NCBI RefSeq assembly: GCF_017874235.1
Contig: NZ_JAGGLC010000001.1
Coordinates: 186,001 to 250,000, forward strand
Origin: Halolamina salifodinae
GTDB taxonomy: Archaea > Halobacteriota > Halobacteria > Halobacteriales > Haloferacaceae
Length of the DNA: 64,000 nucleotides
Reading direction: 5' to 3'
Position 1 is the first letter of the stretch, and every line of letters starts with the position of its first letter. The position numbers were made by a program, and so were the translations under genes. This document shows, one piece after another, positions 1 through 64,000 of this stretch. The notes below the pieces were generated by a model. The model was not told the DNA's origin, ran no database searches, and was given only the letters and a program-made list of their open reading frames with translations.

Positions 1-472
1 CGCCGCCGAGGCCGCCGACGGTGCCCGCAGACTCCCACGAGGTGTAGTCCCGGCCCGGCCGCGCTGGGAGCACGTGTTCGGCGGTGAGCCGCCACTCGTG
101 TCTCGAACCGGGATTCAGGCGCATCAGGGGCTGCTGGACCACGTCCGGCACGATGTGGTGCCACTCGCCGTCGACGCGCTTCCAGAGGTTCCATCCGTAG
201 TAGTTCGTGGAGAGCGTCTGGCCCGACCCGTTGGTGAGCGTGAACGCGAACGTCGTCGGGAGCGACCCCGAGCGCGAGTCGGCAGTCATCGCGACTGACG
301 CGGACTCCGGATCAGACTCGGGGACACAGACCACGCGGTCACCGGGCGTCGGCGGGCAGTCCGACTCGTTCGCCGGCACGCCGACGTTCTCGGCGGGGTT
401 CGATAGTCCGAGACAGCCGGCGGCGGCAGCGATTCCGGTGGCCGCAGTTCCGAGGAGGGCGCGTCGTCGCAC
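1..472 (-). CDS. Tat-type lipoprotein, cut by the left window edge
   Basis: Reading leftward from a GTG at 472 the frame stays open to the window edge, giving about 157 residues without a stop. The N-terminus (VRRRALLGTAATGIAAAAGC) has an Arg-rich start, a hydrophobic stretch and a lipobox Cys near residue 20, as in haloarchaeal Tat-exported lipoproteins anchored outside the membrane. The mature part shares features with the adjacent lipoprotein on the same strand: a 'PTTFAFTLTNGSG' strand and a 'YYGWNLWKRVDGEW' motif, against 'HGWALWRRESDGW' in the neighbour. I infer tandem paralogs. Function is unknown; the fold looks like a small beta-sandwich. An overlapping frame starting two bases upstream is Arg/Pro-rich and is a shadow. 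Confidence 0.8.
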   Translation of the reverse strand, partial: MRRRALLGTAATGIAAAAGCLGLSNPAENVGVPANESDCPPTPGDRVVCVPESDPESASVAMTADSRSGSLPTTFAFTLTNGSGQTLSTNYYGWNLWKRVDGEWHHIVPDVVQQPLMRLNPGSRHEWRLTAEHVLPARPGRDYTSWESAGTVGGLGG

Positions 473-519
473 ACTGCCAGATCGCCCGGCCGCCGTAAAT
501 CCCTTCTCCCGGTTACGGG

Positions 520-1080
520 TCACTCTCCGACGATATCGAACACCGAAACCACGAGCACCGGTTGGTCGGAGAACCGCACCTCGTTCGAGACCGCGTAGCG
601 TCCCGGGTCGATTCCGGCGAACGTCGGTAGATCCCCCTCGGTATCGATCTCGACGTCTCCCTGCCCAGTCCCGCGATTGTCGATCCGCAACGCCCACGAA
701 ATCGACTCGCCGGGGCGGAGCGCCGTCAGCGGCTGGAGGTAGCCATCGGGGTAGATTCCTCGCCATCCGTCGCTCTCGCGGCGCCAGAGCGCCCAGCCGT
801 GGGGGTTCACTTGCAGCGGATCGCCGGTCCGGTTCACCAGCGAGAACGTCGCTGTGGCCGTCGGCAGGGTCAACGTCGTCTCGCTCGCGTCGATACCGGT
901 TCGCTCCGCGCGGCCGCTGTCGACGACGACTCGGTCCACACTTTCGGTCCGCCAGTCTTCCCCCCAGGGCGTCTCGCTCGCCGGAACGCCAAGGAGACCG
1001 TCCGGTCCGGGCGCGCTCAGACAGCCAGCGCCACCAGCGATGCCGGCGCCGAGCGCTCCGAGGAGGGCGCGTCTGCGCAT
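520..1080 (-). CDS. Tat-type lipoprotein, paralog of the next gene downstream
   Basis: This 186-residue protein starts MRRRALLGALGAGIAGGAGC, a twin-Arg plus hydrophobic plus lipobox signal with Cys near residue 20, so it is probably a lipid-anchored cell-surface protein. After a short linker it is rich in beta-strand patterns (TATATFSLVNRTG, GWALWRRESDGWRGIYPDG) matching the partial gene to its left. The two lie head to tail about 48 bp apart and may be co-transcribed leftward. No catalytic motif is visible. The plus-strand frames across it are Arg-rich shadows. Confidence 0.8.
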   Translation of the reverse strand: MRRRALLGALGAGIAGGAGCLSAPGPDGLLGVPASETPWGEDWRTESVDRVVVDSGRAERTGIDASETTLTLPTATATFSLVNRTGDPLQVNPHGWALWRRESDGWRGIYPDGYLQPLTALRPGESISWALRIDNRGTGQGDVEIDTEGDLPTFAGIDPGRYAVSNEVRFSDQPVLVVSVFDIVGE

Positions 1081-1184
1081 ACGGGAACGTCGCCGGCCCG
1101 GAGGATATGTCTTCGGCCCAACCGAATCCCCACGGAATGACCGCGACGGTAACGCCTTTGCCTCCGCCGGCCGCCATCGCCGAC

Positions 1185-2354
1185 ATGGACATCGACACCA
1201 GTTCGCTCGACGAGTACCTCGCCGACGAGGGCCTCGACGGTTACGCGGTCTACGCCGACGGCGACGACTCCACCCAGCGCTACCTCTCGGGCTTCGACGC
1301 GCCCGACCCGTTTTTCACCGTCTACACGCCCGAGGAGACGGCGCTCCTCACCTCGGGGCTGGAGTACGGCCGCGCGAGCAAGGAGGCCCGCGGTACGGTC
1401 GACCGCACCTCGGACTACGACTACCAGCAACTCCGCGAGGAGCACGAGTCCAGAGTCGCCCGGGCGAAGATGCAGGCGGCGTTCCTCGACGCCCACGGCG
1501 TCGACGCGGTTGCCGTCCCGGAAACGTTCCCGGTCGGCGCCGCGGACGGCCTGCGTGAGGAGGGCGTCGCGCTCGCCGTCGATTCCGAGGGCGTCGTCGA
1601 CGACATCCGCGCCGTGAAGACCGAGGCGGAGATCGAACACGTCCGCGAGGCCACGCTGGCCAACGAAGCGTCGATGCAGGCCTGCGAGGACCTGCTGGAC
1701 GCCGCGGAGATCCACAACGGCACCCTCTACTACGAGGACGAACCGCTCACCAGCGAGCGCGTCGCCACCGAAATCGAGGTCACACTGCTCCAGCACGGCT
1801 GCGCGCTGGACGAGACCATCGTCGCCTGCGGCGTCGACGCCGCCGACCCGCACGACCGCGGCAGCGGGCCGCTGGAGGCCGGCCAGCCGATCATCGTCGA
1901 CATCTTCCCCCGGGACAAGGAGAACGGCTACCACTCGGACATGACCCGGACGTTCGTGAAGGGCGCGGCCAGCGAGACGATCCAGTCGTGGTACGACCTC
2001 ACGCAGGAGGCCAAGGAGGCCGCCTTCGACGCGCTGGAACCCGGCGCGACGGGCGAGGACGTCCACGCCGCCGCCTGCGAGGTGTACGAGGACGCCGGCT
2101 ACCCGACGCTCCGGCAGGACCCCTCGGCGGAGACGGGGTTCATCCACAGCACCGGGCACGGCATCGGCCTCGACGTGCACGAGGCGCCCTCGCTCTCGCC
2201 CCGCGGCGGCGAACTGAAGCCGGGCCACATCGTGACCATCGAACCCGGCCTCTACGACCCGGACCACGGCGGCGTCCGCATCGAGGACATCGCCGTCGTC
2301 ACCGAGGACGGCTACGAGAACTTCACTGACTACCCCGAACGACTCGAGCTGTAG
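1185..2354 (+). CDS. M24 family metallopeptidase (Xaa-Pro peptidase type)
   Basis: The protein is about 389 residues. The C-terminal half is a pita-bread M24 domain with all five expected ligands: Asp in IIVDIFPRD, Asp in GYHSDMTRTF, His in STGHGIGLDVHE, Glu in TIEPGLY and Glu in VRIEDIAVV. The N-terminal third resembles the creatinase/prolidase N-terminal domain. It should hydrolyse X-Pro peptide bonds in the cytoplasm with two metal ions. I place the start at the ATG of MDIDTSSLDEYL because conservation-like acidic sequence begins there. In-frame ATGs at 1107 and 1138 are alternatives, and the open frame back to 207 is not coding. Two related genes lie at 18816-19967 (ligands lost) and 48573-49805 (ligands kept). 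Confidence 0.92.
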   Translation: MDIDTSSLDEYLADEGLDGYAVYADGDDSTQRYLSGFDAPDPFFTVYTPEETALLTSGLEYGRASKEARGTVDRTSDYDYQQLREEHESRVARAKMQAAFLDAHGVDAVAVPETFPVGAADGLREEGVALAVDSEGVVDDIRAVKTEAEIEHVREATLANEASMQACEDLLDAAEIHNGTLYYEDEPLTSERVATEIEVTLLQHGCALDETIVACGVDAADPHDRGSGPLEAGQPIIVDIFPRDKENGYHSDMTRTFVKGAASETIQSWYDLTQEAKEAAFDALEPGATGEDVHAAACEVYEDAGYPTLRQDPSAETGFIHSTGHGIGLDVHEAPSLSPRGGELKPGHIVTIEPGLYDPDHGGVRIEDIAVVTEDGYENFTDYPERLEL

Positions 2355-2396
2355 AGAACCGACCGCTTTTCACCCGACGCCGCCCTCCATCCGGTA

Positions 2397-3179
2397 ATGA
2401 CGCTCTGTATCGTCGGCGCCGGCGCGATGGGCCGCTGGTTCGCCGAAACCGTCTCGGCCGCGCCAGCACTCGACGCGGACCTCACCTTTGCCGACACCGA
2501 CGGCGACGCCGCGCGCGTCGCCGCCGCCGAGTTCGACGACGCCGAGGCCGTCTCGCTCGCCTCGGGCGTGCCCGAGGCGGATCGCACGTTCGACACGGTC
2601 TGTCTCGCGGTCCCGATTCCGGCCGTCGAGGCCGCCGTCGCCGACTGGGCGCCCCGCGCCGAGTCCGCGATGCTCGACCTCTCGGGCGTGATGGGCGCCC
2701 CCGTGGCCGCCATGCGTGAGCACCTGCCCGACCGCGAGCGCGCGAGCCTCCATCCGCTGTTCGCCCCGCCGCGAGCACCCGGCAACGTCGCGCTCGTCGC
2801 CGACTCCGTCGGCTCGACGCTCTCGCCGCTCCTCGACGCGGTTCGTGAGGCCGGCAACGACCTGTTCGAAACCACGCCCGAGGAGCACGACGAGGCCATG
2901 ACCACCGTGCAGGCCAAGAGCCACGCGGCCGTGCTCGCGTGGACGCTGGCCGGCGACGACGTGCGCGAGGAGTTCCACACCCCCGTCTCGGCGGGCCTTT
3001 CGGACCTCGCTGAGACCGTCACCGAGGGCGACGCGCGCGTGTACGCCGACATTCAGGAGCGGTTCGGCGGCGCCGAAGCCGTCGCCGAGGCGGCCCGCGA
3101 GGTCGCCGACGGCGACCGAGAGGCGTTCGCGGAGTTGTACGAGCGTGCCGCTGCGGCACGGCTGGAGGGCGAGCGATGA
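2397..3179 (+). CDS. tyrA: Prephenate dehydrogenase-like protein
   Basis: This 260-residue protein opens with a Rossmann NAD(P)-binding motif (IVGAGAMGRWFAETV). It continues with CLAVPIPAVEAAV and SAMLDLSGVMGAPVAAM, then HPLFAP near residue 120, the arrangement of the prephenate dehydrogenase/TyrA family that oxidatively decarboxylates prephenate to hydroxyphenylpyruvate in tyrosine synthesis. No chorismate mutase or ACT domain is attached. The stop overlaps the next start by 4 nt (ATGA), so the two genes are translationally coupled. The family match is by motif; substrate is inferred. Confidence 0.85.
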   Translation: MTLCIVGAGAMGRWFAETVSAAPALDADLTFADTDGDAARVAAAEFDDAEAVSLASGVPEADRTFDTVCLAVPIPAVEAAVADWAPRAESAMLDLSGVMGAPVAAMREHLPDRERASLHPLFAPPRAPGNVALVADSVGSTLSPLLDAVREAGNDLFETTPEEHDEAMTTVQAKSHAAVLAWTLAGDDVREEFHTPVSAGLSDLAETVTEGDARVYADIQERFGGAEAVAEAAREVADGDREAFAELYERAAAARLEGER

Positions 3180-4729
3180 GCGTCGACCGCTCGCGGCTCC
3201 GGGACACCGTGAACTACCTCCGGGAGGTCCGGCCCATCGACCCCGGGGAGATTCAGGAGTACTTCGACGAGACACCCCACCCCGCGGTCGTCAGGCAGGC
3301 GCTTCAGGACGAGGCGTTCGACCTCGACCTGATCGAGCGCGGGGACGGCACGTTCGTCCCCGCGGACGACGCGCCCGTCGATCCGCCGGGCTGGTCGGCC
3401 CAAGAACTGCCGAGCCAGTACGAGTCGGTCGTCGTCGACCGCCTCGTCGAGCGGTTCGGCCTCAACTGGGCCGACGGCGAGTCCGGTGACCGTCTCCGGG
3501 GGGCGATCCGCCGGCTGAAGGAAGACTACTACCACGGCAACCCCGTCGAGTACGACGAGGTGGCGGCGCTGGGCTACGCCATCTACCACCTGCCGGACTA
3601 CTACGCCGCGATGGGCTACGTGCTCGACGATCTGGCGGAGAACGGCGACCTGCCCCGAAAGCTCCGCGTGCTCGACGTGGGCGCCGGCGTCGGCGGCCCC
3701 GCGCTGGCGCTGATCGACTACCTCCACGAGGCAGCGGGCGAGACCGGCGGCTCGCCGGCACAGGAAGCCGGCGAGGACGAGTCCCCGCCGCTGATCGAGT
3801 ACCACGCGCTGGAGCCCTCCCCCGCGGCGGACCTGCTTTCGGATCTGCTGGAGGAGACCCCGCGGAACGTCCGGACGACGGTCCACCGCGAGACCGCCGA
3901 AGATTTCGACCCGGAATCGCTCGGCGAGATCGACCTGCTCACGTTCTGTAACGTGCTTTCGGAGCTCGACGACCCCGCGCACACCGCCGAGCGCTACCTC
4001 GACGCCGTCGCCGGTGACGGGTCGCCGGCAACGGGAGCCGGCGACGCCGACGACGGCACGCTGCTCGCCATGGCGCCCGCGGATCTGGAGACGGCGACGG
4101 GACTCAGGGAGGTCGAGCGCACGCTCGCGCGACCCGACTCCGGGCCGTCGGTCTACTCGCCGACGCTGCGGCTCTGGCCCGACGAGGCGCCCTCGGATCG
4201 GGGCTGGTCGTTCGACGTCCGCCCCGAGGTCGAGGCGCCGCGGATGCAGCAACAGTTGGCGGCGGGGGAGCGCGGCGTCGACGCCGTCGAGGAGGACGAC
4301 GACCGGGACCCGTTCCTCAAGACGACGGTGCAGTTCGCCTACACCTTGCTTCGTCCGGACGGGAAACGGCGAACCCAGATCGCCGCCGCCGCCGACCGCC
4401 ACGCGAAGGCCGCGGAGATGGAGCGCCACGTCAGCAACCGCATCGACCTGCTGACGGTGAAGCTGAGCCCCGACCTGAGCCGGCAGGGCGAGCGCACGCG
4501 GGAGTACGGCGCCGACCCGAACCCGGTCTTCAAAATCGGCGACGGCAGCGAGGACGTCGAGCAGTACGCCGTGCTCACCCGCCCCTCCGGGCTGAACCAG
4601 GACCTTCAGGAGGCGCCCTACGGGGCAGTGCTCTCCATCGAGAACGCGCTGGTACTGTGGAACGACGACGAGGCGGCGTACAACCTCGTCGTCGACGGCG
4701 AGACGGTCGTGGATCTGGTTGTTCCGTAA
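3176..4729 (+). CDS. Rsm22-like SAM-dependent methyltransferase
   Basis: This 517-residue protein carries a class I methyltransferase SAM motif near residue 165 (LRVLDVGAGVGGPALALIDY) and an acidic/NVLSELDD segment near 260. The N-terminal helical region (YYHGNPVEYDEVAALGYAIYHLPDYYA) is typical of haloarchaeal proteins annotated as small-subunit Rsm22 family. A role in rRNA or ribosome-associated methylation is inferred from family naming only. A Cys metal cluster reported for some Rsm22 relatives is not evident. Two acidic Gly/Ser/Pro-rich loops (around residues 190-205 and 280-292) are each encoded over a perfect DNA hairpin (3751-3775, 4021-4045), suggesting late insertions. It is coupled to the upstream dehydrogenase by a 4-nt overlap. 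Confidence 0.75.
   Translation: MSVDRSRLRDTVNYLREVRPIDPGEIQEYFDETPHPAVVRQALQDEAFDLDLIERGDGTFVPADDAPVDPPGWSAQELPSQYESVVVDRLVERFGLNWADGESGDRLRGAIRRLKEDYYHGNPVEYDEVAALGYAIYHLPDYYAAMGYVLDDLAENGDLPRKLRVLDVGAGVGGPALALIDYLHEAAGETGGSPAQEAGEDESPPLIEYHALEPSPAADLLSDLLEETPRNVRTTVHRETAEDFDPESLGEIDLLTFCNVLSELDDPAHTAERYLDAVAGDGSPATGAGDADDGTLLAMAPADLETATGLREVERTLARPDSGPSVYSPTLRLWPDEAPSDRGWSFDVRPEVEAPRMQQQLAAGERGVDAVEEDDDRDPFLKTTVQFAYTLLRPDGKRRTQIAAAADRHAKAAEMERHVSNRIDLLTVKLSPDLSRQGERTREYGADPNPVFKIGDGSEDVEQYAVLTRPSGLNQDLQEAPYGAVLSIENALVLWNDDEAAYNLVVDGETVVDLVVP
3751..3775. repeat. Intragenic hairpin A (9-bp stem, 7-nt loop)
   Basis: CTCGCCGGC (3751-3759) and GCCGGCGAG (3767-3775) are perfect inverted repeats around a 7-nt loop. 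They lie inside the Rsm22-like gene in a region coding for an acidic, low-complexity loop. A closely similar hairpin recurs 246 bp downstream (4021-4045). Confidence 0.8.
4021..4045. repeat. Intragenic hairpin B, similar to hairpin A
   Basis: GTCGCCGGC (4021-4029) pairs perfectly with GCCGGCGAC (4037-4045) around a 7-nt loop. The stem differs from hairpin A (3751-3775) only in the outermost pair, and the encoded residues are again a Gly/Ser/Pro/Ala/acidic loop in the Rsm22-like protein. Confidence 0.8.
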
Positions 4730-4915
4730 ACGGCCCGTCTTCGAGTCGGCGCAGCCACCCAGGACAGTCTACACAGATAGTGTAGTAAAGGAGCCCAACT
4801 CTGGGCGGTAGCTTCATTGAGAGGCCCTAAACGAAGCTAACACGGGTGTCGAGGAGCCTCAGTGAATTCTGAGCGCTCCATCGAACCGCCACGGTCGGCG
4901 CAGTAGTCGCAGCGA

Positions 4916-6079
4916 TCAGTAGGTTTCCGGGGGCTTTTCGAGGATCTCGAATATCTCCTTCGCTCGGTACTCCTTGTTCCGATCCCGTCCGGTCGTTTCT
5001 TCGAGAACACCGTCCGTGACGAGACGGTCAATCGCCCTGTATGCGGTCGGACTGGTTACGTCGAGCATCTCCTCGACGAGCGAGGCGGTGAAATACGGCT
5101 GTTCGAACAGGGTACACGCGAGTCGTGCGTCTGTTCGTGCACGGCCACCGTACTCCTGCTCGTAGTTGCGCTGGAGGTCGCGTAACTCGCGCGAACGCCT
5201 CAAGGATTCCTCCGCTTGGTGGCGCACTCCGGTGACGAAAAAGTCGATCCAAGCTTCCCACTCCCCGTGGGTACGAACCGCCTCCATTCGGTCGACGTAC
5301 GTCGCCTTGAATCGGTTGAAGTACTCGCTGAGGTAGAGGTTCGGTTCCTCGAGATAGCCGGCATCGGCCAACTGGAGCGTTATCAGAAGCCTGCCGAGTC
5401 GACCGTTCCCGTCGCCGTACGGGTGTATCGTCTCGAACTGGTAGTGGACGAGTGCGATGTCGATGAGGGGGTGGTAGCTCCCGCCCGTTCTGATGTAGGT
5501 AATGAGCGCCTCCATTAGCCCCTCGACCGTTTCAGGAACAGGGGGAAGGAACGATCCGAGGTGGTTGGGCGTCGTTTTGAACTCCCCGATAGTGTCGGTT
5601 TCGCGTCGCTGATCGGGTACATCCGTAAGCAAGGTCTCGTGAAGCGAGTGTAGCAGATCGAGAGAGATCTCTTCCCCACGTTCGATTTTCTCGATCCCGG
5701 CCCGTAGCGCGTCCTCGTAGTTCAGAACCTCCCGTACGTCCTTCTTGTCGCTATCGTCGACAGCCCTCACCTGATCGGAGGCAACACCCGACCGTGTTTC
5801 GTGACCGTAGAGTGCATCGTAGTCGACCTCCGCCCCCTCGATCTTGGAGGACTCCATCGCCTCCTTCCGGAGTAGTGAGGTGTACACGACAGGAGCGAAA
5901 TCAACAGTTAGTGAGAACCCACCGAGCTTTCCCAGCCAAAACGTCGCCTCGGATAGAGTCTCGTAGAACCCCTCGTCGAACGATAGCCCCCGGGCAGGTG
6001 GGAGTGGCTCGGGTTTGTAGTACGGCTTCCTCCCGTACGGGACGTTCGTACCGGGCGCCGTCTCAGGGAGCTCACTCAT
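4916..6079 (-). CDS. Fic domain protein with winged-helix C-terminus
   Basis: The protein is 387 residues. The Fic active-site motif HPYGDGNGR is at about 219-227, in the IHPYGDGNGRLGRLL context of AMP-transferases that modify Tyr/Ser/Thr of target proteins with ATP. An N-terminal segment contains S77-x-x-x-E81-G82, which fits the inhibitory (S/T)xxxE(G/N) helix of class II Fic proteins, so activity is probably autoinhibited. The last ~70 residues (SLVEEMLDVTSPTAYRAIDRLVTDGVLEE) form a winged-helix DNA-binding domain, suggesting self-regulation. The gene is clearly less GC-biased at third positions than its neighbours and is flanked by AT-richer spacers, so I infer recent transfer. No antitoxin gene is adjacent. 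Confidence 0.92.
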   Translation of the reverse strand: MSELPETAPGTNVPYGRKPYYKPEPLPPARGLSFDEGFYETLSEATFWLGKLGGFSLTVDFAPVVYTSLLRKEAMESSKIEGAEVDYDALYGHETRSGVASDQVRAVDDSDKKDVREVLNYEDALRAGIEKIERGEEISLDLLHSLHETLLTDVPDQRRETDTIGEFKTTPNHLGSFLPPVPETVEGLMEALITYIRTGGSYHPLIDIALVHYQFETIHPYGDGNGRLGRLLITLQLADAGYLEEPNLYLSEYFNRFKATYVDRMEAVRTHGEWEAWIDFFVTGVRHQAEESLRRSRELRDLQRNYEQEYGGRARTDARLACTLFEQPYFTASLVEEMLDVTSPTAYRAIDRLVTDGVLEETTGRDRNKEYRAKEIFEILEKPPETY

Positions 6080-6218
6080 CGTTGTTTATCAGCTGTTCGG
6101 TACGGAGTTAGTTATATTCGGTGGTGGTGTATTTTCTTTGGGGAGGTATTGGTCGGCAACAAGCAAAAATAGGAAGTCAGTTCGTATCTAGCCGAGATGG
6201 CAGCCAGAAACGCCACCG

Positions 6219-6779
6219 CTACGCTTCTTCGGGCGTCTTCTCGCCGGCCGGAACGATCACTTCCAGCCAGTTCTCCTCGGGCGGGAGCGGGCAGGAGAAC
6301 GTGTCGCTGTACGCGCAGAACGGCGTGTACGCGAGGTTGAAGTCCAGCGTGATGGTGTCGGCCTCGTCGAGGTCCTTCTCCGGTTCGAACTCCATGTAGC
6401 GCCCGCCCGAGTACGTCTGCTGGCCCGTGGTCTTGTCCCGCAACGGGACGAACAGGCCGTCGTGTTCGGGGTTCTCCTGGCGGTAGCCGTGGAGTTCACA
6501 GTCCTCGCCGCGGAGTTCGAACGCGAACGTGACGACCCGAAGGTAGCGCACGGGCGGGCCGTTGGTGGTCTCCATCTCGACCGGTTCGGGGTCGTCGTGG
6601 ACGGTCACGTCGGCCTCGACGCGGAACTCGGGGTCGGGATCGAAGTACGACAGCGACTCGAACGCGTCGCGTTCCTCCGGCGGGATCGGCGACTGCGGGT
6701 GTTCGGCGAAAAAGCGGTCCTTCTCCTCGCGGTTCGCTTGCAGTCGTTCGGCCCAGTCGGCGGCGTCGGATTCGCTCAT
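6219..6779 (-). CDS. DUF1684 domain protein
   Basis: This is a 186-residue protein. The start is placed at the ATG giving MSESDAADWAERL, because the upstream open frame (to 6908) reads through a tandem repeat. The C-terminal half has the DUF1684 signature: a TTGQQTYSGGRYMEFEP strand, then LDFNLAYTPFCAYSDTFSCP and LPPEENWLEVIVPAGE. The family is of unknown biochemical role. It has no signal peptide and is likely cytoplasmic. A T-rich tract on the minus strand (about 6164-6170) beyond the stop could end its transcript. Confidence 0.85.
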   Translation of the reverse strand: MSESDAADWAERLQANREEKDRFFAEHPQSPIPPEERDAFESLSYFDPDPEFRVEADVTVHDDPEPVEMETTNGPPVRYLRVVTFAFELRGEDCELHGYRQENPEHDGLFVPLRDKTTGQQTYSGGRYMEFEPEKDLDEADTITLDFNLAYTPFCAYSDTFSCPLPPEENWLEVIVPAGEKTPEEA

Positions 6780-6815
6780 GATCGAAGGTTGGACCCGCGC
6801 GGGGATGAGTCCGGC

Positions 6816-6874
6816 GCTCCGCACGGCTGACAGTCGCCGTGCCGTCCAACGCTCCGCACGGCTGACAGTCGCCG
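6816..6874. repeat. 24-bp direct repeat in two copies
   Basis: Copies at 6816-6839 and 6851-6874 are identical and 11 bp apart. Each contains CGGCTGACAGTCGCCG, which read on the other strand is CGGCGACTGTCAGCCG and is partly self-complementary. The same core, with one substitution, forms another pair at 9680-9740. The repeat lies between the divergent DUF1684 and amidohydrolase genes. Confidence 0.85.
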
Positions 6875-6959
6875 CGGGGCCCAGCGCGCGACCCAGTCGA
6901 CCGCTCATCGACTGCCGGGAGGCGAACCCCTAACACACGTCACTAGCTACCAAAGAACG

Positions 6960-8174
6960 ATGAAGGTTATCGACTGCGGCACGCTCGTGGACGGAACCGG
7001 GAACGACCCGATCAGTGACGGCCGGATCCTCGTCGAGGACGGCCGGGTCGTCGATGTCGGTCCCGCCGAGGCCGTCGACGCGCCCGAGGCCGCCGACCAC
7101 GTGGACCACTCCGACGCGACCGTGATCCCCGGCCTGATCGACGCACACCTCCACCTGAAGGGGACACGCTCGATGGAGCCGTTCGACTGGATCCAGGAAT
7201 CGACCGAGTTGAACACTGCCCGTGCGACCGCCGACGTGCGCACGCTGCTCGAAACGGGCTTTACCGCCATCCGGGACGTGGGCAGCGAGGCCGGCCTGCC
7301 GATCCGGAAAGCCATCGACGACGGCACCATCCCGGGGCCGCGGGTGTTCACCAGCGGCAGTAGCTTCTCCCAGACCGCGGGCCACGGCGACCGACATTAC
7401 CTCCCCTACGAGTGGGCGACCAGCGACGACGCCGGCGGCAGTCAGATCGTCGACGGCGCCGACGAGTGCCGGAAGGGCGCCCGCGAGCGCATCCGCGAGG
7501 GCGCGGACCTCATCAAGATCATGACCACCGGCGGCGTGCTGAGCGAGAAGGACGCCCCGAGTCAGAGCCAGTTCACCGACGCCGAGATCCAGGCGTTCAC
7601 CGAGGAGGCCCACCGCGTCGGCATCCCGGTGGCCTCCCACGCGCAGGGGACACCCGGGATCAAGTCCGCGCTCCGGAACGGCGTCGACACCATCGAGCAC
7701 GGCTTCTACATCGATCAGGAGTGTCTGGACCTGTTCGAGGAGACCGGCGCGGTCTTCGTCCCCACGCTGGCCATCATGCACCGCCTGATCGAGCGCGGCG
7801 ACGAGTTCGGCGTCCCGGAGTACGGGCTCGAGAAGGCTCGCAACGCCAGCGAAGCGCACTTCGACGCCACCCGGCGAGCCTACGAGGCGGGCGTCCCCAT
7901 CGCGCTCGGGACGGACTTCCTCGGCCCGGAGCCGATGGCCCACGGCGAGAACGCGCTGGAGGCCGAACTGTTCGTCGAGGAGATCGGCATGACCGAACAC
8001 GAGGCTATCGTCGCCGGCACCGGGACGGCCGCGGAGACAGTTCCCGCCAACGACATCGGCACCCTCGAGGTCGGCAACCACGCCGACATCGTTGCCTTCG
8101 AGGACTCGCCGCTTTCGGATATCGCGAACCTCTACGAGCCGACAGCGGTGTACAAGGGCGGCCGGAAGGTGTAG
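6960..8174 (+). CDS. Amidohydrolase family protein (imidazolonepropionase-like)
   Basis: This 404-residue protein has the metal-dependent hydrolase layout. An N-terminal beta-sandwich (DGRILVEDGRVVDVG) leads to the HxH motif in VIPGLIDAHLHL, then a Lys-containing strand (DLIKIMTTGG), His in VASHAQGT, His in TIEHGFYID, the catalytic Asp in ALGTDF and a C-terminal beta-sandwich (GNHADIVAF). Such enzymes hydrolyse cyclic amides or peptide-like substrates in the cytoplasm. The exact substrate cannot be read from sequence. It is monocistronic, convergent with the transporter that follows directly at 8175. Confidence 0.88.
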   Translation: MKVIDCGTLVDGTGNDPISDGRILVEDGRVVDVGPAEAVDAPEAADHVDHSDATVIPGLIDAHLHLKGTRSMEPFDWIQESTELNTARATADVRTLLETGFTAIRDVGSEAGLPIRKAIDDGTIPGPRVFTSGSSFSQTAGHGDRHYLPYEWATSDDAGGSQIVDGADECRKGARERIREGADLIKIMTTGGVLSEKDAPSQSQFTDAEIQAFTEEAHRVGIPVASHAQGTPGIKSALRNGVDTIEHGFYIDQECLDLFEETGAVFVPTLAIMHRLIERGDEFGVPEYGLEKARNASEAHFDATRRAYEAGVPIALGTDFLGPEPMAHGENALEAELFVEEIGMTEHEAIVAGTGTAAETVPANDIGTLEVGNHADIVAFEDSPLSDIANLYEPTAVYKGGRKV

Positions 8175-9086
8175 TCAGAGCCGATCCAGTTCGGCGGCGA
8201 TCTGTCGACGTTTGAGCAGGGAAAAGCCCATAACGATCAGGAGAAAGCCCACGCCAGTCTCGGGTGTGACCACTTCGCCGAGCACCAGCCAGCCCGAGAT
8301 GGCGGCGAACACCGGCGCGACGTAGGAGACGAGGTTGATCTCGATGGGGCCCAGTCGGTCCAGCAGGTCGAAGTAGATGAGGAAGCCGAGCGCGCTGGCG
8401 ATCACCGAGAGGTAGAGCAGGCTGGCGACGATACCGGGCGTGAGTTCGAGCGTCGCGGGCGATTCGCCCAGGCCGAGGCTCAGCACGTGCATCAGCAGCG
8501 CGCCGAGCAGCATCGACCAGCCCTCCATCGACTCGACGGGGAGGTCGCTGTCGATCCGACGGGTGAGGACGCTCCCCAGCGCGAACGAGGCCGCCGCGGC
8601 GACGATGAGCAGTTTTGCGCCCATCCCGCCCGACAGCAGCGCGTCGGGGTCGGGGTTTGCGAGCACGACGGCGCCGGCGAGGCCCAGCAGCAGGCCGAAC
8701 AGGCCGACGATTTCGAGGCGCTCCTCGGGGAGGAACAGCCGGGCGAACCCGGTCGTGAGTAGGGGGCTCAGACTGACCAGCACCGCCGCCGAGCCGCTGG
8801 TGACGGATTCGTCGGCCTCGCCGATGAAGAGGAACGCGTGGTAGGCCGCGATCAGCAGCACCGCGCCGACGGCGACGGTCGCCCACTGGTCACGGCCGCG
8901 CGGGATGGGGTCGTCGACGACCCACCACGCGTAGCCGAGCATCAGTACGCCGGCGATGTCGTAGCGCACCGCCGCGAACAGCACCGGGGGGAAGCCGGCA
9001 TCGAGGCCGGCCTTGATGGCCATGAACGCCGAGCCCCAGATGGCGGCAAGCAGGAGGAACAGCGCGAGGTTCCGGTAGCGAGACAC
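8175..9086 (-). CDS. DMT/EamA family transporter
   Basis: The protein is 303 residues with about ten hydrophobic helices, starting at a GTG (MSRYRNLALFLLLAAIWGSAF). The 'AAIWGSAFMAIK' first helix and two internally similar halves of five helices are typical of the drug/metabolite exporter superfamily in the plasma membrane. The substrate is unknown. The stop codon abuts the convergent amidohydrolase gene. Confidence 0.9.
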   Translation of the reverse strand: MSRYRNLALFLLLAAIWGSAFMAIKAGLDAGFPPVLFAAVRYDIAGVLMLGYAWWVVDDPIPRGRDQWATVAVGAVLLIAAYHAFLFIGEADESVTSGSAAVLVSLSPLLTTGFARLFLPEERLEIVGLFGLLLGLAGAVVLANPDPDALLSGGMGAKLLIVAAAASFALGSVLTRRIDSDLPVESMEGWSMLLGALLMHVLSLGLGESPATLELTPGIVASLLYLSVIASALGFLIYFDLLDRLGPIEINLVSYVAPVFAAISGWLVLGEVVTPETGVGFLLIVMGFSLLKRRQIAAELDRL

Positions 9087-9141
9087 GGGAAAACTGAGCG
9101 CGACGCCGGGCTTAGAGCTACTGCTTTCTTCCCAGATCCGC

Positions 9142-9630
9142 CTACGCCGCGCCGCCGGCGTCGCGCTCCCGGTTTAGGCCGCGAAGCAGGTCCTGTCGGG
9201 TGACGATTCCGACGAGTTCGCCGGCCTCCAGCACCGGAAGCCGGTTGATGTCCGACTCGGGGTCCGCCAGTAGGTCGAGGAGCGCGTCGATGCTGTCGTC
9301 GGCGTCGACGGTCACGGGGTCGGCCGTCATCACCGAACTGATCGGGTCCTCGGCGTGGGCGGCGATATCCACGTCGTCGCCCGGCAGGTCGAACGCGTAG
9401 GTCAGCGTGTCCGCCAGCGGCGGGAGGCCGATCGGGATCCAGAGCACGCGGTCCTCGACCTCGAACAGGTCCACGAGGTCGCCCTCGGTGACGACGCCGA
9501 CGACGCGGCCGTCCTCGACGACCGGGAAGCCGCTGTAGTTCACGTCCGCGAGGCGGGCCAGCACTTCGCCAACCTCGTCGTCGGGGGCGACAGTTTCGAC
9601 GTTACCGGTCATCACGTCTGCTGCGTTCAT
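9142..9630 (-). CDS. Protein with two CBS domains
   Basis: This 162-residue protein begins directly with a CBS domain (MNAADVMTGNVETVAPDDEVGEVLARL...GFPVVEDGRVVGVVTEGDL) and has a second one at the C-terminus (VMTADPVTVDADDSIDAL...RLPVLEAGELVGIVTRQDLL). Such Bateman modules bind adenosine nucleotides or SAM and regulate partners. No effector domain is attached. It lies downstream of the peptide ABC operon on the same strand, separated by a spacer carrying a tandem repeat (9680-9740), so co-transcription is uncertain. Confidence 0.92.
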   Translation of the reverse strand: MNAADVMTGNVETVAPDDEVGEVLARLADVNYSGFPVVEDGRVVGVVTEGDLVDLFEVEDRVLWIPIGLPPLADTLTYAFDLPGDDVDIAAHAEDPISSVMTADPVTVDADDSIDALLDLLADPESDINRLPVLEAGELVGIVTRQDLLRGLNRERDAGGAA

Positions 9631-9679
9631 ACACGGACGGTGGGGCGGGGGCTACGTCAACGTTGCTGCCGGACTATGA

Positions 9680-9740
9680 GGCGGCGACGGTCAGCCGGTG
9701 TGTGACTGGAAGGCGGCGACGGTCAGCCGCCGGTGTGTGA
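9680..9740. repeat. Imperfect tandem repeat sharing the CGGCGAC...GTCAGCCG core
   Basis: GGCGGCGACGGTCAGCCG occurs at 9680-9697 and 9712-9729, each followed (directly or after 3 nt) by GTGTGTGA. The core matches, in the opposite orientation and with one change, the pair at 6816-6874. It lies between an ABC ATPase gene end and the CBS gene start, where an RNA terminator or processing signal is possible. Confidence 0.8.
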
Positions 9741-9762
9741 GCAAAAAGGCGCCGGCGCCGGG

Positions 9763-11301
9763 TCAGTCCTCGAGGTGGCAGGCGACCACGTCGCCCGACG
9801 CATCCGGCGTCGCGTCGGGTTCGGTCGTCTCACACACCGTCTCGAAACGCTCCCGGAGCGTCGCCGCGGCGGCCGCGTGGTCGCCGTCGGCGACGGCCTC
9901 GAGCGCCGAATCGACGACCGCGGCGTTCTCGCCATCGAGGGCCGGGAGTTCCTCCTCCCGGTAGCGCTGCGCGCCGACTTCCTGCACGGCCTCGGGATCG
10001 AGAGAGCCCGCCTCGACCGTCTCGCGGAGGTTCATCACTTCGCGGAACGTCGACTGCTCGATCTCGATATCCTCGGGCGGGATCACCTTCGGACACCGCG
10101 TCCGGAACCGACAGCCGGAGGGCGGATTCCGCGGCGAGGGGACGTCGCCGGCCAGCGTCGCGACGCGGCGACCCTGTTCGGCCACCTCCGCGCGCGGGAC
10201 GCTCTCCAACAGCGCCTTCGTGTAGGGGTGATCCGGGTTCTCGAAGATCTGGTCGGTCGGGCCCAACTCGGCGATCTTGCCGAGATACATCACGGCCACG
10301 CGGTCGCAGATGTGCCGGACGACACTGAGGTCGTGTGCGATGAACAGGTAGGTGAGGCCGAACTCCTCCTGCAGGTCGTCGAGCAGGTTCAGCACCTGCG
10401 CCTGCACCGAGACGTCCAGCGCGGAGACCGGCTCGTCGAGCACGATGAACTCAGGGTCCAGCGCGAGCGCCCGGGCGATGCCCACGCGCTGGCGCTGCCC
10501 GCCGGAGAACTCGTGGGGGTAGCGGTCGACCTGATCCGAGGAGAGGCCGACGCGTTCGAGCAGTCGGCCCGCCTTCGCCCGGCGGATCTCGCCCTTCGAT
10601 CCGGTCACTGTCACCTCGACGTGGAGGTCGGCTTCGCGCTCCTCGACGGTCGCGCCGAGCAGGTCGTGATCGACGCTCGCCTCGGGGCTCTTCTCGCCCA
10701 TCCGGACCGACACCGGGACGCGGGCGACCCCGTCGTCAGCATCGATCACGCGGTCGAGGTCGTCGGCGACGGTGACCTCAACCATCCGGTCGATCCCGTC
10801 GCCGACGGAGAGTTCCGCGGCGGTCGCGACCGTCGGGTCGGACTCGGGGAGCCCGTGGATCCGCATCCCCTCGGCCACGATGGCGCCGACGGTCATCCGC
10901 GGGTCGAGGCTGGAGAACGGGTCCTGAAACACGATCTGGGCGCGCCGGCGGAACGAGGCGATGGACTCGTCGTCCATGTCGAACACCTCCTCGCCGTCGA
11001 ACGCGACGGTGCCGCCGGTGGCCTCGCGCAGGCGCAGCAGCGTCTCGCCGGTCGTGGACTTCCCACAGCCGGATTCGCCGACGAGGCCGAGGGTCTCGCC
11101 CCGGCGCACGTCGAAGTCGATGCCGTCGACGGCTTTGACGCTGGTCGCTTCCCGACCCAGCACGCGGTCGAGCAGGCCACCGCCGTCCTGGTAGTGCTTC
11201 CTGAGGCTCCGTACCTCGAGCAGCGCGTCGGCGTCGTCGGCCGCAGTTCGATCCGTGGCCGAACCGGGCTGGTCAGCGTTGTCTGGGGCAGTCTCAGTCA
11301 T
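9763..11301 (-). CDS. dppF: Oligopeptide-type ABC transporter ATPase, enlarged DppF/OppF form
   Basis: This is a nucleotide-binding subunit powering peptide (or similar solute) import at the membrane. Walker [10 protein letters not shown] is at 75-83, the Q-loop [10 protein letters not shown] near 124-133, the signature [10 protein letters not shown] near 265 and Walker [13 protein letters not shown] near 285. The family's C-terminal GCRFRTRCP segment follows. At 512 residues it is about 180 longer than usual. One insertion of about 90 residues (~155-243), beta-rich and acidic, sits between Q-loop and signature. A second (~405-490) splits the C-terminal RTRCP...VACHL module. It starts 8 nt inside the end of the previous ATPase gene and is the last gene of the five-gene operon. 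Confidence 0.93.
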
Positions 11302-12484
11302 CGGTCACCTCCGGGGCCGTGGCGCCGTCGAGCGCCTCGGATTCGTCGTACTCGCGGTCGGCGAGCACACAGCGCACTTTGTGGTCGACGCCGTCGAGCG
11401 TCGACGGCGCGTCGCGTTCGTCGATGCGGTGGAGACAGGACTCCATCGCCTTCGGGCAGCGATCCGCGAAGTAGCACTTCTCGCCCATCTCCGAATCCAG
11501 CAGGCTGGGGACGTTCCCCTCGATGGGCGAGAGCCGCGGCGCGGGGTCCTCGAGGTCCGGGATCGAGCCCAGTAGCCCCTCGGTGTAGGGGTGGACCGGG
11601 TTCTCGAACACGTCCTCCAAGGATCCGCGCTCGACCACCTCTCCGGCGTACATCACGCCGACGCGCTGGCACATCCGGGCGATGACGCCCAGATTGTGGG
11701 TGATCAGCACGACGCTCATGTCCTCTTCCTCCTGCAGTTCGGTGAGGAGGTTCAGGATCTGGGCCTGAATCGTCACGTCGAGCGCGGTGGTCGGTTCGTC
11801 GGCGATCAGCACGTCGGGTTCGCCGGCCAGCGCCTGCGCGACCATCGCGCGCTGGAGCATCCCGCCCGAGAACTCGTGGGGGTACTCCTCGGCGCGCTGC
11901 TCGGGGTCGGGGATGCCGACCCGGTCGAGCAGTTCGACCGCCCGCTCGTGGCTCTCGTCGGAGACGTAGTTCCGCGAGGGGATCACCGAGTCAATGAGCA
12001 GGCGGCCCAGTCCGTAGCCTTGGGTTCGCGAGCGAGTGCGTCGCGGGTTCGCGCGGGCACGGCGCTGGACCTCGACGGCCTCGGCGATCTGTTCGCCCAC
12101 CGGGATGGTGGGGTTGAGGCTGCTCATCGGGTCCTGGAAGATGGTCGCGAACGCCGGCCCGCGGAGCCACCGGCGGGTAGTTTCGGGCAGTTGGCGCACG
12201 TCGACGTAGTCGCCGTCGACGGCCTCCGGGTGAGAGTCGCGATGTTCATCGGCCAGTTCGGCGTCGCGGTACCAGACCTCGCCCTCGGTGATGCGGCCCG
12301 GCGTCTCCACCAGGTCGATCAGCGAGAGCGCGGTCACGGACTTCCCGGATCCGGACTCGCCGACGATGCCGAACACCTCGCCGTCGCGCACGTCGAAGTC
12401 GACGCCCTCGACGGCGTTGACCTGCCCCTCCTCCGTGAAGAAGCGGGTCGTGAGGTTCCGTACCTTGAGGATCTCGTCGGCCAT
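11294..12484 (-). CDS. dppD: Oligopeptide-type ABC transporter ATPase, DppD/OppD form
   Basis: This is the second ATPase of the peptide-type importer, about 396 residues. Walker [10 protein letters not shown]-loop [12 protein letters not shown], signature [10 protein letters not shown] and Walker [13 protein letters not shown] are all present, followed by the C-terminal [17 protein letters not shown] oligopeptide module. The ATG at 12484 lies directly after the permease stop; an open frame to 12544 overlaps the permease and is not used. A basic Arg/Ala/Pro stretch ([18 protein letters not shown]) before the signature is an insertion in a GC-extreme DNA tract with short direct repeats. Confidence 0.93.
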
Positions 12485-12485
12485 C

Positions 12486-13529
12486 TCAGACACCCCCCTC
12501 CCCTTCGATACCGGGGTCAAGCGCGTCACGGAGCCAGTCGCCAACGAGGTTCACACCGATCACGGCGAACACGATGGCGAGTCCCGGGACCGTCGCGATC
12601 CACCACGACGTCGAGAGATACGCCCGGCCCTGGGAGATGTCGAACCCCCAGGAGAGCGTTGTCCCCGAGAAGCCGAGGAAGGAGAGCGACGACTCCAGCA
12701 GGATGATCGCCGCGACCTGGATCGTCGCGAGCACCAGGATCGGCGTCGTCGCGTTCGGCAGGACGTGCCGGCCGATGATCCGGAGGTCGCTCGCGCCCAG
12801 CGCGCGGGCGGCCTTGACGTACTCCTCCTCGCGGATGGAGAGCGCCTCGCCGCGCGCGATGCGGGCGAACCAGACCCAGTTCACGAGGCCGACGACGACG
12901 ATGACCGTCCCCGGCAGCACGAAGGAGTCGGGCATTCCCGTCGATAAGCCCAGCGCCGACCGGACGGGATCGACTACCCCCAACATCACGAACGGGTCGG
13001 GAATATCGACGGCTGCACGGCCCCAGAGGCCGATGAGCGCGATGGCGAGCACCAGCGAGGGGAACGCCAGCGAGATGTCCGCAAAGCGCATCAACGCGTC
13101 GTCGACGCGGCCGCGGTAGAACCCCGCGATGAGGCCGACGCTCACCCCGAGTATCGCGGCGAGTAGCGTCCCCAACACGCCGACCATCATCGACGTGCGG
13201 GCGCCGTACACCGCGCGGGAGTAGACATCCTGCCCGAGCGAGTTCGTCCCGAGCGGGTGGCTCGCGGACGCGTTGACCAGCACGGTCTCGTTTTTGATGA
13301 CGAGCGAGCCGTTCTGCATCTCGGAGGTGGTCTCCTCGGTCGCGCGGCTGAAGCCCAGCGGCGGGAGGTTGTTCTCTTCGAGGTTCTGATTGGTCGGGTT
13401 GTGTAGCGCCATAAAGGGCGCGAGTGTCGCGACCAGCAGCATCGCGAGCACGAGCACGATGCCGATCTTGGCGAGCGCGCTCGAGCGGAGTTCTTTGCGG
13501 AGGTTTCTGAGCGTGCGTGGAGAGATCAT
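12486..13529 (-). CDS. dppC: ABC transporter permease, DppC type
   Basis: This is a 347-residue inner permease subunit. It has an N-terminal helix (ALAKIGIVLVLAMLLVATLAP), an extracellular region containing HPLGTNSLGQDVYSR, five more helices and the EAA coupling motif (EEYVKAARALGASDLRIIGRHVLPN) that contacts the ATPases. The outer loop after helix 1 is longer than in bacterial DppC. It overlaps the DppB stop by 4 nt, consistent with one operon transcribed leftward. Confidence 0.94.
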   Translation of the reverse strand: MISPRTLRNLRKELRSSALAKIGIVLVLAMLLVATLAPFMALHNPTNQNLEENNLPPLGFSRATEETTSEMQNGSLVIKNETVLVNASASHPLGTNSLGQDVYSRAVYGARTSMMVGVLGTLLAAILGVSVGLIAGFYRGRVDDALMRFADISLAFPSLVLAIALIGLWGRAAVDIPDPFVMLGVVDPVRSALGLSTGMPDSFVLPGTVIVVVGLVNWVWFARIARGEALSIREEEYVKAARALGASDLRIIGRHVLPNATTPILVLATIQVAAIILLESSLSFLGFSGTTLSWGFDISQGRAYLSTSWWIATVPGLAIVFAVIGVNLVGDWLRDALDPGIEGEGGV

Positions 13530-14524
13530 TCAGCGACCACCTGTGGGTCGAGATACGCGTAGACGGCGTCGACGACGAGGTTCACAAGCACGAATCCACA
13601 GCCGATGACGACCAGCGTCGCCTGTAGGATCGGCCAGTCACGGACGTTGATCGCGTTGATCAGCGTCGTCCCGAGACCGGGCCAGGAGAACACGGCCTCG
13701 GTGATGACGGCGCCACCGATGAGCGTCCCCAACTGCAGGCCGAGCACCGTGATCACCGGGATGAGGGTGTTCCGCAGCGCGTGTTTGTAGCGGATCAGCG
13801 ACTCCGGGAGCCCCTTCGCGCGGGTCGCCTGTACGTAGGACTGGCCCAACTCCTCGAGCATCCCAGAGCGCGTGAGCCGGGTGATCAGTGCCGTGAAGTA
13901 CGTTCCCAGCGTCACCGCTGGGAGGAAGATATGCCGGAGCCACTGCCAGAGCGCGTCGAGGCCCGGCGAGACGCCCTGGGCGGCGAGGATGCGGAACGCC
14001 TCGATGAAGCCGTAGGCGCGGCCGCTGGTCGGGAAGAGGCCGAACTCCACGGAGAGCAGGAGCACGAGCATGATCCCCAGCCAGAAGTTCGGCGTCGAAA
14101 TACCGACCAGCGAGAACGTCGTCGCCGCGTAGTCCGCAGGCTGGTGGCGCCGGGTCGCGCTGATGACCCCCAGCGGGATCGAGAGCGTGATGGCGACGAG
14201 GCTGCTCGCGACGGCGAGTTCGACCGTCGCTGGGAGTTTCGTGAACACCATCTGGCTGGCCTCGATGCCCGAGATGTAGGAGTAGCCCATGTCGCCGTGG
14301 AGTAGCGCCCAGAGGTAGTCCAGATACTGGACGTACAGCGGCTGGTTCAGCCCCAGCTCCTCGGCGATGCGCTGGCGGAGTTCCGCGCTCGCGTCGAGTG
14401 GCGCCACCGCGTCCACCGGGCTGCCGGGGGTGATGAACCGCAGCATGAACACGATGCTGACGACGCCCCAGACGACCAGGATCCCCTGAAAACCGCGTTT
14501 CAGCAGGAACCGTCCGTACGACAT
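13526..14524 (-). CDS. dppB: ABC transporter permease, DppB type
   Basis: This 332-residue permease has the DppB/OppB signature: a first helix followed by RFITPGSPVDAV, QYLDYLWALLHGDMGYSY, then THREE to five helices with the EAA loop (SYVQATRAKGLPESLIRYKHALRN) and a last segment DAVYAYLDPQV. It forms the membrane pore with the DppC-type subunit. It starts immediately after the binding-protein stop codon and overlaps the next gene by 4 nt. Confidence 0.94.
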   Translation of the reverse strand: MSYGRFLLKRGFQGILVVWGVVSIVFMLRFITPGSPVDAVAPLDASAELRQRIAEELGLNQPLYVQYLDYLWALLHGDMGYSYISGIEASQMVFTKLPATVELAVASSLVAITLSIPLGVISATRRHQPADYAATTFSLVGISTPNFWLGIMLVLLLSVEFGLFPTSGRAYGFIEAFRILAAQGVSPGLDALWQWLRHIFLPAVTLGTYFTALITRLTRSGMLEELGQSYVQATRAKGLPESLIRYKHALRNTLIPVITVLGLQLGTLIGGAVITEAVFSWPGLGTTLINAINVRDWPILQATLVVIGCGFVLVNLVVDAVYAYLDPQVVAE

Positions 14525-16183
14525 CTACTGTTCGCTGGGCAGGCTCTGTGCCTCCTCGACGAGGCGGTCGAACTCGTCGTTGGAGTAGCTTGTGAGGTTG
14601 CCCCCGCTAGTGAGCAGCGGGATGATGGTCTGGCTCGCGTCGAACGTCGTGTTACCCCAGCCGAGGAGGTACCAGTGCGGACTGCTCTCGATGTTACCGT
14701 CGGTGACCTCGCCGGCCAGCGTCTGGAAGTCACGCTGTTCGACGCTCGCGGTCACGTTCGGCAGGTCGTCGACGTAGGACGCAACCGCCTGCGCGATCTC
14801 GACGTCGTTGAGGTAGCGACCCACCGGTGTCTCGAGCGTGATCTCGGCGCCCGCGTAGCCGGACGCTTCGACCAGCGCCTCGGCCTCGTCCGGGTCGTAC
14901 GGGTACGGATCGGTGTCGCTGTTGTAGCCGAAGAACCCATCGAGAGTCGGCTGTCCCGTGGCGTCACCGAACGTGCTGAGCACGTTCTGGATGATGCTCT
15001 CGAGGTCGATGGCGTAGTTGATCGCCTGTCGGAACTCGGGGGAGTCGAACGGCTCCACGTCGTAGCGCATCGCGTTGAAGATGACCCGCGTCGACGGCGC
15101 CGCGGCGATGCTCGTCCCGTCGTTCTCCTCGACCCGGCTGACCTCCTGTGGCGGGACGTTAACGATGATGTCCGCCTCGTCGGAGAGCAGCGAGTTCACG
15201 CGCGTGCTGGACTCGCTGGCGGACGTGATCGTGAGCGAACTGATCTCCGCAGCGTCTCGCCAGTAGTTGTCGTTGCGGTTGAAGACGACCTGGACGTTCT
15301 GCTCGTAGGTCTCGAGCAGGAACGGGCCGGTCCCGTCGATGTTCTGGTTGATGTAGGAGCTGTCGTTGGACTGGATCCAGGACTTGTTGACGATCGGGCC
15401 GTAGCTGGCGAACAGCGAGAACAGGATGGGGTTGAGCCCGTCGCTCATCACGTCGACGGCGCGCTCGCCGTCGACCACTTCGGCGCCGGTGACGCCGGCG
15501 AGCTGGTCCTGCTGGGGACTCGCGAGGCCGCCGACGTCGGGGTCGACGATACGGTTGATCGAGAACGCGACGTCCTCGGGCGTGAGGTTGTCCCCGGAGT
15601 GGAAGGAGACGCCGTCGCGGATCTGGAACCGGACGCGGCCGTCCTCCTGCCGGCTGTAGTCGTCAGCCAGCGAGTCGACGATGCCGCCCTCCAGGTCGCG
15701 GTCGAGCAGCTTTTCGTAGGCCTGCATCACGACGTTGTCCGTCGGCGTCGCGCGGTGGTCCTGCGGGTCCAGTCCGCTGTCCATCTGGGACTGGTTGATC
15801 ACCACGTCGTCCCCGCTGTCGGTGGCCGGCGAGATGGCGTAGGCGTCGATGAACTCGTCGGCGCGGGCCTGCCACTCGATGTCGGCGCTCTTGCCGTACA
15901 CGGAGTACTGACGGTTCAGGAACACCCACGGCGCCTGCTCGTTGGCGTGGCGGTTCGCCCGCTGGAGGTAGCCGTCCCGGGTCGTCGGTTCCGGCCGGTC
16001 GGTCGGCGTCTCGTCACCGCCGGAGGGGGTCGGCGTGTCGGTGTCGCCCATCCCCGACTCGGTGTCGGTCGCGGTATCGGTGTCGCCGCCACCGCCACAA
16101 CCGGCCATGGCTGTCGCAGCCGCCGTCCCGGCGAAGCCGAGGAACTTCCGTCGATTGACGCCTTCCCTGTCTTTGTCAGACAT
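14525..16183 (-). CDS. dppA: Extracellular solute-binding protein family 5, apparently circularly permuted
   Basis: This 552-residue lipoprotein has a Tat motif NRRKFLG near residues 10-16, lipobox Cys29 and a Thr/Asp-rich linker. The main domain from about residue 125 (DGVSFHSGDNLTPEDVAFSI, YIDGTGPFLLETY-like, VIFNAMRYDVEPFDSPEFRQAIN) is a standard family 5 peptide-binding protein. The order is odd. The segment that normally closes these proteins (LYEQAQ...EQAPW..., as in DppA) is found at about residues 68-119 as DGYLQRANRHANEQAPWVFL and following, ahead of the main domain. The C-terminus stops right after DRLVEEAQSLPSEQ, exactly where that segment should follow. It is the first gene of the dpp-type operon. 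Confidence 0.9.
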   Translation of the reverse strand: MSDKDREGVNRRKFLGFAGTAAATAMAGCGGGGDTDTATDTESGMGDTDTPTPSGGDETPTDRPEPTTRDGYLQRANRHANEQAPWVFLNRQYSVYGKSADIEWQARADEFIDAYAISPATDSGDDVVINQSQMDSGLDPQDHRATPTDNVVMQAYEKLLDRDLEGGIVDSLADDYSRQEDGRVRFQIRDGVSFHSGDNLTPEDVAFSINRIVDPDVGGLASPQQDQLAGVTGAEVVDGERAVDVMSDGLNPILFSLFASYGPIVNKSWIQSNDSSYINQNIDGTGPFLLETYEQNVQVVFNRNDNYWRDAAEISSLTITSASESSTRVNSLLSDEADIIVNVPPQEVSRVEENDGTSIAAAPSTRVIFNAMRYDVEPFDSPEFRQAINYAIDLESIIQNVLSTFGDATGQPTLDGFFGYNSDTDPYPYDPDEAEALVEASGYAGAEITLETPVGRYLNDVEIAQAVASYVDDLPNVTASVEQRDFQTLAGEVTDGNIESSPHWYLLGWGNTTFDASQTIIPLLTSGGNLTSYSNDEFDRLVEEAQSLPSEQ

Positions 16184-16276
16184 AGACAGTCGGAAGAGGC
16201 GGACTGACTTATACCCTGCGCCCGTATGGCATGCATCGAAACCGGGTGCCGTCCCCGAAATCGGGGCAGTCTGTCA

Positions 16277-16332
16277 GGGCGGGTCGCGGAGAAAGAAGGT
16301 GTGTGGGCGGGTCGCGGAGAAAGAAGGTGTGT
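16277..16332. repeat. 28-bp perfect tandem duplication
   Basis: The unit at 16277-16304 is repeated exactly at 16305-16332. It begins GGGCGGGTCGCGGAG and ends AAGGTGTGT. It lies in the spacer between the malic enzyme stop and the start of the peptide transporter operon. The end GGTGTGTGA is shared with the tandem repeat at 9680-9740. Confidence 0.9.
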
Positions 16333-16355
16333 GACCGCGTCTATGGCCGAACGGG

Positions 16356-18611
16356 CTACTCCTGCTGTGCGTCGACGGCGGCGACGCCGGCGAGGTTGAC
16401 GATGTCCTTGACCTCGTCACCGCGCTGCATCACGTGGACCGGCTTGTCCATGCCGACGAGCATCGGGCCGATGGCCTCGGCGCCGCCGAGGCGCTGGAGC
16501 AGTTTGTACGCGATGTTGCCCGCTTCGAGGTTCGGGAAGACGAGCACGTTCGCGGGCTCGTCCAGCTCCGAGAACTCGTAGGTGTCCGTGAGTATGTCCT
16601 CGACGACGGCCGTGTCGGCCTGCATCTCCCCGTCGACCGGGAAGTCGGCCTCTGTGTCTGCACGCAGGCTCGCGGCGGCCTCGCGGGGTTTGCGGGTCCC
16701 CTCGTTCTCGACGGAGCCGAAGTTGGAGTAGGAGAGCAGCGCCGCGCGGGGCTCGACGTTGAACCGCCGGGCGAGCTCCGCGGTGTGCTTGGTGATCTCC
16801 TCGAGCACTTCCTCGCTCGGGTTCTGGTTCACCGTCGCGTCGGCGACGAACACCACGCGGCTCTTGAACGTCAGCATGTAGACGCCAGCGGCGTACTCGG
16901 CGTCGTCGGCGGTGCCGATCACCTCAAGCGGCGGCCGGAGCGCCGACGGGTAGTGGTGGGTCAGCCCCGTCAGGAGCGCGTCGGCGTCGCCCTGCTCGAC
17001 CATCGCGCTGCCGAGGTAGTTGGTGTCACGCCGGACCAGTTCGTCGGCCTCGCTGCGGGTGACGCCCTTGCGCTGCCGGATCTCGTAGAGCCGGTCGGCG
17101 TAGTCGCCGGTCTCGTCGGCGCGCGGGTCGACGATGTCGGGTGCGAAGTCGAGCCCCAACTGCTCGACGATCCCCTCGATCTCCGGGCGGTTGCCGAGCA
17201 GCACCGGCTCGGCGATCCCCTGCTCGTTGATCTGGGCGGCCGCACGGACCATCTTCTCGTCGGCGCCCTCCGCGAGCGCGACGCGCTGTTTGTTGTTCTT
17301 GGCCTTGTTGAGCACGACCCGCATCATCTCGCGGGACTTGCCGAGACGGGCCTCGAGTTCCTCGGCGTACTCGTCGACATCGATCTCGGTGCGAGCGACG
17401 CCCTCGTCCATCGCCGCCTCGGCGACGGCGGGCGCGACCTGGAACAGCACGCGCGGGTCGACGGGCTTCGGGATGACGTACTCCGGGCCGTACTGGAGGG
17501 GCTGATCGCCGTAGGCCTTCACGACGGCGTCGGGCACGTCCTGCCGGGCCAGATCCGCCAGCGCCTCGGCAGCGGCCATCTTCATGTTCTCGGTGATGTC
17601 GGTCGCGCGCACGTCCAGCGCGCCGCGGAAGAGGAACGGGAACCCGAGCACGTTGTTGACCTGATTCGGGTAGTCCGAGCGCCCCGTCGCCATGACCACG
17701 GTGTCGTCGCGGGCGTCGCGGGCCTCCTCGTACCCGATTTCGGGTTCGGGGTTGGCCATCGCGAAGATGATGGGGTTGTCCGCCATCGACTGCACCATCT
17801 CCTGGGAGACGATGCCGCCGACCGAGAGGCCGACGAACATGTCCGCGCCGTCCATCGCGTCCGCGAGGTCGCCCTCCGGCAGGTCGCGGGCGAACTCCTT
17901 CTTGTACTCGTTCACGTCGTCGTTCGCGGCGCGCTGCTCGGTGATGATTCCCGAGGAGTCACACATGGTGATCTTGGCGGGGTCGGCGCCGAGTTCGACG
18001 TAGAACCGCGCGGTCGCCAGCGCCGACGCGCCGGCGCCGGAGAAGGTGATCTCCATCTCGGAGATCTCCTTGTCCAGCACGTCGACGGCGTTCAGCAGAC
18101 CCGCGCCGCTGATGATGGCGGTCCCGTGCTGGTCGTCGTGGAACACGGGGATGTCCATCGACTCGCGGAGTCGCTGCTCGATCTCGAAACACTCGGGGCC
18201 GGCGATGTCCTCTAAGTTGATCCCGCCGAAGGTCGGCTCCATCGCCTCGACCGAACGACAGAACGCGTCCACGTCGGTCTCGTCGAGTTCGATGTCGAAC
18301 ACGTCGATGTCGGCGAAGCGCTTGAACAGCACGCCCTTCCCCTCCATGACGGGTTTGGAGGCCTGCGCGCCGATGTCGCCGAGGCCGAGCACCGCCGTCC
18401 CGTTGGAGACGACGCCGACCATGTTCCCCTTCGCGGTGTACTCGAACGCGCGCTCGTCGTCGTCAGCGATGTCGAGACACGGCGCCGCCACGCCTGGCGA
18501 GTACGCGAGCGAGAGGTCACGCTGGGTGTTCGTCGGCTTTGTTGTCGAAATCTCGATCTTCCCCGGCGGGTCCGTTCGGTGGTACTCCCGGGCGTCGTCA
18601 TCCAGTCCCAT
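16356..18611 (-). CDS. maeB: NADP-type malic enzyme fused to a phosphotransacetylase-like domain
   Basis: This 751-residue fusion oxidatively decarboxylates malate to pyruvate in the cytoplasm. The N-terminal ~420 residues form the malic enzyme domain: [12 protein letters not shown], a [20 protein letters not shown] segment, metal-binding [12 protein letters not shown] and [12 protein letters not shown], and a nucleotide-binding [14 protein letters not shown]. The C-terminal ~320 residues resemble phosphate acetyltransferase ([54 protein letters not shown]). In MaeB enzymes this domain is usually regulatory (acetyl-CoA responsive) rather than catalytic. Full family length, monocistronic. Confidence 0.94.
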
Positions 18612-18675
18612 ACTCCCGCGGTTGCCCCGGCGTCGTCAAAAGTCTATCCACCTGCGTCGTAATCGAATTCGACGC

Positions 18676-18815
18676 ATGTCGAACTACTCCACGACGGCGC
18701 CGAACTGGAACGCGCCCGAACTCTCGTCGTCAGCGTCGTCGGCGTCATCAGTATCGTCCTCGGCGTCGCCGCCGTCGCCGCCAACAGCATCGCACCTCCC
18801 CGACACAATCCCAAT
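18676..18815 (+). pseudogene. Possible remnant of a small single-helix membrane protein
   Basis: Between malic enzyme and the convergent M24-like gene, the frame starting at 18678 reads [15 protein letters not shown] followed by a clean hydrophobic helix ([20 protein letters not shown], about 18726-18785) with G/C third positions throughout, the local signature of coding DNA. This frame has no ATG, GTG or TTG. The nearest ATG (18676) is one frame off, and no stop occurs before the neighbouring gene's end. A one-base shift after the ATG would join them. I read it as a decayed or mis-sequenced small gene; a chance frame is the alternative. Confidence 0.35.
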
Positions 18816-19967
18816 TCAGGGCGAGTACGGGGCGTGGCGCTCGACGGTCCGGTCGTAGCCGACCGCCTCGACGTCGAACGCCGGCCAGTTCGGCGTCGCC
18901 GTCAGGCATTCGAAGGGGTCCTCGCCGGTCTCGACGAGGTAGGTGTCCTCGCTGCGCGCGCCGCCGATGACGGGGTTGTACGCGTAACCCATCGGTGCCC
19001 GAACCGGGTCCTCGCCGTCGGGCGCGGCCAACCATTCCCGGCGGGCGAACCCCGCGGCGCCGCCCTGCTCGCCCTCTTGCCACGCATCCGGGAAGCCCAC
19101 TTCCTCGTAGGCGGCCTGTATGGCCTCGAACACGTCGCCGGCGTCGCCACCGGTCTCGACGGCCTCGTTGGTCGCCGCCAGCGCCGTCGCCTCGACCCGC
19201 GCCGCGGCGCGGAACTGCTCCTCGAAGCGCCCCGGCGGGTCGAACGCGACCGTCCGAGTGAGCGAGGCGTGGAGGCCGCGGCGCTCCGCGGTGACGCTCA
19301 CGACCGCGTAGTCGTCGAGGTCGCCGGCGCCGGCCGGAGGACTCCGGTAGGTCTCGGCGCGCTCACGGCCCGCGACCCGGACTGTCGGCGCCGACATCTC
19401 GCCCGAGGAGAGCGCGATGCGGAGCGCGGAAGCGACCTCGTGTTCGGTGTCCTCGGGGGTCAACTGCCGGCAGACGCGCTCCACGGCCGCCGCGGTCTCC
19501 TCGGCCAGCGAGCGGAACCGCTCCACGTCGCCGGCCGCGAGTGGCTGTCGGAGCGGCGCGGCGTCGATGCGGTCCAGCCCCGGCACGTCGAAGTCCGCCG
19601 CAGCGAGGGACGACGTCCCTCGGGCAACCGGGCTTTGCCCGGTGACGCCGGCGCCGATGGACTCCGTGGCGACGGCGTCCGCGAGCGAGTCGTGCCACGG
19701 GACCGTCTCGACCGCGAACGAGTCAGGTAGCTCTTCGGCAGCGAGTCGGTCGGCTTCGCCCGCGGGCGCGATGGCGCGGAACGCGGGCGCGTCGCCCGGG
19801 ACGTAACCCGCGGCGGCGACTCCCGTCCCGCCAGCCGCGGCGCCGACGGTGTTGTCCCCGCCGGTGAGCCACGCGAAGGCGTCGCGACTGGCGAACCAGA
19901 CGGCGTCGTAGCCCGTCGCCGCCAGATAGGCGTCGAGGCGCTCGGCGCGGGCGTCGATGTCGACCAT
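18816..19967 (-). CDS. M24-like protein lacking the metal ligands
   Basis: The protein is about 383 residues, starting at the ATG giving [20 protein letters not shown]. The N-terminal domain resembles the creatinase/prolidase N-terminal domain. The C-terminal domain aligns with M24 around [21 protein letters not shown], which corresponds to the 'VD...HSDMTRTF' metal-site strand of the active paralog at 1185-2354. Both Asp ligands are replaced (by Ser), and the usual GHGIG...HE and IEPG motifs are missing. It is therefore probably a non-peptidase. A two-hairpin DNA unit (19605-19646) is read in frame as part of the protein ([13 protein letters not shown]). It is divergent from heme A synthase. 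Confidence 0.75.
19605..19646. repeat. Two-hairpin unit inserted in a coding sequence
   Basis: GAGGGAC/GTCCCTC (19605-19611 with 19615-19621, loop GAC) is followed by GGGCA, then ACCGGGC/GCCCGGT (19627-19633 with 19637-19643, loop TTT), then GAC. The unit is 42 bp, a multiple of three, so the M24-like frame is kept. The linker CTCGGGCAACCG is identical to that between two hairpins of the element at 55.2 kb. Confidence 0.8.
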
Positions 19968-20073
19968 ACGGCCGCTGGCGGCGGCGGCGACTTCAACGCG
20001 CCGACTCGACCGCTCGCGCGCGAGCGCGCCTGTAACGGAATATCCAAGTGTGCGGGAGTCCGACATCCCGCGA

Positions 20074-20916
20074 ATGAGGCGTCCCAGCTACCGGCAGTTC
20101 GCGCTGTTCACGACGGCCCTGACCGGGCTTCTGATCGCGCTGGGGATCTACACCTCCGCGACGGGCTCCGGGCTGGCCTGCTCCCAGCAGTGGCCACTGT
20201 GTGACGGCGGGGTGCTGCCACAGACGCTCCCCAGTTTCTTCGAGTGGTTCCACCGACTCGTCGCGATGATCACCGGGTTCGTGATCGTCGGCCTCGTCGC
20301 CGCCGCGTGGCGCGGCGATCAGGAGCGCCGGACCGCGCTGTACGCCACCGCGGCGCTGGTGCTGCTGCCGTTCCAGATCTCGGTCGGCGCGATCACGGTG
20401 ACGTTCAACGGCGCGATCCCGTGGGGCTACTCGGTGCCGACCCACGCCGCCCACCTGCTGTTCGCGCTGTCGATCTTCAGCGCGCTGGTGCTCTCGACAC
20501 TGTCGGCGTACCGCGGTCACTACGAACGCTCGGCGTTCGACCGGAGCCGCCTCGCACTGGGCGCCGCGCTCGTGCTAGTGTCGGTGAACTTCCTCGCCAG
20601 CCGCGTCACCACGCTGATCGAGTACGGTCCGGCCGGACAGGCCGTGTTCATCCTGACGGCGCTGGCCGCGTTCGCCGCCCTGCTCGCCGCCATCGTCTGG
20701 CTGCCCGAGACGCCGCTGGCCCAGTACCGCCCTGGTGCCATCGTCGCCGCCGGCGCGATGTTCCTCGTGATGTTGCTGGGCCGGGATCTGGTGATCTACA
20801 CCGACGAAGCCCGGCTGGTCAACGGCCTGCTGTACCTGCTCGGCTTTGCCGCCACCGCGGTCGTCGCCTACGCCGCACGTGGCGGATCGGGCGGCGATAG
20901 GCCCTCTGCGGTCTGA
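20074..20916 (+). CDS. ctaA: Heme A synthase (CtaA/COX15)
   Basis: This 280-residue membrane protein has about seven to eight helices. It has the family's conserved histidines in WFHRLVAMITGF and PTHAAHLLFA, and the Cys pair in the first outer loop (ACSQQWPLCDGG). CtaA hydroxylates and oxidises the methyl group of heme O to make heme A for terminal oxidases. The start MRRPSYRQF is chosen because it directly precedes the first helix; the frame open to 19957 overlaps the divergent M24-like gene. No ctaB or oxidase subunits are in the window. Confidence 0.9.
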   Translation: MRRPSYRQFALFTTALTGLLIALGIYTSATGSGLACSQQWPLCDGGVLPQTLPSFFEWFHRLVAMITGFVIVGLVAAAWRGDQERRTALYATAALVLLPFQISVGAITVTFNGAIPWGYSVPTHAAHLLFALSIFSALVLSTLSAYRGHYERSAFDRSRLALGAALVLVSVNFLASRVTTLIEYGPAGQAVFILTALAAFAALLAAIVWLPETPLAQYRPGAIVAAGAMFLVMLLGRDLVIYTDEARLVNGLLYLLGFAATAVVAYAARGGSGGDRPSAV

Positions 20917-20940
20917 TTCTTCGCTTCCGGAATCAGGAGG

Positions 20941-20948
20941 TATTTAAC
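20941..20948 (+). promoter_or_regulatory. TATA-like box of the amino acid ABC operon
   Basis: TATTTAAC is centred about 26 nt upstream of the GTG start at 20971, the spacing expected for a leaderless or near-leaderless archaeal transcript. Confidence 0.55.
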
Positions 20949-20970
20949 CTGCCCTGCCTTCGCGGACATC

Positions 20971-21810
20971 GTGCGACGACGAGATTACCTTCGAGCGGCG
21001 GGCGGAGCAGCGGCCCTCGGCCTCGCTGGCTGTATGGGCGGTGGTGACGACGGTACCGAGAGCGAAACCGATGGGACGCCAACGGAGGCTGAGACAGTCC
21101 GGGTTGCCTCCGGCATCCCGTACCCACCGTTCGAGATGATGGAGAACGGCGAGCCCACCGGCTTCGACTACGACATGGGCGCCGCCATCTTCGAGGAGCA
21201 GATGGGCCGGGAGATGGAGTTCCTCGACCGGTCGTTCGACGGCATCATCTCCGGGCTCCAGAACGGGAACTACCGGGTCATCATGTCGGCGATGACCATC
21301 ACCGAGGACCGCAAGGAGAACATCGACTTTTCGGATCCGTATTTCACGGCGTACCAGACCGTCGCGGTGCTCGAGAACTCCGACATCAGCTCGAAGGCGG
21401 GGCTCCGCGGCAAAACCGTCGCCGTCCAGAAGGGCACGACGGGCGCCGAAGCCGCTGACGACCTGCAGACGGAGTTCGACGGCGACCTCACGGTCAGCCG
21501 GTACGACAGCAGCGCGTCGGCGTTCAACGCGGTGCTCAACAATCAGGCCGTCGCGGTGATCAACGACAACACCGTCAGCGCGGAGTACGTGAATCAGAAC
21601 GACGAGGAGCTCCGGTTCGTGATGGGCGACGGCGTCGCCGCCGAGCAGCGCGACGATCCGCCGGAATACCTCACGCTGAGCATCGAGGAGTACGGCATCG
21701 CCTTCCGGAAGGACGACGACGAGTTCCGCGAGCGGATCAACGAAATCCTCGCGACTCTGCGAGAGAACGGCACATACGACGATATCTACTCGACGTACTT
21801 CGCGGGCTGA
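20971..21810 (+). CDS. Polar amino acid ABC transporter substrate-binding lipoprotein
   Basis: The 279-residue protein starts at GTG ([21 protein letters not shown]): twin Arg, hydrophobic stretch and lipobox Cys at about 21. After a Thr/Glu linker come the family 3 binding-protein elements: [74 protein letters not shown] and a C-terminal [21 protein letters not shown]. It should capture polar amino acids outside the cell and deliver them to the permease encoded 3 bp downstream. Confidence 0.93.
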
Positions 21811-21813
21811 CGG

Positions 21814-22653
21814 ATGAGCGAAACCGGAACCGGGGGACCGATCGCCTCCGACGAGACGTTCCGCCGACTGGGGATGGCCGCGGCACTCGTGGTCGCCCTC
21901 TCCGTCGGGGCGTTCCTCGCGTTGCTGTTCCTCTCGGGACACGTCATTCCCGGGCGACAGCTCATCAACTACGGCCTGCTGGCGGAGCTAGCACAGCCCT
22001 CCTCGGACTACTACGGCGCCTACATCAACATCCTACAGGTGTTCCTGTTGACGGCAGTCATGTCGGTGATCTGTGGGGTGTTCGTCGGACTCGGGCGCAT
22101 CTCCAAGACCCCGCTGACGGCGGGGATCGCTCGGCTCTACGTCGAGTTCTTCCGTGGGACGCCGTTCCTGTTCCAGATCATGGCGATCTACTACGGCGTC
22201 CCCGCGTTCTTCGAGCCGGGGACGTTCCCACTGACGAACTTCACGTGGCCGGCGGCTATCGTCGCGCTCACGCTCAACCACGCCGCCTACTCGGGGGAAG
22301 CACTCCGGGGCGGGATCGAGTCGCTGCCGACCGGCCAGATGGAGGCCGCCCGCTCGCTGGGGATGAGCTACGTACAGGCGATGCGGAACGTCGTGCTCCC
22401 GCAGGCGTGGCGCAACGCCGTCCCCGCCGTCGGGAACGACCTCATCATCCTCGTGAAGGACACCTCGCTGCTGAGCGTCATCGCGTTCCCCGAACTCATC
22501 TCGCAGTTCCAGTACACCTACTCCCAGCAGTTCGAGGCGTGGGCACCGCTGGTTCTCGTCGGGGTGTTCTACCTCACGATCACGGTGCCGCTATCGGCGC
22601 TGGTGAACTACGCGGGCGAAGTCGCCGACCCGAGCCGGAGGGCCGAGCCATGA
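21814..22653 (+). CDS. Amino acid ABC transporter permease (HisM/GlnP family)
   Basis: This 279-residue permease has an N-terminal helix ([20 protein letters not shown]), then the HisMQ domain with [19 protein letters not shown] and the coupling motif [29 protein letters not shown] second conserved segment is [21 protein letters not shown]. It probably works as a homodimer since only one permease gene is present. Its stop overlaps the ATPase start by 4 nt. Confidence 0.93.
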
Positions 22654-23387
22654 ACGAGGCACCGCTGTTGGCGTTCGAGAACGTCCACAAGTACTTCGGT
22701 GAGACGCACGTGCTGAAGGGGATCGACCTCGGGGTCGACGAGGGCGAACTGGTCGTCGTCATCGGCCCCTCGGGCTCCGGCAAGTCGACGCTGCTTCGGT
22801 GTGCGAACCGGCTGGAGGAGATCCAGGAGGGGGAGATCCGACTCGCTGGCACCCCCCTGACCGCGTCCGACGCCGACGTGAACCGCCTGCGCCAGCGCAT
22901 CGGGATGGTGTTCCAGTCGTTCAATCTCTTCCCGCACAAGACCGCGGCGGGCAACGTCACGCTGGCGCCCCGGAAGGTCCGCGGTATCGCCGACGAGAAG
23001 GCCGAGGAGCGCGCCGAAACCCTGCTCGAACGGGTGGGGTTGTCCGATCAGCGCGACTCCTACCCCGCCGAGCTCTCGGGTGGGCAGCAACAGCGGGTCG
23101 CGATCGCCCGCGCGCTGGCGATGGACCCGGACGTGATGCTGTTCGACGAGGTGACGAGCGCCCTCGACCCCGAACTGGTCGGCGAGGTGCTCGGCGTGAT
23201 GCGTGACCTCGCCGCGGAGGGGATGACGATGATGGTCGTCACCCACGAGATGGGGTTCGCCCGCGAGGTCGCCGACAGGATCGTGCTGATGGCCGACGGC
23301 GAAATCGTCGAGACCGGGGAGCCCGAGCGGTTCTTCACCGATCCCGAGACCGAGCGTGCCGAGCAGTTCCTCTCGAAACTGCTGTAG
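22650..23387 (+). CDS. Amino acid ABC transporter ATP-binding protein (GlnQ/HisP type)
   Basis: This 245-residue ATPase starts at the ATG ([20 protein letters not shown]) overlapping the permease stop (ATGA). Walker [11 protein letters not shown]-loop [10 protein letters not shown], signature [15 protein letters not shown] and Walker [21 protein letters not shown] are of the polar amino acid class. It completes a three-gene importer (binding protein, permease, ATPase). The longer frame open from 22245 overlaps the permease and is not used. Confidence 0.95.
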
Positions 23388-23427
23388 CTCCCAAACCCTC
23401 TTCTCTCCGCCCCCATAGCTACCGACC

Positions 23428-23910
23428 ATGCAGCGGTCACGCCGCGCGGTTCTCGCCGCCATCCCGGTCGCACTCGCTGGCTGTGGTCGCTCGCTCCGGG
23501 AGAACACCGTCCCGGGCGGGCTTCAGCTCCGGAACAGCCGGTCCGAGTCGGCGACCGTCGCCGTCAGGGCCGCCCTGCTCCCGCCGCTCCCGTCGGCGAC
23601 CGACGACGATATCGGCGAGGTGACGGCGACGGCGACGCCTGCGACCCCACGGGACGCCGATCTCGATCCCCCGGATGCGACCGGGGAGTACACCGTCGAA
23701 CCGGGGGAGGAGCGTGTCGTCCCGGACTTCTTCGGAGAACCCGGCCGATGGGGCGTCGAAGTCGTCCTCGACCCCGACGCGGAGGCCGCGAGCGACCGCA
23801 CCCGGATCGATCTCTACGCGTCGCTCCCGGGGCCGACTGGTGCCGATACCGTGATCGTCGAGATAACCGACGACGGGATCACCGCCGAGGCGACGACCGT
23901 CGACGACTAG
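23428..23910 (+). CDS. Small secreted lipoprotein of unknown function
   Basis: The 160-residue protein begins MQRSRRAVLAAIPVALAGC: basic N-terminus, hydrophobic stretch and lipobox Cys at 19. The rest is acidic and beta-rich, with GLQLRNSRSESATVAV and a final VIVEITDDGITAEATTV strand. No enzymatic motif is visible. It follows the amino acid transporter by about 40 bp and overlaps the convergent rfcL stop by 4 bp. A role tied to the transporter cannot be claimed. Confidence 0.75.
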   Translation: MQRSRRAVLAAIPVALAGCGRSLRENTVPGGLQLRNSRSESATVAVRAALLPPLPSATDDDIGEVTATATPATPRDADLDPPDATGEYTVEPGEERVVPDFFGEPGRWGVEVVLDPDAEAASDRTRIDLYASLPGPTGADTVIVEITDDGITAEATTVDD

Positions 23911-25367
23911 ACGAAGTCAGAGAGGCCCGCCTGCGAGTCGTCGGCTTCTTCTTCCGGATCGTCCGCTGGCTCCGGTTCGGGCTCTGGCTCCGACTCATCA
24001 ACGGACCGCTCCCCCTCGACCGCTCCCTCCGTCTCCTCATCCTCTTCACGCTCCGGTAGCTCCCCGGCGAACGCGCCGCCGGCGTGCTCCTCGAGTGCGT
24101 CCTCCCGGAGTTCCGCGGCGTCCTCGACGATCCCCTGTACCTTGTTGGTGGATTCGCCGCTGCCCGAGACGGCCGCGAGGTCCTCCTCGTCGAACTCGAA
24201 GGAGGCGGTGACGGCGACCGCGAGGTCGCGGGGTTTGCAGTGATGGATCATCGCCGAGAGGAACGGCAGCACCTCGCGGCGGGCGGTCTCGATGCTCAGG
24301 CCGCCCGAGACCGCGATCTTCCGGCAGATCTCGTCGATGGTGGCGTCCGAGGCGGGCCACATCTGGGGCCGGCCGCCGTACTGGGTCCAGCCACCGTAGG
24401 TGTCGTCCCGGGAGGCGGCGACGCCCGCGGCCGCGTTGTCGGTGACGTAGCGCCAGTAGGAGTAGTCCTGCGTGGCCTGCACCCGGCCGAGCCAGCGGTC
24501 GGCGTTGGCGATGAACTCGTAGGCCCGGACGGTTTCTTTGGGCTCGTACACCTTCATCACCTTGTCCTCGATCCACGCCGTGAGGTCGTCGGGCGTCTCG
24601 TCGGCGTCGTAGCTCACGTGGAGCGCGTCCTGGGCGCTTTCCTCCTCTTTCAGAACCGCGTCGAGGACGGCGAAGATGCCGACAGTGGTGTCCCGGTCGC
24701 CGGTGACCACGTCCTCGACGGTGAGGTGGTCTTTCCCCTCGGCGGTGGCCTGGAGGTCCTTGACCCCGCCGCGCAGGTCGCCGCTGTTGGCGTCGGCGAT
24801 GCGCTGGAGCGCGTCGGCGTCGAACTCGATGCCTTCCTTCCGGCAGATGTCCCGGAGGACGGGCACGATGGAGCGCGCGGAGACGTCCCGGAACTCGATG
24901 TCCTGACAGGCGTTCCGGAGGCCGCGACTCATGTCGTAGAACTCGTTGGCGATGAGGACGATGGGCTGGTTCGCCTCCTTGACGAGGCTGGTGATCGCTT
25001 GCGCGCCGCCGCGGTCGTAGTTGCCGTGGATGTTGTCGGCCTCGTCGACGATGATGAGTTGGCGGCCGCCCTCGGCGGTGGAGTCGCCGCCGAGGGTTTC
25101 GTTGCGTGCCGCGCGGCCGGCGAACCGTTCGATAGCGTCGGCGGTCCGCTGGTCGGACGCGTTGAGTTCGACCGTCTCCCAGCCCATGTCGGCGGCGAGT
25201 GCGTGAGCCGCGGAGGTCTTGCCGACGCCGGGGCTGCCGTAGAGGATCACCGCCTCCCGGTGGTCGTCCCACGTCCGCCCCCAGTCCTCGAAGGCGTCGC
25301 GGGCTTTGTCGTTCCCCCGGACCGCTGAGAGCGTGTCGGGCCGGTAGGACTCGGTCCAGTCAGCCAT
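23907..25367 (-). CDS. rfcL: Replication factor C large subunit
   Basis: This 486-residue clamp-loader subunit loads PCNA onto primed DNA with ATP. An AAA+ domain has Walker A GSPGVGKT near residue 45 and Walker B IIVDEADNIHG near 108, then sensor regions and the RFC collar (YSYWRYVTDNAAAGVAASRDD). The C-terminus is a long Glu/Asp-rich tail ending in QAGLSDFV, which fits a PCNA-interacting (PIP) box. Length and order match archaeal RfcL. It is monocistronic on the minus strand. Confidence 0.95.
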   Translation of the reverse strand: MADWTESYRPDTLSAVRGNDKARDAFEDWGRTWDDHREAVILYGSPGVGKTSAAHALAADMGWETVELNASDQRTADAIERFAGRAARNETLGGDSTAEGGRQLIIVDEADNIHGNYDRGGAQAITSLVKEANQPIVLIANEFYDMSRGLRNACQDIEFRDVSARSIVPVLRDICRKEGIEFDADALQRIADANSGDLRGGVKDLQATAEGKDHLTVEDVVTGDRDTTVGIFAVLDAVLKEEESAQDALHVSYDADETPDDLTAWIEDKVMKVYEPKETVRAYEFIANADRWLGRVQATQDYSYWRYVTDNAAAGVAASRDDTYGGWTQYGGRPQMWPASDATIDEICRKIAVSGGLSIETARREVLPFLSAMIHHCKPRDLAVAVTASFEFDEEDLAAVSGSGESTNKVQGIVEDAAELREDALEEHAGGAFAGELPEREEDEETEGAVEGERSVDESEPEPEPEPADDPEEEADDSQAGLSDFV

Positions 25368-25570
25368 TACTGGAGGGTGGTGGTTGTGGTGGTTAGTTGT
25401 TCCGGAGCAAGAGTTCGGTGTGAGTTTTTTGAGTCAGTGATTGTCCGGTTTTGTGGCGTTGGTCGCACTCTCTGCGACGGCGACCGCTTCCGCGACAGCT
25501 CCGGCGACAGCAACGGCATCTCGATGCTTGACTACTTGTAACCGCACCGCTGACCACTCTGCGGCCTCAG

Positions 25571-25632
25571 TCCTCCCCAACCGACTCGCTCCTTTACAGT
25601 CGCTCGTCCCTCGCGCTGGCTCGTCCACGGAG
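25571..25632 (+). repeat. Copy of a dispersed intergenic element (25.4-25.66 kb spacer)
   Basis: The roughly 300-bp spacer between rfcL and the DUF2891 gene has no convincing gene. Its right part has CCTCCCCAACCGACTCGCTC followed by CGCTCGTCCCTCGCGCTGGC and ...CACGGAGG. It resembles the plus strand at 44422-44483 (about three-quarters identical by eye) and the minus strand at 55405-55459. Upstream GACAGCAACGGCATCTCG resembles the left end of the 55.0 kb element. The 72-codon minus-strand frame here is Val/Ala/Glu-rich, and I do not accept it as a gene. Confidence 0.65.
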
Positions 25633-25665
25633 GGACTCGCGATCCGCGCCACCGCACAACAGAGA

Positions 25666-26739
25666 CTACTCCTCGTCCACGTTCCGCGTCAGCGCATACA
25701 GCACGAACGAGGAGAGCCAGTGCGACCCGGCGTAGTCGTCGGTGAACGCGCCATCGAGGCCCGCCTCGAGGTGGCGCTCGGCACCCGCCGCCAGCCGGTC
25801 CGCCCGATTGCCGTCGACGGCCTCGGCCACCTCGGCCAACCCCCATCCCTTCGCCAGATTGAGGCCGACGAGGTGGAGCGCGAGACCGCCGTCGCCGTCG
25901 GCGCCCGCGTCGACCGGCGCGAGGAACCCCTCGTTTCGGGGCGCGGTGAGATCCGGGAGGAAGTCGTCCAGCCAGTCGCCGAACGCCGCCGGCGCCAGCG
26001 CGCGGCGCATGAGGTTCGCCTCCGTCAGCGTTGGCGAGAGGAAGTCCCATCCCAGCGGCTCGTAGGCGACCGGTGCGTTCACGTCATCGTCGTAGAACCG
26101 CTCGGCCGTGCTGGCTGCATCGGCGGCGAGAGCGTCGTCGCCGATTGCTCGCGCGTAATCTACGACCGCCGAGAGCGCGAACGCCGAGTTACCGTGCGTG
26201 CCGACCCGGAACGGCCGGGACTGGGTGAGGAACTCCGACTCGACGAGATCGACGATCCGCGCCTCCAGCGGCGCGAGCGCGTCACCCCAGCGCGCGGCGC
26301 GCGGGTCGTCCCAGCGGTGGAGTTCCGCGGCGAGGCGGAGCAGCCACGCCCAGCCGTACGGCTGCTCGAAGGTCGGGTGCTTGTCGAAGTAGTCGACCTC
26401 CCCCTCGACGTTTTCGGGGGTGAGTCGGGCGTCGATGCCGTCGACGATGGCCGCCTCATTGGGGTGGTCGTCGAACAGCCGAAGCTGGCGGATCAGCGCC
26501 CAGTGGCTGTGGACCGCGGAGTGCCAGTCGTAGCAGCCGTAAAACACCGGGTGGTCCTCGCGCGGGCGGACCGTCTCCTCTGGCCCGCCGACGGCGCCGG
26601 CGTGGTGAGGGTACTCCTGCCCGACGGACTCGAGTGGGTGCCGCGCAAGTCGCCGGAGGGCGTCGTTGTCGAGGCTCGTCACAGTGCCGGCGAGCGCGTC
26701 CGTCGCATCGACGACGGCGAGTGCGTCGGGGGTCTCCAT
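25666..26739 (-). CDS. DUF2891 family protein
   Basis: This 357-residue cytoplasmic protein has the DUF2891 hallmark near residue 70, HPVFYGCYDWHSAVHSHWAL, and several other His/Trp-rich motifs (TFEQPYGWAWLLRLAAELHRW, GTHGNSAFALS, YAGSHWLSSFVLYALT). The helical pattern suggests an alpha/alpha toroid, as in glycan-processing enzymes, but I know no assigned reaction. Monocistronic. Confidence 0.87.
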   Translation of the reverse strand: METPDALAVVDATDALAGTVTSLDNDALRRLARHPLESVGQEYPHHAGAVGGPEETVRPREDHPVFYGCYDWHSAVHSHWALIRQLRLFDDHPNEAAIVDGIDARLTPENVEGEVDYFDKHPTFEQPYGWAWLLRLAAELHRWDDPRAARWGDALAPLEARIVDLVESEFLTQSRPFRVGTHGNSAFALSAVVDYARAIGDDALAADAASTAERFYDDDVNAPVAYEPLGWDFLSPTLTEANLMRRALAPAAFGDWLDDFLPDLTAPRNEGFLAPVDAGADGDGGLALHLVGLNLAKGWGLAEVAEAVDGNRADRLAAGAERHLEAGLDGAFTDDYAGSHWLSSFVLYALTRNVDEE

Positions 26740-26842
26740 TGTCGGGTCCGTCCGAGGGCCGCCGCATCAATCGTTCGGTGAGCGTGCGACCGCCTGCCAC
26801 AGCCGAGACAAGCTTTTTGAGTCCCCACACCACGGTCCGGGT

Positions 26843-27478
26843 ATGTTCCCCGTGATCATCGAGACCGAGCGGCTCAGACTGGAGCCACGGACGCCGGAGT
26901 ACGTCGATACGCTGGCGGTGTACGAGCACTGCAAGCAGGGCGCCCCAGAGATCGACGAGGTGACCGAGTACCTGCCGTGGGACCCCCACGCGACCCCGAA
27001 CGACACCGCGGAGTTCCTCGAACGCGGCGCGAAAGGGCGCGAGGAGCGGGAGGGGATCGACTACGTGATCCGTCCGAAGGAAGGCGAAGAGGGCGCGGGC
27101 GAGATTGCCGGCTTCGGCGGCCTCACGTTCGACTGGGACACCGACAGCGCCGAACTCGGCACGTGGCTGCGCAAGCGGTTCTGGGGCCGCGGCTACTCGG
27201 GTGAGCGCGCGCTAGCGCTGGCAGAACTCGCCTTCGAAAACCTCGATCTCGAGGTGGTGACGGTGACCCACGATGTCGGCAACGAGAACTCGGAACGGGC
27301 GATCGAGAAGTACGTCGACCGCATGGGCGGCCGCCGCGAGGGAACGTTGCGGAACTACCACGCCGGCGACCCGCCGGTCGACGCCGTCCGGTACAGCGTC
27401 ACGCAGGACGAGTACCGCGAAGCCGATCACGAGCACGAGGTCGCGTTCTTCGGGGAGGACGGCGAGCCGTGGCCGTGA
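26843..27478 (+). CDS. GNAT family N-acetyltransferase (RimJ/RimL type)
   Basis: This 211-residue protein starts MFPVIIETERLRLEPRTPEY, the RimJ/RimL-type opening. An acetyl-CoA-binding segment (LRKRFWGRGYSGERALALAELAF) replaces the canonical Q/RxxGxG/A with RGYSGE. A later VGNENSERAIEKYVDRMGGRREG is typical of RimJ-like members acting on N-termini or small molecules. The following gene is a tandem paralog overlapping by 4 nt. Confidence 0.87.
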   Translation: MFPVIIETERLRLEPRTPEYVDTLAVYEHCKQGAPEIDEVTEYLPWDPHATPNDTAEFLERGAKGREEREGIDYVIRPKEGEEGAGEIAGFGGLTFDWDTDSAELGTWLRKRFWGRGYSGERALALAELAFENLDLEVVTVTHDVGNENSERAIEKYVDRMGGRREGTLRNYHAGDPPVDAVRYSVTQDEYREADHEHEVAFFGEDGEPWP

Positions 27479-28107
27479 GCGATCGGCTGTTCCCGGACGT
27501 GATCGAGACCGACCGCTTGCGGCTGGAGCGCGTCAGCGCCGACGGGGCCGAGCCACTCGCCCTCTACGAGCACTGGGGCGAGCGAGCGCCGGATATCGAG
27601 GCGACGACCAAACACGTCTCGTGGGATCCCCACCCCCATCCGTCGAGCGTCGCCGAGACGCTCGACCGCGCCGCGGAGCGCGCCGAGGACGGTGACGGGG
27701 CGATGTTCCTGCTCCGGCCGCGCGAGGGGGAGCCGAAAGCCGGCGAAATCGCCGGGACGGCCGGACTGTTTCTTGGATGGGACCAGCGGATCGCCGTGTT
27801 CGGGATGTGGCTTCGCAAGCCGTTCTGGGGGCGGGGCTACTCCGGCGAACGCGCCGATGCCCTGTTCGAACTGGCGTTCGCAGGGCTGGATCTCGACGTG
27901 GTGCGCGTCTCTCACGTCCCGGAGAACGAGAACTCCGAGCGCGCGATCACGAAGTACGTCGAGCGCCACGGCGGTCGCCGCGAGGGGCGGTTCCGGAACC
28001 GCGTCAGCTTCGAGGACGGCTCGGTCCACGACACCGTCGAGTACTCGGTCAGCCAGTCGGAGTGGCGCGACGCCGACGGCGCCCGAACCGCAGTTTCGTT
28101 CGACTAA
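27475..28107 (+). CDS. GNAT family N-acetyltransferase, tandem paralog
   Basis: This 210-residue protein begins at the GTG overlapping the upstream stop (GTGA), giving MSDRLFPDVIETDRLRLERV. The acetyl-CoA segment LRKPFWGRGYSGERADALFELAF and ENENSERAITKYVERHGGRREG match the preceding gene closely, so the pair arose by duplication and is translationally coupled. A GTG six bases upstream is an alternative start. The substrate is unknown. Confidence 0.87.
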   Translation: MSDRLFPDVIETDRLRLERVSADGAEPLALYEHWGERAPDIEATTKHVSWDPHPHPSSVAETLDRAAERAEDGDGAMFLLRPREGEPKAGEIAGTAGLFLGWDQRIAVFGMWLRKPFWGRGYSGERADALFELAFAGLDLDVVRVSHVPENENSERAITKYVERHGGRREGRFRNRVSFEDGSVHDTVEYSVSQSEWRDADGARTAVSFD

Positions 28108-28108
28108 C

Positions 28109-28624
28109 TCAGAGATCTCGAGCGACCAGTTCGCCCCAGTGGTCGAACCCGTGGCGCTCGTAGAACGCCTGCGCCTGGTCGTTCTCCTGATCGACGTCGA
28201 GGACGAGGCGATCCAGCGGCAGGTCCTGATCCCGCGCGAGTTCGACCGCGGCGGCCATCAGGTCGTCGGCGATACCGGTGCCGCGGTGGTCGGGCGCGAC
28301 GAATATCTCGTTGAGCACGGCCGAGTCCCAGATAAAGCGGTGGCTCTCGGGGAGGACGAAGACGTAGCCGACGACCTCGTCGGTCTCGTCATCCTCCGCG
28401 CCGTCGTCGCCCTCAGCGACAGCGACAGTGACACACCGCGGGTCCGAGTCGACACAGCACTCGACCCACTCGAACCACTCCGTCCGGTAGCTCTCGTCGA
28501 GTTTCCCCGCGTACTTCGCTTCCTTCTCGTCGCCGCCGGTGCCGGCGCCGAGGCCGAGTTCGAACGCGCGCTTGCAGTCCCACAGCCCGGCCTCGTCGCC
28601 GGGTTCGTACGGGCGGATCTCCAT
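28109..28624 (-). CDS. GNAT family N-acetyltransferase, distinct type
   Basis: This 171-residue protein starts MEIRPYEPGDEAGLWDCKRA. The acetyl-CoA motif is VAPDHRGTGIADDLMAAAVELA, followed by DVDQENDQAQAFYERHGF, the classic GNAT motif A/B arrangement. It is convergent with the paralog pair, one base from its stop, but is not closely related to it. The upstream extension of the open frame (to 28720) is Arg/Gln-rich and overlaps the next gene, so it is rejected. Confidence 0.87.
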   Translation of the reverse strand: MEIRPYEPGDEAGLWDCKRAFELGLGAGTGGDEKEAKYAGKLDESYRTEWFEWVECCVDSDPRCVTVAVAEGDDGAEDDETDEVVGYVFVLPESHRFIWDSAVLNEIFVAPDHRGTGIADDLMAAAVELARDQDLPLDRLVLDVDQENDQAQAFYERHGFDHWGELVARDL

Positions 28625-28692
28625 ACCGCGACTGCTCCCGGCGCGCTGTTGAGGCTGTCGCTCTCGCGGGGCGTCGTCGCCCGCTACGCCGG

Positions 28693-29334
28693 TCACCGGC
28701 GCGCGACGCGGGTCTGCCACGACCGCACGCTAACCGTCGCCGCCGAGAGGCCGACGAGCATCAACTGCCAGCCCGCAGTGACGACGGGGAACACCCGCTC
28801 GTCCGGGCCGTCGTCCTCCTTCCACGGCGTCGGGTCCGAACCGGTGCTGTACCGGGTGTTCTCGGTCGTCGACGGCTGCGACGGTTCCGCGGGCGAGAGG
28901 TCGACGAACGTCTGGACCACCCCCTCGGTCGTCGAGAGTTCGAGTTTCCCGTTCACCGTGTAGAACTGGTCGTGGAGCGGCCAGAGCGCGTTCACCCCGT
29001 TGGTCGCCAGATCCGGCAGGATCCCGCCGGCCAACAGGCCGGCGGCAATCGTGACGCCGGCGACGAACGACGCATCCGGGCCCCAGCGCGCCCGAATTCG
29101 CGAACGGTCGAGTCGGGCGTCGGCGTACACCGCGGCGCCGAGCAGCGCCGGGAGGAGTAGCGTGTGCAGCGTCGAGCGGTGGCCGCCGGCGATCACGGGG
29201 GCGAGAAACGTGTCCAGATCGGGGACGGCGGCGGCGACGAGCACGACGGCGATGGCTTTCGGCGTGAAGCGGTCGCCCAGCAGCGCGGCGCCGACGAGGC
29301 CGCCGATGGCGACGTGGACCAGCGTCGAAGGCAC
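28693..29334 (-). CDS. Membrane-bound metal-dependent hydrolase (YdjM/DUF457 type)
   Basis: This 213-residue protein starts at GTG (VPSTLVHVAIGGLVGAALLG). It has the family's His/Asp residues in HVAIGGL, VPDLDTF and GGHRSTLHTLLLP, with about four to five hydrophobic helices. Related proteins are predicted inner-membrane metal-dependent hydrolases; the substrate is unknown. The C-terminal part contains an extra-membrane Ser/Thr/Pro region and a last helix. Confidence 0.8.
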   Translation of the reverse strand: MPSTLVHVAIGGLVGAALLGDRFTPKAIAVVLVAAAVPDLDTFLAPVIAGGHRSTLHTLLLPALLGAAVYADARLDRSRIRARWGPDASFVAGVTIAAGLLAGGILPDLATNGVNALWPLHDQFYTVNGKLELSTTEGVVQTFVDLSPAEPSQPSTTENTRYSTGSDPTPWKEDDGPDERVFPVVTAGWQLMLVGLSAATVSVRSWQTRVARR

Positions 29335-29430
29335 GTGTGGGAGTGAGATACACGCGAATATAGCGTTTGCGCCGGGGGCGCGGCGCGACGACAAGGTAGC
29401 GTTGAAGGGCCGCTCGCCCCGGGTTCGGGT

Positions 29431-30282
29431 ATGGACGAACTCGACACGCCGGTGCTGGACAACCACCTCCACCTCGACCCCGAGCACGGCCGGGGGATGG
29501 ACGCCGTCCGGGATTTCGTGCGACTCGGCGGCACCCACCTCATGGTGCTGAACAAACCCTCTTGGCACCTCGGGCCGGTGCCGAGCGAGCGCCCGGACTT
29601 CCGGACGGCGTTCGAGGCGACCATCGACGCCGTCGCCGACGCGAACGAGATCCTCCCGGGAACGGCGTGGCCCGTGCTGGGCGTGCATCCCGGCCTCGTG
29701 AGCCATCTCGTCGACGAGGGGTACGACCCCGAGGAAGCCCGGGACCTGATGCAGGCGGGGTTGGATCTGGCTGCCGAGTACGTCGACACGGGGCGCGCGC
29801 TGGCACTCAAGACCGGGCGCCCGCACTACGACGTGAGCGACGCCGTCTGGGAGGCCTCGAACGCGGTGCTCAAACACGGCCTCGCACTGGGCGCCGAACA
29901 CGACTGCGCGGTCCAACTCCACACCGAGGGTACTGACGACCTGACCGAGGTGGCCGAGTGGGCCGAGGACCGGGGGCTGCCGGTTGAGAAGGTCGTCAAG
30001 CACTACGCCGGCGGGGAGCTAACGGGCCCAACGCCGAGCGTGATGAGCGAGAAGGACCGCCTCCGTGTCGCCGTCGAGAGCGACGACCCATTCCTGATGG
30101 AGACCGATTTCGTCGACGACCCGGAGAAGCCGGGGATGGTGCTGGGGCCGAAGACCGTGCCGCGCCGCGTACGGTGGCTGCTGGAGGCTGGCCACGACGA
30201 CGCCGTCGCCCGAGCGCACGTCGAGACGCCCGAACTGGTGTACGGCGTCGACACCGTCGGGACGCTGGATCGCAGCGAGTAG
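29431..30282 (+). CDS. TatD-related metal-dependent hydrolase
   Basis: This 283-residue TIM-barrel hydrolase has HxH in LDNHLHLDP, PVLGVHPGLVS and a conserved Glu in LQLHTEG-like AVQLHTEGTDD. It also has KVVKHYAGG, FLMETDFVDD with the late metal Asp, and the terminal VYGVDTVGTLD. TatD-family enzymes act as phosphodiesterases/nucleases. The start ATG directly follows a short leader. Confidence 0.85.
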   Translation: MDELDTPVLDNHLHLDPEHGRGMDAVRDFVRLGGTHLMVLNKPSWHLGPVPSERPDFRTAFEATIDAVADANEILPGTAWPVLGVHPGLVSHLVDEGYDPEEARDLMQAGLDLAAEYVDTGRALALKTGRPHYDVSDAVWEASNAVLKHGLALGAEHDCAVQLHTEGTDDLTEVAEWAEDRGLPVEKVVKHYAGGELTGPTPSVMSEKDRLRVAVESDDPFLMETDFVDDPEKPGMVLGPKTVPRRVRWLLEAGHDDAVARAHVETPELVYGVDTVGTLDRSE

Positions 30283-30365
30283 GGGGCTTCGAGACCGGTG
30301 ACAGGCGTTCGCAGCCGGTGGGGCGATAGGAAAACCCTTTGCGTCGTCGGGGAGCACATAGGGTC

Positions 30366-30953
30366 ATGACCGACGAGGACGACGCAATCGAGACGTTCTA
30401 CACCGAAGAGCGCTGGCAGAACTGGATCGACCGGCTTCGCGAGGAGGATCTGGACCTCGAGGACGAGGACTCCGCGCGCCTGCTGATGAACCTCCAGGAG
30501 GACACCGCCATCGCCGTCGCGAAGGTACTCGAGTCCTACGAGGAGGACCTGATCGACGAGGAGCGCGCCCACGAGGAGCTGTCAGAGATGCAGGAGATCG
30601 TGCTCGCGGAGGCGCCCCTCGAGGACGACGAGAAGGCGATGCTGCTGGAGAGCGTTCAGATGAGCCTCGAAGTCGTTTTCTACGCCGCCCAGGAGTACGT
30701 CGCCGCCGGTGCCGCCGACGAGGCGTCGCTCGATGAGTACATCGACGCCGCGGCCCAGGCCGAGGCCGAGGAGGACATCGACACCGCCATCGGCTACATC
30801 GTCCAGGCCGGCACGCTCGTCGTCGATGGCGAGGAGATCGACCCCGCGCTGGCCGAGGAGATGGAGTACGGTCTCGTCGCCGAGTGGGTCAACGGGCTGG
30901 AGTCGCTCCAGAACGCGATGGCCTCGCCCGAGACCGTCGAAGAGGACGACTGA
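30366..30953 (+). CDS. DUF2150 family protein
   Basis: This 195-residue, very acidic and mainly helical protein opens ETFYTEERWQNWIDRLREED, typical of the haloarchaeal DUF2150 family. No catalytic motif, signal or membrane segment is present. The start MTDEDDAIETF is taken; nine upstream in-frame codons overlap the likely promoter. T5 at 30963-30967 just after the stop may terminate it. Confidence 0.82.
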   Translation: MTDEDDAIETFYTEERWQNWIDRLREEDLDLEDEDSARLLMNLQEDTAIAVAKVLESYEEDLIDEERAHEELSEMQEIVLAEAPLEDDEKAMLLESVQMSLEVVFYAAQEYVAAGAADEASLDEYIDAAAQAEAEEDIDTAIGYIVQAGTLVVDGEEIDPALAEEMEYGLVAEWVNGLESLQNAMASPETVEEDD

Positions 30954-30992
30954 CTGCGCACCTTTTTGCGGCCCGGGCGTGTGAGACGGTGT

Positions 30993-33107
30993 ATGGATTT
31001 CTGGGGTGACGACAGGGGGCAGTCCATCCAGGTCGGCGCGATACTGCTGTTCGCGTTCCTGATCATCGCGATGGCGACCTATCAGGCCCAAGTCGTTCCC
31101 TCCTCGAACACAGCGGTGGAGTTCGAACACACCCAGCAGGTCGAAAGAGAGTTCATCGATCTACGGAGTTCGGTACTGACCGCGGCCCGGACGGGGAACC
31201 CTCAGTCGACGGTCCTGACGCTTGGAATGCGGTACCCGCAGCGGACGTTCTTCGTCAACCCACCACCAGCAGCCGGTGCCGTCTCGACGAGTAGTGATCG
31301 GACACTGCGGATCGAAAACGCGAGCGTCAGCGGCGGCGGCAACGTCGAGGCGTTCTGGAACACACGAAGCCTCAGTTTCAACACACAGTCGATCCGGTAT
31401 GTACCACGGTACAACGGGTACGATAATCCCCCGGAGTTGATGTACGAAAACTCGATGGTCGTCGCGGAGTTCGACCAGGCGGTGCTCGCTCGCGCTGGGC
31501 AGACCGTCGTCGAGAACGACGAACTGTCCCTGACGCTGATCGACGGGAACCTCTCGGAGACGGGGGTCGGGAGCCGTAGCATCGACACGCAAGTACTCTC
31601 CCAGAATACTCGGAGCGTCAACGTCGAGTCGACCGGCGGCCCGATCGTGCTGATCCTGCCGACGACCGTCGACGGTGCGGAAAAGCGTGCGACACTGGCC
31701 CAGGAGTGGGAGCGCGAGATCGAGACGGACGCGAACGTAACGGCGTTGGACAACGAGAGCGCGATTCGGATCGAACTCACGGACACGGACGTCTCGCTCC
31801 GACTTGCACAGATCGGTGTCGGCACGGATACGGCGCAGACAGACGAGGCGGGCGGCTACATCACTGTCGTCGGCGACACGACGGTCGCGCCAGGCGAAAA
31901 GTTCACCGTCGAGGTCAGGGATCGGTTCAACAACCCCGTTAGCGACGCTGAGGTGACCCCTGACAGCGGGCTGAGCCCGACGCGAACGGGCGAAAACGGC
32001 CGAGTGACGTTCTCACTGGATGAGCCCTCTGGCAACTCCGAGACGGTCGAACTGTCGGTCAACGACGGGAACGAGACATGGGAGACCGTGAACGTGACGG
32101 TCTCTCAAAGCGCCGGTGGCGGCGATGGAGGTGCCGGCAGCGGCTCGGTATCAAACTACTCCGAGGGCTCCACCAATGATACGTTTTCTTCTGCAAACGG
32201 CCGGTGGGTTGGCATCACGTGTACTGACCAGTTGCTTCTCTCGGATGGCCAGCCAGCGAGCAGGCCGAACGGGAACAAGCTCCAGGGCGATGTTATTCGG
32301 CTCAGTGCCTCGTTAAACGACAGCACGGGCGAGAGTTACACCATGGATATCAAACTCGCCCGGGCGAGCGACGGCTCTTGGAATAAGAAAAAGGTGGTAA
32401 TCTACGACGGGAACGGGAACAACGTCAACGCAGAGCTCACAGTCGCCGCCGCCGCGCGCATTTATGAAAGCGGTGAGACAGACATATTGGAGCTCTCGAC
32501 CTACAAAGACCCGGATACGGGGTCGGGCTCGTTCTCCGATTACATCAAGCGGATTCGTGCCCTCGACGACGATTCCCCGGTTGATTGGCAGACATCACGG
32601 ATGACGGGGCGGGTCGACGTGGCCCTCGAATGTGACCCGCCACCGTCGTCCGGCGTCTCGACAGTCGATGGGACCACGCCGAGTGGCGAGTCATCGGCAC
32701 TGCAGTTCGACATACAGGTCCCTTCGGGTACAACCGAGACCGTGACTGACATCAAGATCACGACGCCAGGTAACCGGAACAGCGACGTCCAAAGCGCCAA
32801 TAAGCTCAAGCGTGGGTCCGGAAAAGAAGTGGTCCTCACCGTCTCGGACACGAGCGGTGTCAACCAGTCCGGCGACCTCAACACAAAGGTCAAACTTGAC
32901 GGAACGAAGTACGCGCTCGATACGGACGCGACGTTCTCTGACGGCGCCGTGCTGAGTGTCGATATGGGTGACATCGATGGCGGAAAAACCCAGTGGACGT
33001 ACGACCTCGTCGACTCGCAGAGTAAAGCCGACGTGGTCGTGACGTTCTACTTCCAGGACGGCACGCAGTTCAAGGCGTACCTGAAAGTGACGAATGTCAG
33101 TAGCTGA
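30993..33107 (+). CDS. Large pilin-like surface protein with an Ig-like domain
   Basis: This 704-residue protein starts MDFWGDDRGQSIQVGAILLF, a basic/acidic head followed by one long hydrophobic helix (QVGAILLFAFLIIAMATYQA) in the style of archaeal type IV pilin-like prepilins. The conserved N-terminal half (YQAQVVPSSNTAVEFEHTQQ) is followed by an Ig-like repeat at about 285-370 (DTTVAPGEKFTVEVRDRFNN) and a Gly/Ser linker. A beta-rich tail of about 320 residues comes last. From about 32150 the DNA is less GC-rich and codon use is looser, suggesting a variable, perhaps imported, C-terminal module. Probable surface exposure, function unknown. Confidence 0.8.
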   Translation: MDFWGDDRGQSIQVGAILLFAFLIIAMATYQAQVVPSSNTAVEFEHTQQVEREFIDLRSSVLTAARTGNPQSTVLTLGMRYPQRTFFVNPPPAAGAVSTSSDRTLRIENASVSGGGNVEAFWNTRSLSFNTQSIRYVPRYNGYDNPPELMYENSMVVAEFDQAVLARAGQTVVENDELSLTLIDGNLSETGVGSRSIDTQVLSQNTRSVNVESTGGPIVLILPTTVDGAEKRATLAQEWEREIETDANVTALDNESAIRIELTDTDVSLRLAQIGVGTDTAQTDEAGGYITVVGDTTVAPGEKFTVEVRDRFNNPVSDAEVTPDSGLSPTRTGENGRVTFSLDEPSGNSETVELSVNDGNETWETVNVTVSQSAGGGDGGAGSGSVSNYSEGSTNDTFSSANGRWVGITCTDQLLLSDGQPASRPNGNKLQGDVIRLSASLNDSTGESYTMDIKLARASDGSWNKKKVVIYDGNGNNVNAELTVAAAARIYESGETDILELSTYKDPDTGSGSFSDYIKRIRALDDDSPVDWQTSRMTGRVDVALECDPPPSSGVSTVDGTTPSGESSALQFDIQVPSGTTETVTDIKITTPGNRNSDVQSANKLKRGSGKEVVLTVSDTSGVNQSGDLNTKVKLDGTKYALDTDATFSDGAVLSVDMGDIDGGKTQWTYDLVDSQSKADVVVTFYFQDGTQFKAYLKVTNVSS

Positions 33108-33169
33108 AACGGCTACGAGGGTATCCCCTCTAAACTCATTCTGTCATCAATATTTAGTTACGTAAACCG

Positions 33170-33598
33170 ATGACTGATTTCGAATTCCTCCCCGACGACG
33201 CCCGCTCACAGTCCGAGACGGTCGGGGTCATTCTGCTCACCGCCGTCGTCGTTATCGTGGTTTCGACGACCGGCATGTTCTATCTATCCTCGGTGGACAG
33301 CACCGACGACGAGCCGAGGCTCTCCGTCGACGGCGATTTCTCCCGCCCGAACGTGACGATCGCCCACACCGGTGGCGATACTGTTCCCTCAGGGGAACTC
33401 CGCCTCGTACTCAGTGTCAACGGATCTCGAGCGAACGTCACGACGCTCGACAGGCAGTTCGGGCCCGGGGATCGGTGGGAACTGAACGTCTCGAACTACG
33501 CGAACGTGTCCCGCGAGTCGGTCGTCGGCTTGACGGTGTTCCACGTCCCCAGCGAGAGTCGTCTGTACGGCGAAGAATACGCCGTCGGCGAGGAATGA
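33170..33598 (+). CDS. Type IV pilin-like protein, possibly truncated by an in-frame stop
   Basis: This 142-residue protein has an N-terminus (DARSQSETVGVILLTAVVVI) with the archaeal pilin pattern: a polar head, then a helix starting with SETVGVILL, processable by prepilin peptidase. A beta-sandwich with four Asn-x-Ser/Thr sites follows (NVTIAHTGG, NGSRANVTT, NVSNYANVS). The frame stops at TGA 33596-33598 but continues open without a shift for 140 more codons with pilin-like content (see 33599-34018). It follows the large pilin-like gene by about 60 bp, and an AT-rich box lies just upstream. Confidence 0.8.
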   Translation: MTDFEFLPDDARSQSETVGVILLTAVVVIVVSTTGMFYLSSVDSTDDEPRLSVDGDFSRPNVTIAHTGGDTVPSGELRLVLSVNGSRANVTTLDRQFGPGDRWELNVSNYANVSRESVVGLTVFHVPSESRLYGEEYAVGEE

Positions 33599-34018
33599 AC
33601 TCCGACGGTGACGTCCACTACGAGCATCCCTACCAGTACGGGGACACCCACCGCGACACCGACAGGGCCTGATACCATAGACCCGACTATCGAGTCATTC
33701 AACATGATTGCGAACAACACGGCGACCGAGCAGAGACAGGGCTTCTTTGGTCCTTACACGGCTTCAAAGGCTAACGTCACCGTGTCTTGGGAGGTGTACG
33801 ATAACCGAAACATTTCGGACGTATCCATTACGATGGAGCAAAGAGGGCTGTTCTTTTGGGGACAGGTCGACTCAGCATCGTACACTGCATCTTCATCTGG
33901 GGAAACCGTTCTCAAGCAGAACCAGTCCACAGGATGGAACAACTACCGGGCCACTATCACGGTTACCGACGAAGCGGGCAACACGGCGAGCGAGACGATC
34001 AATTTCCAAGCAGGGTAA
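33599..34018 (+). pseudogene. In-frame downstream half of the pilin-like gene
   Basis: In the same frame as the preceding pilin, after TGA, the sequence reads TPTVTSTTSIPTSTGTPTAT, a typical haloarchaeal Thr/Pro linker. A beta-rich domain follows with Asn-x-Thr/Ser sites (NVTVSWEVYDNRNISDVSI, ATITVTDEAGNTASETINF) and ends in TAA. A GTG at 33608 could start it alone, but no signal peptide would then be present. One base change at codon 143 would restore a 282-residue pilin. I read this as a nonsense-mutated or read-through gene, or a sequencing error. Confidence 0.6.
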
Positions 34019-34101
34019 CCGTGGGGCCTAGCTATCTATCTTCGACACCCAACGTAACCCTCATCGACAAACCCATATAGCGCACCGCCGTGTTCCGAGC
34101 C

Positions 34102-35439
34102 ATGACCACGGTCGGCATCGACGCCGTCGAGATCTGGGCGGGAAAGTGTAAACTCGACCTGCCCGGAACGTTCGCGCCCGCGAAGGACGAGGACCCCGAT
34201 AAGTACCGTAAGGGGCTGGGACTGGAGAACTCCTCGTTCCCGGACGTCTACGAGGACATCGTGACGATGGGGGCCAACGCCGCCAAGCGCCTGATGGAGC
34301 GTGAGGGGCTCGAGCCCGACGACATCGGCCGCATCGACGTGGCGACCGAGTCCGCGTTCGACAACTCCAAGCCCGTCTCCACGTACATCGCCGGCTGTCT
34401 GGAGGAGGTGTACGAGGACGACTTCCACCACGCCAACAAGGGCGAGCGGAAGTTCGCCTGTATCGCCGGCACGCAGTCCATCGACGACGCGTACAACTGG
34501 ATCAAGGCCGGGCGAAATCGTGGCCGATCCGCGCTGGTCGTCGCCACCGACACCGCGCTGTACGCGCGGGGCTCCAGCGGCGAGGCGACCCAGGGCGCCG
34601 GCGCCGTCGCGATGCTGATCAGCGAGGACCCCGATCTGGTCGAACTCTCGACCGAGCAGGGGTACGGCAGCGCCGACGAGACGGACTTCCTCAAGCCGAA
34701 CCAGCAGTTCCCGAGCGTCGACGGCAAGCGCTCGATGCAGGTGTACCTCGCCCGGATGCGCGAGGCCGTGGAGGACTTCGAGTCCGTCGCGTGGGACATG
34801 CACCCCGAGGACTTCACGTACATCCCGTTCCACACCCCGTTCCCGGGGATGGTCCGGAAGGCCGGCCTGCTTGGCTACCGGCACATGATCCGCGACACCG
34901 AGATCGAGGACGACCTCGCCGGCGAGATCGGTCGCCAGCCCCGTGAAGGCGAGTACGAGGACTGGGACGCCTACGAGGCGGCCATCCGTGACTACATGGA
35001 CGAACTCAAGGGAACCGACCGCTATCAGGCGTGGTACGCCGACACCATCGACCCGACGCTGTCGATCGCCCGGGAGGTCGGGAACTGGTACACTGGCTCC
35101 GTTCACGTCGCCCGCGCGAGCGCGCTCAAGGCCGCCGCCGAGCAGGGCCGCGAGCTGGCCGGCGAGAAGCTACTGGTCGGCTCCTACGGCTCCGGCGCGC
35201 AGGCCGAGATTCACGCCGAGACCGTCGCCGACGGCTGGAAGGAGGAGATCGCACAGCTGAACATCGACGACCAGCTCGAGCAGCGCTACGACCTCGACTT
35301 CGAGGAGTACGAGCAGATCCACGACGTCCACAACCACGACATGACCGTCGACGTCGAGGAGTTCACCACGCCCGAGGGCGAGTTCGTGTTCGCCGGCCGC
35401 GGCCGGATGAACGAGCGGCTGTACGAGTACGTAGAATAG
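34102..35439 (+). CDS. hmgB: Hydroxymethylglutaryl-CoA synthase
   Basis: This 445-residue enzyme condenses acetyl-CoA with acetoacetyl-CoA to HMG-CoA, the entry to the mevalonate pathway for archaeal lipids. The catalytic residues are recognisable: Glu83 in VATESAFDN, Cys120 in FACIAGTQS and His244 in PFHTPFPGMVRKAG. GSYGSGAQAEIH near the C-terminus is also typical. The start at MTTVGIDAVEIW is preferred over an in-frame ATG four codons upstream. T5 (35464-35468) between this gene and the convergent HTH gene may act as a terminator. Confidence 0.95.
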   Translation: MTTVGIDAVEIWAGKCKLDLPGTFAPAKDEDPDKYRKGLGLENSSFPDVYEDIVTMGANAAKRLMEREGLEPDDIGRIDVATESAFDNSKPVSTYIAGCLEEVYEDDFHHANKGERKFACIAGTQSIDDAYNWIKAGRNRGRSALVVATDTALYARGSSGEATQGAGAVAMLISEDPDLVELSTEQGYGSADETDFLKPNQQFPSVDGKRSMQVYLARMREAVEDFESVAWDMHPEDFTYIPFHTPFPGMVRKAGLLGYRHMIRDTEIEDDLAGEIGRQPREGEYEDWDAYEAAIRDYMDELKGTDRYQAWYADTIDPTLSIAREVGNWYTGSVHVARASALKAAAEQGRELAGEKLLVGSYGSGAQAEIHAETVADGWKEEIAQLNIDDQLEQRYDLDFEEYEQIHDVHNHDMTVDVEEFTTPEGEFVFAGRGRMNERLYEYVE

Positions 35440-35479
35440 CGCTCGAAGCGGCTGCGAAAAGCCTTTTTCGACCGCAGAC

Positions 35480-35869
35480 TCAGCCCTCGGAGCCCGGGCG
35501 CTCGATATCGTCGGCCGGGCCGCTCCCGGCCACCGAGACCCCGTCGGGCGTCGGCGACTCCTCGGCCGCGTCCGCCGTGCCTTCGGTGACGAGCTCGACG
35601 GTCAGTTCGCCGTCGTCGAGGCGAACCGTCGCCTCCAAGAGCGTCGTTACGTACGTCTTGTAGTGGTTCCCGTCGTCGTCGTACTGGGTACGCTCGACGA
35701 GCAGCCCCGCCGACACGAGGTCGTCGACGTGCCGGTACACCGTCGGGAGCGACGCCTCACAGCGCTCAGCCACCTCTTCGGCCGAGCGAGGGCGTTCGTC
35801 GGTGAGTTCGAGGATCTGTCTGTCGAGTTCGCCGCCGAGCAGGTCGAGGAGCGTCGCGGCGGATGCCAT
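35480..35869 (-). CDS. Winged-helix (ArsR-like) transcriptional regulator
   Basis: This 129-residue protein has an ArsR-type winged helix over residues 5-75 (LLDLLGGELDRQILELTDER, SAEEVAERCEASLPTVYRHVDDLVSAGLL). An acidic tail with Pro/Gly/Ser follows. No metal-binding Cys is present, so it is not a classical metal sensor. It lies between the convergent hmgB and, 45 bp upstream, the aminopeptidase gene on the same strand. Confidence 0.87.
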   Translation of the reverse strand: MASAATLLDLLGGELDRQILELTDERPRSAEEVAERCEASLPTVYRHVDDLVSAGLLVERTQYDDDGNHYKTYVTTLLEATVRLDDGELTVELVTEGTADAAEESPTPDGVSVAGSGPADDIERPGSEG

Positions 35870-35914
35870 CGCGCGTTACTATCCACCCATTGGTCAAAAA
35901 CGCACTGCCGTTGA

Positions 35915-36859
35915 CTACTGTGGCAGGCTGATCTGCTCGCCGTCGGCGTACACCGTCGGCGACCGGAGGATGCCGTCGAGGTGGATCGGCGCCTCGGTCT
36001 CGCCGCCGATGGCGGCGTCGTCGCCGATAGCGATATGGACGGTGCCGGCGGCCTTCTCGTCGAGTAGCACCGACCCCACCAGTTCGTCGACGCCGACGTT
36101 GGTGCCGATTCCCAGCTCCGCAAGGTTGGTGGCGTCGCTCCCCACCTCAGCCTTCGCCTCCTCCACGTCGGCCCGCACCGCGTCGTCGGAGATATGGGTG
36201 ACGTGGCCGTCCTCGACCTCGAAGCGCAGTTCCTGGTCCTCGGCCAGCAGGCCGTGGGGCATCATCGTGCCGTCGACGACGAACGCCCCCTCGGCGTTTT
36301 CAGGGGAGACGAACACCTCGCCGGCAGGGAGGTTCGAGAAGGTTCCGGCCTCGCGGACCATCCCGGTGTCGTCGTGCCACTCGCGGTCGCCGACGGTGAA
36401 CGTGATGTCGGTGCCGGCGGGGCTGGTGACGCGGATCTCGTCGGCGCCCCGGACCTGCGCGAGTACGTCCTCGCAGTGCCCCGCGATGGCCTCGTAGTCG
36501 GCGTCGAGGCCGGCGACCATCACGCGCTCGGTGATCCCGGGGAGGGTCGCGCCGCGGGCGCCCGCCTCACAGGCGGCCGAGCGGGCGCGGGTGTGTGAGA
36601 GGCTGCGGGTCGTCGGCGCGAGGAAGGCGTCGGCGCTCTGCATCGCCGCGGCGACTGGCTCCGGTGGCTCCTGGCCGTGCTGGTCGCCCGGCGGGTACTG
36701 GACGAGCGTCGCGTCGGCGGTGACCTTGGCGGCGACTTCATAAAGCGCCGCAGCGATGGGGCGGCGCTCGTCGTCGGTGACGATGGCGATGGACTCCTCG
36801 GCTCCGAGGTTCAGACACTGGTGGATCGCCGTCTCGGCGGCGGTACGGAGGTCGGTCAT
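35915..36859 (-). CDS. M29-type aminopeptidase-like protein
   Basis: This 314-residue protein ends with the M29 signature. ELGIGTNVGVDELVGSVLLD is followed by EKAAGTVHIAIGDDAAIGG and a final HLDGILRSPTVYADGE. Upstream it has RVTSPAGTDITFTVGDREWHDDTG and NLPAGEVFVSPENAEGAFVVDG, containing the Glu/His/Asp metal-ligand environment of the family. It is shorter than the ~410-residue thermophilic aminopeptidases because the N-terminal domain is compact. Cytoplasmic peptide trimming is likely. Confidence 0.82.
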   Translation of the reverse strand: MTDLRTAAETAIHQCLNLGAEESIAIVTDDERRPIAAALYEVAAKVTADATLVQYPPGDQHGQEPPEPVAAAMQSADAFLAPTTRSLSHTRARSAACEAGARGATLPGITERVMVAGLDADYEAIAGHCEDVLAQVRGADEIRVTSPAGTDITFTVGDREWHDDTGMVREAGTFSNLPAGEVFVSPENAEGAFVVDGTMMPHGLLAEDQELRFEVEDGHVTHISDDAVRADVEEAKAEVGSDATNLAELGIGTNVGVDELVGSVLLDEKAAGTVHIAIGDDAAIGGETEAPIHLDGILRSPTVYADGEQISLPQ

Positions 36860-37050
36860 GTCCCCGGGTTCGCCGGACGGGCAAGTAGGTCTTGCGACGG
36901 CAGCCTCGGCGAGTGGGCAGTACCGTACCGGAAGAGCCTGCAGGTCGTCACTGCTCGAGAGGTTAGGGATGGCAAAGGGCGAACTGTCGATGGTCGTCCC
37001 GACGCCGAAGTATATCGCGAGAAGATCACACAGGCCACTACCGTGTCAAT

Positions 37051-40000
37051 AGTTCAATCCCACGAAAGTTCGTCTGAATCGGCAGAACTCCGACGACGAT
37101 GATAGTCTCATCTGGGCTTCAACCCCACAAGGGTACGTCTGAATCAACTTGGACCTCGCGGACCGCCACGACGTTCGACGCGCTTCAACCCCACAAGGGT
37201 ACGTCTGAATCCGTGATTGAGCGAGACGTTCCGGCGGTCTTTCGTTTGCTTCAACCCCACAAGGGTACGTCTGAATCTTCCGCGATGACGTGGACGTGGA
37301 CGCGCTGAAAGAGGCTTCAACCCCACAAGGGTACGTCTGAATCCGTACTGCTGAAGGTCCGACGCTCGGAGCAGGTCGCTTCAACCCCACAAGGGTACGT
37401 CTGAATCCTCACCGTCGACGGCCGGACCGGCAGTATTCAGCCAGCTTCAACCCCACAAGGGTACGTCTGAATCGCGTATCGTTGGTCGACATGGTTCTCG
37501 TAGGCGCGAGCTTCAACCCCACAAGGGTACGTCTGAATCCCGGCGGTAGGCGATCGCGATACCCAGCAGCAGGAGCTTCAACCCCACAAGGGTACGTCTG
37601 AATCCATCGCCATCGTGCTCCTCGCGAAGATCTCGGCCGCTTCAACCCCACAAGGGTACGTCTGAATCGCGAGTAGGGCCACGCCTACCTCGGTGTACTC
37701 CCTGCTTCAACCCCACAAGGGTACGTCTGAATCAGGGCGGCGTGTTCTTCGGTCTCGAACTCGACGGTGGCTTCAACCCCACAAGGGTACGTCTGAATCT
37801 CGAACGGCCTCGGTCGGGACGATCCCGTCGTTCTCGAGCTTCAACCCCACAAGGGTACGTCTGAATCGATAGGTTCTCCCGCTTGATGAGTAGTGTTCCG
37901 TAGCTTCAACCCCACAAGGGTACGTCTGAATCTAACTGCGGTGTCGCTCTGCACGCTCGACGCGGGGCGCTTCAACCCCACAAGGGTACGTCTGAATCTC
38001 GGAGTGCTCGGTCGGACGTATCTCCGATCGACGCGGCTTCAACCCCACAAGGGTACGTCTGAATCCGGCGGGAGCGGCTCTCGCGTGGCTCGTGCTCGGT
38101 CGCTTCAACCCCACAAGGGTACGTCTGAATCACGGAGCGAGACGGGCTCCTGAGCTACGCGGGCGCTTCAACCCCACAAGGGTACGTCTGAATCTGCTCG
38201 AACAGAACGCCGGTGAAGATGCCGTTGCGCTTCAACCCCACAAGGGTACGTCTGAATCGACGCGCGGGACGTGGTCCTGCAGCCCACAGCAATGGCTTCA
38301 ACCCCACAAGGGTACGTCTGAATCCTGGAGGGAGATCGCCTCGACCACCATCACCGCCGGGCTTCAACCCCACAAGGGTACGTCTGAATCAAGCCCTCGT
38401 AGGTCGGGACCTCCGGCGAGTAGACGCTTCAACCCCACAAGGGTACGTCTGAATCCGTCCGTCGAGTCGGTGACCGTCGTGGTCCATCCGTCGCTTCAAC
38501 CCCACAAGGGTACGTCTGAATCGCGAGGGGTCGTAGATGCCGGCGACCGTCTCGGTGCTTCAACCCCACAAGGGTACGTCTGAATCACGAACAGGTGATC
38601 ACCACCACTGGCCGATACAGTGCGCTTCAACCCCACAAGGGTACGTCTGAATCTCTTGCTGCCGTCCGGGAAGAAGAGCTCGAGTGTGCTTCAACCCCAC
38701 AAGGGTACGTCTGAATCCCGGTCCCGGCGGGGACGGTCACCATCGACTTTCGGCTTCAACCCCACAAGGGTACGTCTGAATCGCCCGCGCACGGTGAACT
38801 CGGCGACCGCGTCACCGCTTCAACCCCACAAGGGTACGTCTGAATCCCGGGCAGTGATCTCGCCGACTCGGAACCCGCGAGGCTTCAACCCCACAAGGGT
38901 ACGTCTGAATCGCAGGGCCCGCTACGGCGGCGCTGACCTGCATGAGCTTCAACCCCACAAGGGTACGTCTGAATCCAGTCGCTCTACTGGGCCAACACGC
39001 GCAAGCAAGTGCTTCAACCCCACAAGGGTACGTCTGAATCGGCGCGAATGGGGCTGTCACCCCACCCCTCTATCCGCTTCAACCCCACAAGGGTACGTCT
39101 GAATCTCCGGGAGAGCAGTCTCGTGATGCGATTCGTCAGCCGCTTCAACCCCACAAGGGTACGTCTGAATCGGATCAGGATCGATGCGTTCGGATCGAGG
39201 CACTACCTGCTTCAACCCCACAAGGGTACGTCTGAATCTGCGCGATGATGTCGGTCGTCAGCTGGACGCCGTTGCTTCAACCCCACAAGGGTACGTCTGA
39301 ATCCGAGACGATCGACTCCCTCGAGAGCGAGCTCGAGGAGCTTCAACCCCACAAGGGTACGTCTGAATCACCGTGTAGGTGTCGGCCTCCTCGTCGTGGG
39401 CGAGCTTCAACCCCACAAGGGTACGTCTGAATCACCGAGGAACACCCCGAGACGGGCGACTCCCCGGCGGCTTCAACCCCACAAGGGTACGTCTGAATCT
39501 CGAACGCTGCGGACTACCGCTACCGGACGCCGATCGCTTCAACCCCACAAGGGTACGTCTGAATCGAGTCACCGCCCTGACCGGCGTGGACATAGACGAG
39601 GGCTTCAACCCCACAAGGGTACGTCTGAATCTCCACGCCGCTGCTGACTTCCAGGGAGGCGACGCTCGCTTCAACCCCACAAGGGTACGTCTGAATCGAC
39701 GGAGGGCGAGGCGAGCGACTCGACGATCCGGTCGCTTCAACCCCACAAGGGTACGTCTGAATCGGCGATTTGGTCGACATGGTTCTCGTAGGGACGAGAA
39801 GCTTCAACCCCACAAGGGTACGTCTGAATCGCCTAACCGCTGCGCTCCCGACGCCCCGCGTATGCACGCTTCAACCCCACAAGGGTACGTCTGAATCCGG
39901 ATACATTTCCTCGTGGTCGACTGACGGTAGCGGGCTTCAACCCCACAAGGGTACGTCTGAATCGAAGCCAGCGAGAACGCCCCGACCACGATCAAGGGGC

Positions 40001-40355
40001 TTCAACCCCACAAGGGTACGTCTGAATCGAGGAGCGCACCATCACCGAACTGCGGCAGATGGACGCTTCAACCCCACAAGGGTACGTCTGAATCAGAGAC
40101 TGGAAAACGCACCAGATGCAGCCTGGCTTTGCTTCAACCCCACAAGGGTACGTCTGAATCCAGGTGGCGACGCATACACTTGCCCAGACTGCGGGCTTCA
40201 ACCCCACAAGGGTACGTCTGAATCGACTCTGTCGATACGGAGTGCGTCGATGCTCGAAGCGCTTCAACCCCACAAGGGTACGTCTGAATCCGTCGAGATA
40301 GAACGCCCCAACGAGGTTGCCAGACGCTTCAACCCCACAAGGGTACGTCTGAATC
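37051..40355 (-). CRISPR. CRISPR array, 51 repeats and 50 spacers, no cas genes nearby
   Basis: A 30-nt repeat recurs every 64-68 bp from 37051 to 40355; by direct count there are 51 repeats and spacers of about 34-38 nt. On the minus strand the repeat begins GATTCAGACGTACCC and ends GTGGGGTTGAAGC, very close to haloarchaeal type I-B repeats, so the crRNA 5' handle should be GUUGAAGC. All repeats I read are identical except the leftmost (37051-37080), which differs at seven positions, as expected for the trailer end. Both facts put the leader on the right and transcription leftward. The array is flanked by an aminopeptidase and GAPDH. No cas1-8 gene is present in the window, so it must use Cas proteins encoded elsewhere. 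Short frames of 60-200 codons across it are repeat artefacts. Confidence 0.98.
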
Positions 40356-40490
40356 CATGGTGAATTGACCCACCATACAGCCTGACTGCCCCGTATTCAC
40401 TTCACTATTTCCGTCGACCGCCAATACCCCCTGAACCCCCTGGGGGTCGAACTCGGCGGGCCGAGTCAGGTTGATGGCTGCCCGGAACCG
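40356..40490 (-). promoter_or_regulatory. Probable CRISPR leader
   Basis: The non-coding stretch next to the leader-proximal repeat holds AT-richer sequence (AAATAGTGAAGTGAATA on the minus strand) adjoining the array, then a G/C block with a CCCCCTGGGGG palindrome and a 6-bp hairpin at 40451-40466. Its position opposite the degenerate terminal repeat identifies it as the leader carrying the array promoter and the spacer acquisition site. The boundary at 40490 is approximate; the GAPDH promoter (CTACTTATCC, about 40495-40504, plus strand) follows. Confidence 0.7.
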
Positions 40491-40525
40491 CCGGCTACTT
40501 ATCCGCTTCCGCCCCACCTACGCCC

Positions 40526-41554
40526 ATGATCCAAGTCGGTGTAGTTGGCTATGGCACAATCGGCAAGCGCGTCGCCGACGCGGTCGTCGCACAGCGCGAC
40601 ATGGAGGTCGTGGGTGTCGCCAAGACCTCGCCCAACTTCGAGGCCGAAACCGCCGTCTCGAAGGGGTACGACCTCTACGCCGCCGTCGAGGAGCGCCGAG
40701 AGCTGTTCGACTCCGCGGGCATCCCCGTGGCGGGCGACCTCGACGACCTCGTGAGCACCGCGGACGTGATCGTCGACGCCACCCCCAGCGGCATCGGCGC
40801 CCAGAACAAGGCGACCTACGAGGCCCACGACACGCCCGCCATCTACCAGGGCGGCGAGGACGCCGAGGTGGCCGACACGTCGTTCAACGCCCGCGCGAAC
40901 TACGAGGACGCGGTCGGTGCCGACCACGTCCGTGTCGTCTCCTGTAACACGACCGGGCTCTCGCGCCTGCTCGCGCCGCTGCGCGAGGAGTTCGGCGTCG
41001 ACAAGGCCCGCGTCACCCTCGTCCGCCGCGGCGGCGACCCCGGCCAGACCGACCGCGGCCCCATCGACGACATCCTGCCCGACCCCATCTCGCTGCCGAG
41101 CCACCACGGCCCGGACGTGAAGACCATCTTCCCCGATATCGACATCGACACGCTGGGGCTGAAGGTGCCGGCGACGCTGATGCACATGCACTCGGTCAAC
41201 GTCACCCTCGAGAGCGACGTCGACGCCGACGACGTCCGGGCGCTACTGGCCGAGGAGTCCCGCCTGTTCCTCGTGCCCGCCGCCGCGGGCATCGACGGTG
41301 CCGGGAAACTGAAACAGTTCGCGCTCGACTCCGGGCGCTCCCGTGGCGACATCTGGGAGAACTGCATCTGGGACGAGTCCATCGCCGTGCGCGGCGACGA
41401 CCTCTACCTGTTCCAGGCGATCCACCAGGAGTCCGACGTGGTCGCCGAGAACGTCGACGCCATCCGGGCGATCACCGACGCCGCAGAGAAAGCAGAGAGT
41501 ATCGCGACCACCGACGAGACCCTCGGGATGGGGCTCGGCCGGCGACTCGACTGA
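40526..41554 (+). CDS. gap: Type II glyceraldehyde-3-phosphate dehydrogenase
   Basis: This 342-residue archaeal-type enzyme has a Rossmann start [17 protein letters not shown], then [18 protein letters not shown] and the catalytic Cys140 in [31 protein letters not shown] lies in the catalytic domain. It oxidises glyceraldehyde-3-phosphate with NAD(P)+ in glycolysis or runs backwards in gluconeogenesis. It lies convergent with phosphoglycerate kinase, the next enzyme of the pathway. The ATG lies about 25 nt after a TATA-like box. Confidence 0.96.
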
Positions 41555-41566
41555 GAACCCGACCCG

Positions 41567-42805
41567 CTACGCTTCCGTTTTCGGCCGACAGTCCCGCAGC
41601 GTCTCGACCGCGATCAGTGGCTCGCCCGTGAGCGCGCGGATGTACGCGCCGCCGGCGATGGAGACGTGCGAGAACGCCGATTCGTCGAGGCCGTACATCT
41701 CGATGGCACGAGAGGTGTCGCCGCCGCCGATGACCGAGAAGCAGTCGGTGTCGGCGATGGCCTCCAGCACGCCCACCGTGCCGTCGGCGAACCGCTCGTC
41801 CTCGAACACGCCCAGTGCGCCCTTCACGAACACCGCTTCGCTGTCGGCGACGATGTCGCGGTAGGCGTCGACGGTGTCGCCCCCCACGTCGAGGAACGAC
41901 GTGACCTTCTCCTCGACCTCCCAGAGGTCAACCTCCGAGCGCTCGCCGTAGGCGCCCTCGTAGGCCAGATCCAGCGGGAGGTGGATCTGGTCGCCGCGCT
42001 CGTCGAGCACCGCACGGATCGTCTCCTCGTTGCGCTCCCACTGCTCGTCGAAGCGGTTCGAGTCACCGACATCCCCGCCGACGGGGTGGCCCGCGGCGCG
42101 GAGGAACAGTTCGCCGGCGATACCGCCCAGACAGAACGCGTCGACCTTGTCGCCGATGGCGTCCATCACCTGAATCACGTCGGTGGCCTTGGTGCCGCCG
42201 ACGGCCATCGTGACCGTGCCGTCGAACTCACGGGACGCGATGGCGGAGTTGGCCTCGTACTCCGTCTCCATCACGCGGCCGGCGTAGGCCGGCAGGACGT
42301 GCGGGAAGCCGACCAGCGAGGCGTGGCCGCGGTGGGCCGCCGAATAGGCGTCGTTGACGTAGGCGTCGGCGACGCCGGCGAGTCGCTGGACCAGTTCGGA
42401 GTCGGCGTGGTCGGCCGGGTCGCGGTCTGCGAGTTCGTCGTCGTGCATCCGGACGTTGTCGAGCAGCAGCACGTCGCCGGGGGCGGCGGCCTCGATAGCC
42501 GCGAGCGCCTCGTCGCCGCAGACGTCATCGACGAACTGTACGCTACCGTCGAGATGCGCTGCGAGGACCTCGGCGTGCTGGTCGAGGTGCGCGAAGTCGT
42601 CGCGGCCCGGGCGGCCCTGATGGGCCAGACAGACGACCCGGTGGCCGGCGTCGGCGAGTTCCGAGACGGTGCGGGCGTGGCGCTCGAACCGGCGGTTGTC
42701 CTGTACCGTGCCGTCCTCGATCGGTGAGTTGAGGTCGAGACGGACGAGCACCCGAGATTCCGAGAAGCGCTCGGCGAACGTATCGAGCGTCGCGAAAGAA
42801 GCCAT
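41567..42805 (-). CDS. pgk: Phosphoglycerate kinase
   Basis: This 412-residue enzyme interconverts 1,3-bisphosphoglycerate + ADP and 3-phosphoglycerate + ATP. Visible motifs are VLVRLDLNSPIEDGTVQDNRR at the N-terminus, VCLAHQGRPGRDDF, LLLDNVRMHDDELAD, AYVNDAYSAAHRGHAS and the hinge/C-terminal TMAVGGTKATDVIQVM. SVIGGGDTSRAIEMYGL binds the nucleotide. Complete length. It is the convergent partner of GAPDH, with 12 bp between stops. Confidence 0.96.
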   Translation of the reverse strand: MASFATLDTFAERFSESRVLVRLDLNSPIEDGTVQDNRRFERHARTVSELADAGHRVVCLAHQGRPGRDDFAHLDQHAEVLAAHLDGSVQFVDDVCGDEALAAIEAAAPGDVLLLDNVRMHDDELADRDPADHADSELVQRLAGVADAYVNDAYSAAHRGHASLVGFPHVLPAYAGRVMETEYEANSAIASREFDGTVTMAVGGTKATDVIQVMDAIGDKVDAFCLGGIAGELFLRAAGHPVGGDVGDSNRFDEQWERNEETIRAVLDERGDQIHLPLDLAYEGAYGERSEVDLWEVEEKVTSFLDVGGDTVDAYRDIVADSEAVFVKGALGVFEDERFADGTVGVLEAIADTDCFSVIGGGDTSRAIEMYGLDESAFSHVSIAGGAYIRALTGEPLIAVETLRDCRPKTEA

Positions 42806-42926
42806 CGTCGCGGCCTTGGTGCCTGTCGTACTTCAAACCGCCCGGTTCGGCGGCCGTCCGGGGATTCACCGGCACGCGGTCGCCACCGTCAGAAGGCTTT
42901 TTGCCGGCGCTAGTGTACCGACACCC

Positions 42927-43271
42927 ATGCGTAGGGACGACCGCGAAGACCCGTTCGGCGACATCTTCGACGAGATCGAGCGGATGATGGGCGGTGACGC
43001 CCCCGAACAGGGCGGCACCGACAGCCACGTCGATGCCTTCGACGAGGGCGACGAGCTCCGGCTGGTCGCGGACCTCCCCGGCGCCACCAAGGAGGAGGTG
43101 TCGCTCCAGTGTGACGGCGAGACGCTCACTATCGAGGCCGGCGAGCACCGCGAGCGCGTCCGCCTCCCGACCCGCGTCGACGAACACTCCGCGCAGGCGA
43201 CGTTCAACAACGGCGTGCTCGAAGTCCGCTTCGAAAAGCTCGACGACGCCGCCGACATCGACCTTTCCTGA
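42927..43271 (+). CDS. Small heat shock protein (Hsp20/alpha-crystallin)
   Basis: This 114-residue chaperone has an acidic head (REDPFGDIFDEIERMMGG), then an alpha-crystallin domain (HVDAFDEGDELRLVADLPGATKEEVSLQCDG) and the C-terminal AQATFNNGVLEVRFEKL strand. A short IxI-like tail is not obvious (DIDLS). The start ATG is preferred over 86 upstream codons that overlap the divergent pgk promoter region. It is probably induced by stress, but no heat-shock operator was identified. Confidence 0.9.
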   Translation: MRRDDREDPFGDIFDEIERMMGGDAPEQGGTDSHVDAFDEGDELRLVADLPGATKEEVSLQCDGETLTIEAGEHRERVRLPTRVDEHSAQATFNNGVLEVRFEKLDDAADIDLS

Positions 43272-43283
43272 ATCCGCGGTCCG

Positions 43284-44156
43284 CTACCGGTCTGCCGTCT
43301 TCTCGATCAGGGCCGCCAGCCGGTCGTAAAAGTCCGGTTCGTACTTCGTCACGTCGTCGACGGTGGGCCGGGCGTTGGTCTCGTTGACCACCAGCCGATC
43401 CCCGGTTTCCAGCAGATCCACGCCGAGATAGTCGATTCCGAGCACCTCGGCAGCGCGCTCGGCGAGGTCCCGCGCCTCCGGCGGGAGCGAGATCCCCTCG
43501 GCGACGGCGCCGCGGTGGACGTTGTGTTTCCACTTGCCTGCCTCGGTCTCCTCCTCGGGTAGCCGGCGCTCGACAGCGCCGGCGTACTCGCCGTCGACGA
43601 TCATCGCTCGGTAGTCCCGGGCGTCCGGGAGGTACTCCTGCAGGAGGTACGAGCGATCACCCGTCGCCCGGAAGTCGTGGACCAGATCGAGGTAGTCCGT
43701 CACGCCCAGTAGCGAGTCCGGGTCGCCGACGCGGGCGACGCCGACGCCGCGGGTGGTGGAGTTCGGCTTGATGACGATGGAGTCGGCGCCCTGCTGGAGG
43801 TTGGCGGCGGCCGCGGCGACGGCGTCGTCGTCAACGGGGTTCGAGACGAGCGCCGTGTCGGGGACGGGGATGTCGGCTTCCGAGAGCGCGGCGAGCACCC
43901 CCGCCTTGTTGCGAGAGGAGAGGATGGCCTCGCGGTCGTTGACCCACGGGACGCCGAGCGCGGCCGAGACGGCACCGCCCTCCATCAGTCGGGAGGGGAA
44001 GACGAGACCGATGTCGACGCTCGGGAGGTCCGGGTCCGAGAGCGAGAGCGTGCGCTCGCTGGCCTGGAGGGGGACGACCTCGATCCCGCGGTCGGCAAGG
44101 GGGTCGCGGATGCGCTCGTAGGTCTCTTGCTGGGTCGCGACGGCGAGGCGAAGCAT
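43284..44156 (-). CDS. RimK-like ATP-grasp ligase
   Basis: This 290-residue protein has an N-terminal domain LRLAVATQQETYERIRDPL and DREAILSSRNKAGVLAALSE. It has the ATP-grasp core ADSIVIKPNSTTRGVGVARV, SYLLQEYLPDARDYRAMIVDGEY and the metal-binding end LGIDYLGVDLLETGDRLVVNETNARP. RimK-type enzymes ligate glutamate or other amino acids to carboxylates, for example in coenzyme F420 or lysine-carrier-protein pathways. The substrate here is open. No LysW or cofactor gene is adjacent. Confidence 0.87.
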   Translation of the reverse strand: MLRLAVATQQETYERIRDPLADRGIEVVPLQASERTLSLSDPDLPSVDIGLVFPSRLMEGGAVSAALGVPWVNDREAILSSRNKAGVLAALSEADIPVPDTALVSNPVDDDAVAAAAANLQQGADSIVIKPNSTTRGVGVARVGDPDSLLGVTDYLDLVHDFRATGDRSYLLQEYLPDARDYRAMIVDGEYAGAVERRLPEEETEAGKWKHNVHRGAVAEGISLPPEARDLAERAAEVLGIDYLGVDLLETGDRLVVNETNARPTVDDVTKYEPDFYDRLAALIEKTADR

Positions 44157-44244
44157 CTATGAACCGATCTGGGGGTTCCGATGGGGTATAGTTTGGTAGT
44201 TGGTTTCCGTGGGGCTGGTTCGGACCGGCGGACCAGTAACAGCG

Positions 44245-44744
44245 AGAAAGCCCCTCTTGACTCCGCTCGGGGGACTCGCTGCGCTCCTCACTCCGCTGCG
44301 GTGCTTACGTCGTCCGCCTTCCCGGAGCCAAGAGCCCCTTTCAGCCCCACGCGAGACGCTTCGCGTCTCGCTGGCTCCCGTTCGCTTCGCTCACGGGAAC
44401 ACCCAACCGCATAGCTCACGCCCTCCCCAGCCGATTCGCTCACTTCGTTCGCTCATCCCTCGCGCTCGCCTCGCGCACGGAGGCGCGAGTGCTTCGCGCC
44501 CGATTGCGGTGGTAGCGTCGCCGTCGACGCGCGAGCGAGTCCAACGAGCGAGCGCCGACGGCGAGGGGGAGGAGTGGGGAGCCGGATACTTCGCCGGGCC
44601 TCGTGCCCGGCGCTGTGCCGTGGGTGGGACTGAAAGGGGCTGCCACTCTCGGCGAGCGAGACGACGCAAGCACCGCAGGAAGGAACGTAGTGACTGACGA
44701 GGAGCACAGCGAGTCGCAGCCGTCGAGAGTGGCAGGGGCTTTCT
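44245..44744. repeat. 500-bp quasi-palindromic intergenic element
   Basis: The 670-bp gap 44157-44828 has no believable gene. It contains two inverted arms whose blocks are collinear and reversed: 44245-44255 with 44734-44744 (11/11), 44274-44289 with 44699-44714 (15/16), 44296-44314 with 44660-44678 (18/19) and 44333-44350 with 44624-44641 (17/18). The centre (44351-44623) has a 9-bp hairpin with a TTC loop at 44351-44371, a CGCCGGGC hairpin at 44592-44612 and the dispersed motif CCTCCCCAGCCGATTCGCTC at 44422-44441. A further pair, 44640-44651 with 44724-44735, is 12/12. It looks like a non-autonomous palindromic element. Confidence 0.8.
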
Positions 44745-44769
44745 GGAGTTGTTAGGCCAACCCGCTGTT

Positions 44770-44778
44770 AAAAAAAAA
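44770..44778 (-). terminator. T9 tract downstream of the RLI gene
   Basis: Nine As on the plus strand give T9 on the minus strand about 50 nt beyond the stop of the ABCE1-like gene. A T-rich run is the usual archaeal termination signal. Confidence 0.6.
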
Positions 44779-44828
44779 GCGTCAACGGCACACTGCTTCA
44801 GCCAATCACCGAAAAACCCGAATCCGAG

Positions 44829-46643
44829 TCAGTCCGAGTAGTAGTACTCGCCGCTGCGCTTCTGCTCGCGGTCCTTCTGGCTCCCGGGCTTGTTGATCCG
44901 CGGGCGCCCCGTCCGCTCGTCGCGGCGGAACGTGATCCCCAGATCAGCGAGGAAGTCGTTCATCCCATCGCGCATCCCCTGGGGCGGTCGGGCCGTCCCG
45001 TGGTCCGCGGGTTCGCCGTCGAACACCATCAGGCGGTCCGACAGCAGGTCGATCATGTAGATGTCGTGGTCGATGACCATCGCCGTCGCGTCGTGGTTCT
45101 CGGTGTAGCGCCGGATCGCCGAGGTGGCCTGCACGCGCTGCTCCACGTCGAGGTGGGCGGAGGGTTCGTCGAGCAGGTAGAGGTCCGCGTCCTCCGAGAG
45201 GCAGGCCGCGATAGCGACGCGCTGGCGCTCCCCACCCGAAAGGTCGTCGAGGTTCTGCTCCATGATGGACTCAAGCTGGAGCGGCTGGGCGATCTCGGTG
45301 TTCCAGTACGACGAGCCGAACTCGTCGGTGATCGACGAGAGGAACGCGTCGACGCGCATCGGCTGGTCGATCTCGATGTACTGGGGCTTGTAGGCGATAT
45401 CCAGTTCCGTGTCGATCTCCCCCTCGTCGGGTTCGAGCGCGCCGGTGAACATCTTCGCCAGCGTCGACTTCCCGATCCCGTTCGGGCCGACGACGCCCAG
45501 CACTTCCGACTCGTAGATGGTGCCACCCTCGACGTCGAGGGAGAACTCGCCCTCGCCGTAGGACTTGTGCATGTCCGGGTACTCGACCAGCGGCTGGCCT
45601 TTCGTGGCGCTGCGGGGCGCGTGCTCCTCGAACGTGATCGCCTCGGGCCGGATCCGCATGTTCTCGTTGTCGAGATAGCCCGAGAGATACTCGTTGACGC
45701 CGTTCCGGACGGATTTGGGGTCGGTGACGACACCGTAGGCCCCCGGCTCCCCGTAGGTGATGTGGAGCGTGTCCGCCAGCAGGTCGAGGATCGCGAGGTC
45801 GTGTTCGACGACGAGCATCGAGCGGTCGCCCGCCTCGGAGATCTCCTCGATCAGCCGCGCGGCGGTCATCCGCTGGCTGATGTCGAGATACGGCGTGATC
45901 TCGTCGAGGAAGTAGAAGTCGACGTCGCGGGCGAGCGTGGCCGCGAGCGCGACGCGCTGGAGCTCACCGCCCGAGATGGAGTCGATGTCCTGATCCAGCA
46001 CCGGCCGGATCGAAAGCTCGTCGACGAGGTAGTCGAGTTCGCCGCGCTCGTCGGTCCGTTCGAGCAGTTCCCGAACCTTCCCGTCGAACTGCTTGGGGAT
46101 CTGGTCGACGTACTGGGGCTTGCGCGCGACCTCGATGTCGCCGTCGATCAGCTGTTCGAGGTAGTTCTGTAGCTGGGTGCCGCGGTAGCGGTCGAGCACC
46201 GCGTCCCAGTCGGGTTCGTCCTCGTACTCGCCGAGGTTCGGCGTCATCTCGCCGGCCAGCGCGTGGACGGCGGTGGACTTCCCGATCCCGTTCGGGCCGA
46301 GGATGCCGGTCACGCTGCCCGGCTCGGGGGTGGGGAGCCCGTAGAGGGCGAACGCGTTGTCACCGTAGCGGTGGACCGGCTCCTGCTCGAGTTCCGAGGG
46401 GAGGTTGATGATCTCGATGGCGTCGAACGGGCACTTCTCGACACAGATCCCGCAGGACTCGCCGAGACAGATCTCCTCGGAGATGTGGATCTGGTCGGGG
46501 TCGCCCTCCTGAGCGTCGTCGCCCCGAAGCGTGATGCACTCCTTGCCCGTCCGGTTGGGCGGGCAGAAGTTCTGACACTCGTAGTTACACCGGTCGGGCT
46601 GGCAGCGATCCAGATCCACGACCGCGATACTGTCGCTGGACAT
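44829..46643 (-). CDS. rli: Ribosome recycling ATPase RLI/ABCE1
   Basis: This 604-residue soluble twin-ABC protein splits post-termination ribosomes. The N-terminal Fe-S domain has two four-Cys sets (RCQPDRCNYECQNFCPP and ICLGESCGICVEKCPFDAI). Two nucleotide-binding domains follow, each with Walker A (GPNGIGKST at about residues 115 and 385), signatures SGGELQRVALA and SGGERQRVAIA, and Walker B FLDEITPYLD and LLDEPSAHLD. Full family length. The start overlaps the stop of the upstream EMC6-like gene by one base, so they form an operon. Confidence 0.96.
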   Translation of the reverse strand: MSSDSIAVVDLDRCQPDRCNYECQNFCPPNRTGKECITLRGDDAQEGDPDQIHISEEICLGESCGICVEKCPFDAIEIINLPSELEQEPVHRYGDNAFALYGLPTPEPGSVTGILGPNGIGKSTAVHALAGEMTPNLGEYEDEPDWDAVLDRYRGTQLQNYLEQLIDGDIEVARKPQYVDQIPKQFDGKVRELLERTDERGELDYLVDELSIRPVLDQDIDSISGGELQRVALAATLARDVDFYFLDEITPYLDISQRMTAARLIEEISEAGDRSMLVVEHDLAILDLLADTLHITYGEPGAYGVVTDPKSVRNGVNEYLSGYLDNENMRIRPEAITFEEHAPRSATKGQPLVEYPDMHKSYGEGEFSLDVEGGTIYESEVLGVVGPNGIGKSTLAKMFTGALEPDEGEIDTELDIAYKPQYIEIDQPMRVDAFLSSITDEFGSSYWNTEIAQPLQLESIMEQNLDDLSGGERQRVAIAACLSEDADLYLLDEPSAHLDVEQRVQATSAIRRYTENHDATAMVIDHDIYMIDLLSDRLMVFDGEPADHGTARPPQGMRDGMNDFLADLGITFRRDERTGRPRINKPGSQKDREQKRSGEYYYSD

Positions 46644-46948
46644 CAGAAGGTCACTCCGGTCGAGAGCACAATCGTGGAGCTCAGGAACCAGAGCGCGAAC
46701 GTCATGAACGCAACGTAGAGGTTGTCCTTCACCCCGAACTCGGAGACGTCCACGCCGATTGCGTAGAGGATCGGGTACTGGGCGATCACGAACGCCGCGA
46801 CGGCCCCCAACTGTACCGTCGTGGACGGGTCGCTACCGATCACCGTCGTGCTCGTGACGGCGGCGGCGACGCCCGCCAGACAGGCGAGGGTCGTGACAGT
46901 CACCCCGCGGAGGTGGTCCGAAAGCCCGCGAGAACTCTCCGTAGCCAT
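46643..46948 (-). CDS. EMC6-like small membrane protein
   Basis: This 101-residue protein, MATESSRGLSDHLRGVTVTT..., has three hydrophobic helices (VTTLACLAGVAAAVTSTTVI, LGAVAAFVIAQYPILYAIGV, NLYVAFMTFALWFLSSTIVL) separated by DVSEFGVKD. This matches haloarchaeal proteins named EMC6-like, relatives of an ER membrane insertase subunit; the function in archaea is inferred. It precedes rli with a one-base overlap. The divergent MarR-like gene starts about 110 bp away. Confidence 0.82.
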   Translation of the reverse strand: MATESSRGLSDHLRGVTVTTLACLAGVAAAVTSTTVIGSDPSTTVQLGAVAAFVIAQYPILYAIGVDVSEFGVKDNLYVAFMTFALWFLSSTIVLSTGVTF

Positions 46949-47029
46949 GCCGAAGACTCGGTGATGCGCCACCAAAAGGAGTTCGCTTGGGGGCGCCGGT
47001 CGCTGGTCCGCGTCACCAGTCCACGAAGA

Positions 47030-47036
47030 TTTATAC
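47030..47036 (+). promoter_or_regulatory. TATA-like box of the MarR-like gene
   Basis: TTTATAC lies about 25-31 nt upstream of the ATG at 47061, which implies a leaderless or near-leaderless transcript. Confidence 0.65.
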
Positions 47037-47060
47037 GCGTGGAGGTTTCGATTCGTAACG

Positions 47061-47345
47061 ATGACCGATACTGATGGGGAGGCACTCGACGACCTCCCGC
47101 CAAGCGCCAAGCTCGTGTTCAAAGTACTCGAGTACGACGGGCCCCTCACCCAGAAGGGGATCGTCGAGGAGTCCATGCTCTCGGCGCGTACCGTCCGCTA
47201 TGCACTCGAACGCCTGGAGGGGATCGGGATCGTCGACGAGGACGTCTACTTCGCCGACGCCCGGCAGAACCTCTACCAGCTGAACCCGCCCGAACCGGGA
47301 CAGGCCGACGGCGGTGCGGAAGCCTGCTCCGGCCAGGCCGACTGA
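47061..47345 (+). CDS. Small winged-helix (MarR-like) regulator
   Basis: This 94-residue protein has one winged-helix domain (LPPSAKLVFKVLEYDGPLTQ, KGIVEESMLSARTVRYALER, LEGIGIVDEDVYFADARQNLYQL). An acidic Gly/Ala tail follows. It is a common haloarchaeal DNA-binding protein type. It is divergent from the EMC6-like/rli operon and could regulate it, which is only a positional inference. Confidence 0.87.
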   Translation: MTDTDGEALDDLPPSAKLVFKVLEYDGPLTQKGIVEESMLSARTVRYALERLEGIGIVDEDVYFADARQNLYQLNPPEPGQADGGAEACSGQAD

Positions 47346-47373
47346 TCGACGACTCGACTCGCCGGTCGCCGAT

Positions 47374-47970
47374 TCAGCGGTAGCCGTCCGTCATCCGTTC
47401 GACGTACTTCGCCATCACGTCCACCTCCAGATGGACGGGATCGCCCGCTTCTTTCTCCGACAGCGTCGTGATCTCCCGAGTAGCCGGGATGATCGCGACC
47501 TCGAAGCTCCCCTCGTCGCGCGCGGCGACGGTGAGACTGATACCGTCGATGGCGATGGAGCCCTTCTCCACCACGTACTGGCTCATCTCGGCGGGTAGCG
47601 AGAACGCGTAGCGCCAGTCCTCGCCGACCTGCTCGATGGACTCGACGGTCGCCGTCGTGTCGACGTGGCCCTGCACGACGTGGCCGTCGAAGCGACCGTC
47701 AGCCGGCAGCGCGCGCTCGACGTTGACGGCGTCGCCGACCGCGAGGTCGCCCAGATACGTCTTCTCGACGGTCTCGGCCGCGAGGAACACCTCGAACCAG
47801 CCCGCCTCCGCGTCGTACTCCTCGACGGTCAGGCAGACGCCGCTGACGCTGATCGACTGGCCGTGGTGGAGGTCATCCAATCCCGACGCCGCGACGGTGA
47901 GTCGCCGGCCGTCCTCGTTTTCGCGTACGTCCGTGATCTCCCCAGTCCGCTCGACGATGCCGGTGAACAC
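47374..47970 (-). CDS. ribE: Riboflavin synthase
   Basis: This 198-residue protein starts at GTG with FTGIVERTGEITDV, the classic N-terminus of the riboflavin synthase alpha chain that dismutates two lumazines to riboflavin and pyrimidinedione. The two repeated barrels are visible: GVCLTVEEYDAEAGWFEVFL with ERALPADGRFDGHVVQGHVD, and GISLTVAARDEGSFEVAIIP. Thirteen upstream codons of the open frame are excluded because the conserved start is FTGIVE. No other rib genes are adjacent. Confidence 0.94.
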   Translation of the reverse strand: MFTGIVERTGEITDVRENEDGRRLTVAASGLDDLHHGQSISVSGVCLTVEEYDAEAGWFEVFLAAETVEKTYLGDLAVGDAVNVERALPADGRFDGHVVQGHVDTTATVESIEQVGEDWRYAFSLPAEMSQYVVEKGSIAIDGISLTVAARDEGSFEVAIIPATREITTLSEKEAGDPVHLEVDVMAKYVERMTDGYR

Positions 47971-48064
47971 GCTCGGGGATCGGCGGCCGCGTCTCAAGAG
48001 CGTTTCCACTCTCGGATCCGTGATGCCGGGAGGGTTTAGGGCGCCGACCGCCTACCGACTCCCG

Positions 48065-48310
48065 ATGCGACTGGGTCTCCTCGAGACGGTCGGCCTCGCG
48101 GCCAGCCTCGTGTTCGCCATCCCACTGGGGATCTACGCCGCTGAGCGACTACTCGGCGGTGAGACCCTCATCGGCGGCGCCTTTCTCGCGGTCGCGGTGC
48201 TGATGGTACTGCTCCCGAAGTACCTCACCACGCCCGGCGACCTGCCCGGAAAGGTCGCCGAGCGCGCGGTGGGCGGCGTCGTCGCCGACCCGGAGGACGA
48301 GGAGAAGTAG
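48065..48310 (+). CDS. Small two-helix membrane protein
   Basis: This 81-residue protein, MRLGLLETVGLAASLVFAIP..., has two hydrophobic helices (VGLAASLVFAIPLGIYAAER and TLIGGAFLAVAVLMVLL) and an acidic C-terminus (ADPEDEEK) facing the cytoplasm. G/C-rich third positions support coding, and the start lies just after a short spacer from the divergent riboflavin synthase. I know it only as a haloarchaeal hypothetical. Confidence 0.75.
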   Translation: MRLGLLETVGLAASLVFAIPLGIYAAERLLGGETLIGGAFLAVAVLMVLLPKYLTTPGDLPGKVAERAVGGVVADPEDEEK

Positions 48311-48459
48311 GTCGACGGCGCCGGCGCTCACGAGGCCGGAGCGAACAGACGGCGCGCCGCGTGCCACGAGGGGTGCGCCGTACTCCCGCCTCGACCCGGC
48401 TCACGGGTCGATAGCTCTCCCCGTTCGCCTTTTCGAGACTGTTTGCCGCTCCCTCCGTC

Positions 48460-48478
48460 GCGGGACCTTCGGTCCCGC
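48460..48478. repeat. Hairpin with TTC loop in the 48.31-48.57 kb spacer
   Basis: GCGGGACC and GGTCCCGC are perfect inverted repeats around TTC. The 260-bp spacer between the small membrane protein and the convergent M24 gene has no gene I can support. The hairpin has the same geometry (8-10 bp stem, 3-nt loop) as those at 44.35 and 55.1-55.4 kb. Confidence 0.7.
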
Positions 48479-48572
48479 ACCGGTCGCGTTTCCCAGTCTC
48501 GCGTACCTCGCGGCCGGATTCAGACCACGGGCTGGCTGGTCGCGTTTTCGTTCAAAAAGTCGGGGGCGGTCC

Positions 48573-49805
48573 TTACTCCGACGCGACCGGTGTGAACCGC
48601 ACTGGGTAGGTCGCCAGCCGTTCGTCGCCGTCCTCGGTGACGGCGACGAGGTCCTCGATCCGGACGCCGCCGGTGTCGGGGTCGTAGACGCCGGGTTCGA
48701 TGGTGACGACGGTGCCTGCTTCGAGCGGCGCGTCCGCCCGCAGCGACGGCCCTTCGTGGAGGCTGACGCCGACGCCATGGCCGACGCCGTGGGTGAAGCC
48801 GACCTCAGACGAGTCGATCCGGAAGCCGTGAGCCGTGAGTTCCGCGGCGGCCTCTTCGTGGACCGTGCCGGCGGTGACGCCCGCCTCGACCGTCTCGAGG
48901 GCTTCCTCGTGGGCGGCTTCGACGGCGACGAACGCGCGGCGCTCCCAGCCGCCGTCGCTGCCGACGACGAACGTCCGGGTGAGGTCGCCGTAGTAGCCGT
49001 GCGGGCCGCGCGGCGAGATGTCGAGCAGTACCGTCTCGCCGGGCGCGATGTGGTCGATGCCGGTGAAGTGGAGATCGGCCGCACTGGGCCCGGCGCCGAT
49101 GACGGTGTTGCCCGCGCTCCGGATCCCGTGGCGGGCCATCTCGGCGTCGACCTCGCGGCGGAGGCGCTCGGTCGTGAGCGGGTCGCCCTCGAACAGGAGG
49201 CCGTCGCCGTCCGGTTCCGCGGCCGCGAGAACGGCCTCCGCGCGGGCCATTCCGCGGCAGGTGACCGCCTGCACGCGGCGGAGGCAGGCGAGTTCGGCCT
49301 CGGTTTTGGTCAGGCGGGCGTCGGCGACGGCCGTCGTCGACGATAGCTCGTAGCCGGCGTCTTCGAGGTAGAGCGCCGCGTCGTGCGGGATGTTCGCGGG
49401 CGTGAGCACGGTCCTCGAGTCGTCGTCGCCTTTGTTCTCGGCGAGGTCGTCGAGCACGGCCGCCGCGCGGACGCCCGCGGGGTCGCCCTGATTCTCGGTT
49501 CGGACTTCGCGAGCGACGCCGTCGTCGGGCGCGGCGTCGACGAACTCCCGCTGTGCCTGCTCGTCGAACAGGCCGGGCGCGGTGAGGGCGGCGCGGTCGG
49601 GCGTGACGACGACGGCGTAGGCGCGGTCCGGGCCGCCGAACCGCGAGAGGTAGCGTAGATTGTCGTCGAACCGGTCGCCGACCGCGACGAAGCCGGCCGC
49701 GCCTGCGCTCTCGACGGCGTCGGCGATGGGCGAGAGATCCGTCGCCGGCGGGGAGGGGTGGTCCGGCGACACGGCCGGCGCGCCGGGGGCGAGATCCTGA
49801 CTCAT
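48573..49805 (-). CDS. M24 family metallopeptidase (Xaa-Pro aminopeptidase type)
   Basis: This 410-residue protein has an N-terminal creatinase-like domain (DDNLRYLSRFGGPDRAYAVV) and an M24 domain with all ligands. These are Asp in TVLLDISPRG, Asp in YYGDLTRTFVVG, His in FTHGVGHGVGVSLHEGPSL, Glu in TIEPGVYDP and Glu in VRIEDLVAV. The start overlaps the helicase stop by 4 nt (ATGA), so they are co-transcribed. It is the third M24 relative in this window, the one closest in motif to the copy at 1185-2354. Confidence 0.93.
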   Translation of the reverse strand: MSQDLAPGAPAVSPDHPSPPATDLSPIADAVESAGAAGFVAVGDRFDDNLRYLSRFGGPDRAYAVVVTPDRAALTAPGLFDEQAQREFVDAAPDDGVAREVRTENQGDPAGVRAAAVLDDLAENKGDDDSRTVLTPANIPHDAALYLEDAGYELSSTTAVADARLTKTEAELACLRRVQAVTCRGMARAEAVLAAAEPDGDGLLFEGDPLTTERLRREVDAEMARHGIRSAGNTVIGAGPSAADLHFTGIDHIAPGETVLLDISPRGPHGYYGDLTRTFVVGSDGGWERRAFVAVEAAHEEALETVEAGVTAGTVHEEAAAELTAHGFRIDSSEVGFTHGVGHGVGVSLHEGPSLRADAPLEAGTVVTIEPGVYDPDTGGVRIEDLVAVTEDGDERLATYPVRFTPVASE

Positions 49806-51673
49806 GCCTCCGGTTCGGGGGTCTCCAGGGACTCCTGGACCTCGGCGATCAGGTCGGCCGGGGGGTCCTCACGGAGTTCGTTAAACAGTACCACGCTGAT
49901 CGGGAGCGTCGGCGCCCCCGTGACGAGGTTCTCCATGAGCACCAGGCGCTCCCGGGCACGGGACATCCCGACGTAGAACACGCGGCGCTCGTTGTCGGTG
50001 AGGATCGGCACCGGATCGGTACTCTTGGTGAACTCCTCGTCGCCGGGCGTCTCCAGTCCCTGCTGGTCGGCCTGCGCGGCCATCTGCTCGACCACCTTCT
50101 CGGTCAGGTCGGTCGCGAGGAACACGTGGTCGGCCTCACGACCCTTCGAGGAGTGGATGGTGCCGACACGGATGCGGTCGGGGTCCATTTCCTCGTAGTC
50201 GCCCTCGAAGTACGCCTTCATCGACTTGCGCTGGAACGAGGTGATCTTCCGGGCCATGTCCGCGGCGCTGCGGGGGTCGGGCATGAACGGCACTCGGTCC
50301 TCGACGGCGTCGGGCGCGATGGGGATCTCCGCGAGGTCCTCGCTCGAGGACTGCTCCTCGACGTCGTCGATGAGGTCGTAGAGGTCGTCACGCTCGCTGC
50401 CGCCGAACGCCGATTCCTGCAGGATGTCCGCGAGTCGGCGGGCCTGGAGCGCGGTCAGGCGCTCGCCCTGATCGATGGACTCGATGGCCCGCACGTAGTC
50501 AGTGAGTCGGTCGGTCCAGAGCCGCTGGTCCGTGAGCGAGGAGAACGGCATCCCCTCGTCGATGAACTCGTCGACGAAGTCGAACATCTGGTAGCGCGCA
50601 CGGAACAGCAGCATGATGCTGCCGTCGCCGTCCTCGCCGGCGTCCTCACGCTCGATAGTGTGGCGGACGTTCCGGACGAGTTCGAGCATCGACGGCGACT
50701 CGGCGGCCTCGACGCGGCCGCCCTCCGTGCGCGGCCGCAGGTCCTTCTCCTGGCGTTTGTCGATGTGGCGGATCTCCTTGTTGACGACGTTGAGCACCCG
50801 CGAAGGGAGCCGGTAGGAGTTCGGGAGCACCACGTCGTCGTCGACGTCCTCGTCGAGCAGCAGGTCCGGGTCGGCGCCCTGCCACGCGTAGACGACCTGG
50901 TCGTCGTCGCCAGCGATGAGCGCCTTCTCCAGGTGGGGTTTCCACTCCTCGTAGACGCGGGACTGTAGGGTCGTGATGTCCTGAAACTCGTCGATGATGA
51001 GGTAGTCGACGTTCGGCAGGAGGGAGCGCTGGGCGACGCGTTCGAGCATGTCGGCGAAGCCGATGATACCGTGCTCGCCCTTGTAGTTGCGCCAGCCACG
51101 GATGGCCTCGGGCACGTCGAGGCGCTCGTCGTCGGACGGCCACGTCGGCGTGTACTTGTTCCCCTCCTGTGCGTTGGGGTCGATCTCCGGCGGGAGGCGG
51201 ACCTCCTCGACGTCCCACTTGAACGGCACGTCGTACCAGTCGGCGACGTCGCGGTCGGTTCGCTGGAGCCACTGGGAGGTGGCGATCACCTTGTTCCCGA
51301 GCGTCGTCGACCGAGCGGTTCGCCGGCCGGCGCCGGATTTCTCGTCCTCGTACTCGACGCCGAAGTCCTCGCAGAACTCCTCCTTGTTGCTCTCGCCGAC
51401 GACATCGCTCCGCGAGAGATCCAACAGTTCGTACGCTTTCGCGTGCATCGTACAGACGTTGCCCTGTAGCGCACGGGGGTTCGTGTCGAGTCGCTCGGCG
51501 AGGCGCTCGCGGATCTCGGCGGCGGCCGCTCGGGTGTAGGAGACTACCAGCACGTCCCGGACGGTCACGTCCGAGTCCGCCAGTAGCTCCTCTACCCGGT
51601 CGAGAAGCGCGGTCGTCTTCCCGCTCCCCGGCCCACCGAACAGGCGCGTCACGTGAGCGTCCGTGTCGGTCAT
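49802..51673 (-). CDS. UvrD/Rep-family SF1 DNA helicase
   Basis: The protein is about 623 residues. Superfamily 1A motifs are present: motif I GGPGSGKTTALL near residue 15, Ia VVSYTRAAAAEIRERL, II LIIDEFQDIT, III AGDDDQVVYAWQGAD, IV NSYRLPSRVLNVVN, V VGTIHSSKGREADHVFLATDL and VI RRVFYVGMSRARERLVL. It should unwind DNA 3' to 5' in repair or replication restart. It is slightly shorter than bacterial UvrD. The ATG at 51673 lies eight codons inside the longest open frame, directly before the Walker strand. Confidence 0.92.
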   Translation of the reverse strand: MTDTDAHVTRLFGGPGSGKTTALLDRVEELLADSDVTVRDVLVVSYTRAAAAEIRERLAERLDTNPRALQGNVCTMHAKAYELLDLSRSDVVGESNKEEFCEDFGVEYEDEKSGAGRRTARSTTLGNKVIATSQWLQRTDRDVADWYDVPFKWDVEEVRLPPEIDPNAQEGNKYTPTWPSDDERLDVPEAIRGWRNYKGEHGIIGFADMLERVAQRSLLPNVDYLIIDEFQDITTLQSRVYEEWKPHLEKALIAGDDDQVVYAWQGADPDLLLDEDVDDDVVLPNSYRLPSRVLNVVNKEIRHIDKRQEKDLRPRTEGGRVEAAESPSMLELVRNVRHTIEREDAGEDGDGSIMLLFRARYQMFDFVDEFIDEGMPFSSLTDQRLWTDRLTDYVRAIESIDQGERLTALQARRLADILQESAFGGSERDDLYDLIDDVEEQSSSEDLAEIPIAPDAVEDRVPFMPDPRSAADMARKITSFQRKSMKAYFEGDYEEMDPDRIRVGTIHSSKGREADHVFLATDLTEKVVEQMAAQADQQGLETPGDEEFTKSTDPVPILTDNERRVFYVGMSRARERLVLMENLVTGAPTLPISVVLFNELREDPPADLIAEVQESLETPEPEA

Positions 51674-51764
51674 TACAGGGCACAGGGCCCGGTCCACAAT
51701 AAGGGAGTGGGTTCAGCGAACGGCTACCAGAAAGGATGACGGGTAGGGGGACGACGCGCGAGCG

Positions 51765-51938
51765 CTACGGCCGCCAACCGCAGACGGTACACTCCGCAGC
51801 GGTCGACTCGTGAAGACCGCCGCAGTCCGGACACTGTTTCTTGTTATAGGATTCCTCCCATTCCCGTGTCTCGTGTCCGTTGTCTTCGAGGAACTCGTCG
51901 AACAGTTCGTCGGCGGAGTGCTGCTCTGACGTCGCCAT
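51765..51938 (-). CDS. Small zinc-ribbon protein (HVO_0416-like)
   Basis: This 57-residue acidic protein reads MATSEQHSADELFDEFLEDN and ends in KKQCPDCGGLHESTAAECTV then CGWRP, a CPxCG...CxxCG zinc ribbon. The FLEDNGHETREWEESYNKKQ context matches a family of small haloarchaeal zinc fingers I know as HVO_0416-like. The start is the inner ATG, which gives the family length. Probable protein- or nucleic-acid-binding role. Confidence 0.82.
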   Translation of the reverse strand: MATSEQHSADELFDEFLEDNGHETREWEESYNKKQCPDCGGLHESTAAECTVCGWRP

Positions 51939-52019
51939 GCATGACACAGTATGGCACACGAGTAAGTAAGTCTTGTGCCTCCATGCCACACCCTATGGCG
52001 ACTCCTGAATCTTCCCCAC

Positions 52020-53429
52020 CTACCGCTTTCCCTCCAACACCTTCGCGGCCGTGAGAACGGGGTCCCACGTCGTGTTGAACGGCGGCGCGTACGCGAGGTC
52101 GTAGTTCGATAGCTCCCGCAGCGTGATCCCCTCCGTCACCGCCCCCACGAGCGCGTGACTGCGGTGGACAGCCCCCTCGCCGTACTCGGAGAGCAGACTG
52201 CCCCCGAGCACGCGGCCGGATTCCTGATCCGCCGTGAGCGTCACCTCCACCGTCCCACCCTCGGGGTAGTAGCCCGCGCGTGATCTCGCCTCGATGGTTT
52301 CGGTGATCGGATCGAACCCGGCCTCGCGGGCCTCCTCGTGGTCGAGCATCCCCGTCCGTGCGGCCTCGACCTCGAACGCCTTGACCGCGCTCGTCCCCGC
52401 GACGCCCCCGCCCTCGGTCGGCGTGCCGGCGACGGTGGCGCCGACGGCGCGGCCGTGGCGGTTGGCAGTCAGCGCCAACGGGACGTACGCCGGTTCGCCG
52501 GTCACGACGTGCTCGGCTTCCGCGCAGTCGCCGGCCGCGTACACGTCCGGCACGTTCGTCTCCCGGTAGGCGTCTGTCGCGATGGCGCCGGTAGGCCCGA
52601 GTTCGATGCCCGCGCCCTCGGCCAGTTCGGTTCGCGGGCGGACGCCGGTACCGACCAGCACCATCTCGACGGGGACGCGTTGGTCGTCGGTGACGACTGC
52701 GTCGACGACGTCATCGCCGGCGAGTTCCTCGACCTCCGCATCGAGATACACCGCGACGTCCTGCTCGGCGAGGTGTTCGGCGACCGTCTCGCTGGTCGCC
52801 TCGCTGAACGCCTTCAGGATCCGGTCGCCGCGCTGGAGCAGGTGGACCTCGAAGTCGTTGGCCGCCAGCGCCTCGGCCATCTCGATGCCGATGTAGCCGC
52901 CACCGACGATGCCGACGGGGCCGTTGCAGCTGTCGAGGAACTGGCAGGCCGGGCCGCTGTCTGACTGCTGGAGGTCGCCCTCCGAGCGGGCCCGGGCGAC
53001 GTACTCCCGGAGCTCCTTCCCGTCTGACATGGAGCCCAGCGTGTAGACGCCCTCGCGGTCGAGGCCGTCGATGGGCGGCATCACCGGCGCTGCGCCGGTG
53101 GCGACGAGGAGGGAGTCGTACGCCTGCACCACGGTCCCTTCGTCGCTCTCGGCGGTCACCGTCTGTTCGTCCGGGTCGATGTCGACGACGTTGTGGCCCG
53201 TATGGAGGTCGATGTCGCGCTCCTCGCGGAACTGTTCGGGCGTGACCGAGACGAGATCCTGCAGCGACTGGATCTCCCCCTTGATGTAGTAAGGGAGCCC
53301 GCAGGCGCCGTAGGAGACCCACTCACCTCGCTCGAAGACGACCACGTCGAGATCCGGGTCGTCGCGTTTCGCCTTGCTCGCGGCGGACATCGCGGCAGCG
53401 TCGCCGCCGACGACCACGAAGGTGCTCAT
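52020..53429 (-). CDS. Pyridine nucleotide-disulfide oxidoreductase (CoA-disulfide reductase/NADH oxidase type)
   Basis: This 469-residue flavoprotein has an FAD-binding start FVVVGGDAAAMSAASKAKR and the single redox Cys43 in SYGACGLPYYIKG, typical of CoA-disulfide reductase/NADH oxidase rather than two-Cys disulfide reductases. The NAD(P) site is GIVGGGYIGIEMAEALA. The FAD C-terminal motif is VPDVYAAGDCAE, and the dimerisation domain ends NTTWDPVLTAAKVL. Likely a thiol-redox role in the cytoplasm. It is slightly longer than usual because of a loop around residues 150-162. Confidence 0.87.
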   Translation of the reverse strand: MSTFVVVGGDAAAMSAASKAKRDDPDLDVVVFERGEWVSYGACGLPYYIKGEIQSLQDLVSVTPEQFREERDIDLHTGHNVVDIDPDEQTVTAESDEGTVVQAYDSLLVATGAAPVMPPIDGLDREGVYTLGSMSDGKELREYVARARSEGDLQQSDSGPACQFLDSCNGPVGIVGGGYIGIEMAEALAANDFEVHLLQRGDRILKAFSEATSETVAEHLAEQDVAVYLDAEVEELAGDDVVDAVVTDDQRVPVEMVLVGTGVRPRTELAEGAGIELGPTGAIATDAYRETNVPDVYAAGDCAEAEHVVTGEPAYVPLALTANRHGRAVGATVAGTPTEGGGVAGTSAVKAFEVEAARTGMLDHEEAREAGFDPITETIEARSRAGYYPEGGTVEVTLTADQESGRVLGGSLLSEYGEGAVHRSHALVGAVTEGITLRELSNYDLAYAPPFNTTWDPVLTAAKVLEGKR

Positions 53430-53605
53430 GGGCTCACGTGGGCCGGGACGCGAATAAAGGATCGTGCGGAAATCGGGTCCCGCGACGAATCGGGGCGGCG
53501 CGCCGTCGCCGCGGGGTTGTGAACCACCGTGTCGTCACGCGGAACGCTCCGGTCGACACTCCGTAGAAGGAAGCTTCTTAAGGCGTTCGGCGGTACGAGA
53601 CGGGT

Positions 53606-54955
53606 ATGGGACTGTTCGACCGACTCCGGGGCGAGAGCGCGCCTCGAGTCGTCTTTCTCGGTATCGACGGCGTGCCGTTCAGTCTGCTCGACGAGCATCC
53701 GGACGAGTTCCCCAACTTCGCCGCCCTCGCCGAGGACGGGAGCGCCGGCCCGATCGACAGCATCGTGCCGCCGGAGTCCAGCGCCTGTTGGCCCTCCCTG
53801 ACGACGGGCGTCAACCCCGGCGAGACCGGGGTGTACGGCTTTCAGGACCGCGAGATCGGCACGTACGATACGTACGTCCCGATGGGCCGCGACGTGCAGG
53901 CCACGCGCCTCTGGGATCGCGTCGCCAACGACGGCCGCGACGCCACGGTGATGAACGTCCCCGTGACGTTCCCGCCCCAGCGTAACGTCCAGCGCATGGT
54001 GTCTGGCTTCCTCTCACCCAGCGTCGAGAAGGCCGCCTACCCCGACGAACTCCGCGAGTATCTGGAGTCCATCGACTACAAGATCGACGCCGACGTGAAG
54101 CAGGGCCACGAGGAGGACAAGTCGCCGTTCATGGCCGACGCCCACGCGACGCTCGACAAGCGATACGAGGCGTTCACCCACTACCTCGATCAGGACGACT
54201 GGGACCTCTTTTTCGGCGTGTTCATGACGACCGACCGAGTGAACCACTTCCTGTTCAAGGACTACGAGCGCGACGGCCCGAACAAGGAAGCGTTCATGGA
54301 CTTCTACCGACAGCTCGACGAGTACATCGGGAAGATCCGCGAGAACCTCGCGGACGACGTGACGCTGCTCGTCGCCTCCGACCACGGGTTCACCAGCCTC
54401 GACTACGAGGTCCACCTCAACGAGTGGCTCGAACAGGAGGGCTGGCTCTCCTACGAGGACGAGGGCCACGAGGAACTCGGCGACATCAGCGACGACACGC
54501 GTGCATACTCGCTGATCCCCGGTCGGTTCTACATCAACCTCGAGGACCGCGAACCCCGCGGTGCGGTGCCGCAGGACGAGTACGAGGACGTCCGCGCGGA
54601 ACTGAAGGAGGAACTCGAAGCGCTCGAAGGCCCTGACGGCCGGAAAGTCTGTGAGCGCGTCGTCGTCAAGGAGGAGGCGTTCCGCGGCGACCACGACGAC
54701 ATCGCGCCGGATCTGGTGGCCATCCCGAACCACGGCTTCGACCTGAAGGCGGGCTTCACCGGCGGCGCCGACGTGTTCGCCGACGGCCCACGCAACGGGA
54801 TGCACAGCTTCGACAACGCCTCGCTGTTCATCGACACCCCCGATGCCGATATCGAGGACAGCGACCTGCTCGACATCGCGCCGACGATTCTGGACCTGAT
54901 GGAGCTTGACTTCTCCCGCACGGAGTTCGACGGCGCGAGTCTGGTTCGGAACTGA
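53606..54955 (+). CDS. Type I phosphodiesterase/nucleotide pyrophosphatase family protein
   Basis: This 449-residue alkaline phosphatase superfamily enzyme has a metal Asp in VFLGIDGVPFSLLD, PNFAALAEDGSAGPI and the nucleophile region PPESSACWPSLTTGVNPGETG. DLFFGVFMTTDRVNHFLF, VASDHGFTSL with Asp-His ligands, and a late NGMHSFDNASLF complete the metal site. The nucleophile is presumably a Ser or Thr in that SSACWPSLTTG stretch. It hydrolyses phosphodiester or phosphomonoester bonds; the substrate is unknown. No signal peptide, so cytoplasmic. Confidence 0.87.
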   Translation: MGLFDRLRGESAPRVVFLGIDGVPFSLLDEHPDEFPNFAALAEDGSAGPIDSIVPPESSACWPSLTTGVNPGETGVYGFQDREIGTYDTYVPMGRDVQATRLWDRVANDGRDATVMNVPVTFPPQRNVQRMVSGFLSPSVEKAAYPDELREYLESIDYKIDADVKQGHEEDKSPFMADAHATLDKRYEAFTHYLDQDDWDLFFGVFMTTDRVNHFLFKDYERDGPNKEAFMDFYRQLDEYIGKIRENLADDVTLLVASDHGFTSLDYEVHLNEWLEQEGWLSYEDEGHEELGDISDDTRAYSLIPGRFYINLEDREPRGAVPQDEYEDVRAELKEELEALEGPDGRKVCERVVVKEEAFRGDHDDIAPDLVAIPNHGFDLKAGFTGGADVFADGPRNGMHSFDNASLFIDTPDADIEDSDLLDIAPTILDLMELDFSRTEFDGASLVRN

Positions 54956-55003
54956 GTTTTCTGGGTGGTTTTGGGCTGGGCTTTCGAGTTGTGGGAGTGT
55001 TTT

Positions 55004-55542
55004 GGCGTTGACGGCAGCAACAGCATCTCGTTCGTTGGCCACTTGCTGACCACAACCGCGCCGGCGGTGGCGCCTCCGTGCGCGTCATCAGAAATCGAAG
55101 ATTTCTGATTGGCAGACGAGAGCGAAGCTCTCGTCGACGACCCGAGCGCGAGGGTCCCGCGAGCGGGGCGGGACCGAAGGCTCCGCTGGCAGGGAGGAGC
55201 GAAGCCCCTCGGGCAACCGAAAGCCAGCGGCTTTCGGTGACAGCCGGCGGCGACGCCGCCGGCGACGAAGCGAGCTGGGACCACGAGGGAGTGATACGAG
55301 AGGCGCTCCGCGCCTCTCGGCATCGCCAGAAGGCAGCGCCTTCTGGCTAGCAGCCGAGAATCTCCGATTCTCGGCGACATGACGAGAGAGCTGTGCTCTC
55401 TCGAACCACTTGCTCCCTCGGAGGATGAAGGAGCGAAGCGACTGAATCGGCTGGGGAGGCTGTGGCCGCGGTGCGGGGTGGTGCGGCCACAAGTGTCCTT
55501 GGGAACTCCGCGGTGCTGTTCGCGGTAGCTGCTGTCAACGCC
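55004..55542. mobile_element. Hairpin-array element with imperfect terminal inverted repeats
   Basis: The 54956-55642 gap is non-coding. Ends 55004-55021 and 55542-55525 (minus) match at 16 of 18 positions (GGCGTTGAC-GCAGC-AC). Inside are eight perfect hairpins with 3-nt loops: 55087-55109 (loop GAA), 55115-55135 (GAA), 55216-55238 (AGC), 55243-55263 (GAC), 55297-55319 (TCC), 55325-55347 (AGC), 55353-55375 (TCC) and 55383-55403 (TGT). Weaker ones occur at 55153-55175, 55194-55210 and 55462-55490. Stems differ but the linkers NNGCA and GAC recur. The dispersed CCTCCCCAGCCGATTC motif is on the minus strand at 55459-55444. No transposase is present. I infer a non-autonomous element; mobility is not shown. 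Confidence 0.6.
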
Positions 55543-55642
55543 TCCCTCAATACCCAAAAGGCATCGGCAGCGAAATCTCCCGAACCGATCTCGACTACTA
55601 ACTGTCCGAAAGCGGCATAGCCCTGCCCCCACACCCACCCCC

Positions 55643-56743
55643 ATGGAGTACGAGGAGCCCAAATTCTTCCACGTGATGGGCTACGTCGGCGACGCCGATC
55701 ACGACGTGATCGACATGGTCAGCGGCAACCCCGACTGGGAGCCCCCACAGGCGCTCCGGGACGGCCTCAAGGAGTACGCCGAGTTCGAGTCCGACCGCTT
55801 CCAGTACCCGCCCAGCGACGGGACGGCCGAACTGAAAGCCGAAATCGCCGAGCGCCGGGGCGTCGACCCCGCGCAGGTCGTCGTCACCAACGGCACCGGC
55901 GAGGCGAACTACCTCGGGATGGCTGCCGCGCTGGAGCGCGATATCGGTGACGAAGTGCTGCTCACGGATCCGGTCTACCCCTACTACCCGGGGAAGACGA
56001 AGATCCTCGGCGGCGAGGCGACGTTCGTTCCCGCCAACCGCGACGGCAGCATCGACGTCGACGCCTACCGCGAGGCGATCAGCGACGAAACCGGGCTGGT
56101 GGTGCTAAACACGCCGAACAACCCCACCGGCGCGGTGTACGAGCACGCAAAAGTCGCGGAGATCGTCCGCCTCTGTGAGGACCACGACGCGGTCGTCGTC
56201 GTCGACGAGGTGTACGACCACTTCGACCTCTCCGGGGAGTTCGAGTCCGCGCTCACCATCGACTCCGAGCACCGCATCGTCACCTCCGGCTTCTCGAAAT
56301 CGCTCGCCATCACGGGGTTCCGCGTGGGCTACGCCATCTTCCCCGAGTGGCTCGCCGAGAACGCGAAGGCCCGGCACATGCTGGTCAACGTCGCCACCAC
56401 CCGGCCGGGCCAGCACGCCGTCCTCCGGGGGCTGGAGGGCGCCGACGCCGCCTACTACGAGGCTGCCCGGGAGCTGATCCGCGAGCGCGTGGACACGTTC
56501 ACCGACGCCCTCGACGCCGCGGGCGCGGAGTACACCCGCCCGGATGGCGCGTTCTACGTGATGGCGCGCTTCGACGGCTACCCGGGGACGATGGCGAACG
56601 TCGAGCGCCTCATCGACGAGGCGGGCGTCGCCGGGATGCCCGGCGAGGGCTTCGGCGACGCCTACGACGACTGGCTCCGGTTCGCGCTGGTGACACCACG
56701 CGTCAAGGAGGCTGCCGAGCGGCTAACCGAGTTCTTCGCGTAG
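55643..56743 (+). CDS. PLP-dependent class I/II aminotransferase
   Basis: This 366-residue enzyme has MVSGNPDWEPPQALRDGLKE, FQYPPSDGTAELKAEIAER, VVTNGTGEANYLGMAAALER and LVVLNTPNNPTGAVYEHAKV. VVVVDEVYDHFDL carries the PLP Asp, and the Schiff-base Lys lies in TSGFSKSLAITGFRVGY. The Arg in RFALVTPR binds the substrate carboxylate. It transfers amino groups between an amino acid and a 2-oxo acid; the specific substrate is not clear. It lies downstream of the hairpin element in a monocistronic arrangement. Confidence 0.93.
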   Translation: MEYEEPKFFHVMGYVGDADHDVIDMVSGNPDWEPPQALRDGLKEYAEFESDRFQYPPSDGTAELKAEIAERRGVDPAQVVVTNGTGEANYLGMAAALERDIGDEVLLTDPVYPYYPGKTKILGGEATFVPANRDGSIDVDAYREAISDETGLVVLNTPNNPTGAVYEHAKVAEIVRLCEDHDAVVVVDEVYDHFDLSGEFESALTIDSEHRIVTSGFSKSLAITGFRVGYAIFPEWLAENAKARHMLVNVATTRPGQHAVLRGLEGADAAYYEAARELIRERVDTFTDALDAAGAEYTRPDGAFYVMARFDGYPGTMANVERLIDEAGVAGMPGEGFGDAYDDWLRFALVTPRVKEAAERLTEFFA

Positions 56744-56780
56744 CCCAATAAATCAGTTATCGCGATATCGAATTCGGTAT

Positions 56781-57383
56781 TCAGTCGACAAGGCGGCCGG
56801 CGATCGGAACTCCCGCCGTGAGCGGCATCGCCACAGTCTCGGCGTTCACAGCGTCGGCCCAGGACTGGTAGGCCCCGCGGTCGGGGAACGCCTTCACGTA
56901 CGGACAGATCGCCCCATACGCCTCGCGGGCGGTGGGTTTGTCGCCTGCCGTCGCCGCACCCGTTTCGATACCGAACGAAACGACTGCCGTCGACGGCGTC
57001 GGGTCGATGTCGTGACCCGTCGAACGAGCCCCGACGACATCGCCGCTGGGGCTCTCCGTCCCAATATCGACCACACCGTCCCTGAGTCGGGCGAGCGCAA
57101 CGGCGTCGTAGAAACACTGGAAGTGGTAGGTCTCACCGTCGAGCACGGCCCAGTGTGGGGTTTGCTCGTCGGCGTGACAGAGCATCTCGGCGTCGATCAC
57201 CCCGCCGTTAGCCGCACGCAGGGCCGCAACCCATTCTTCGAGCGTCGCTAGGTCGCGATCGAGAAACCGACTCATTTCGGTACGGAACGCCGCAGGGAGT
57301 TCGGCTTCGAGCACGCGCTGCCCACCTAGCCATCGTTCGTCCTGCTCACTGTTCCCCTCTTGATCGGAGCGTTCGGAACTCAT
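56781..57383 (-). CDS. merB: Organomercurial lyase (MerB)-like protein
   Basis: This 200-residue protein has the MerB catalytic triad in correct spacing: Cys90 and Asp93 (YHFQCFYDAVAL) and Cys150 (YGAICPYVKAFPDRGAYQSW). In E. coli MerB these are Cys96, Asp99 and Cys159. MerB cleaves the C-Hg bond of organomercurials by protonolysis. An N-terminal acidic stretch of about 20 residues is extra. No merA, merT or merP gene is adjacent. It is divergent from an HxlR-type regulator, so regulation may be by that protein rather than MerR/ArsR. MerB-fold proteins with other functions exist, so substrate is not certain. Confidence 0.82.
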   Translation of the reverse strand: MSSERSDQEGNSEQDERWLGGQRVLEAELPAAFRTEMSRFLDRDLATLEEWVAALRAANGGVIDAEMLCHADEQTPHWAVLDGETYHFQCFYDAVALARLRDGVVDIGTESPSGDVVGARSTGHDIDPTPSTAVVSFGIETGAATAGDKPTAREAYGAICPYVKAFPDRGAYQSWADAVNAETVAMPLTAGVPIAGRLVD

Positions 57384-57390
57384 GCACCTA

Positions 57391-57409
57391 TACTTTCGTT
57401 AGCGAAGTA
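57391..57409. promoter_or_regulatory. Imperfect inverted repeat between the divergent merB-like and hxlR-like genes
   Basis: TACTTTCGTTAGCGAAGTA has near-symmetric halves (ACT-TTCG / CGAA-GT). It sits just upstream of the merB-like ATG (57383) and 50 nt before the hxlR-like ATG (57460), next to AT-rich TATA-like sequences. This is where an operator for the local HxlR-type regulator would be expected. Confidence 0.4.
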
Positions 57410-57459
57410 CTTATGCTGTCAACTCCCAATCATTGAACCGACTTCGGGTGATCGAAGCC

Positions 57460-57774
57460 ATGTCCCAACAGCCACGACCCGACGCGCCGGAGTGTTACTG
57501 CCGACTCGAGGGGGTCATCGACCTGCTCAGCCGGAAGTACGCGATGCAGATCGTCTGTGTCGTCGACCATCTCGGCACTGCCAGATACGGTGAACTGGAG
57601 TCGGCGTTCGGTGGCGACGTGAGCAGTTCGACGCTCTCCGCCCGCCTCGACGACCTCGTCTCGGCGGACCTACTCGAACGGGAGCAGTACGACGAGATCC
57701 CACCCCGGGTCGAGTACACGCTAACCGGAGACGGAGAATCCCTCGCCGAACGCCTCGAACCGCTCCTCCGGTAG
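57460..57774 (+). CDS. HxlR-family winged-helix regulator
   Basis: This 104-residue protein starts MSQQPRPDAPECYCRLEGVI with the family's N-terminal Cys region. The winged helix (LLSRKYAMQIVCVVDHLGTARYGELE, SSSTLSARLDDLVSADLLER, YTLTGDGESLAERLEPLL) follows. HxlR proteins act as dimers, often sensing thiol-reactive compounds via the N-terminal Cys; ECYC here could do so, possibly responding to mercury given the divergent MerB-like gene. This link is inference. Confidence 0.87.
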   Translation: MSQQPRPDAPECYCRLEGVIDLLSRKYAMQIVCVVDHLGTARYGELESAFGGDVSSSTLSARLDDLVSADLLEREQYDEIPPRVEYTLTGDGESLAERLEPLLR

Positions 57775-57886
57775 GCGGAGGGCCGAGAGGACTGACGAGA
57801 CGCGTCCGATTCCACCGACTGCAGAGTGCCCCGACCCTGGTCGGGAGCGCGTAACGCTCAAGCGCCCCGCCCGAGAACGCCCCGCC

Positions 57887-58252
57887 GTGTCGACCCGCGA
57901 GGCGAAGAAGGAACTCGGCCTCGAACTGCTCGCGCATCTGGAAGAGGAGGAGCTATCGCTGGCCGAGACCATCGACCGACTGGAGGCGGTCACCACCAGC
58001 CCCTCGCTCACCCGCGAAATCCTCGACGACGCCGAGAAGCGCGGGCTGATCGAGCGCGAGGACGGCCGCCTGCGCACCCGCACGGGCGGGACGTTCGTGC
58101 GCATGGGCAGCGACGTGGTCCAGCGGGAGGGCGACTACGACTGCCGACGCTGTGGCGCGAACATCTCGACGGGGCACTTCGTGCAGTTCGAGAGCGGCGA
58201 GTTGGGGCCCTTTGGCCCCTCCTGCGTGCGGAAAATTCTGGGTCGGGAGTAG
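57887..58252 (+). CDS. DUF5830-like protein with zinc ribbon
   Basis: This 121-residue protein starts at GTG (MSTREAKKELGLELLAHLEE). A winged-helix-like N-terminal part (TTSPSLTREILDDAEKRGLIEREDGRL) is followed by a C-terminal zinc ribbon (DCRRCGANISTGHFVQFESG, PFGPSCVRKILG). This is the layout of a haloarchaeal family I know as DUF5830. A DNA- or RNA-binding role is plausible but not established. Confidence 0.82.
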   Translation: MSTREAKKELGLELLAHLEEEELSLAETIDRLEAVTTSPSLTREILDDAEKRGLIEREDGRLRTRTGGTFVRMGSDVVQREGDYDCRRCGANISTGHFVQFESGELGPFGPSCVRKILGRE

Positions 58253-58305
58253 CTACCGCTGGGCGTCGATGGATCGGGGAAAAGCAGCAAAACGCCGTAC
58301 CGGAG

Positions 58306-58965
58306 TTACCAGGCCGACCAGGCGCTGGACTTCTCGTCGCGGCCGAAGACGCGCTTGACGTCCTTCGCGAACGCGAGGTCGCCCTCGTGGTCGAGTTTCT
58401 TGTGCCGGTAGTCGTCGGCGACGGCGTCCCGGAGCTGGAGGCTGTCGACCTCGAACTCGTCATCGCCGAGCTCGTAGGTCTTGCCGACGATGAACTCGAA
58501 GTCCCCCGGCAGGAACGCCTTCGTGCTGCGGGACTGCTCGTTGCGGCCGTCACCCTCCTTGGGGTGGATGGTGATGTTGACGCCGACGTTGTCGACGACG
58601 CGGGTCCAGACCGTCTGGACCTCCTCCATCTCGGCCTGCTCGGTCCGGCGCTCCGGCCCGATTTCGATACTGGTGACTTCCACCTGCTGGATCGCCTCGG
58701 TCGTCTCGACGACGAACTCGTCGCCGGCCTCGATGGACTCGTCGGCGACGGCGTTCAGCGTCGTCTTGTAGGCGTCGCCGTCCTGGGAGACCACCACGTC
58801 GACGGTGACCTCGTCGGGCGTCTCGATCTTCTCTTTGTGGACGTGGCCACAGTCCGTACATCGAACCGTCGTCTGCCCGCCCGGGCTCAGAACCTCGTGG
58901 ACCATTTCCTCGTGGGGCGAACACGAGGGGCAAGGAAGCGGCAGGCGTTCTGCGGACTCGCTCAT
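58306..58965 (-). CDS. HVO_0476-like zinc finger protein
   Basis: This 219-residue protein has an N-terminal zinc ribbon (PCPSCSPHEEMVHEVL and TTVRCTDCGHVHKEKI). A beta-rich acidic domain follows (VVVSQDGDAYKTTLNAVADE, EVTSIEIGPERRTEQAEMEE) and a basic C-terminus (VKRVFGRDEKSSAWSAW). It matches the haloarchaeal HVO_0476 family in order and length; function unknown, possibly ribosome- or transcription-linked. Confidence 0.85.
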   Translation of the reverse strand: MSESAERLPLPCPSCSPHEEMVHEVLSPGGQTTVRCTDCGHVHKEKIETPDEVTVDVVVSQDGDAYKTTLNAVADESIEAGDEFVVETTEAIQQVEVTSIEIGPERRTEQAEMEEVQTVWTRVVDNVGVNITIHPKEGDGRNEQSRSTKAFLPGDFEFIVGKTYELGDDEFEVDSLQLRDAVADDYRHKKLDHEGDLAFAKDVKRVFGRDEKSSAWSAW

Positions 58966-59083
58966 ACCTCCGATTGCCGTTCGGGCGGTTTAAACCCGCG
59001 TTTTCGCGGGGCGCCGTGACACGGGGGAGCGCGGCAGGGCAACGGGAGAATCGGCGGGAACGAGGCGCGGCGGGAAGCCAGAA

Positions 59084-59791
59084 TCAGGGGAGTGCGCGCA
59101 GGTCCGCCAGCATCTCGTCGAGATCCTTCGTCGACACCGCAAGCGAGAACCCGTCGCGCTTCGCCAGCGCGGGCGCGTGATCCCACACGTCCTCGGGTTC
59201 GATGCCGTGGAGCACCACCGCGTTGGGCGTCGGCGTCAGCACGCGCAGCGCCACCAGCGGCGACTCGCCACGGGTGACATCGGTGAAAACGAGCGCGCGG
59301 TCGGTGCTCTCGCCGTAGAGGCGGTAGAACTCCTCGCTGGAGAGGCGCGTGATGGCCTCGATGCTGTTGATCACGGTGTGGCCGTTGACGTGTTCGGCGC
59401 CGCCATCGGCCAGTTCAGTCGCGCCAGTCGCTTCGTAGAACTCGGCCATCGACACCGCGTGGGAGTACTCCCGCAGGTCGTGGACGATGTCGCTCTCGAA
59501 CCCCGCCGTCACGACGCGGGCGTACTGGCGGATATGGGCGCCGCCGCGGTCGGCGTCGATGGCCAGTAGCCCCTCCACCAGCCGTCGGACCACGCCGATG
59601 CCGGGGCTTTCCCGGCGGCCGCTCTCGTAGTCCGAGACCACCGACGAGGAGACGTCTATCTCCGCGGCCAGCGCCGTCTGGGACACCTCGAAGTCGGTGC
59701 GCCACTTCCGCAGGGTGGCGCCGGGGTCGTCCGAGAGGACGACTTCGCCGGCGATCCGGCGGGCGAGTCGGCGCTCTGCGTTCTCGGTCAC
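59084..59791 (-). CDS. XRE-type HTH regulator (COG1709-like)
   Basis: This 235-residue protein starts at GTG (VTENAERRLARRIAGEVVLS). An XRE-type helix-turn-helix spans about residues 27-80 (LRKWRTDFEVSQTALAAEID, VSSSVVSDYESGRRESPGIG). The C-terminal ~140-residue domain (SMAEFYEATGATELADGGAE, VINSIEAITRLSSEEFYRLY, ALVFTDVTRGESPLVALRVL) is typical of archaeal COG1709 predicted regulators and may bind a ligand. The 64 codons upstream of the GTG are in a different, Arg/Pro-rich composition and are excluded. Confidence 0.83.
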   Translation of the reverse strand: MTENAERRLARRIAGEVVLSDDPGATLRKWRTDFEVSQTALAAEIDVSSSVVSDYESGRRESPGIGVVRRLVEGLLAIDADRGGAHIRQYARVVTAGFESDIVHDLREYSHAVSMAEFYEATGATELADGGAEHVNGHTVINSIEAITRLSSEEFYRLYGESTDRALVFTDVTRGESPLVALRVLTPTPNAVVLHGIEPEDVWDHAPALAKRDGFSLAVSTKDLDEMLADLRALP

Positions 59792-59831
59792 GCCTCCGGA
59801 TGGACGGGGCGCCGAGATAGGCGTGTCGGTG

Positions 59832-60278
59832 CTACTCCCCGAGCGTGACGCTCTCGTCGGCCGCCGACCGCAGGGCGTCCGACCGGCCGTAGCTTCCGGG
59901 CGCGATGGCGAGCGTGCGCACGCCCTCCCGGCCCGCGAGTTCGAAGGCGGGCTTGAAGTCGGTGTCCCGGGAGGCCACCGCAATCGTCTCGACGCGGTTC
60001 CGGAGCACGAACTCCGCGGCGTCGACGGCGAGTTTCACGTCGACGTCGCCGCTGGTGGTGATCACTTCGAAGCCGTGGGCCTCCGCCGCCCGGATCAGGC
60101 CGCCGGTCGCCTGCTCGTTCAGATAGAGGCGGGCGGCGACGACGCGGCCGGCGGCGGCCGCGGCCGCACGCACGTCGTCCAGATCCACGTCGAACTCCTC
60201 GCGTAACACGTTCGGTCCGTCGACGAACAGCGCGACACCCTCGCGCCGCCCGCCGATCAGCCGTCGAACCAGGTCCAT
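59832..60278 (-). CDS. NYN domain protein (TIGR00288-like)
   Basis: This 148-residue protein has a PIN-like NYN fold: VALFVDGPNVLREEFDVDLD, ARLYLNEQATGGLIRAAEAHGFEV, TTSGDVDVKLAVDAAEF and VASRDTDFKPAFELA, with the conserved acidic residues of a metal-dependent RNase site. It probably acts on RNA. A TATA-like run on the minus strand near 60344-60352 lies upstream. It is divergent from the secreted protease. Confidence 0.85.
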   Translation of the reverse strand: MDLVRRLIGGRREGVALFVDGPNVLREEFDVDLDDVRAAAAAAGRVVAARLYLNEQATGGLIRAAEAHGFEVITTSGDVDVKLAVDAAEFVLRNRVETIAVASRDTDFKPAFELAGREGVRTLAIAPGSYGRSDALRSAADESVTLGE

Positions 60279-60409
60279 AGCCGTCTCTGCGGCCGCCCCC
60301 CCATATCGCTTCCGGGAGCGCCCGATAGCTGTTCGCCGAGCGATATATAAACCCCGAACAGCCATTGATCAATATTTCGTTCAAAAATATGTACTACCTA
60401 CCGATAGAA

Positions 60410-60416
60410 ATTTATA
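60410..60416 (+). promoter_or_regulatory. TATA box of the subtilase gene
   Basis: ATTTATA lies 28-34 nt upstream of the ATG at 60444 in an AT-rich stretch (60355-60416) that stands out from the GC-rich background. A short or absent leader is implied. Confidence 0.65.
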
Positions 60417-60443
60417 TCGGTGCCGACGTTGTGAGTTCGCACC

Positions 60444-62030
60444 ATGCCAGACGATAGCAAACGAAGTTGGGAGCGACGCAGCGTGCTGAAAGGGATCGGC
60501 GCACTCGGCGCCGCCGCGGGGTTCGCGGGCGTCGGCGCGGCGACGCCGGGGCGTGAACCCGGCGCGAAGGAGGACGAAATCCTCGTCGGCGTCTCGGCGA
60601 CGGCCGACGACGTGCCCGCGACCGTCGAGCAGTACGTGCCGGGCAACGCCGAACTCGTGCGGTCCAACGAGAAACTCCGCTACGTCGCGGTGAAGTTCCC
60701 CGACGAGGCCGCCGACGTGGCCCGCGAGAACTTCATCGAGGCAGTGACCAAGAAGGACCACATCAAGTACGCCGAGCAGAACGCCACCCATCAGGCGCTG
60801 GCGACACCGAACGACCCGCGGTTCGGCGACCAGTACGCGCCACAGCAGGTGAACGCGCCCACCGCGTGGGACACCACCTTCGGCGATTCGTCGGTGACGG
60901 TGGCCGTCGTCGACACCGGCGCGCAGTACGACCACCCGGACCTCGCGGCCAACTACGCCAGTAACCCGGGGCGGGACTTCGTCGACAGCGACTCCGACCC
61001 GGCCCCGGACGTGCCTCAGGACGAGTACCACGCGACGCACGTCTCCGGCTGTGCGGCGGCCGTCGTCGACAACGGTACGGGCGTCGCCGGCCAGGGTAAC
61101 TCCACGCTGATCAACGGTCGCGCGCTGGACGAGAACGGCAGCGGGTCCACCGCGGACATCGCCGACGCGATCCAGTGGGCCGCCGACCAGGGCGCCGACG
61201 TGATCAACCTCAGCCTCGGTGGCGGCGGCTACACGGACACGATGAAAAACGCCGTGAGCTACGCCACCACCAACGGCGCGCTCGTCATCGCCGCGGCGGG
61301 GAACGACGGCTCCTCGTCGGTCTCCTACCCGGCGGCGTACTCGGAGTCTCTCGCCGTCTCGGCAGTCGACAGCAACGAACAGCTCGCCTCGTTCTCCCAG
61401 TACGGCGACTCGGTCGAACTCGCCGCGCCGGGCGTCGACGTGCTCTCGACGACCACCCAGACCCGCGGCTCCTACGAACAGCTTTCGGGCACCTCGATGG
61501 CGACGCCGGTCGTCTCGGGCGTCGCGGGCCTGACGCTGGCCCAGTGGGGGTCGCTGAGCAACAGCGACCTCCGGAGCCACCTCAAAAACACCGCTGCCGA
61601 CATCGGACTCCCCGAGAATCAGCAGGGCAGCGGGCAGGTCGACGCCGGGGCCGCAGTCACGACCGAACCCGGCAGCGGCGGGGGCGGCGGTGGCGGCGGC
61701 GGCAGCGGCGACTCCACCTCGTCGTCCACCGACGGGAGCCTCGCGGGCTCCTACGACTACGACGACTACAGCTACGCGTGGAGCTACGACGGCCCGTCGC
61801 AGGTCGTGATCGAACTCGACGGCCCGAGCGACGCCGACTTCGACCTCTACGTCAACACGGGGACGACCCAGAACGCGACGCCGAGCAACTACGACTACGC
61901 CTCCTACACCACTGACAGTCAGGAGTCGATCACCATCGACGCGCCCGACGACTCCACGGATCTTCAGATCGACGTGGACTCCTACAGCGGATCGGGGAGC
62001 TACACGGTGACGGTCACGGAGTACCAGTAG
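60444..62030 (+). CDS. Secreted subtilisin-like serine protease (halolysin type)
   Basis: This 528-residue extracellular protease has a Tat signal (RRSVLKGIGALGAAAGFAGV) followed by an inhibitor-like propeptide up to about residue 115. The S8 catalytic triad is Asp157 (VVDTGAQYDHP), His199 (YHATHVSG) and Ser351 (GTSMATPVVSG), with the oxyanion Asn in AAAGNDGSSSVSYPA. After a Gly/Ser linker (~412-430) comes a C-terminal beta-sandwich (YSYAWSYDGPSQVVIELDGP, DLQIDVDSYSGSGSYTV) of pre-peptidase C-terminal type. Length and order fit haloarchaeal halolysins. Confidence 0.94.
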   Translation: MPDDSKRSWERRSVLKGIGALGAAAGFAGVGAATPGREPGAKEDEILVGVSATADDVPATVEQYVPGNAELVRSNEKLRYVAVKFPDEAADVARENFIEAVTKKDHIKYAEQNATHQALATPNDPRFGDQYAPQQVNAPTAWDTTFGDSSVTVAVVDTGAQYDHPDLAANYASNPGRDFVDSDSDPAPDVPQDEYHATHVSGCAAAVVDNGTGVAGQGNSTLINGRALDENGSGSTADIADAIQWAADQGADVINLSLGGGGYTDTMKNAVSYATTNGALVIAAAGNDGSSSVSYPAAYSESLAVSAVDSNEQLASFSQYGDSVELAAPGVDVLSTTTQTRGSYEQLSGTSMATPVVSGVAGLTLAQWGSLSNSDLRSHLKNTAADIGLPENQQGSGQVDAGAAVTTEPGSGGGGGGGGGSGDSTSSSTDGSLAGSYDYDDYSYAWSYDGPSQVVIELDGPSDADFDLYVNTGTTQNATPSNYDYASYTTDSQESITIDAPDDSTDLQIDVDSYSGSGSYTVTVTEYQ

Positions 62031-62124
62031 ACAACGCAAGCAGCGCTCGGGCAGGTCCCCGTACGGGTCCGGGGACCGTCCCAGAGCCCCAGACCTATTA
62101 GCCGGCGCGCGCTACCTGTCCCCA

Positions 62125-63024
62125 ATGGCGACTTGCGACGTGTGTGGGAACGAAGAGAACATGCCCTACGAGTGCCGGCGCTGTGGGGGGACGTTCTGCT
62201 CGGAACACCGACTCCCGGAGAACCACGACTGTCCGGGGCTGGAGTGGAACGACCCGGTCGGCGTGTTCGAGGAGGGCGGGGGCGGCGGAACGACCCGACA
62301 GAGCCGTGCCGGCCTCCGGACCCGCGCAAAGGGGCTCTGGCGAAGCTACATGCAGGGGAACGCAACGTTCGTGTTCCTGCTGGCGATGTGGGTGACGTTC
62401 GTGATCCAGCTCGGCCTCCGCGCGTTCGCGCTGGGTGAGATCGAGAACACGCTGTTCGTCCTCCGCTCGACCCATCCTGAGTACGTCTGGACGTGGATCA
62501 CCTCGGTGTTCGCCCACGGCGGTATCTTCCACATCGTGGCCAACAGCATCGGGATCTTCTTCTTCGGCCAGGTGGTCGAGCGCCGGATCGGCACCAAGCG
62601 GTTCGTCGGCCTGTTCCTCGTCTCCGGCGCCGCGGCCGGCCTGGCCCAGATCGGCTCGACCCTCGCGCTGGTCGGCCCGGGCGCACAGATCGGCGTCCTC
62701 GGCGCCAGCGGGGCGTTACTGGCGATCATGGGCGTGTTGACCATCCTGAACCCCGGGCTCAAGGTGTATCTCTACTTCATCCTCCCGGTGCCAATCTGGG
62801 CGCTCACCATCGGCTTCGCCGCGCTGAGCCTGCTCGAAGGGTTCGGAGTCGCCGGTGGCGGCGGGAACGTCGCCCACTGGGCCCACCTCGCAGGGCTGGC
62901 TATCGGTCTCGTGTACGGCACCTACATCCAGGGGAAAGTCGAGCCACCCAAGCGCCTCCAGTTCGGCGGTGGCGGCGGGCCGGGCGGCCCCGGTGGCCCG
63001 GGTCGGGGCGGAGGGCGGTTCTGA
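62125..63024 (+). CDS. Rhomboid intramembrane protease with AN1 zinc finger
   Basis: This 299-residue protein has an AN1-type zinc finger at residues 1-37 (CDVCGNEENMPYECRRCGGT, FCSEHRLPENHDCPG). A linker and about six membrane helices follow. The catalytic Ser195 is in the GASG motif (VLGASGALLAIMG) and the catalytic His251/254 in NVAHWAHLAGLAIG; the first outer loop has HGGIFHIVANSIGIFF. It cleaves transmembrane segments within the bilayer. The C-terminal tail is Gly/Pro-rich. The AN1-rhomboid fusion is known in haloarchaea. Endonuclease V follows after 2 bp. Confidence 0.94.
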   Translation: MATCDVCGNEENMPYECRRCGGTFCSEHRLPENHDCPGLEWNDPVGVFEEGGGGGTTRQSRAGLRTRAKGLWRSYMQGNATFVFLLAMWVTFVIQLGLRAFALGEIENTLFVLRSTHPEYVWTWITSVFAHGGIFHIVANSIGIFFFGQVVERRIGTKRFVGLFLVSGAAAGLAQIGSTLALVGPGAQIGVLGASGALLAIMGVLTILNPGLKVYLYFILPVPIWALTIGFAALSLLEGFGVAGGGGNVAHWAHLAGLAIGLVYGTYIQGKVEPPKRLQFGGGGGPGGPGGPGRGGGRF

Positions 63025-63026
63025 GC

Positions 63027-63884
63027 GTGACCCTCGACCGCCCCGAGTTCCGGCCCGATCCCGACCTCTCCCACGAGGAGATGGAGGCCCTCCAGCGTGA
63101 CATCGCCGACGCCGCGGAGTTCGAGGACGATCTGCCGTTCGACCCCGAGGCCGTCGCCCTCAACAGCCCGGTCGAGGCTGACGCGAGCGGGAACGAGCGT
63201 CTCGGCGCGAGCAGCGACGCCCCCGTCGTCGTCGGCGTCGATCAGGCGTTCCTCGAGGAGCGCGCGGTGTCGGCCATCGTCGCGATTCAGGACGGCGCCG
63301 TCGTCGAGCGCGTTCACTCGGTGACGCCGCTATCGATCCCGTACATCCCGGGCCTGCTCGCGTTCCGCGAGGGCGGCCCGATCCTCGCCGCGTTCGAGGA
63401 ACTCTCGGTGGAGCCGGATCTCGCCATCTTCGACGGCTCCGGCCGGATCCACTTCCGGCAGGCCGGCATCGCGACCCACATCGGGGTCATGCTCGACCTG
63501 CCGAGCATCGGCGTCGCCAAACGCCTGCTCTGCGGGGAGCCTGCCGAACCGGTCGCGGACCGACCTGCGGGCTGGTCGACGCCCATCCTGGCCGATGCCA
63601 GCGTGGTCGACCGCCGGGAGACCACGGAGAAGCGAGCGGGGAGTGAAACGACCCGCGAGCAGGGCGTCGAAGCGCCCGAGGGAACCGTGATCGGTCACGC
63701 CTATCAGTCCCGGCAGTGGGACCGCGAGCAGTCGATCAATCCGCTATATATCTCACCGGGCCACCGCGTCTCGGCATCGACGACGGTGGATCTGGTCGAC
63801 TCGCTCTGTGCGGGCTACAAACTCCCCGAACCGACCCGGCTGGCGGACCGCCACGCCGACGACGCGAAAGCGCAGTACGAGTAG
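63027..63884 (+). CDS. nfi: Endonuclease V
   Basis: This 285-residue enzyme nicks DNA (or RNA) near deaminated adenine (inosine). Starts at GTG 2 bp after the rhomboid stop. Family motifs are VVVGVDQAFLEE with the first metal Asp, SIPYIPGLLAFREGGP with the conserved PYxPG...FRE, FDGSGRIHFRQAGIATHIGV and IGVAKRLLCGE. An N-terminal extension of about 60 acidic residues and a Glu/Thr-rich loop near 205-215 make it longer than the ~220-residue bacterial form. The much longer upstream open frame is antisense-like Arg-rich shadow of the rhomboid gene. Confidence 0.93.
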   Translation: MTLDRPEFRPDPDLSHEEMEALQRDIADAAEFEDDLPFDPEAVALNSPVEADASGNERLGASSDAPVVVGVDQAFLEERAVSAIVAIQDGAVVERVHSVTPLSIPYIPGLLAFREGGPILAAFEELSVEPDLAIFDGSGRIHFRQAGIATHIGVMLDLPSIGVAKRLLCGEPAEPVADRPAGWSTPILADASVVDRRETTEKRAGSETTREQGVEAPEGTVIGHAYQSRQWDREQSINPLYISPGHRVSASTTVDLVDSLCAGYKLPEPTRLADRHADDAKAQYE

Positions 63885-63971
63885 GGGATCGCTGGTCCGC
63901 CGCCGCTTCCAGCCGCCGCGTTTCGGCCGCCTTTGCGCACACTTAACCCGCATCCGGTCCAGCAGACAGCT

Positions 63972-64000
63972 ATGCGACCGGAGACGGTGCTCATCACTGG
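63972..64000 (+). CDS. Start of a probable SDR/NAD-epimerase-type gene, cut by the window edge
   Basis: The last 29 bp begin with ATG and encode MRPETVLITG, which resembles the first Rossmann strand of short-chain dehydrogenases or nucleotide-sugar epimerases (VLITGxxG). Only nine to ten residues are visible, so the family call is tentative. Confidence 0.4.

Follow-up and report, generated by a model that had tools for sequence, protein, structure and literature searches.

Very small two-hairpin DNA elements, probably mobile, inserted in protein genes of haloarchaea

The two-hairpin motif at positions 19605-19646 of the window (the whole 64,000-nucleotide stretch of the Halolamina salifodinae genome that was analysed) is real, and it probably represents a family of minute, non-autonomous mobile elements in haloarchaeal DNA. 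Insertions, a target rule, covariation of the stems, recurrence across genes and genomes and one nested case were all observed. In the explanation that we favour, a core copy would read 5'-A(G/A)(C/G)-X-(N)(R)GCA-Y-GAC-3', where X and Y are hairpins with 7-bp stems and the whole spans 45 bp, and would enter haloarchaeal genomes in general at NNC^R sites, with a preference for GAC^R and without duplicating the target. Copies with a length that is a multiple of three probably survive in genes as hydrophilic in-frame inserts of about 15 residues, those of other lengths would persist in the apical loops of IS200/605-type end hairpins or intergenically, and a unit entering the GGC^A linker of another would generate X-X-Y-Y arrays like the one at 55 kb.

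In the window the inserted element (AGC, X, GGGCA, Y and GAC; 45 bp) occupies 19602-19646 of the forward strand and lies antisense within a gene for an M24-family peptidase-like protein (18816-20066, reverse strand). Hairpins X (19605-19621) and Y (19627-19643), each with a 7-bp stem and a 3-nt loop, flank the linker GGGCA (19622-19626), and the terminal GAC (19644-19646) forms the 3' end of the element; the letters of 19605-19646 are GAGGGAC-GAC-GTCCCTC / GGGCA / ACCGGGC-TTT-GCCCGGT / GAC. This order had been picked out by an earlier reading of the DNA from its letters alone (the sequence-only reading) and is as claimed. The same reading took the unit to be 42 bp; the insert is 45 bp, with a triplet of the A(G/A)(C/G) type preceding those 42 bp. 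The host protein matches the Pfam families Creatinase_N and Peptidase_M24 at residues 40-134 (just under the Pfam cut-off) and 183-325, and the insert, corresponding approximately to residues 141-155, lies in the segment between the two domains. The comparison of M24-like orthologs that the reading had proposed was carried out: rather than being carried by all of them, the segment is simply absent from each of the 29 orthologs from the relatives compared, and the site is empty in six genomes of the same genus. A search of the M24-like protein against solved structures gave no match.

The element is repeated elsewhere in the same genome. A descriptor without fixed stem sequence (stems of at least 6, loop 3, NNGCA, GAC), applied to 400 kb of the genome sampled as 20 spread stretches of 20 kb, gave 8 matches, whereas neither ten dinucleotide-preserving shuffles nor the reversed sequence gave any; the enrichment over shuffled controls expected by the sequence-only reading is thus borne out. 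The eight matches have very different stems, joined by CGGCA, GGGCA, TTGCA, TGGCA or AGGCA. Using a second pattern, in which only the linkers and the outer stem bases are fixed, we identified 17 distinct copies in the window's genome and 0 in the reversed control. Nearly all of these copies are read through in frame within genes, and both orientations occur. When the joined flanks of all 17 copies were used as probes against six same-genus genomes, an X-Y-free site was found in a relative for every one of them. The insert at most sites consists of the A(G/A)(C/G)-type triplet and a 42- or 48-bp unit, amounting to 45 or 51 bp, and other sites hold larger nested forms, e.g. X-Y-Y or X-X-Y-Y. The record is not wholly clean, the net difference at L135 being 39 bp rather than 45. 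Three insertions are each common to one relative (L127/L228, L136/L217 and L137/L225). At the valS site, two relatives (G006 and G001; L226 and L227) hold different hairpin-bearing inserts with other linkers, which may be a second element type or much-changed copies.

To define the junctions we used 101 distinct copies with perfect stems. A C precedes the element in all 101 and a purine follows it in 96, so that the target can be written as NNC^R; GAC is the commonest preceding triplet, and GGGCA is the most frequent linker (59 copies). Sites with GCC, GGC or AAC on the left still end with GAC on the right, and therefore GAC is part of the element, and the target is not generally duplicated. 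A 3-bp duplication would look the same as none where GAC stands on both sides (GAC^...GAC), so that only sites with another left triplet (GCC, GGC, AAC) exclude it. The gene merA provides a detailed record of a single site: at GTCGAC^GAC, eight filled alleles, six of them distinct, are longer by exactly 45 or 51 bp than 27 empty ones, whose flanks are highly similar. In the merA gene tree the filled alleles are scattered among the empty ones, a pattern that could have arisen by repeated insertion, precise loss or recombination. The merA gene of Natrinema zhouii (L052) has an apparent second insertion of other composition, approximately AELRSSGRSSGRSPREDNE, further downstream.

We infer transfer as a single strand from the following: C precedes the junction at both ends, the triplet favoured as target recurs at the 3' end, no general duplication is seen, and among the favoured sites are hairpin loops and linkers, single-stranded when folded. 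In this process the element would move as folded DNA, and an HUH-like or similar enzyme might read the folded hairpins and linkers, not the whole stem sequence, and join at C^R; the presence of GAC both in the favoured target and at the 3' end of the element would suit an HUH-like geometry. The perfect pairing of the stems may mean either that only foldable copies move or that the hairpins are re-templated. A more specific and only tentative proposal, which we would not put above a plausible guess, is an element whose identity resides in its fold and linker more than in its sequence: a single-stranded double hairpin of about 45 nt, handled by an enzyme other than IS200/605 TnpA and joined at C^R, that could have colonised haloarchaeal protein genes and given unrelated proteins, some of them essential, a similar hydrophilic peptide. 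Neither an autonomous element nor a mobilising gene turned up in our searches, and movement of a copy within a single species was not observed.

Many copies of non-multiple-of-three length lie, at GT(A/G)AAC^GGC, within the apical loop of end hairpins of the IS200/605 type; 16 distinct contexts have GT(A/G)AAC^ loops. Empty counterparts of this end hairpin adjoin Y1 TnpA genes in L250-L252, and a TnpB-like gene (named from its sequence) ends beside the filled hairpin in L041 and L055. Units in the loops may affect the end of the IS200/605 element or its guide RNA. Such residence would be expected if IS200/605 TnpA (Y1 HUH transposases) mobilised the units directly, as minimal PATE- or REPIN-like derivatives with X as the left-end and Y as the right-end hairpin. 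The lack of target duplication, the oriented target with its trinucleotide repeated at the 3' end of the element, and the two subterminal hairpins also agree with direct mobilisation by TnpA. Nevertheless, we consider it unlikely. The IS end hairpins (TCGCC-GTAAAC-GGCGA type, the sole end type compared) are unlike X and Y in sequence and have another end motif, and no autonomous X...gene...Y form was seen. Moreover, in the richest genus (g13) copy number shows no correlation with Y1_Tnp (PF01797; rho 0.02, n=35), and nine g13 genomes without a Y1_Tnp match have 2-27 copies, with a mean of 13.7. Y1 TnpA was accordingly rejected as the current driver, and the simplest single-strand transposase model is weakened because copy number is independent of Y1 TnpA. 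IS200/605-type end hairpins holding units were seen at L017, L027, L041, L055, L063, L070, L283-L297, L304, L307 and L318, and their own stems covary too.

The sequence-only reading had reported three recurrences of the motif near 55 kb. Two of them are exact, namely, 55087-55138 (ATCAGAAATC-GAA-GATTTCTGAT / TGGCA / GACGAGAGC-GAA-GCTCTCGTC / GAC) and 55325-55378 (linker TAGCA, GAC end). The third, an X-GGGCA-Y-GAC unit at 55194-55241, carries a single mismatch in the stem of X (GAGGAGC/GCCCCTC) and is for this reason missed by the perfect-stem scan. The 12-mer CTCGGGCAACCG is indeed common to 19619-19630 and 55208-55219. The array, all on the forward strand, further contains a decayed outer X hairpin followed by TGGCAGG and the next X (55168-55186; perfect in the homologous arrays L002-L004), a second Y hairpin, GCCGGCGGC-GAC-GCCGCCGGC with GAC, which is the outer partner of the nested unit (55243-55266), a hairpin with a 10-bp stem (55297-55319) and a last hairpin (55383-55403). 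One unit placed at GGC^A of another's linker yields X-TGGC-AGC-X-GGGCA-Y-GAC-A-Y-GAC, a form matched by 55168-55266, by its homologs in L002-L004 and by many Halorubrum loci. Nesting was seen directly at L117, where the window's genome has X-Y set into an older two-hairpin unit, in its linker, and G001 carries that older unit alone. Thus, the X-X-Y-Y arrays arise because units nest in each other's linkers, and the array at 55 kb is made of nested insertions. An inverted pair of 21-nt segments, 86% complementary (55004-55024 and 55522-55542), encloses this array, and related flanks surround the arrays in L002-L007, which suggests that a dispersed intergenic repeat of approximately 540 bp hosts the hairpins.

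The arrays have long near-identical stretches in common, and haloarchaea readily recombine. Both facts would be accommodated if the units were immobile and spread between genomes by homologous recombination and gene conversion, with template-switch correction of quasi-palindromes remaking their stems in place. The orthologous copies L136/L217 show what such remaking could look like: the stem has changed on both sides, GGAC...GTCC versus GGAT...ATCC, and the loop is unchanged. We regard this scenario as improbable. Recombination requires flanking homology, whereas what is inserted is the element itself, in unrelated genes and flanks and with a strict C^R junction. In-place compensatory change was seen in the L136/L217 pair only, and most stem diversity may predate insertion.

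Covariation was assessed on fifty distinct 42-nt copies collected with a search pattern in which the inner stem bases were not fixed. Standard pairs fill 99.1% of the stem cells, one inner position has all four Watson-Crick pairs (GC, AU, CG and UA), and the covariation score is 0.358, compared to 0.134 for shuffled and below 0.09 for slid partners. These counts uphold the proposal of the sequence-only reading that the copies form one family with conserved linkers and stems varying by compensation. Its statement that the stems change completely needs qualification: the linkers are kept, and stems do differ throughout in units like 55087-55138, but the main X-Y family has the outer bases GAG/CTC and CGG/CCG in common and varies in the inner pairs. 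We draw no conclusion from these outer bases because the search pattern fixed them. G.U pairs occupy only about 5 of 698 stem cells. Their near-absence in covarying stems points to stem perfection being kept at the DNA level. Strong covariation would also be expected of a regulatory or structural RNA with a conserved fold; yet for an RNA-level element the scarcity of G.U pairs, the occurrence of both orientations inside unrelated protein genes and the Rfam search of the 55-kb array, which returned sub-threshold chance matches only and no family above threshold, make a poor fit, and we deem it very improbable. Finally, the genome is GC-rich and short hairpins are many, but a chance origin from GC-rich coding sequence with coincidental linkers is refuted by the shuffled and reversed controls of the genome, which contain none, and by the empty sites in orthologs.

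The probable mobile family is widespread. The pattern of linkers and outer stem bases has 846 matches in 130 of the 292 genomes of the class and 5 in the reversed control, 846 being somewhat more than the number of distinct copies because nested start points were counted separately in some genomes. Most matches belong to genus g13, with up to 44 per genome, and genome-specific stem types exist, e.g. GAGGTGGC in G158. When the exact first hairpin was scanned against a collection, the matches came overwhelmingly from named haloarchaea, many of them Halorubrum. Viral contigs searched with the pattern gave no match, and phages gave two weak half-length matches only. Host genes include merA, mutS, rpl2 (uL2), valS, gatE, leuC, serA and cofD; the names derive from translated sequence, and a family search backs M24 alone. 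Of the seven plasmid matches, six lie within genes whose product is named, including merA (twice), aconitate hydratase and cobN, and the remaining one lies in a hypothetical gene. Based on codon-position signal, the frame is continuous in 15 of 16 own copies and in 10 of 18 other copies of multiple-of-three length, compared to 0 of 16 copies of other lengths. The typical inserted peptide is S-E-G-R-S-P-S-G-N-R-T-Q-S-G-D, following an Asp codon, and it matched no solved structure. Ribosomal protein uL2 of Halomicrobium katesii and Halapricum hydrolyticum (L037, L073) apparently has an in-frame insert.

The sequence-only reading knew of no described family of this kind. Close known kinds do exist, the closest being the bacterial CGTC-tagged REPs, including Rickettsia RPEs, and SMR-A of Haloquadratum; on the other hand, we found no description of haloarchaeal in-frame palindromes or of the inserted peptide in the open-licence literature. 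CGTC-tagged REPs, including RPE-4 and RPE-6 of Rickettsia, are small bacterial palindromes with heterogeneous stems, some of them in frame in protein genes; no dedicated transposase was found for them, repeats inside other palindromes were reported, and haloarchaea are not mentioned (PMC3733652). Their stems measure 8-9 bp, the first two positions being A-T, and their loops 4-5 nt, and they mostly form head-to-head dimers (PMC3733652). The haloarchaeal element resembles them in its in-frame genic copies, in the tag, its reverse complement being (C/T)GTC-Y in 96 of 101 copies with the flanking base counted, and in the tail, as TGGCA-type linkers read TGCCA on the other strand, with a CCA end like the CCA tail. 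In contrast, its stems are mostly 7 bp (range 7-10) with G-C outer pairs and its loops 3 nt, loop and outer pairs being partly set by the search, and X and Y are unlike each other, in one orientation and separated by a fixed linker. SMR-A of the haloarchaeon Haloquadratum walsbyi, approximately 110 bp with prominent terminal inverted repeats, is transposase-free and its mode of mobilisation is unknown; it inserts without target duplication in near-terminal palindromes of IS605-type elements, and its reported targets are other mobile elements (PMC3119063). The units described here are likewise transposase-free, and 16 distinct copies sit in IS605-type palindromes without duplication; the description of SMR-A sets them apart, their core being 45-51 bp with no inverted terminal repeats and many copies residing in protein genes. 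Because neither the stem, loop and dimer features of CGTC REPs/RPEs nor the size and inverted ends of SMR-A are found, we assign the element to neither; it is apparently an undescribed archaeal counterpart of the bacterial gene-invading palindromes.

Other small elements are more distant. PATEs are haloarchaeal and transposase-free; they have palindromes near their termini and ends resembling those of IS605-type elements, lack inverted terminal repeats and do not duplicate the target (PMC3119063). The X-Y units have all these features except the ends, since they sit inside IS end hairpins and are unlike them (one end type compared). GTAG REPs and REPINs, short dispersed many-copy hairpins served by RAYT (Y1) transposases, also form arrays and are sometimes intragenic (PMC3733652, PMC3116915). 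The present units share the dispersal, the arrays and the intragenic copies, but their feet are AGC, NRGCA and GAC instead of the GTAG tag, and a RAYT association is not indicated, copy number being uncorrelated with PF01797. Features of MITEs are lacking: terminal inverted repeats are absent, and at many sites the triplet on the left is not the one on the right. Double-hairpin elements of fungal mitochondria consist of two adjacent GC-rich hairpins and are apparently mobile; they share the paired GC-rich hairpins and differ in being mitochondrial.

If the units are mobile, selfish palindromes inside proteins, known from Rickettsia and other bacteria, would extend to archaea, where the record is clean, with strict junctions, numerous empty sites and, at one site in merA, presence scattered among absence. 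The movement of transposase-less palindromes of the REP/RPE type would become directly testable in genetically tractable haloarchaea. Odd 15-residue inserts in haloarchaeal proteins (uL2, MutS, ValS, MerA and others) would be explained, with consequences for annotation and structure modelling. Outside haloarchaea, Clostridia genomes (L018, L022, L038, L050, L051 and L082) contain a dispersed repeat whose likeness may be due to convergence, to kinship or to the search pattern having selected for it: it has the identical first hairpin, followed by GGGCA and a second hairpin.
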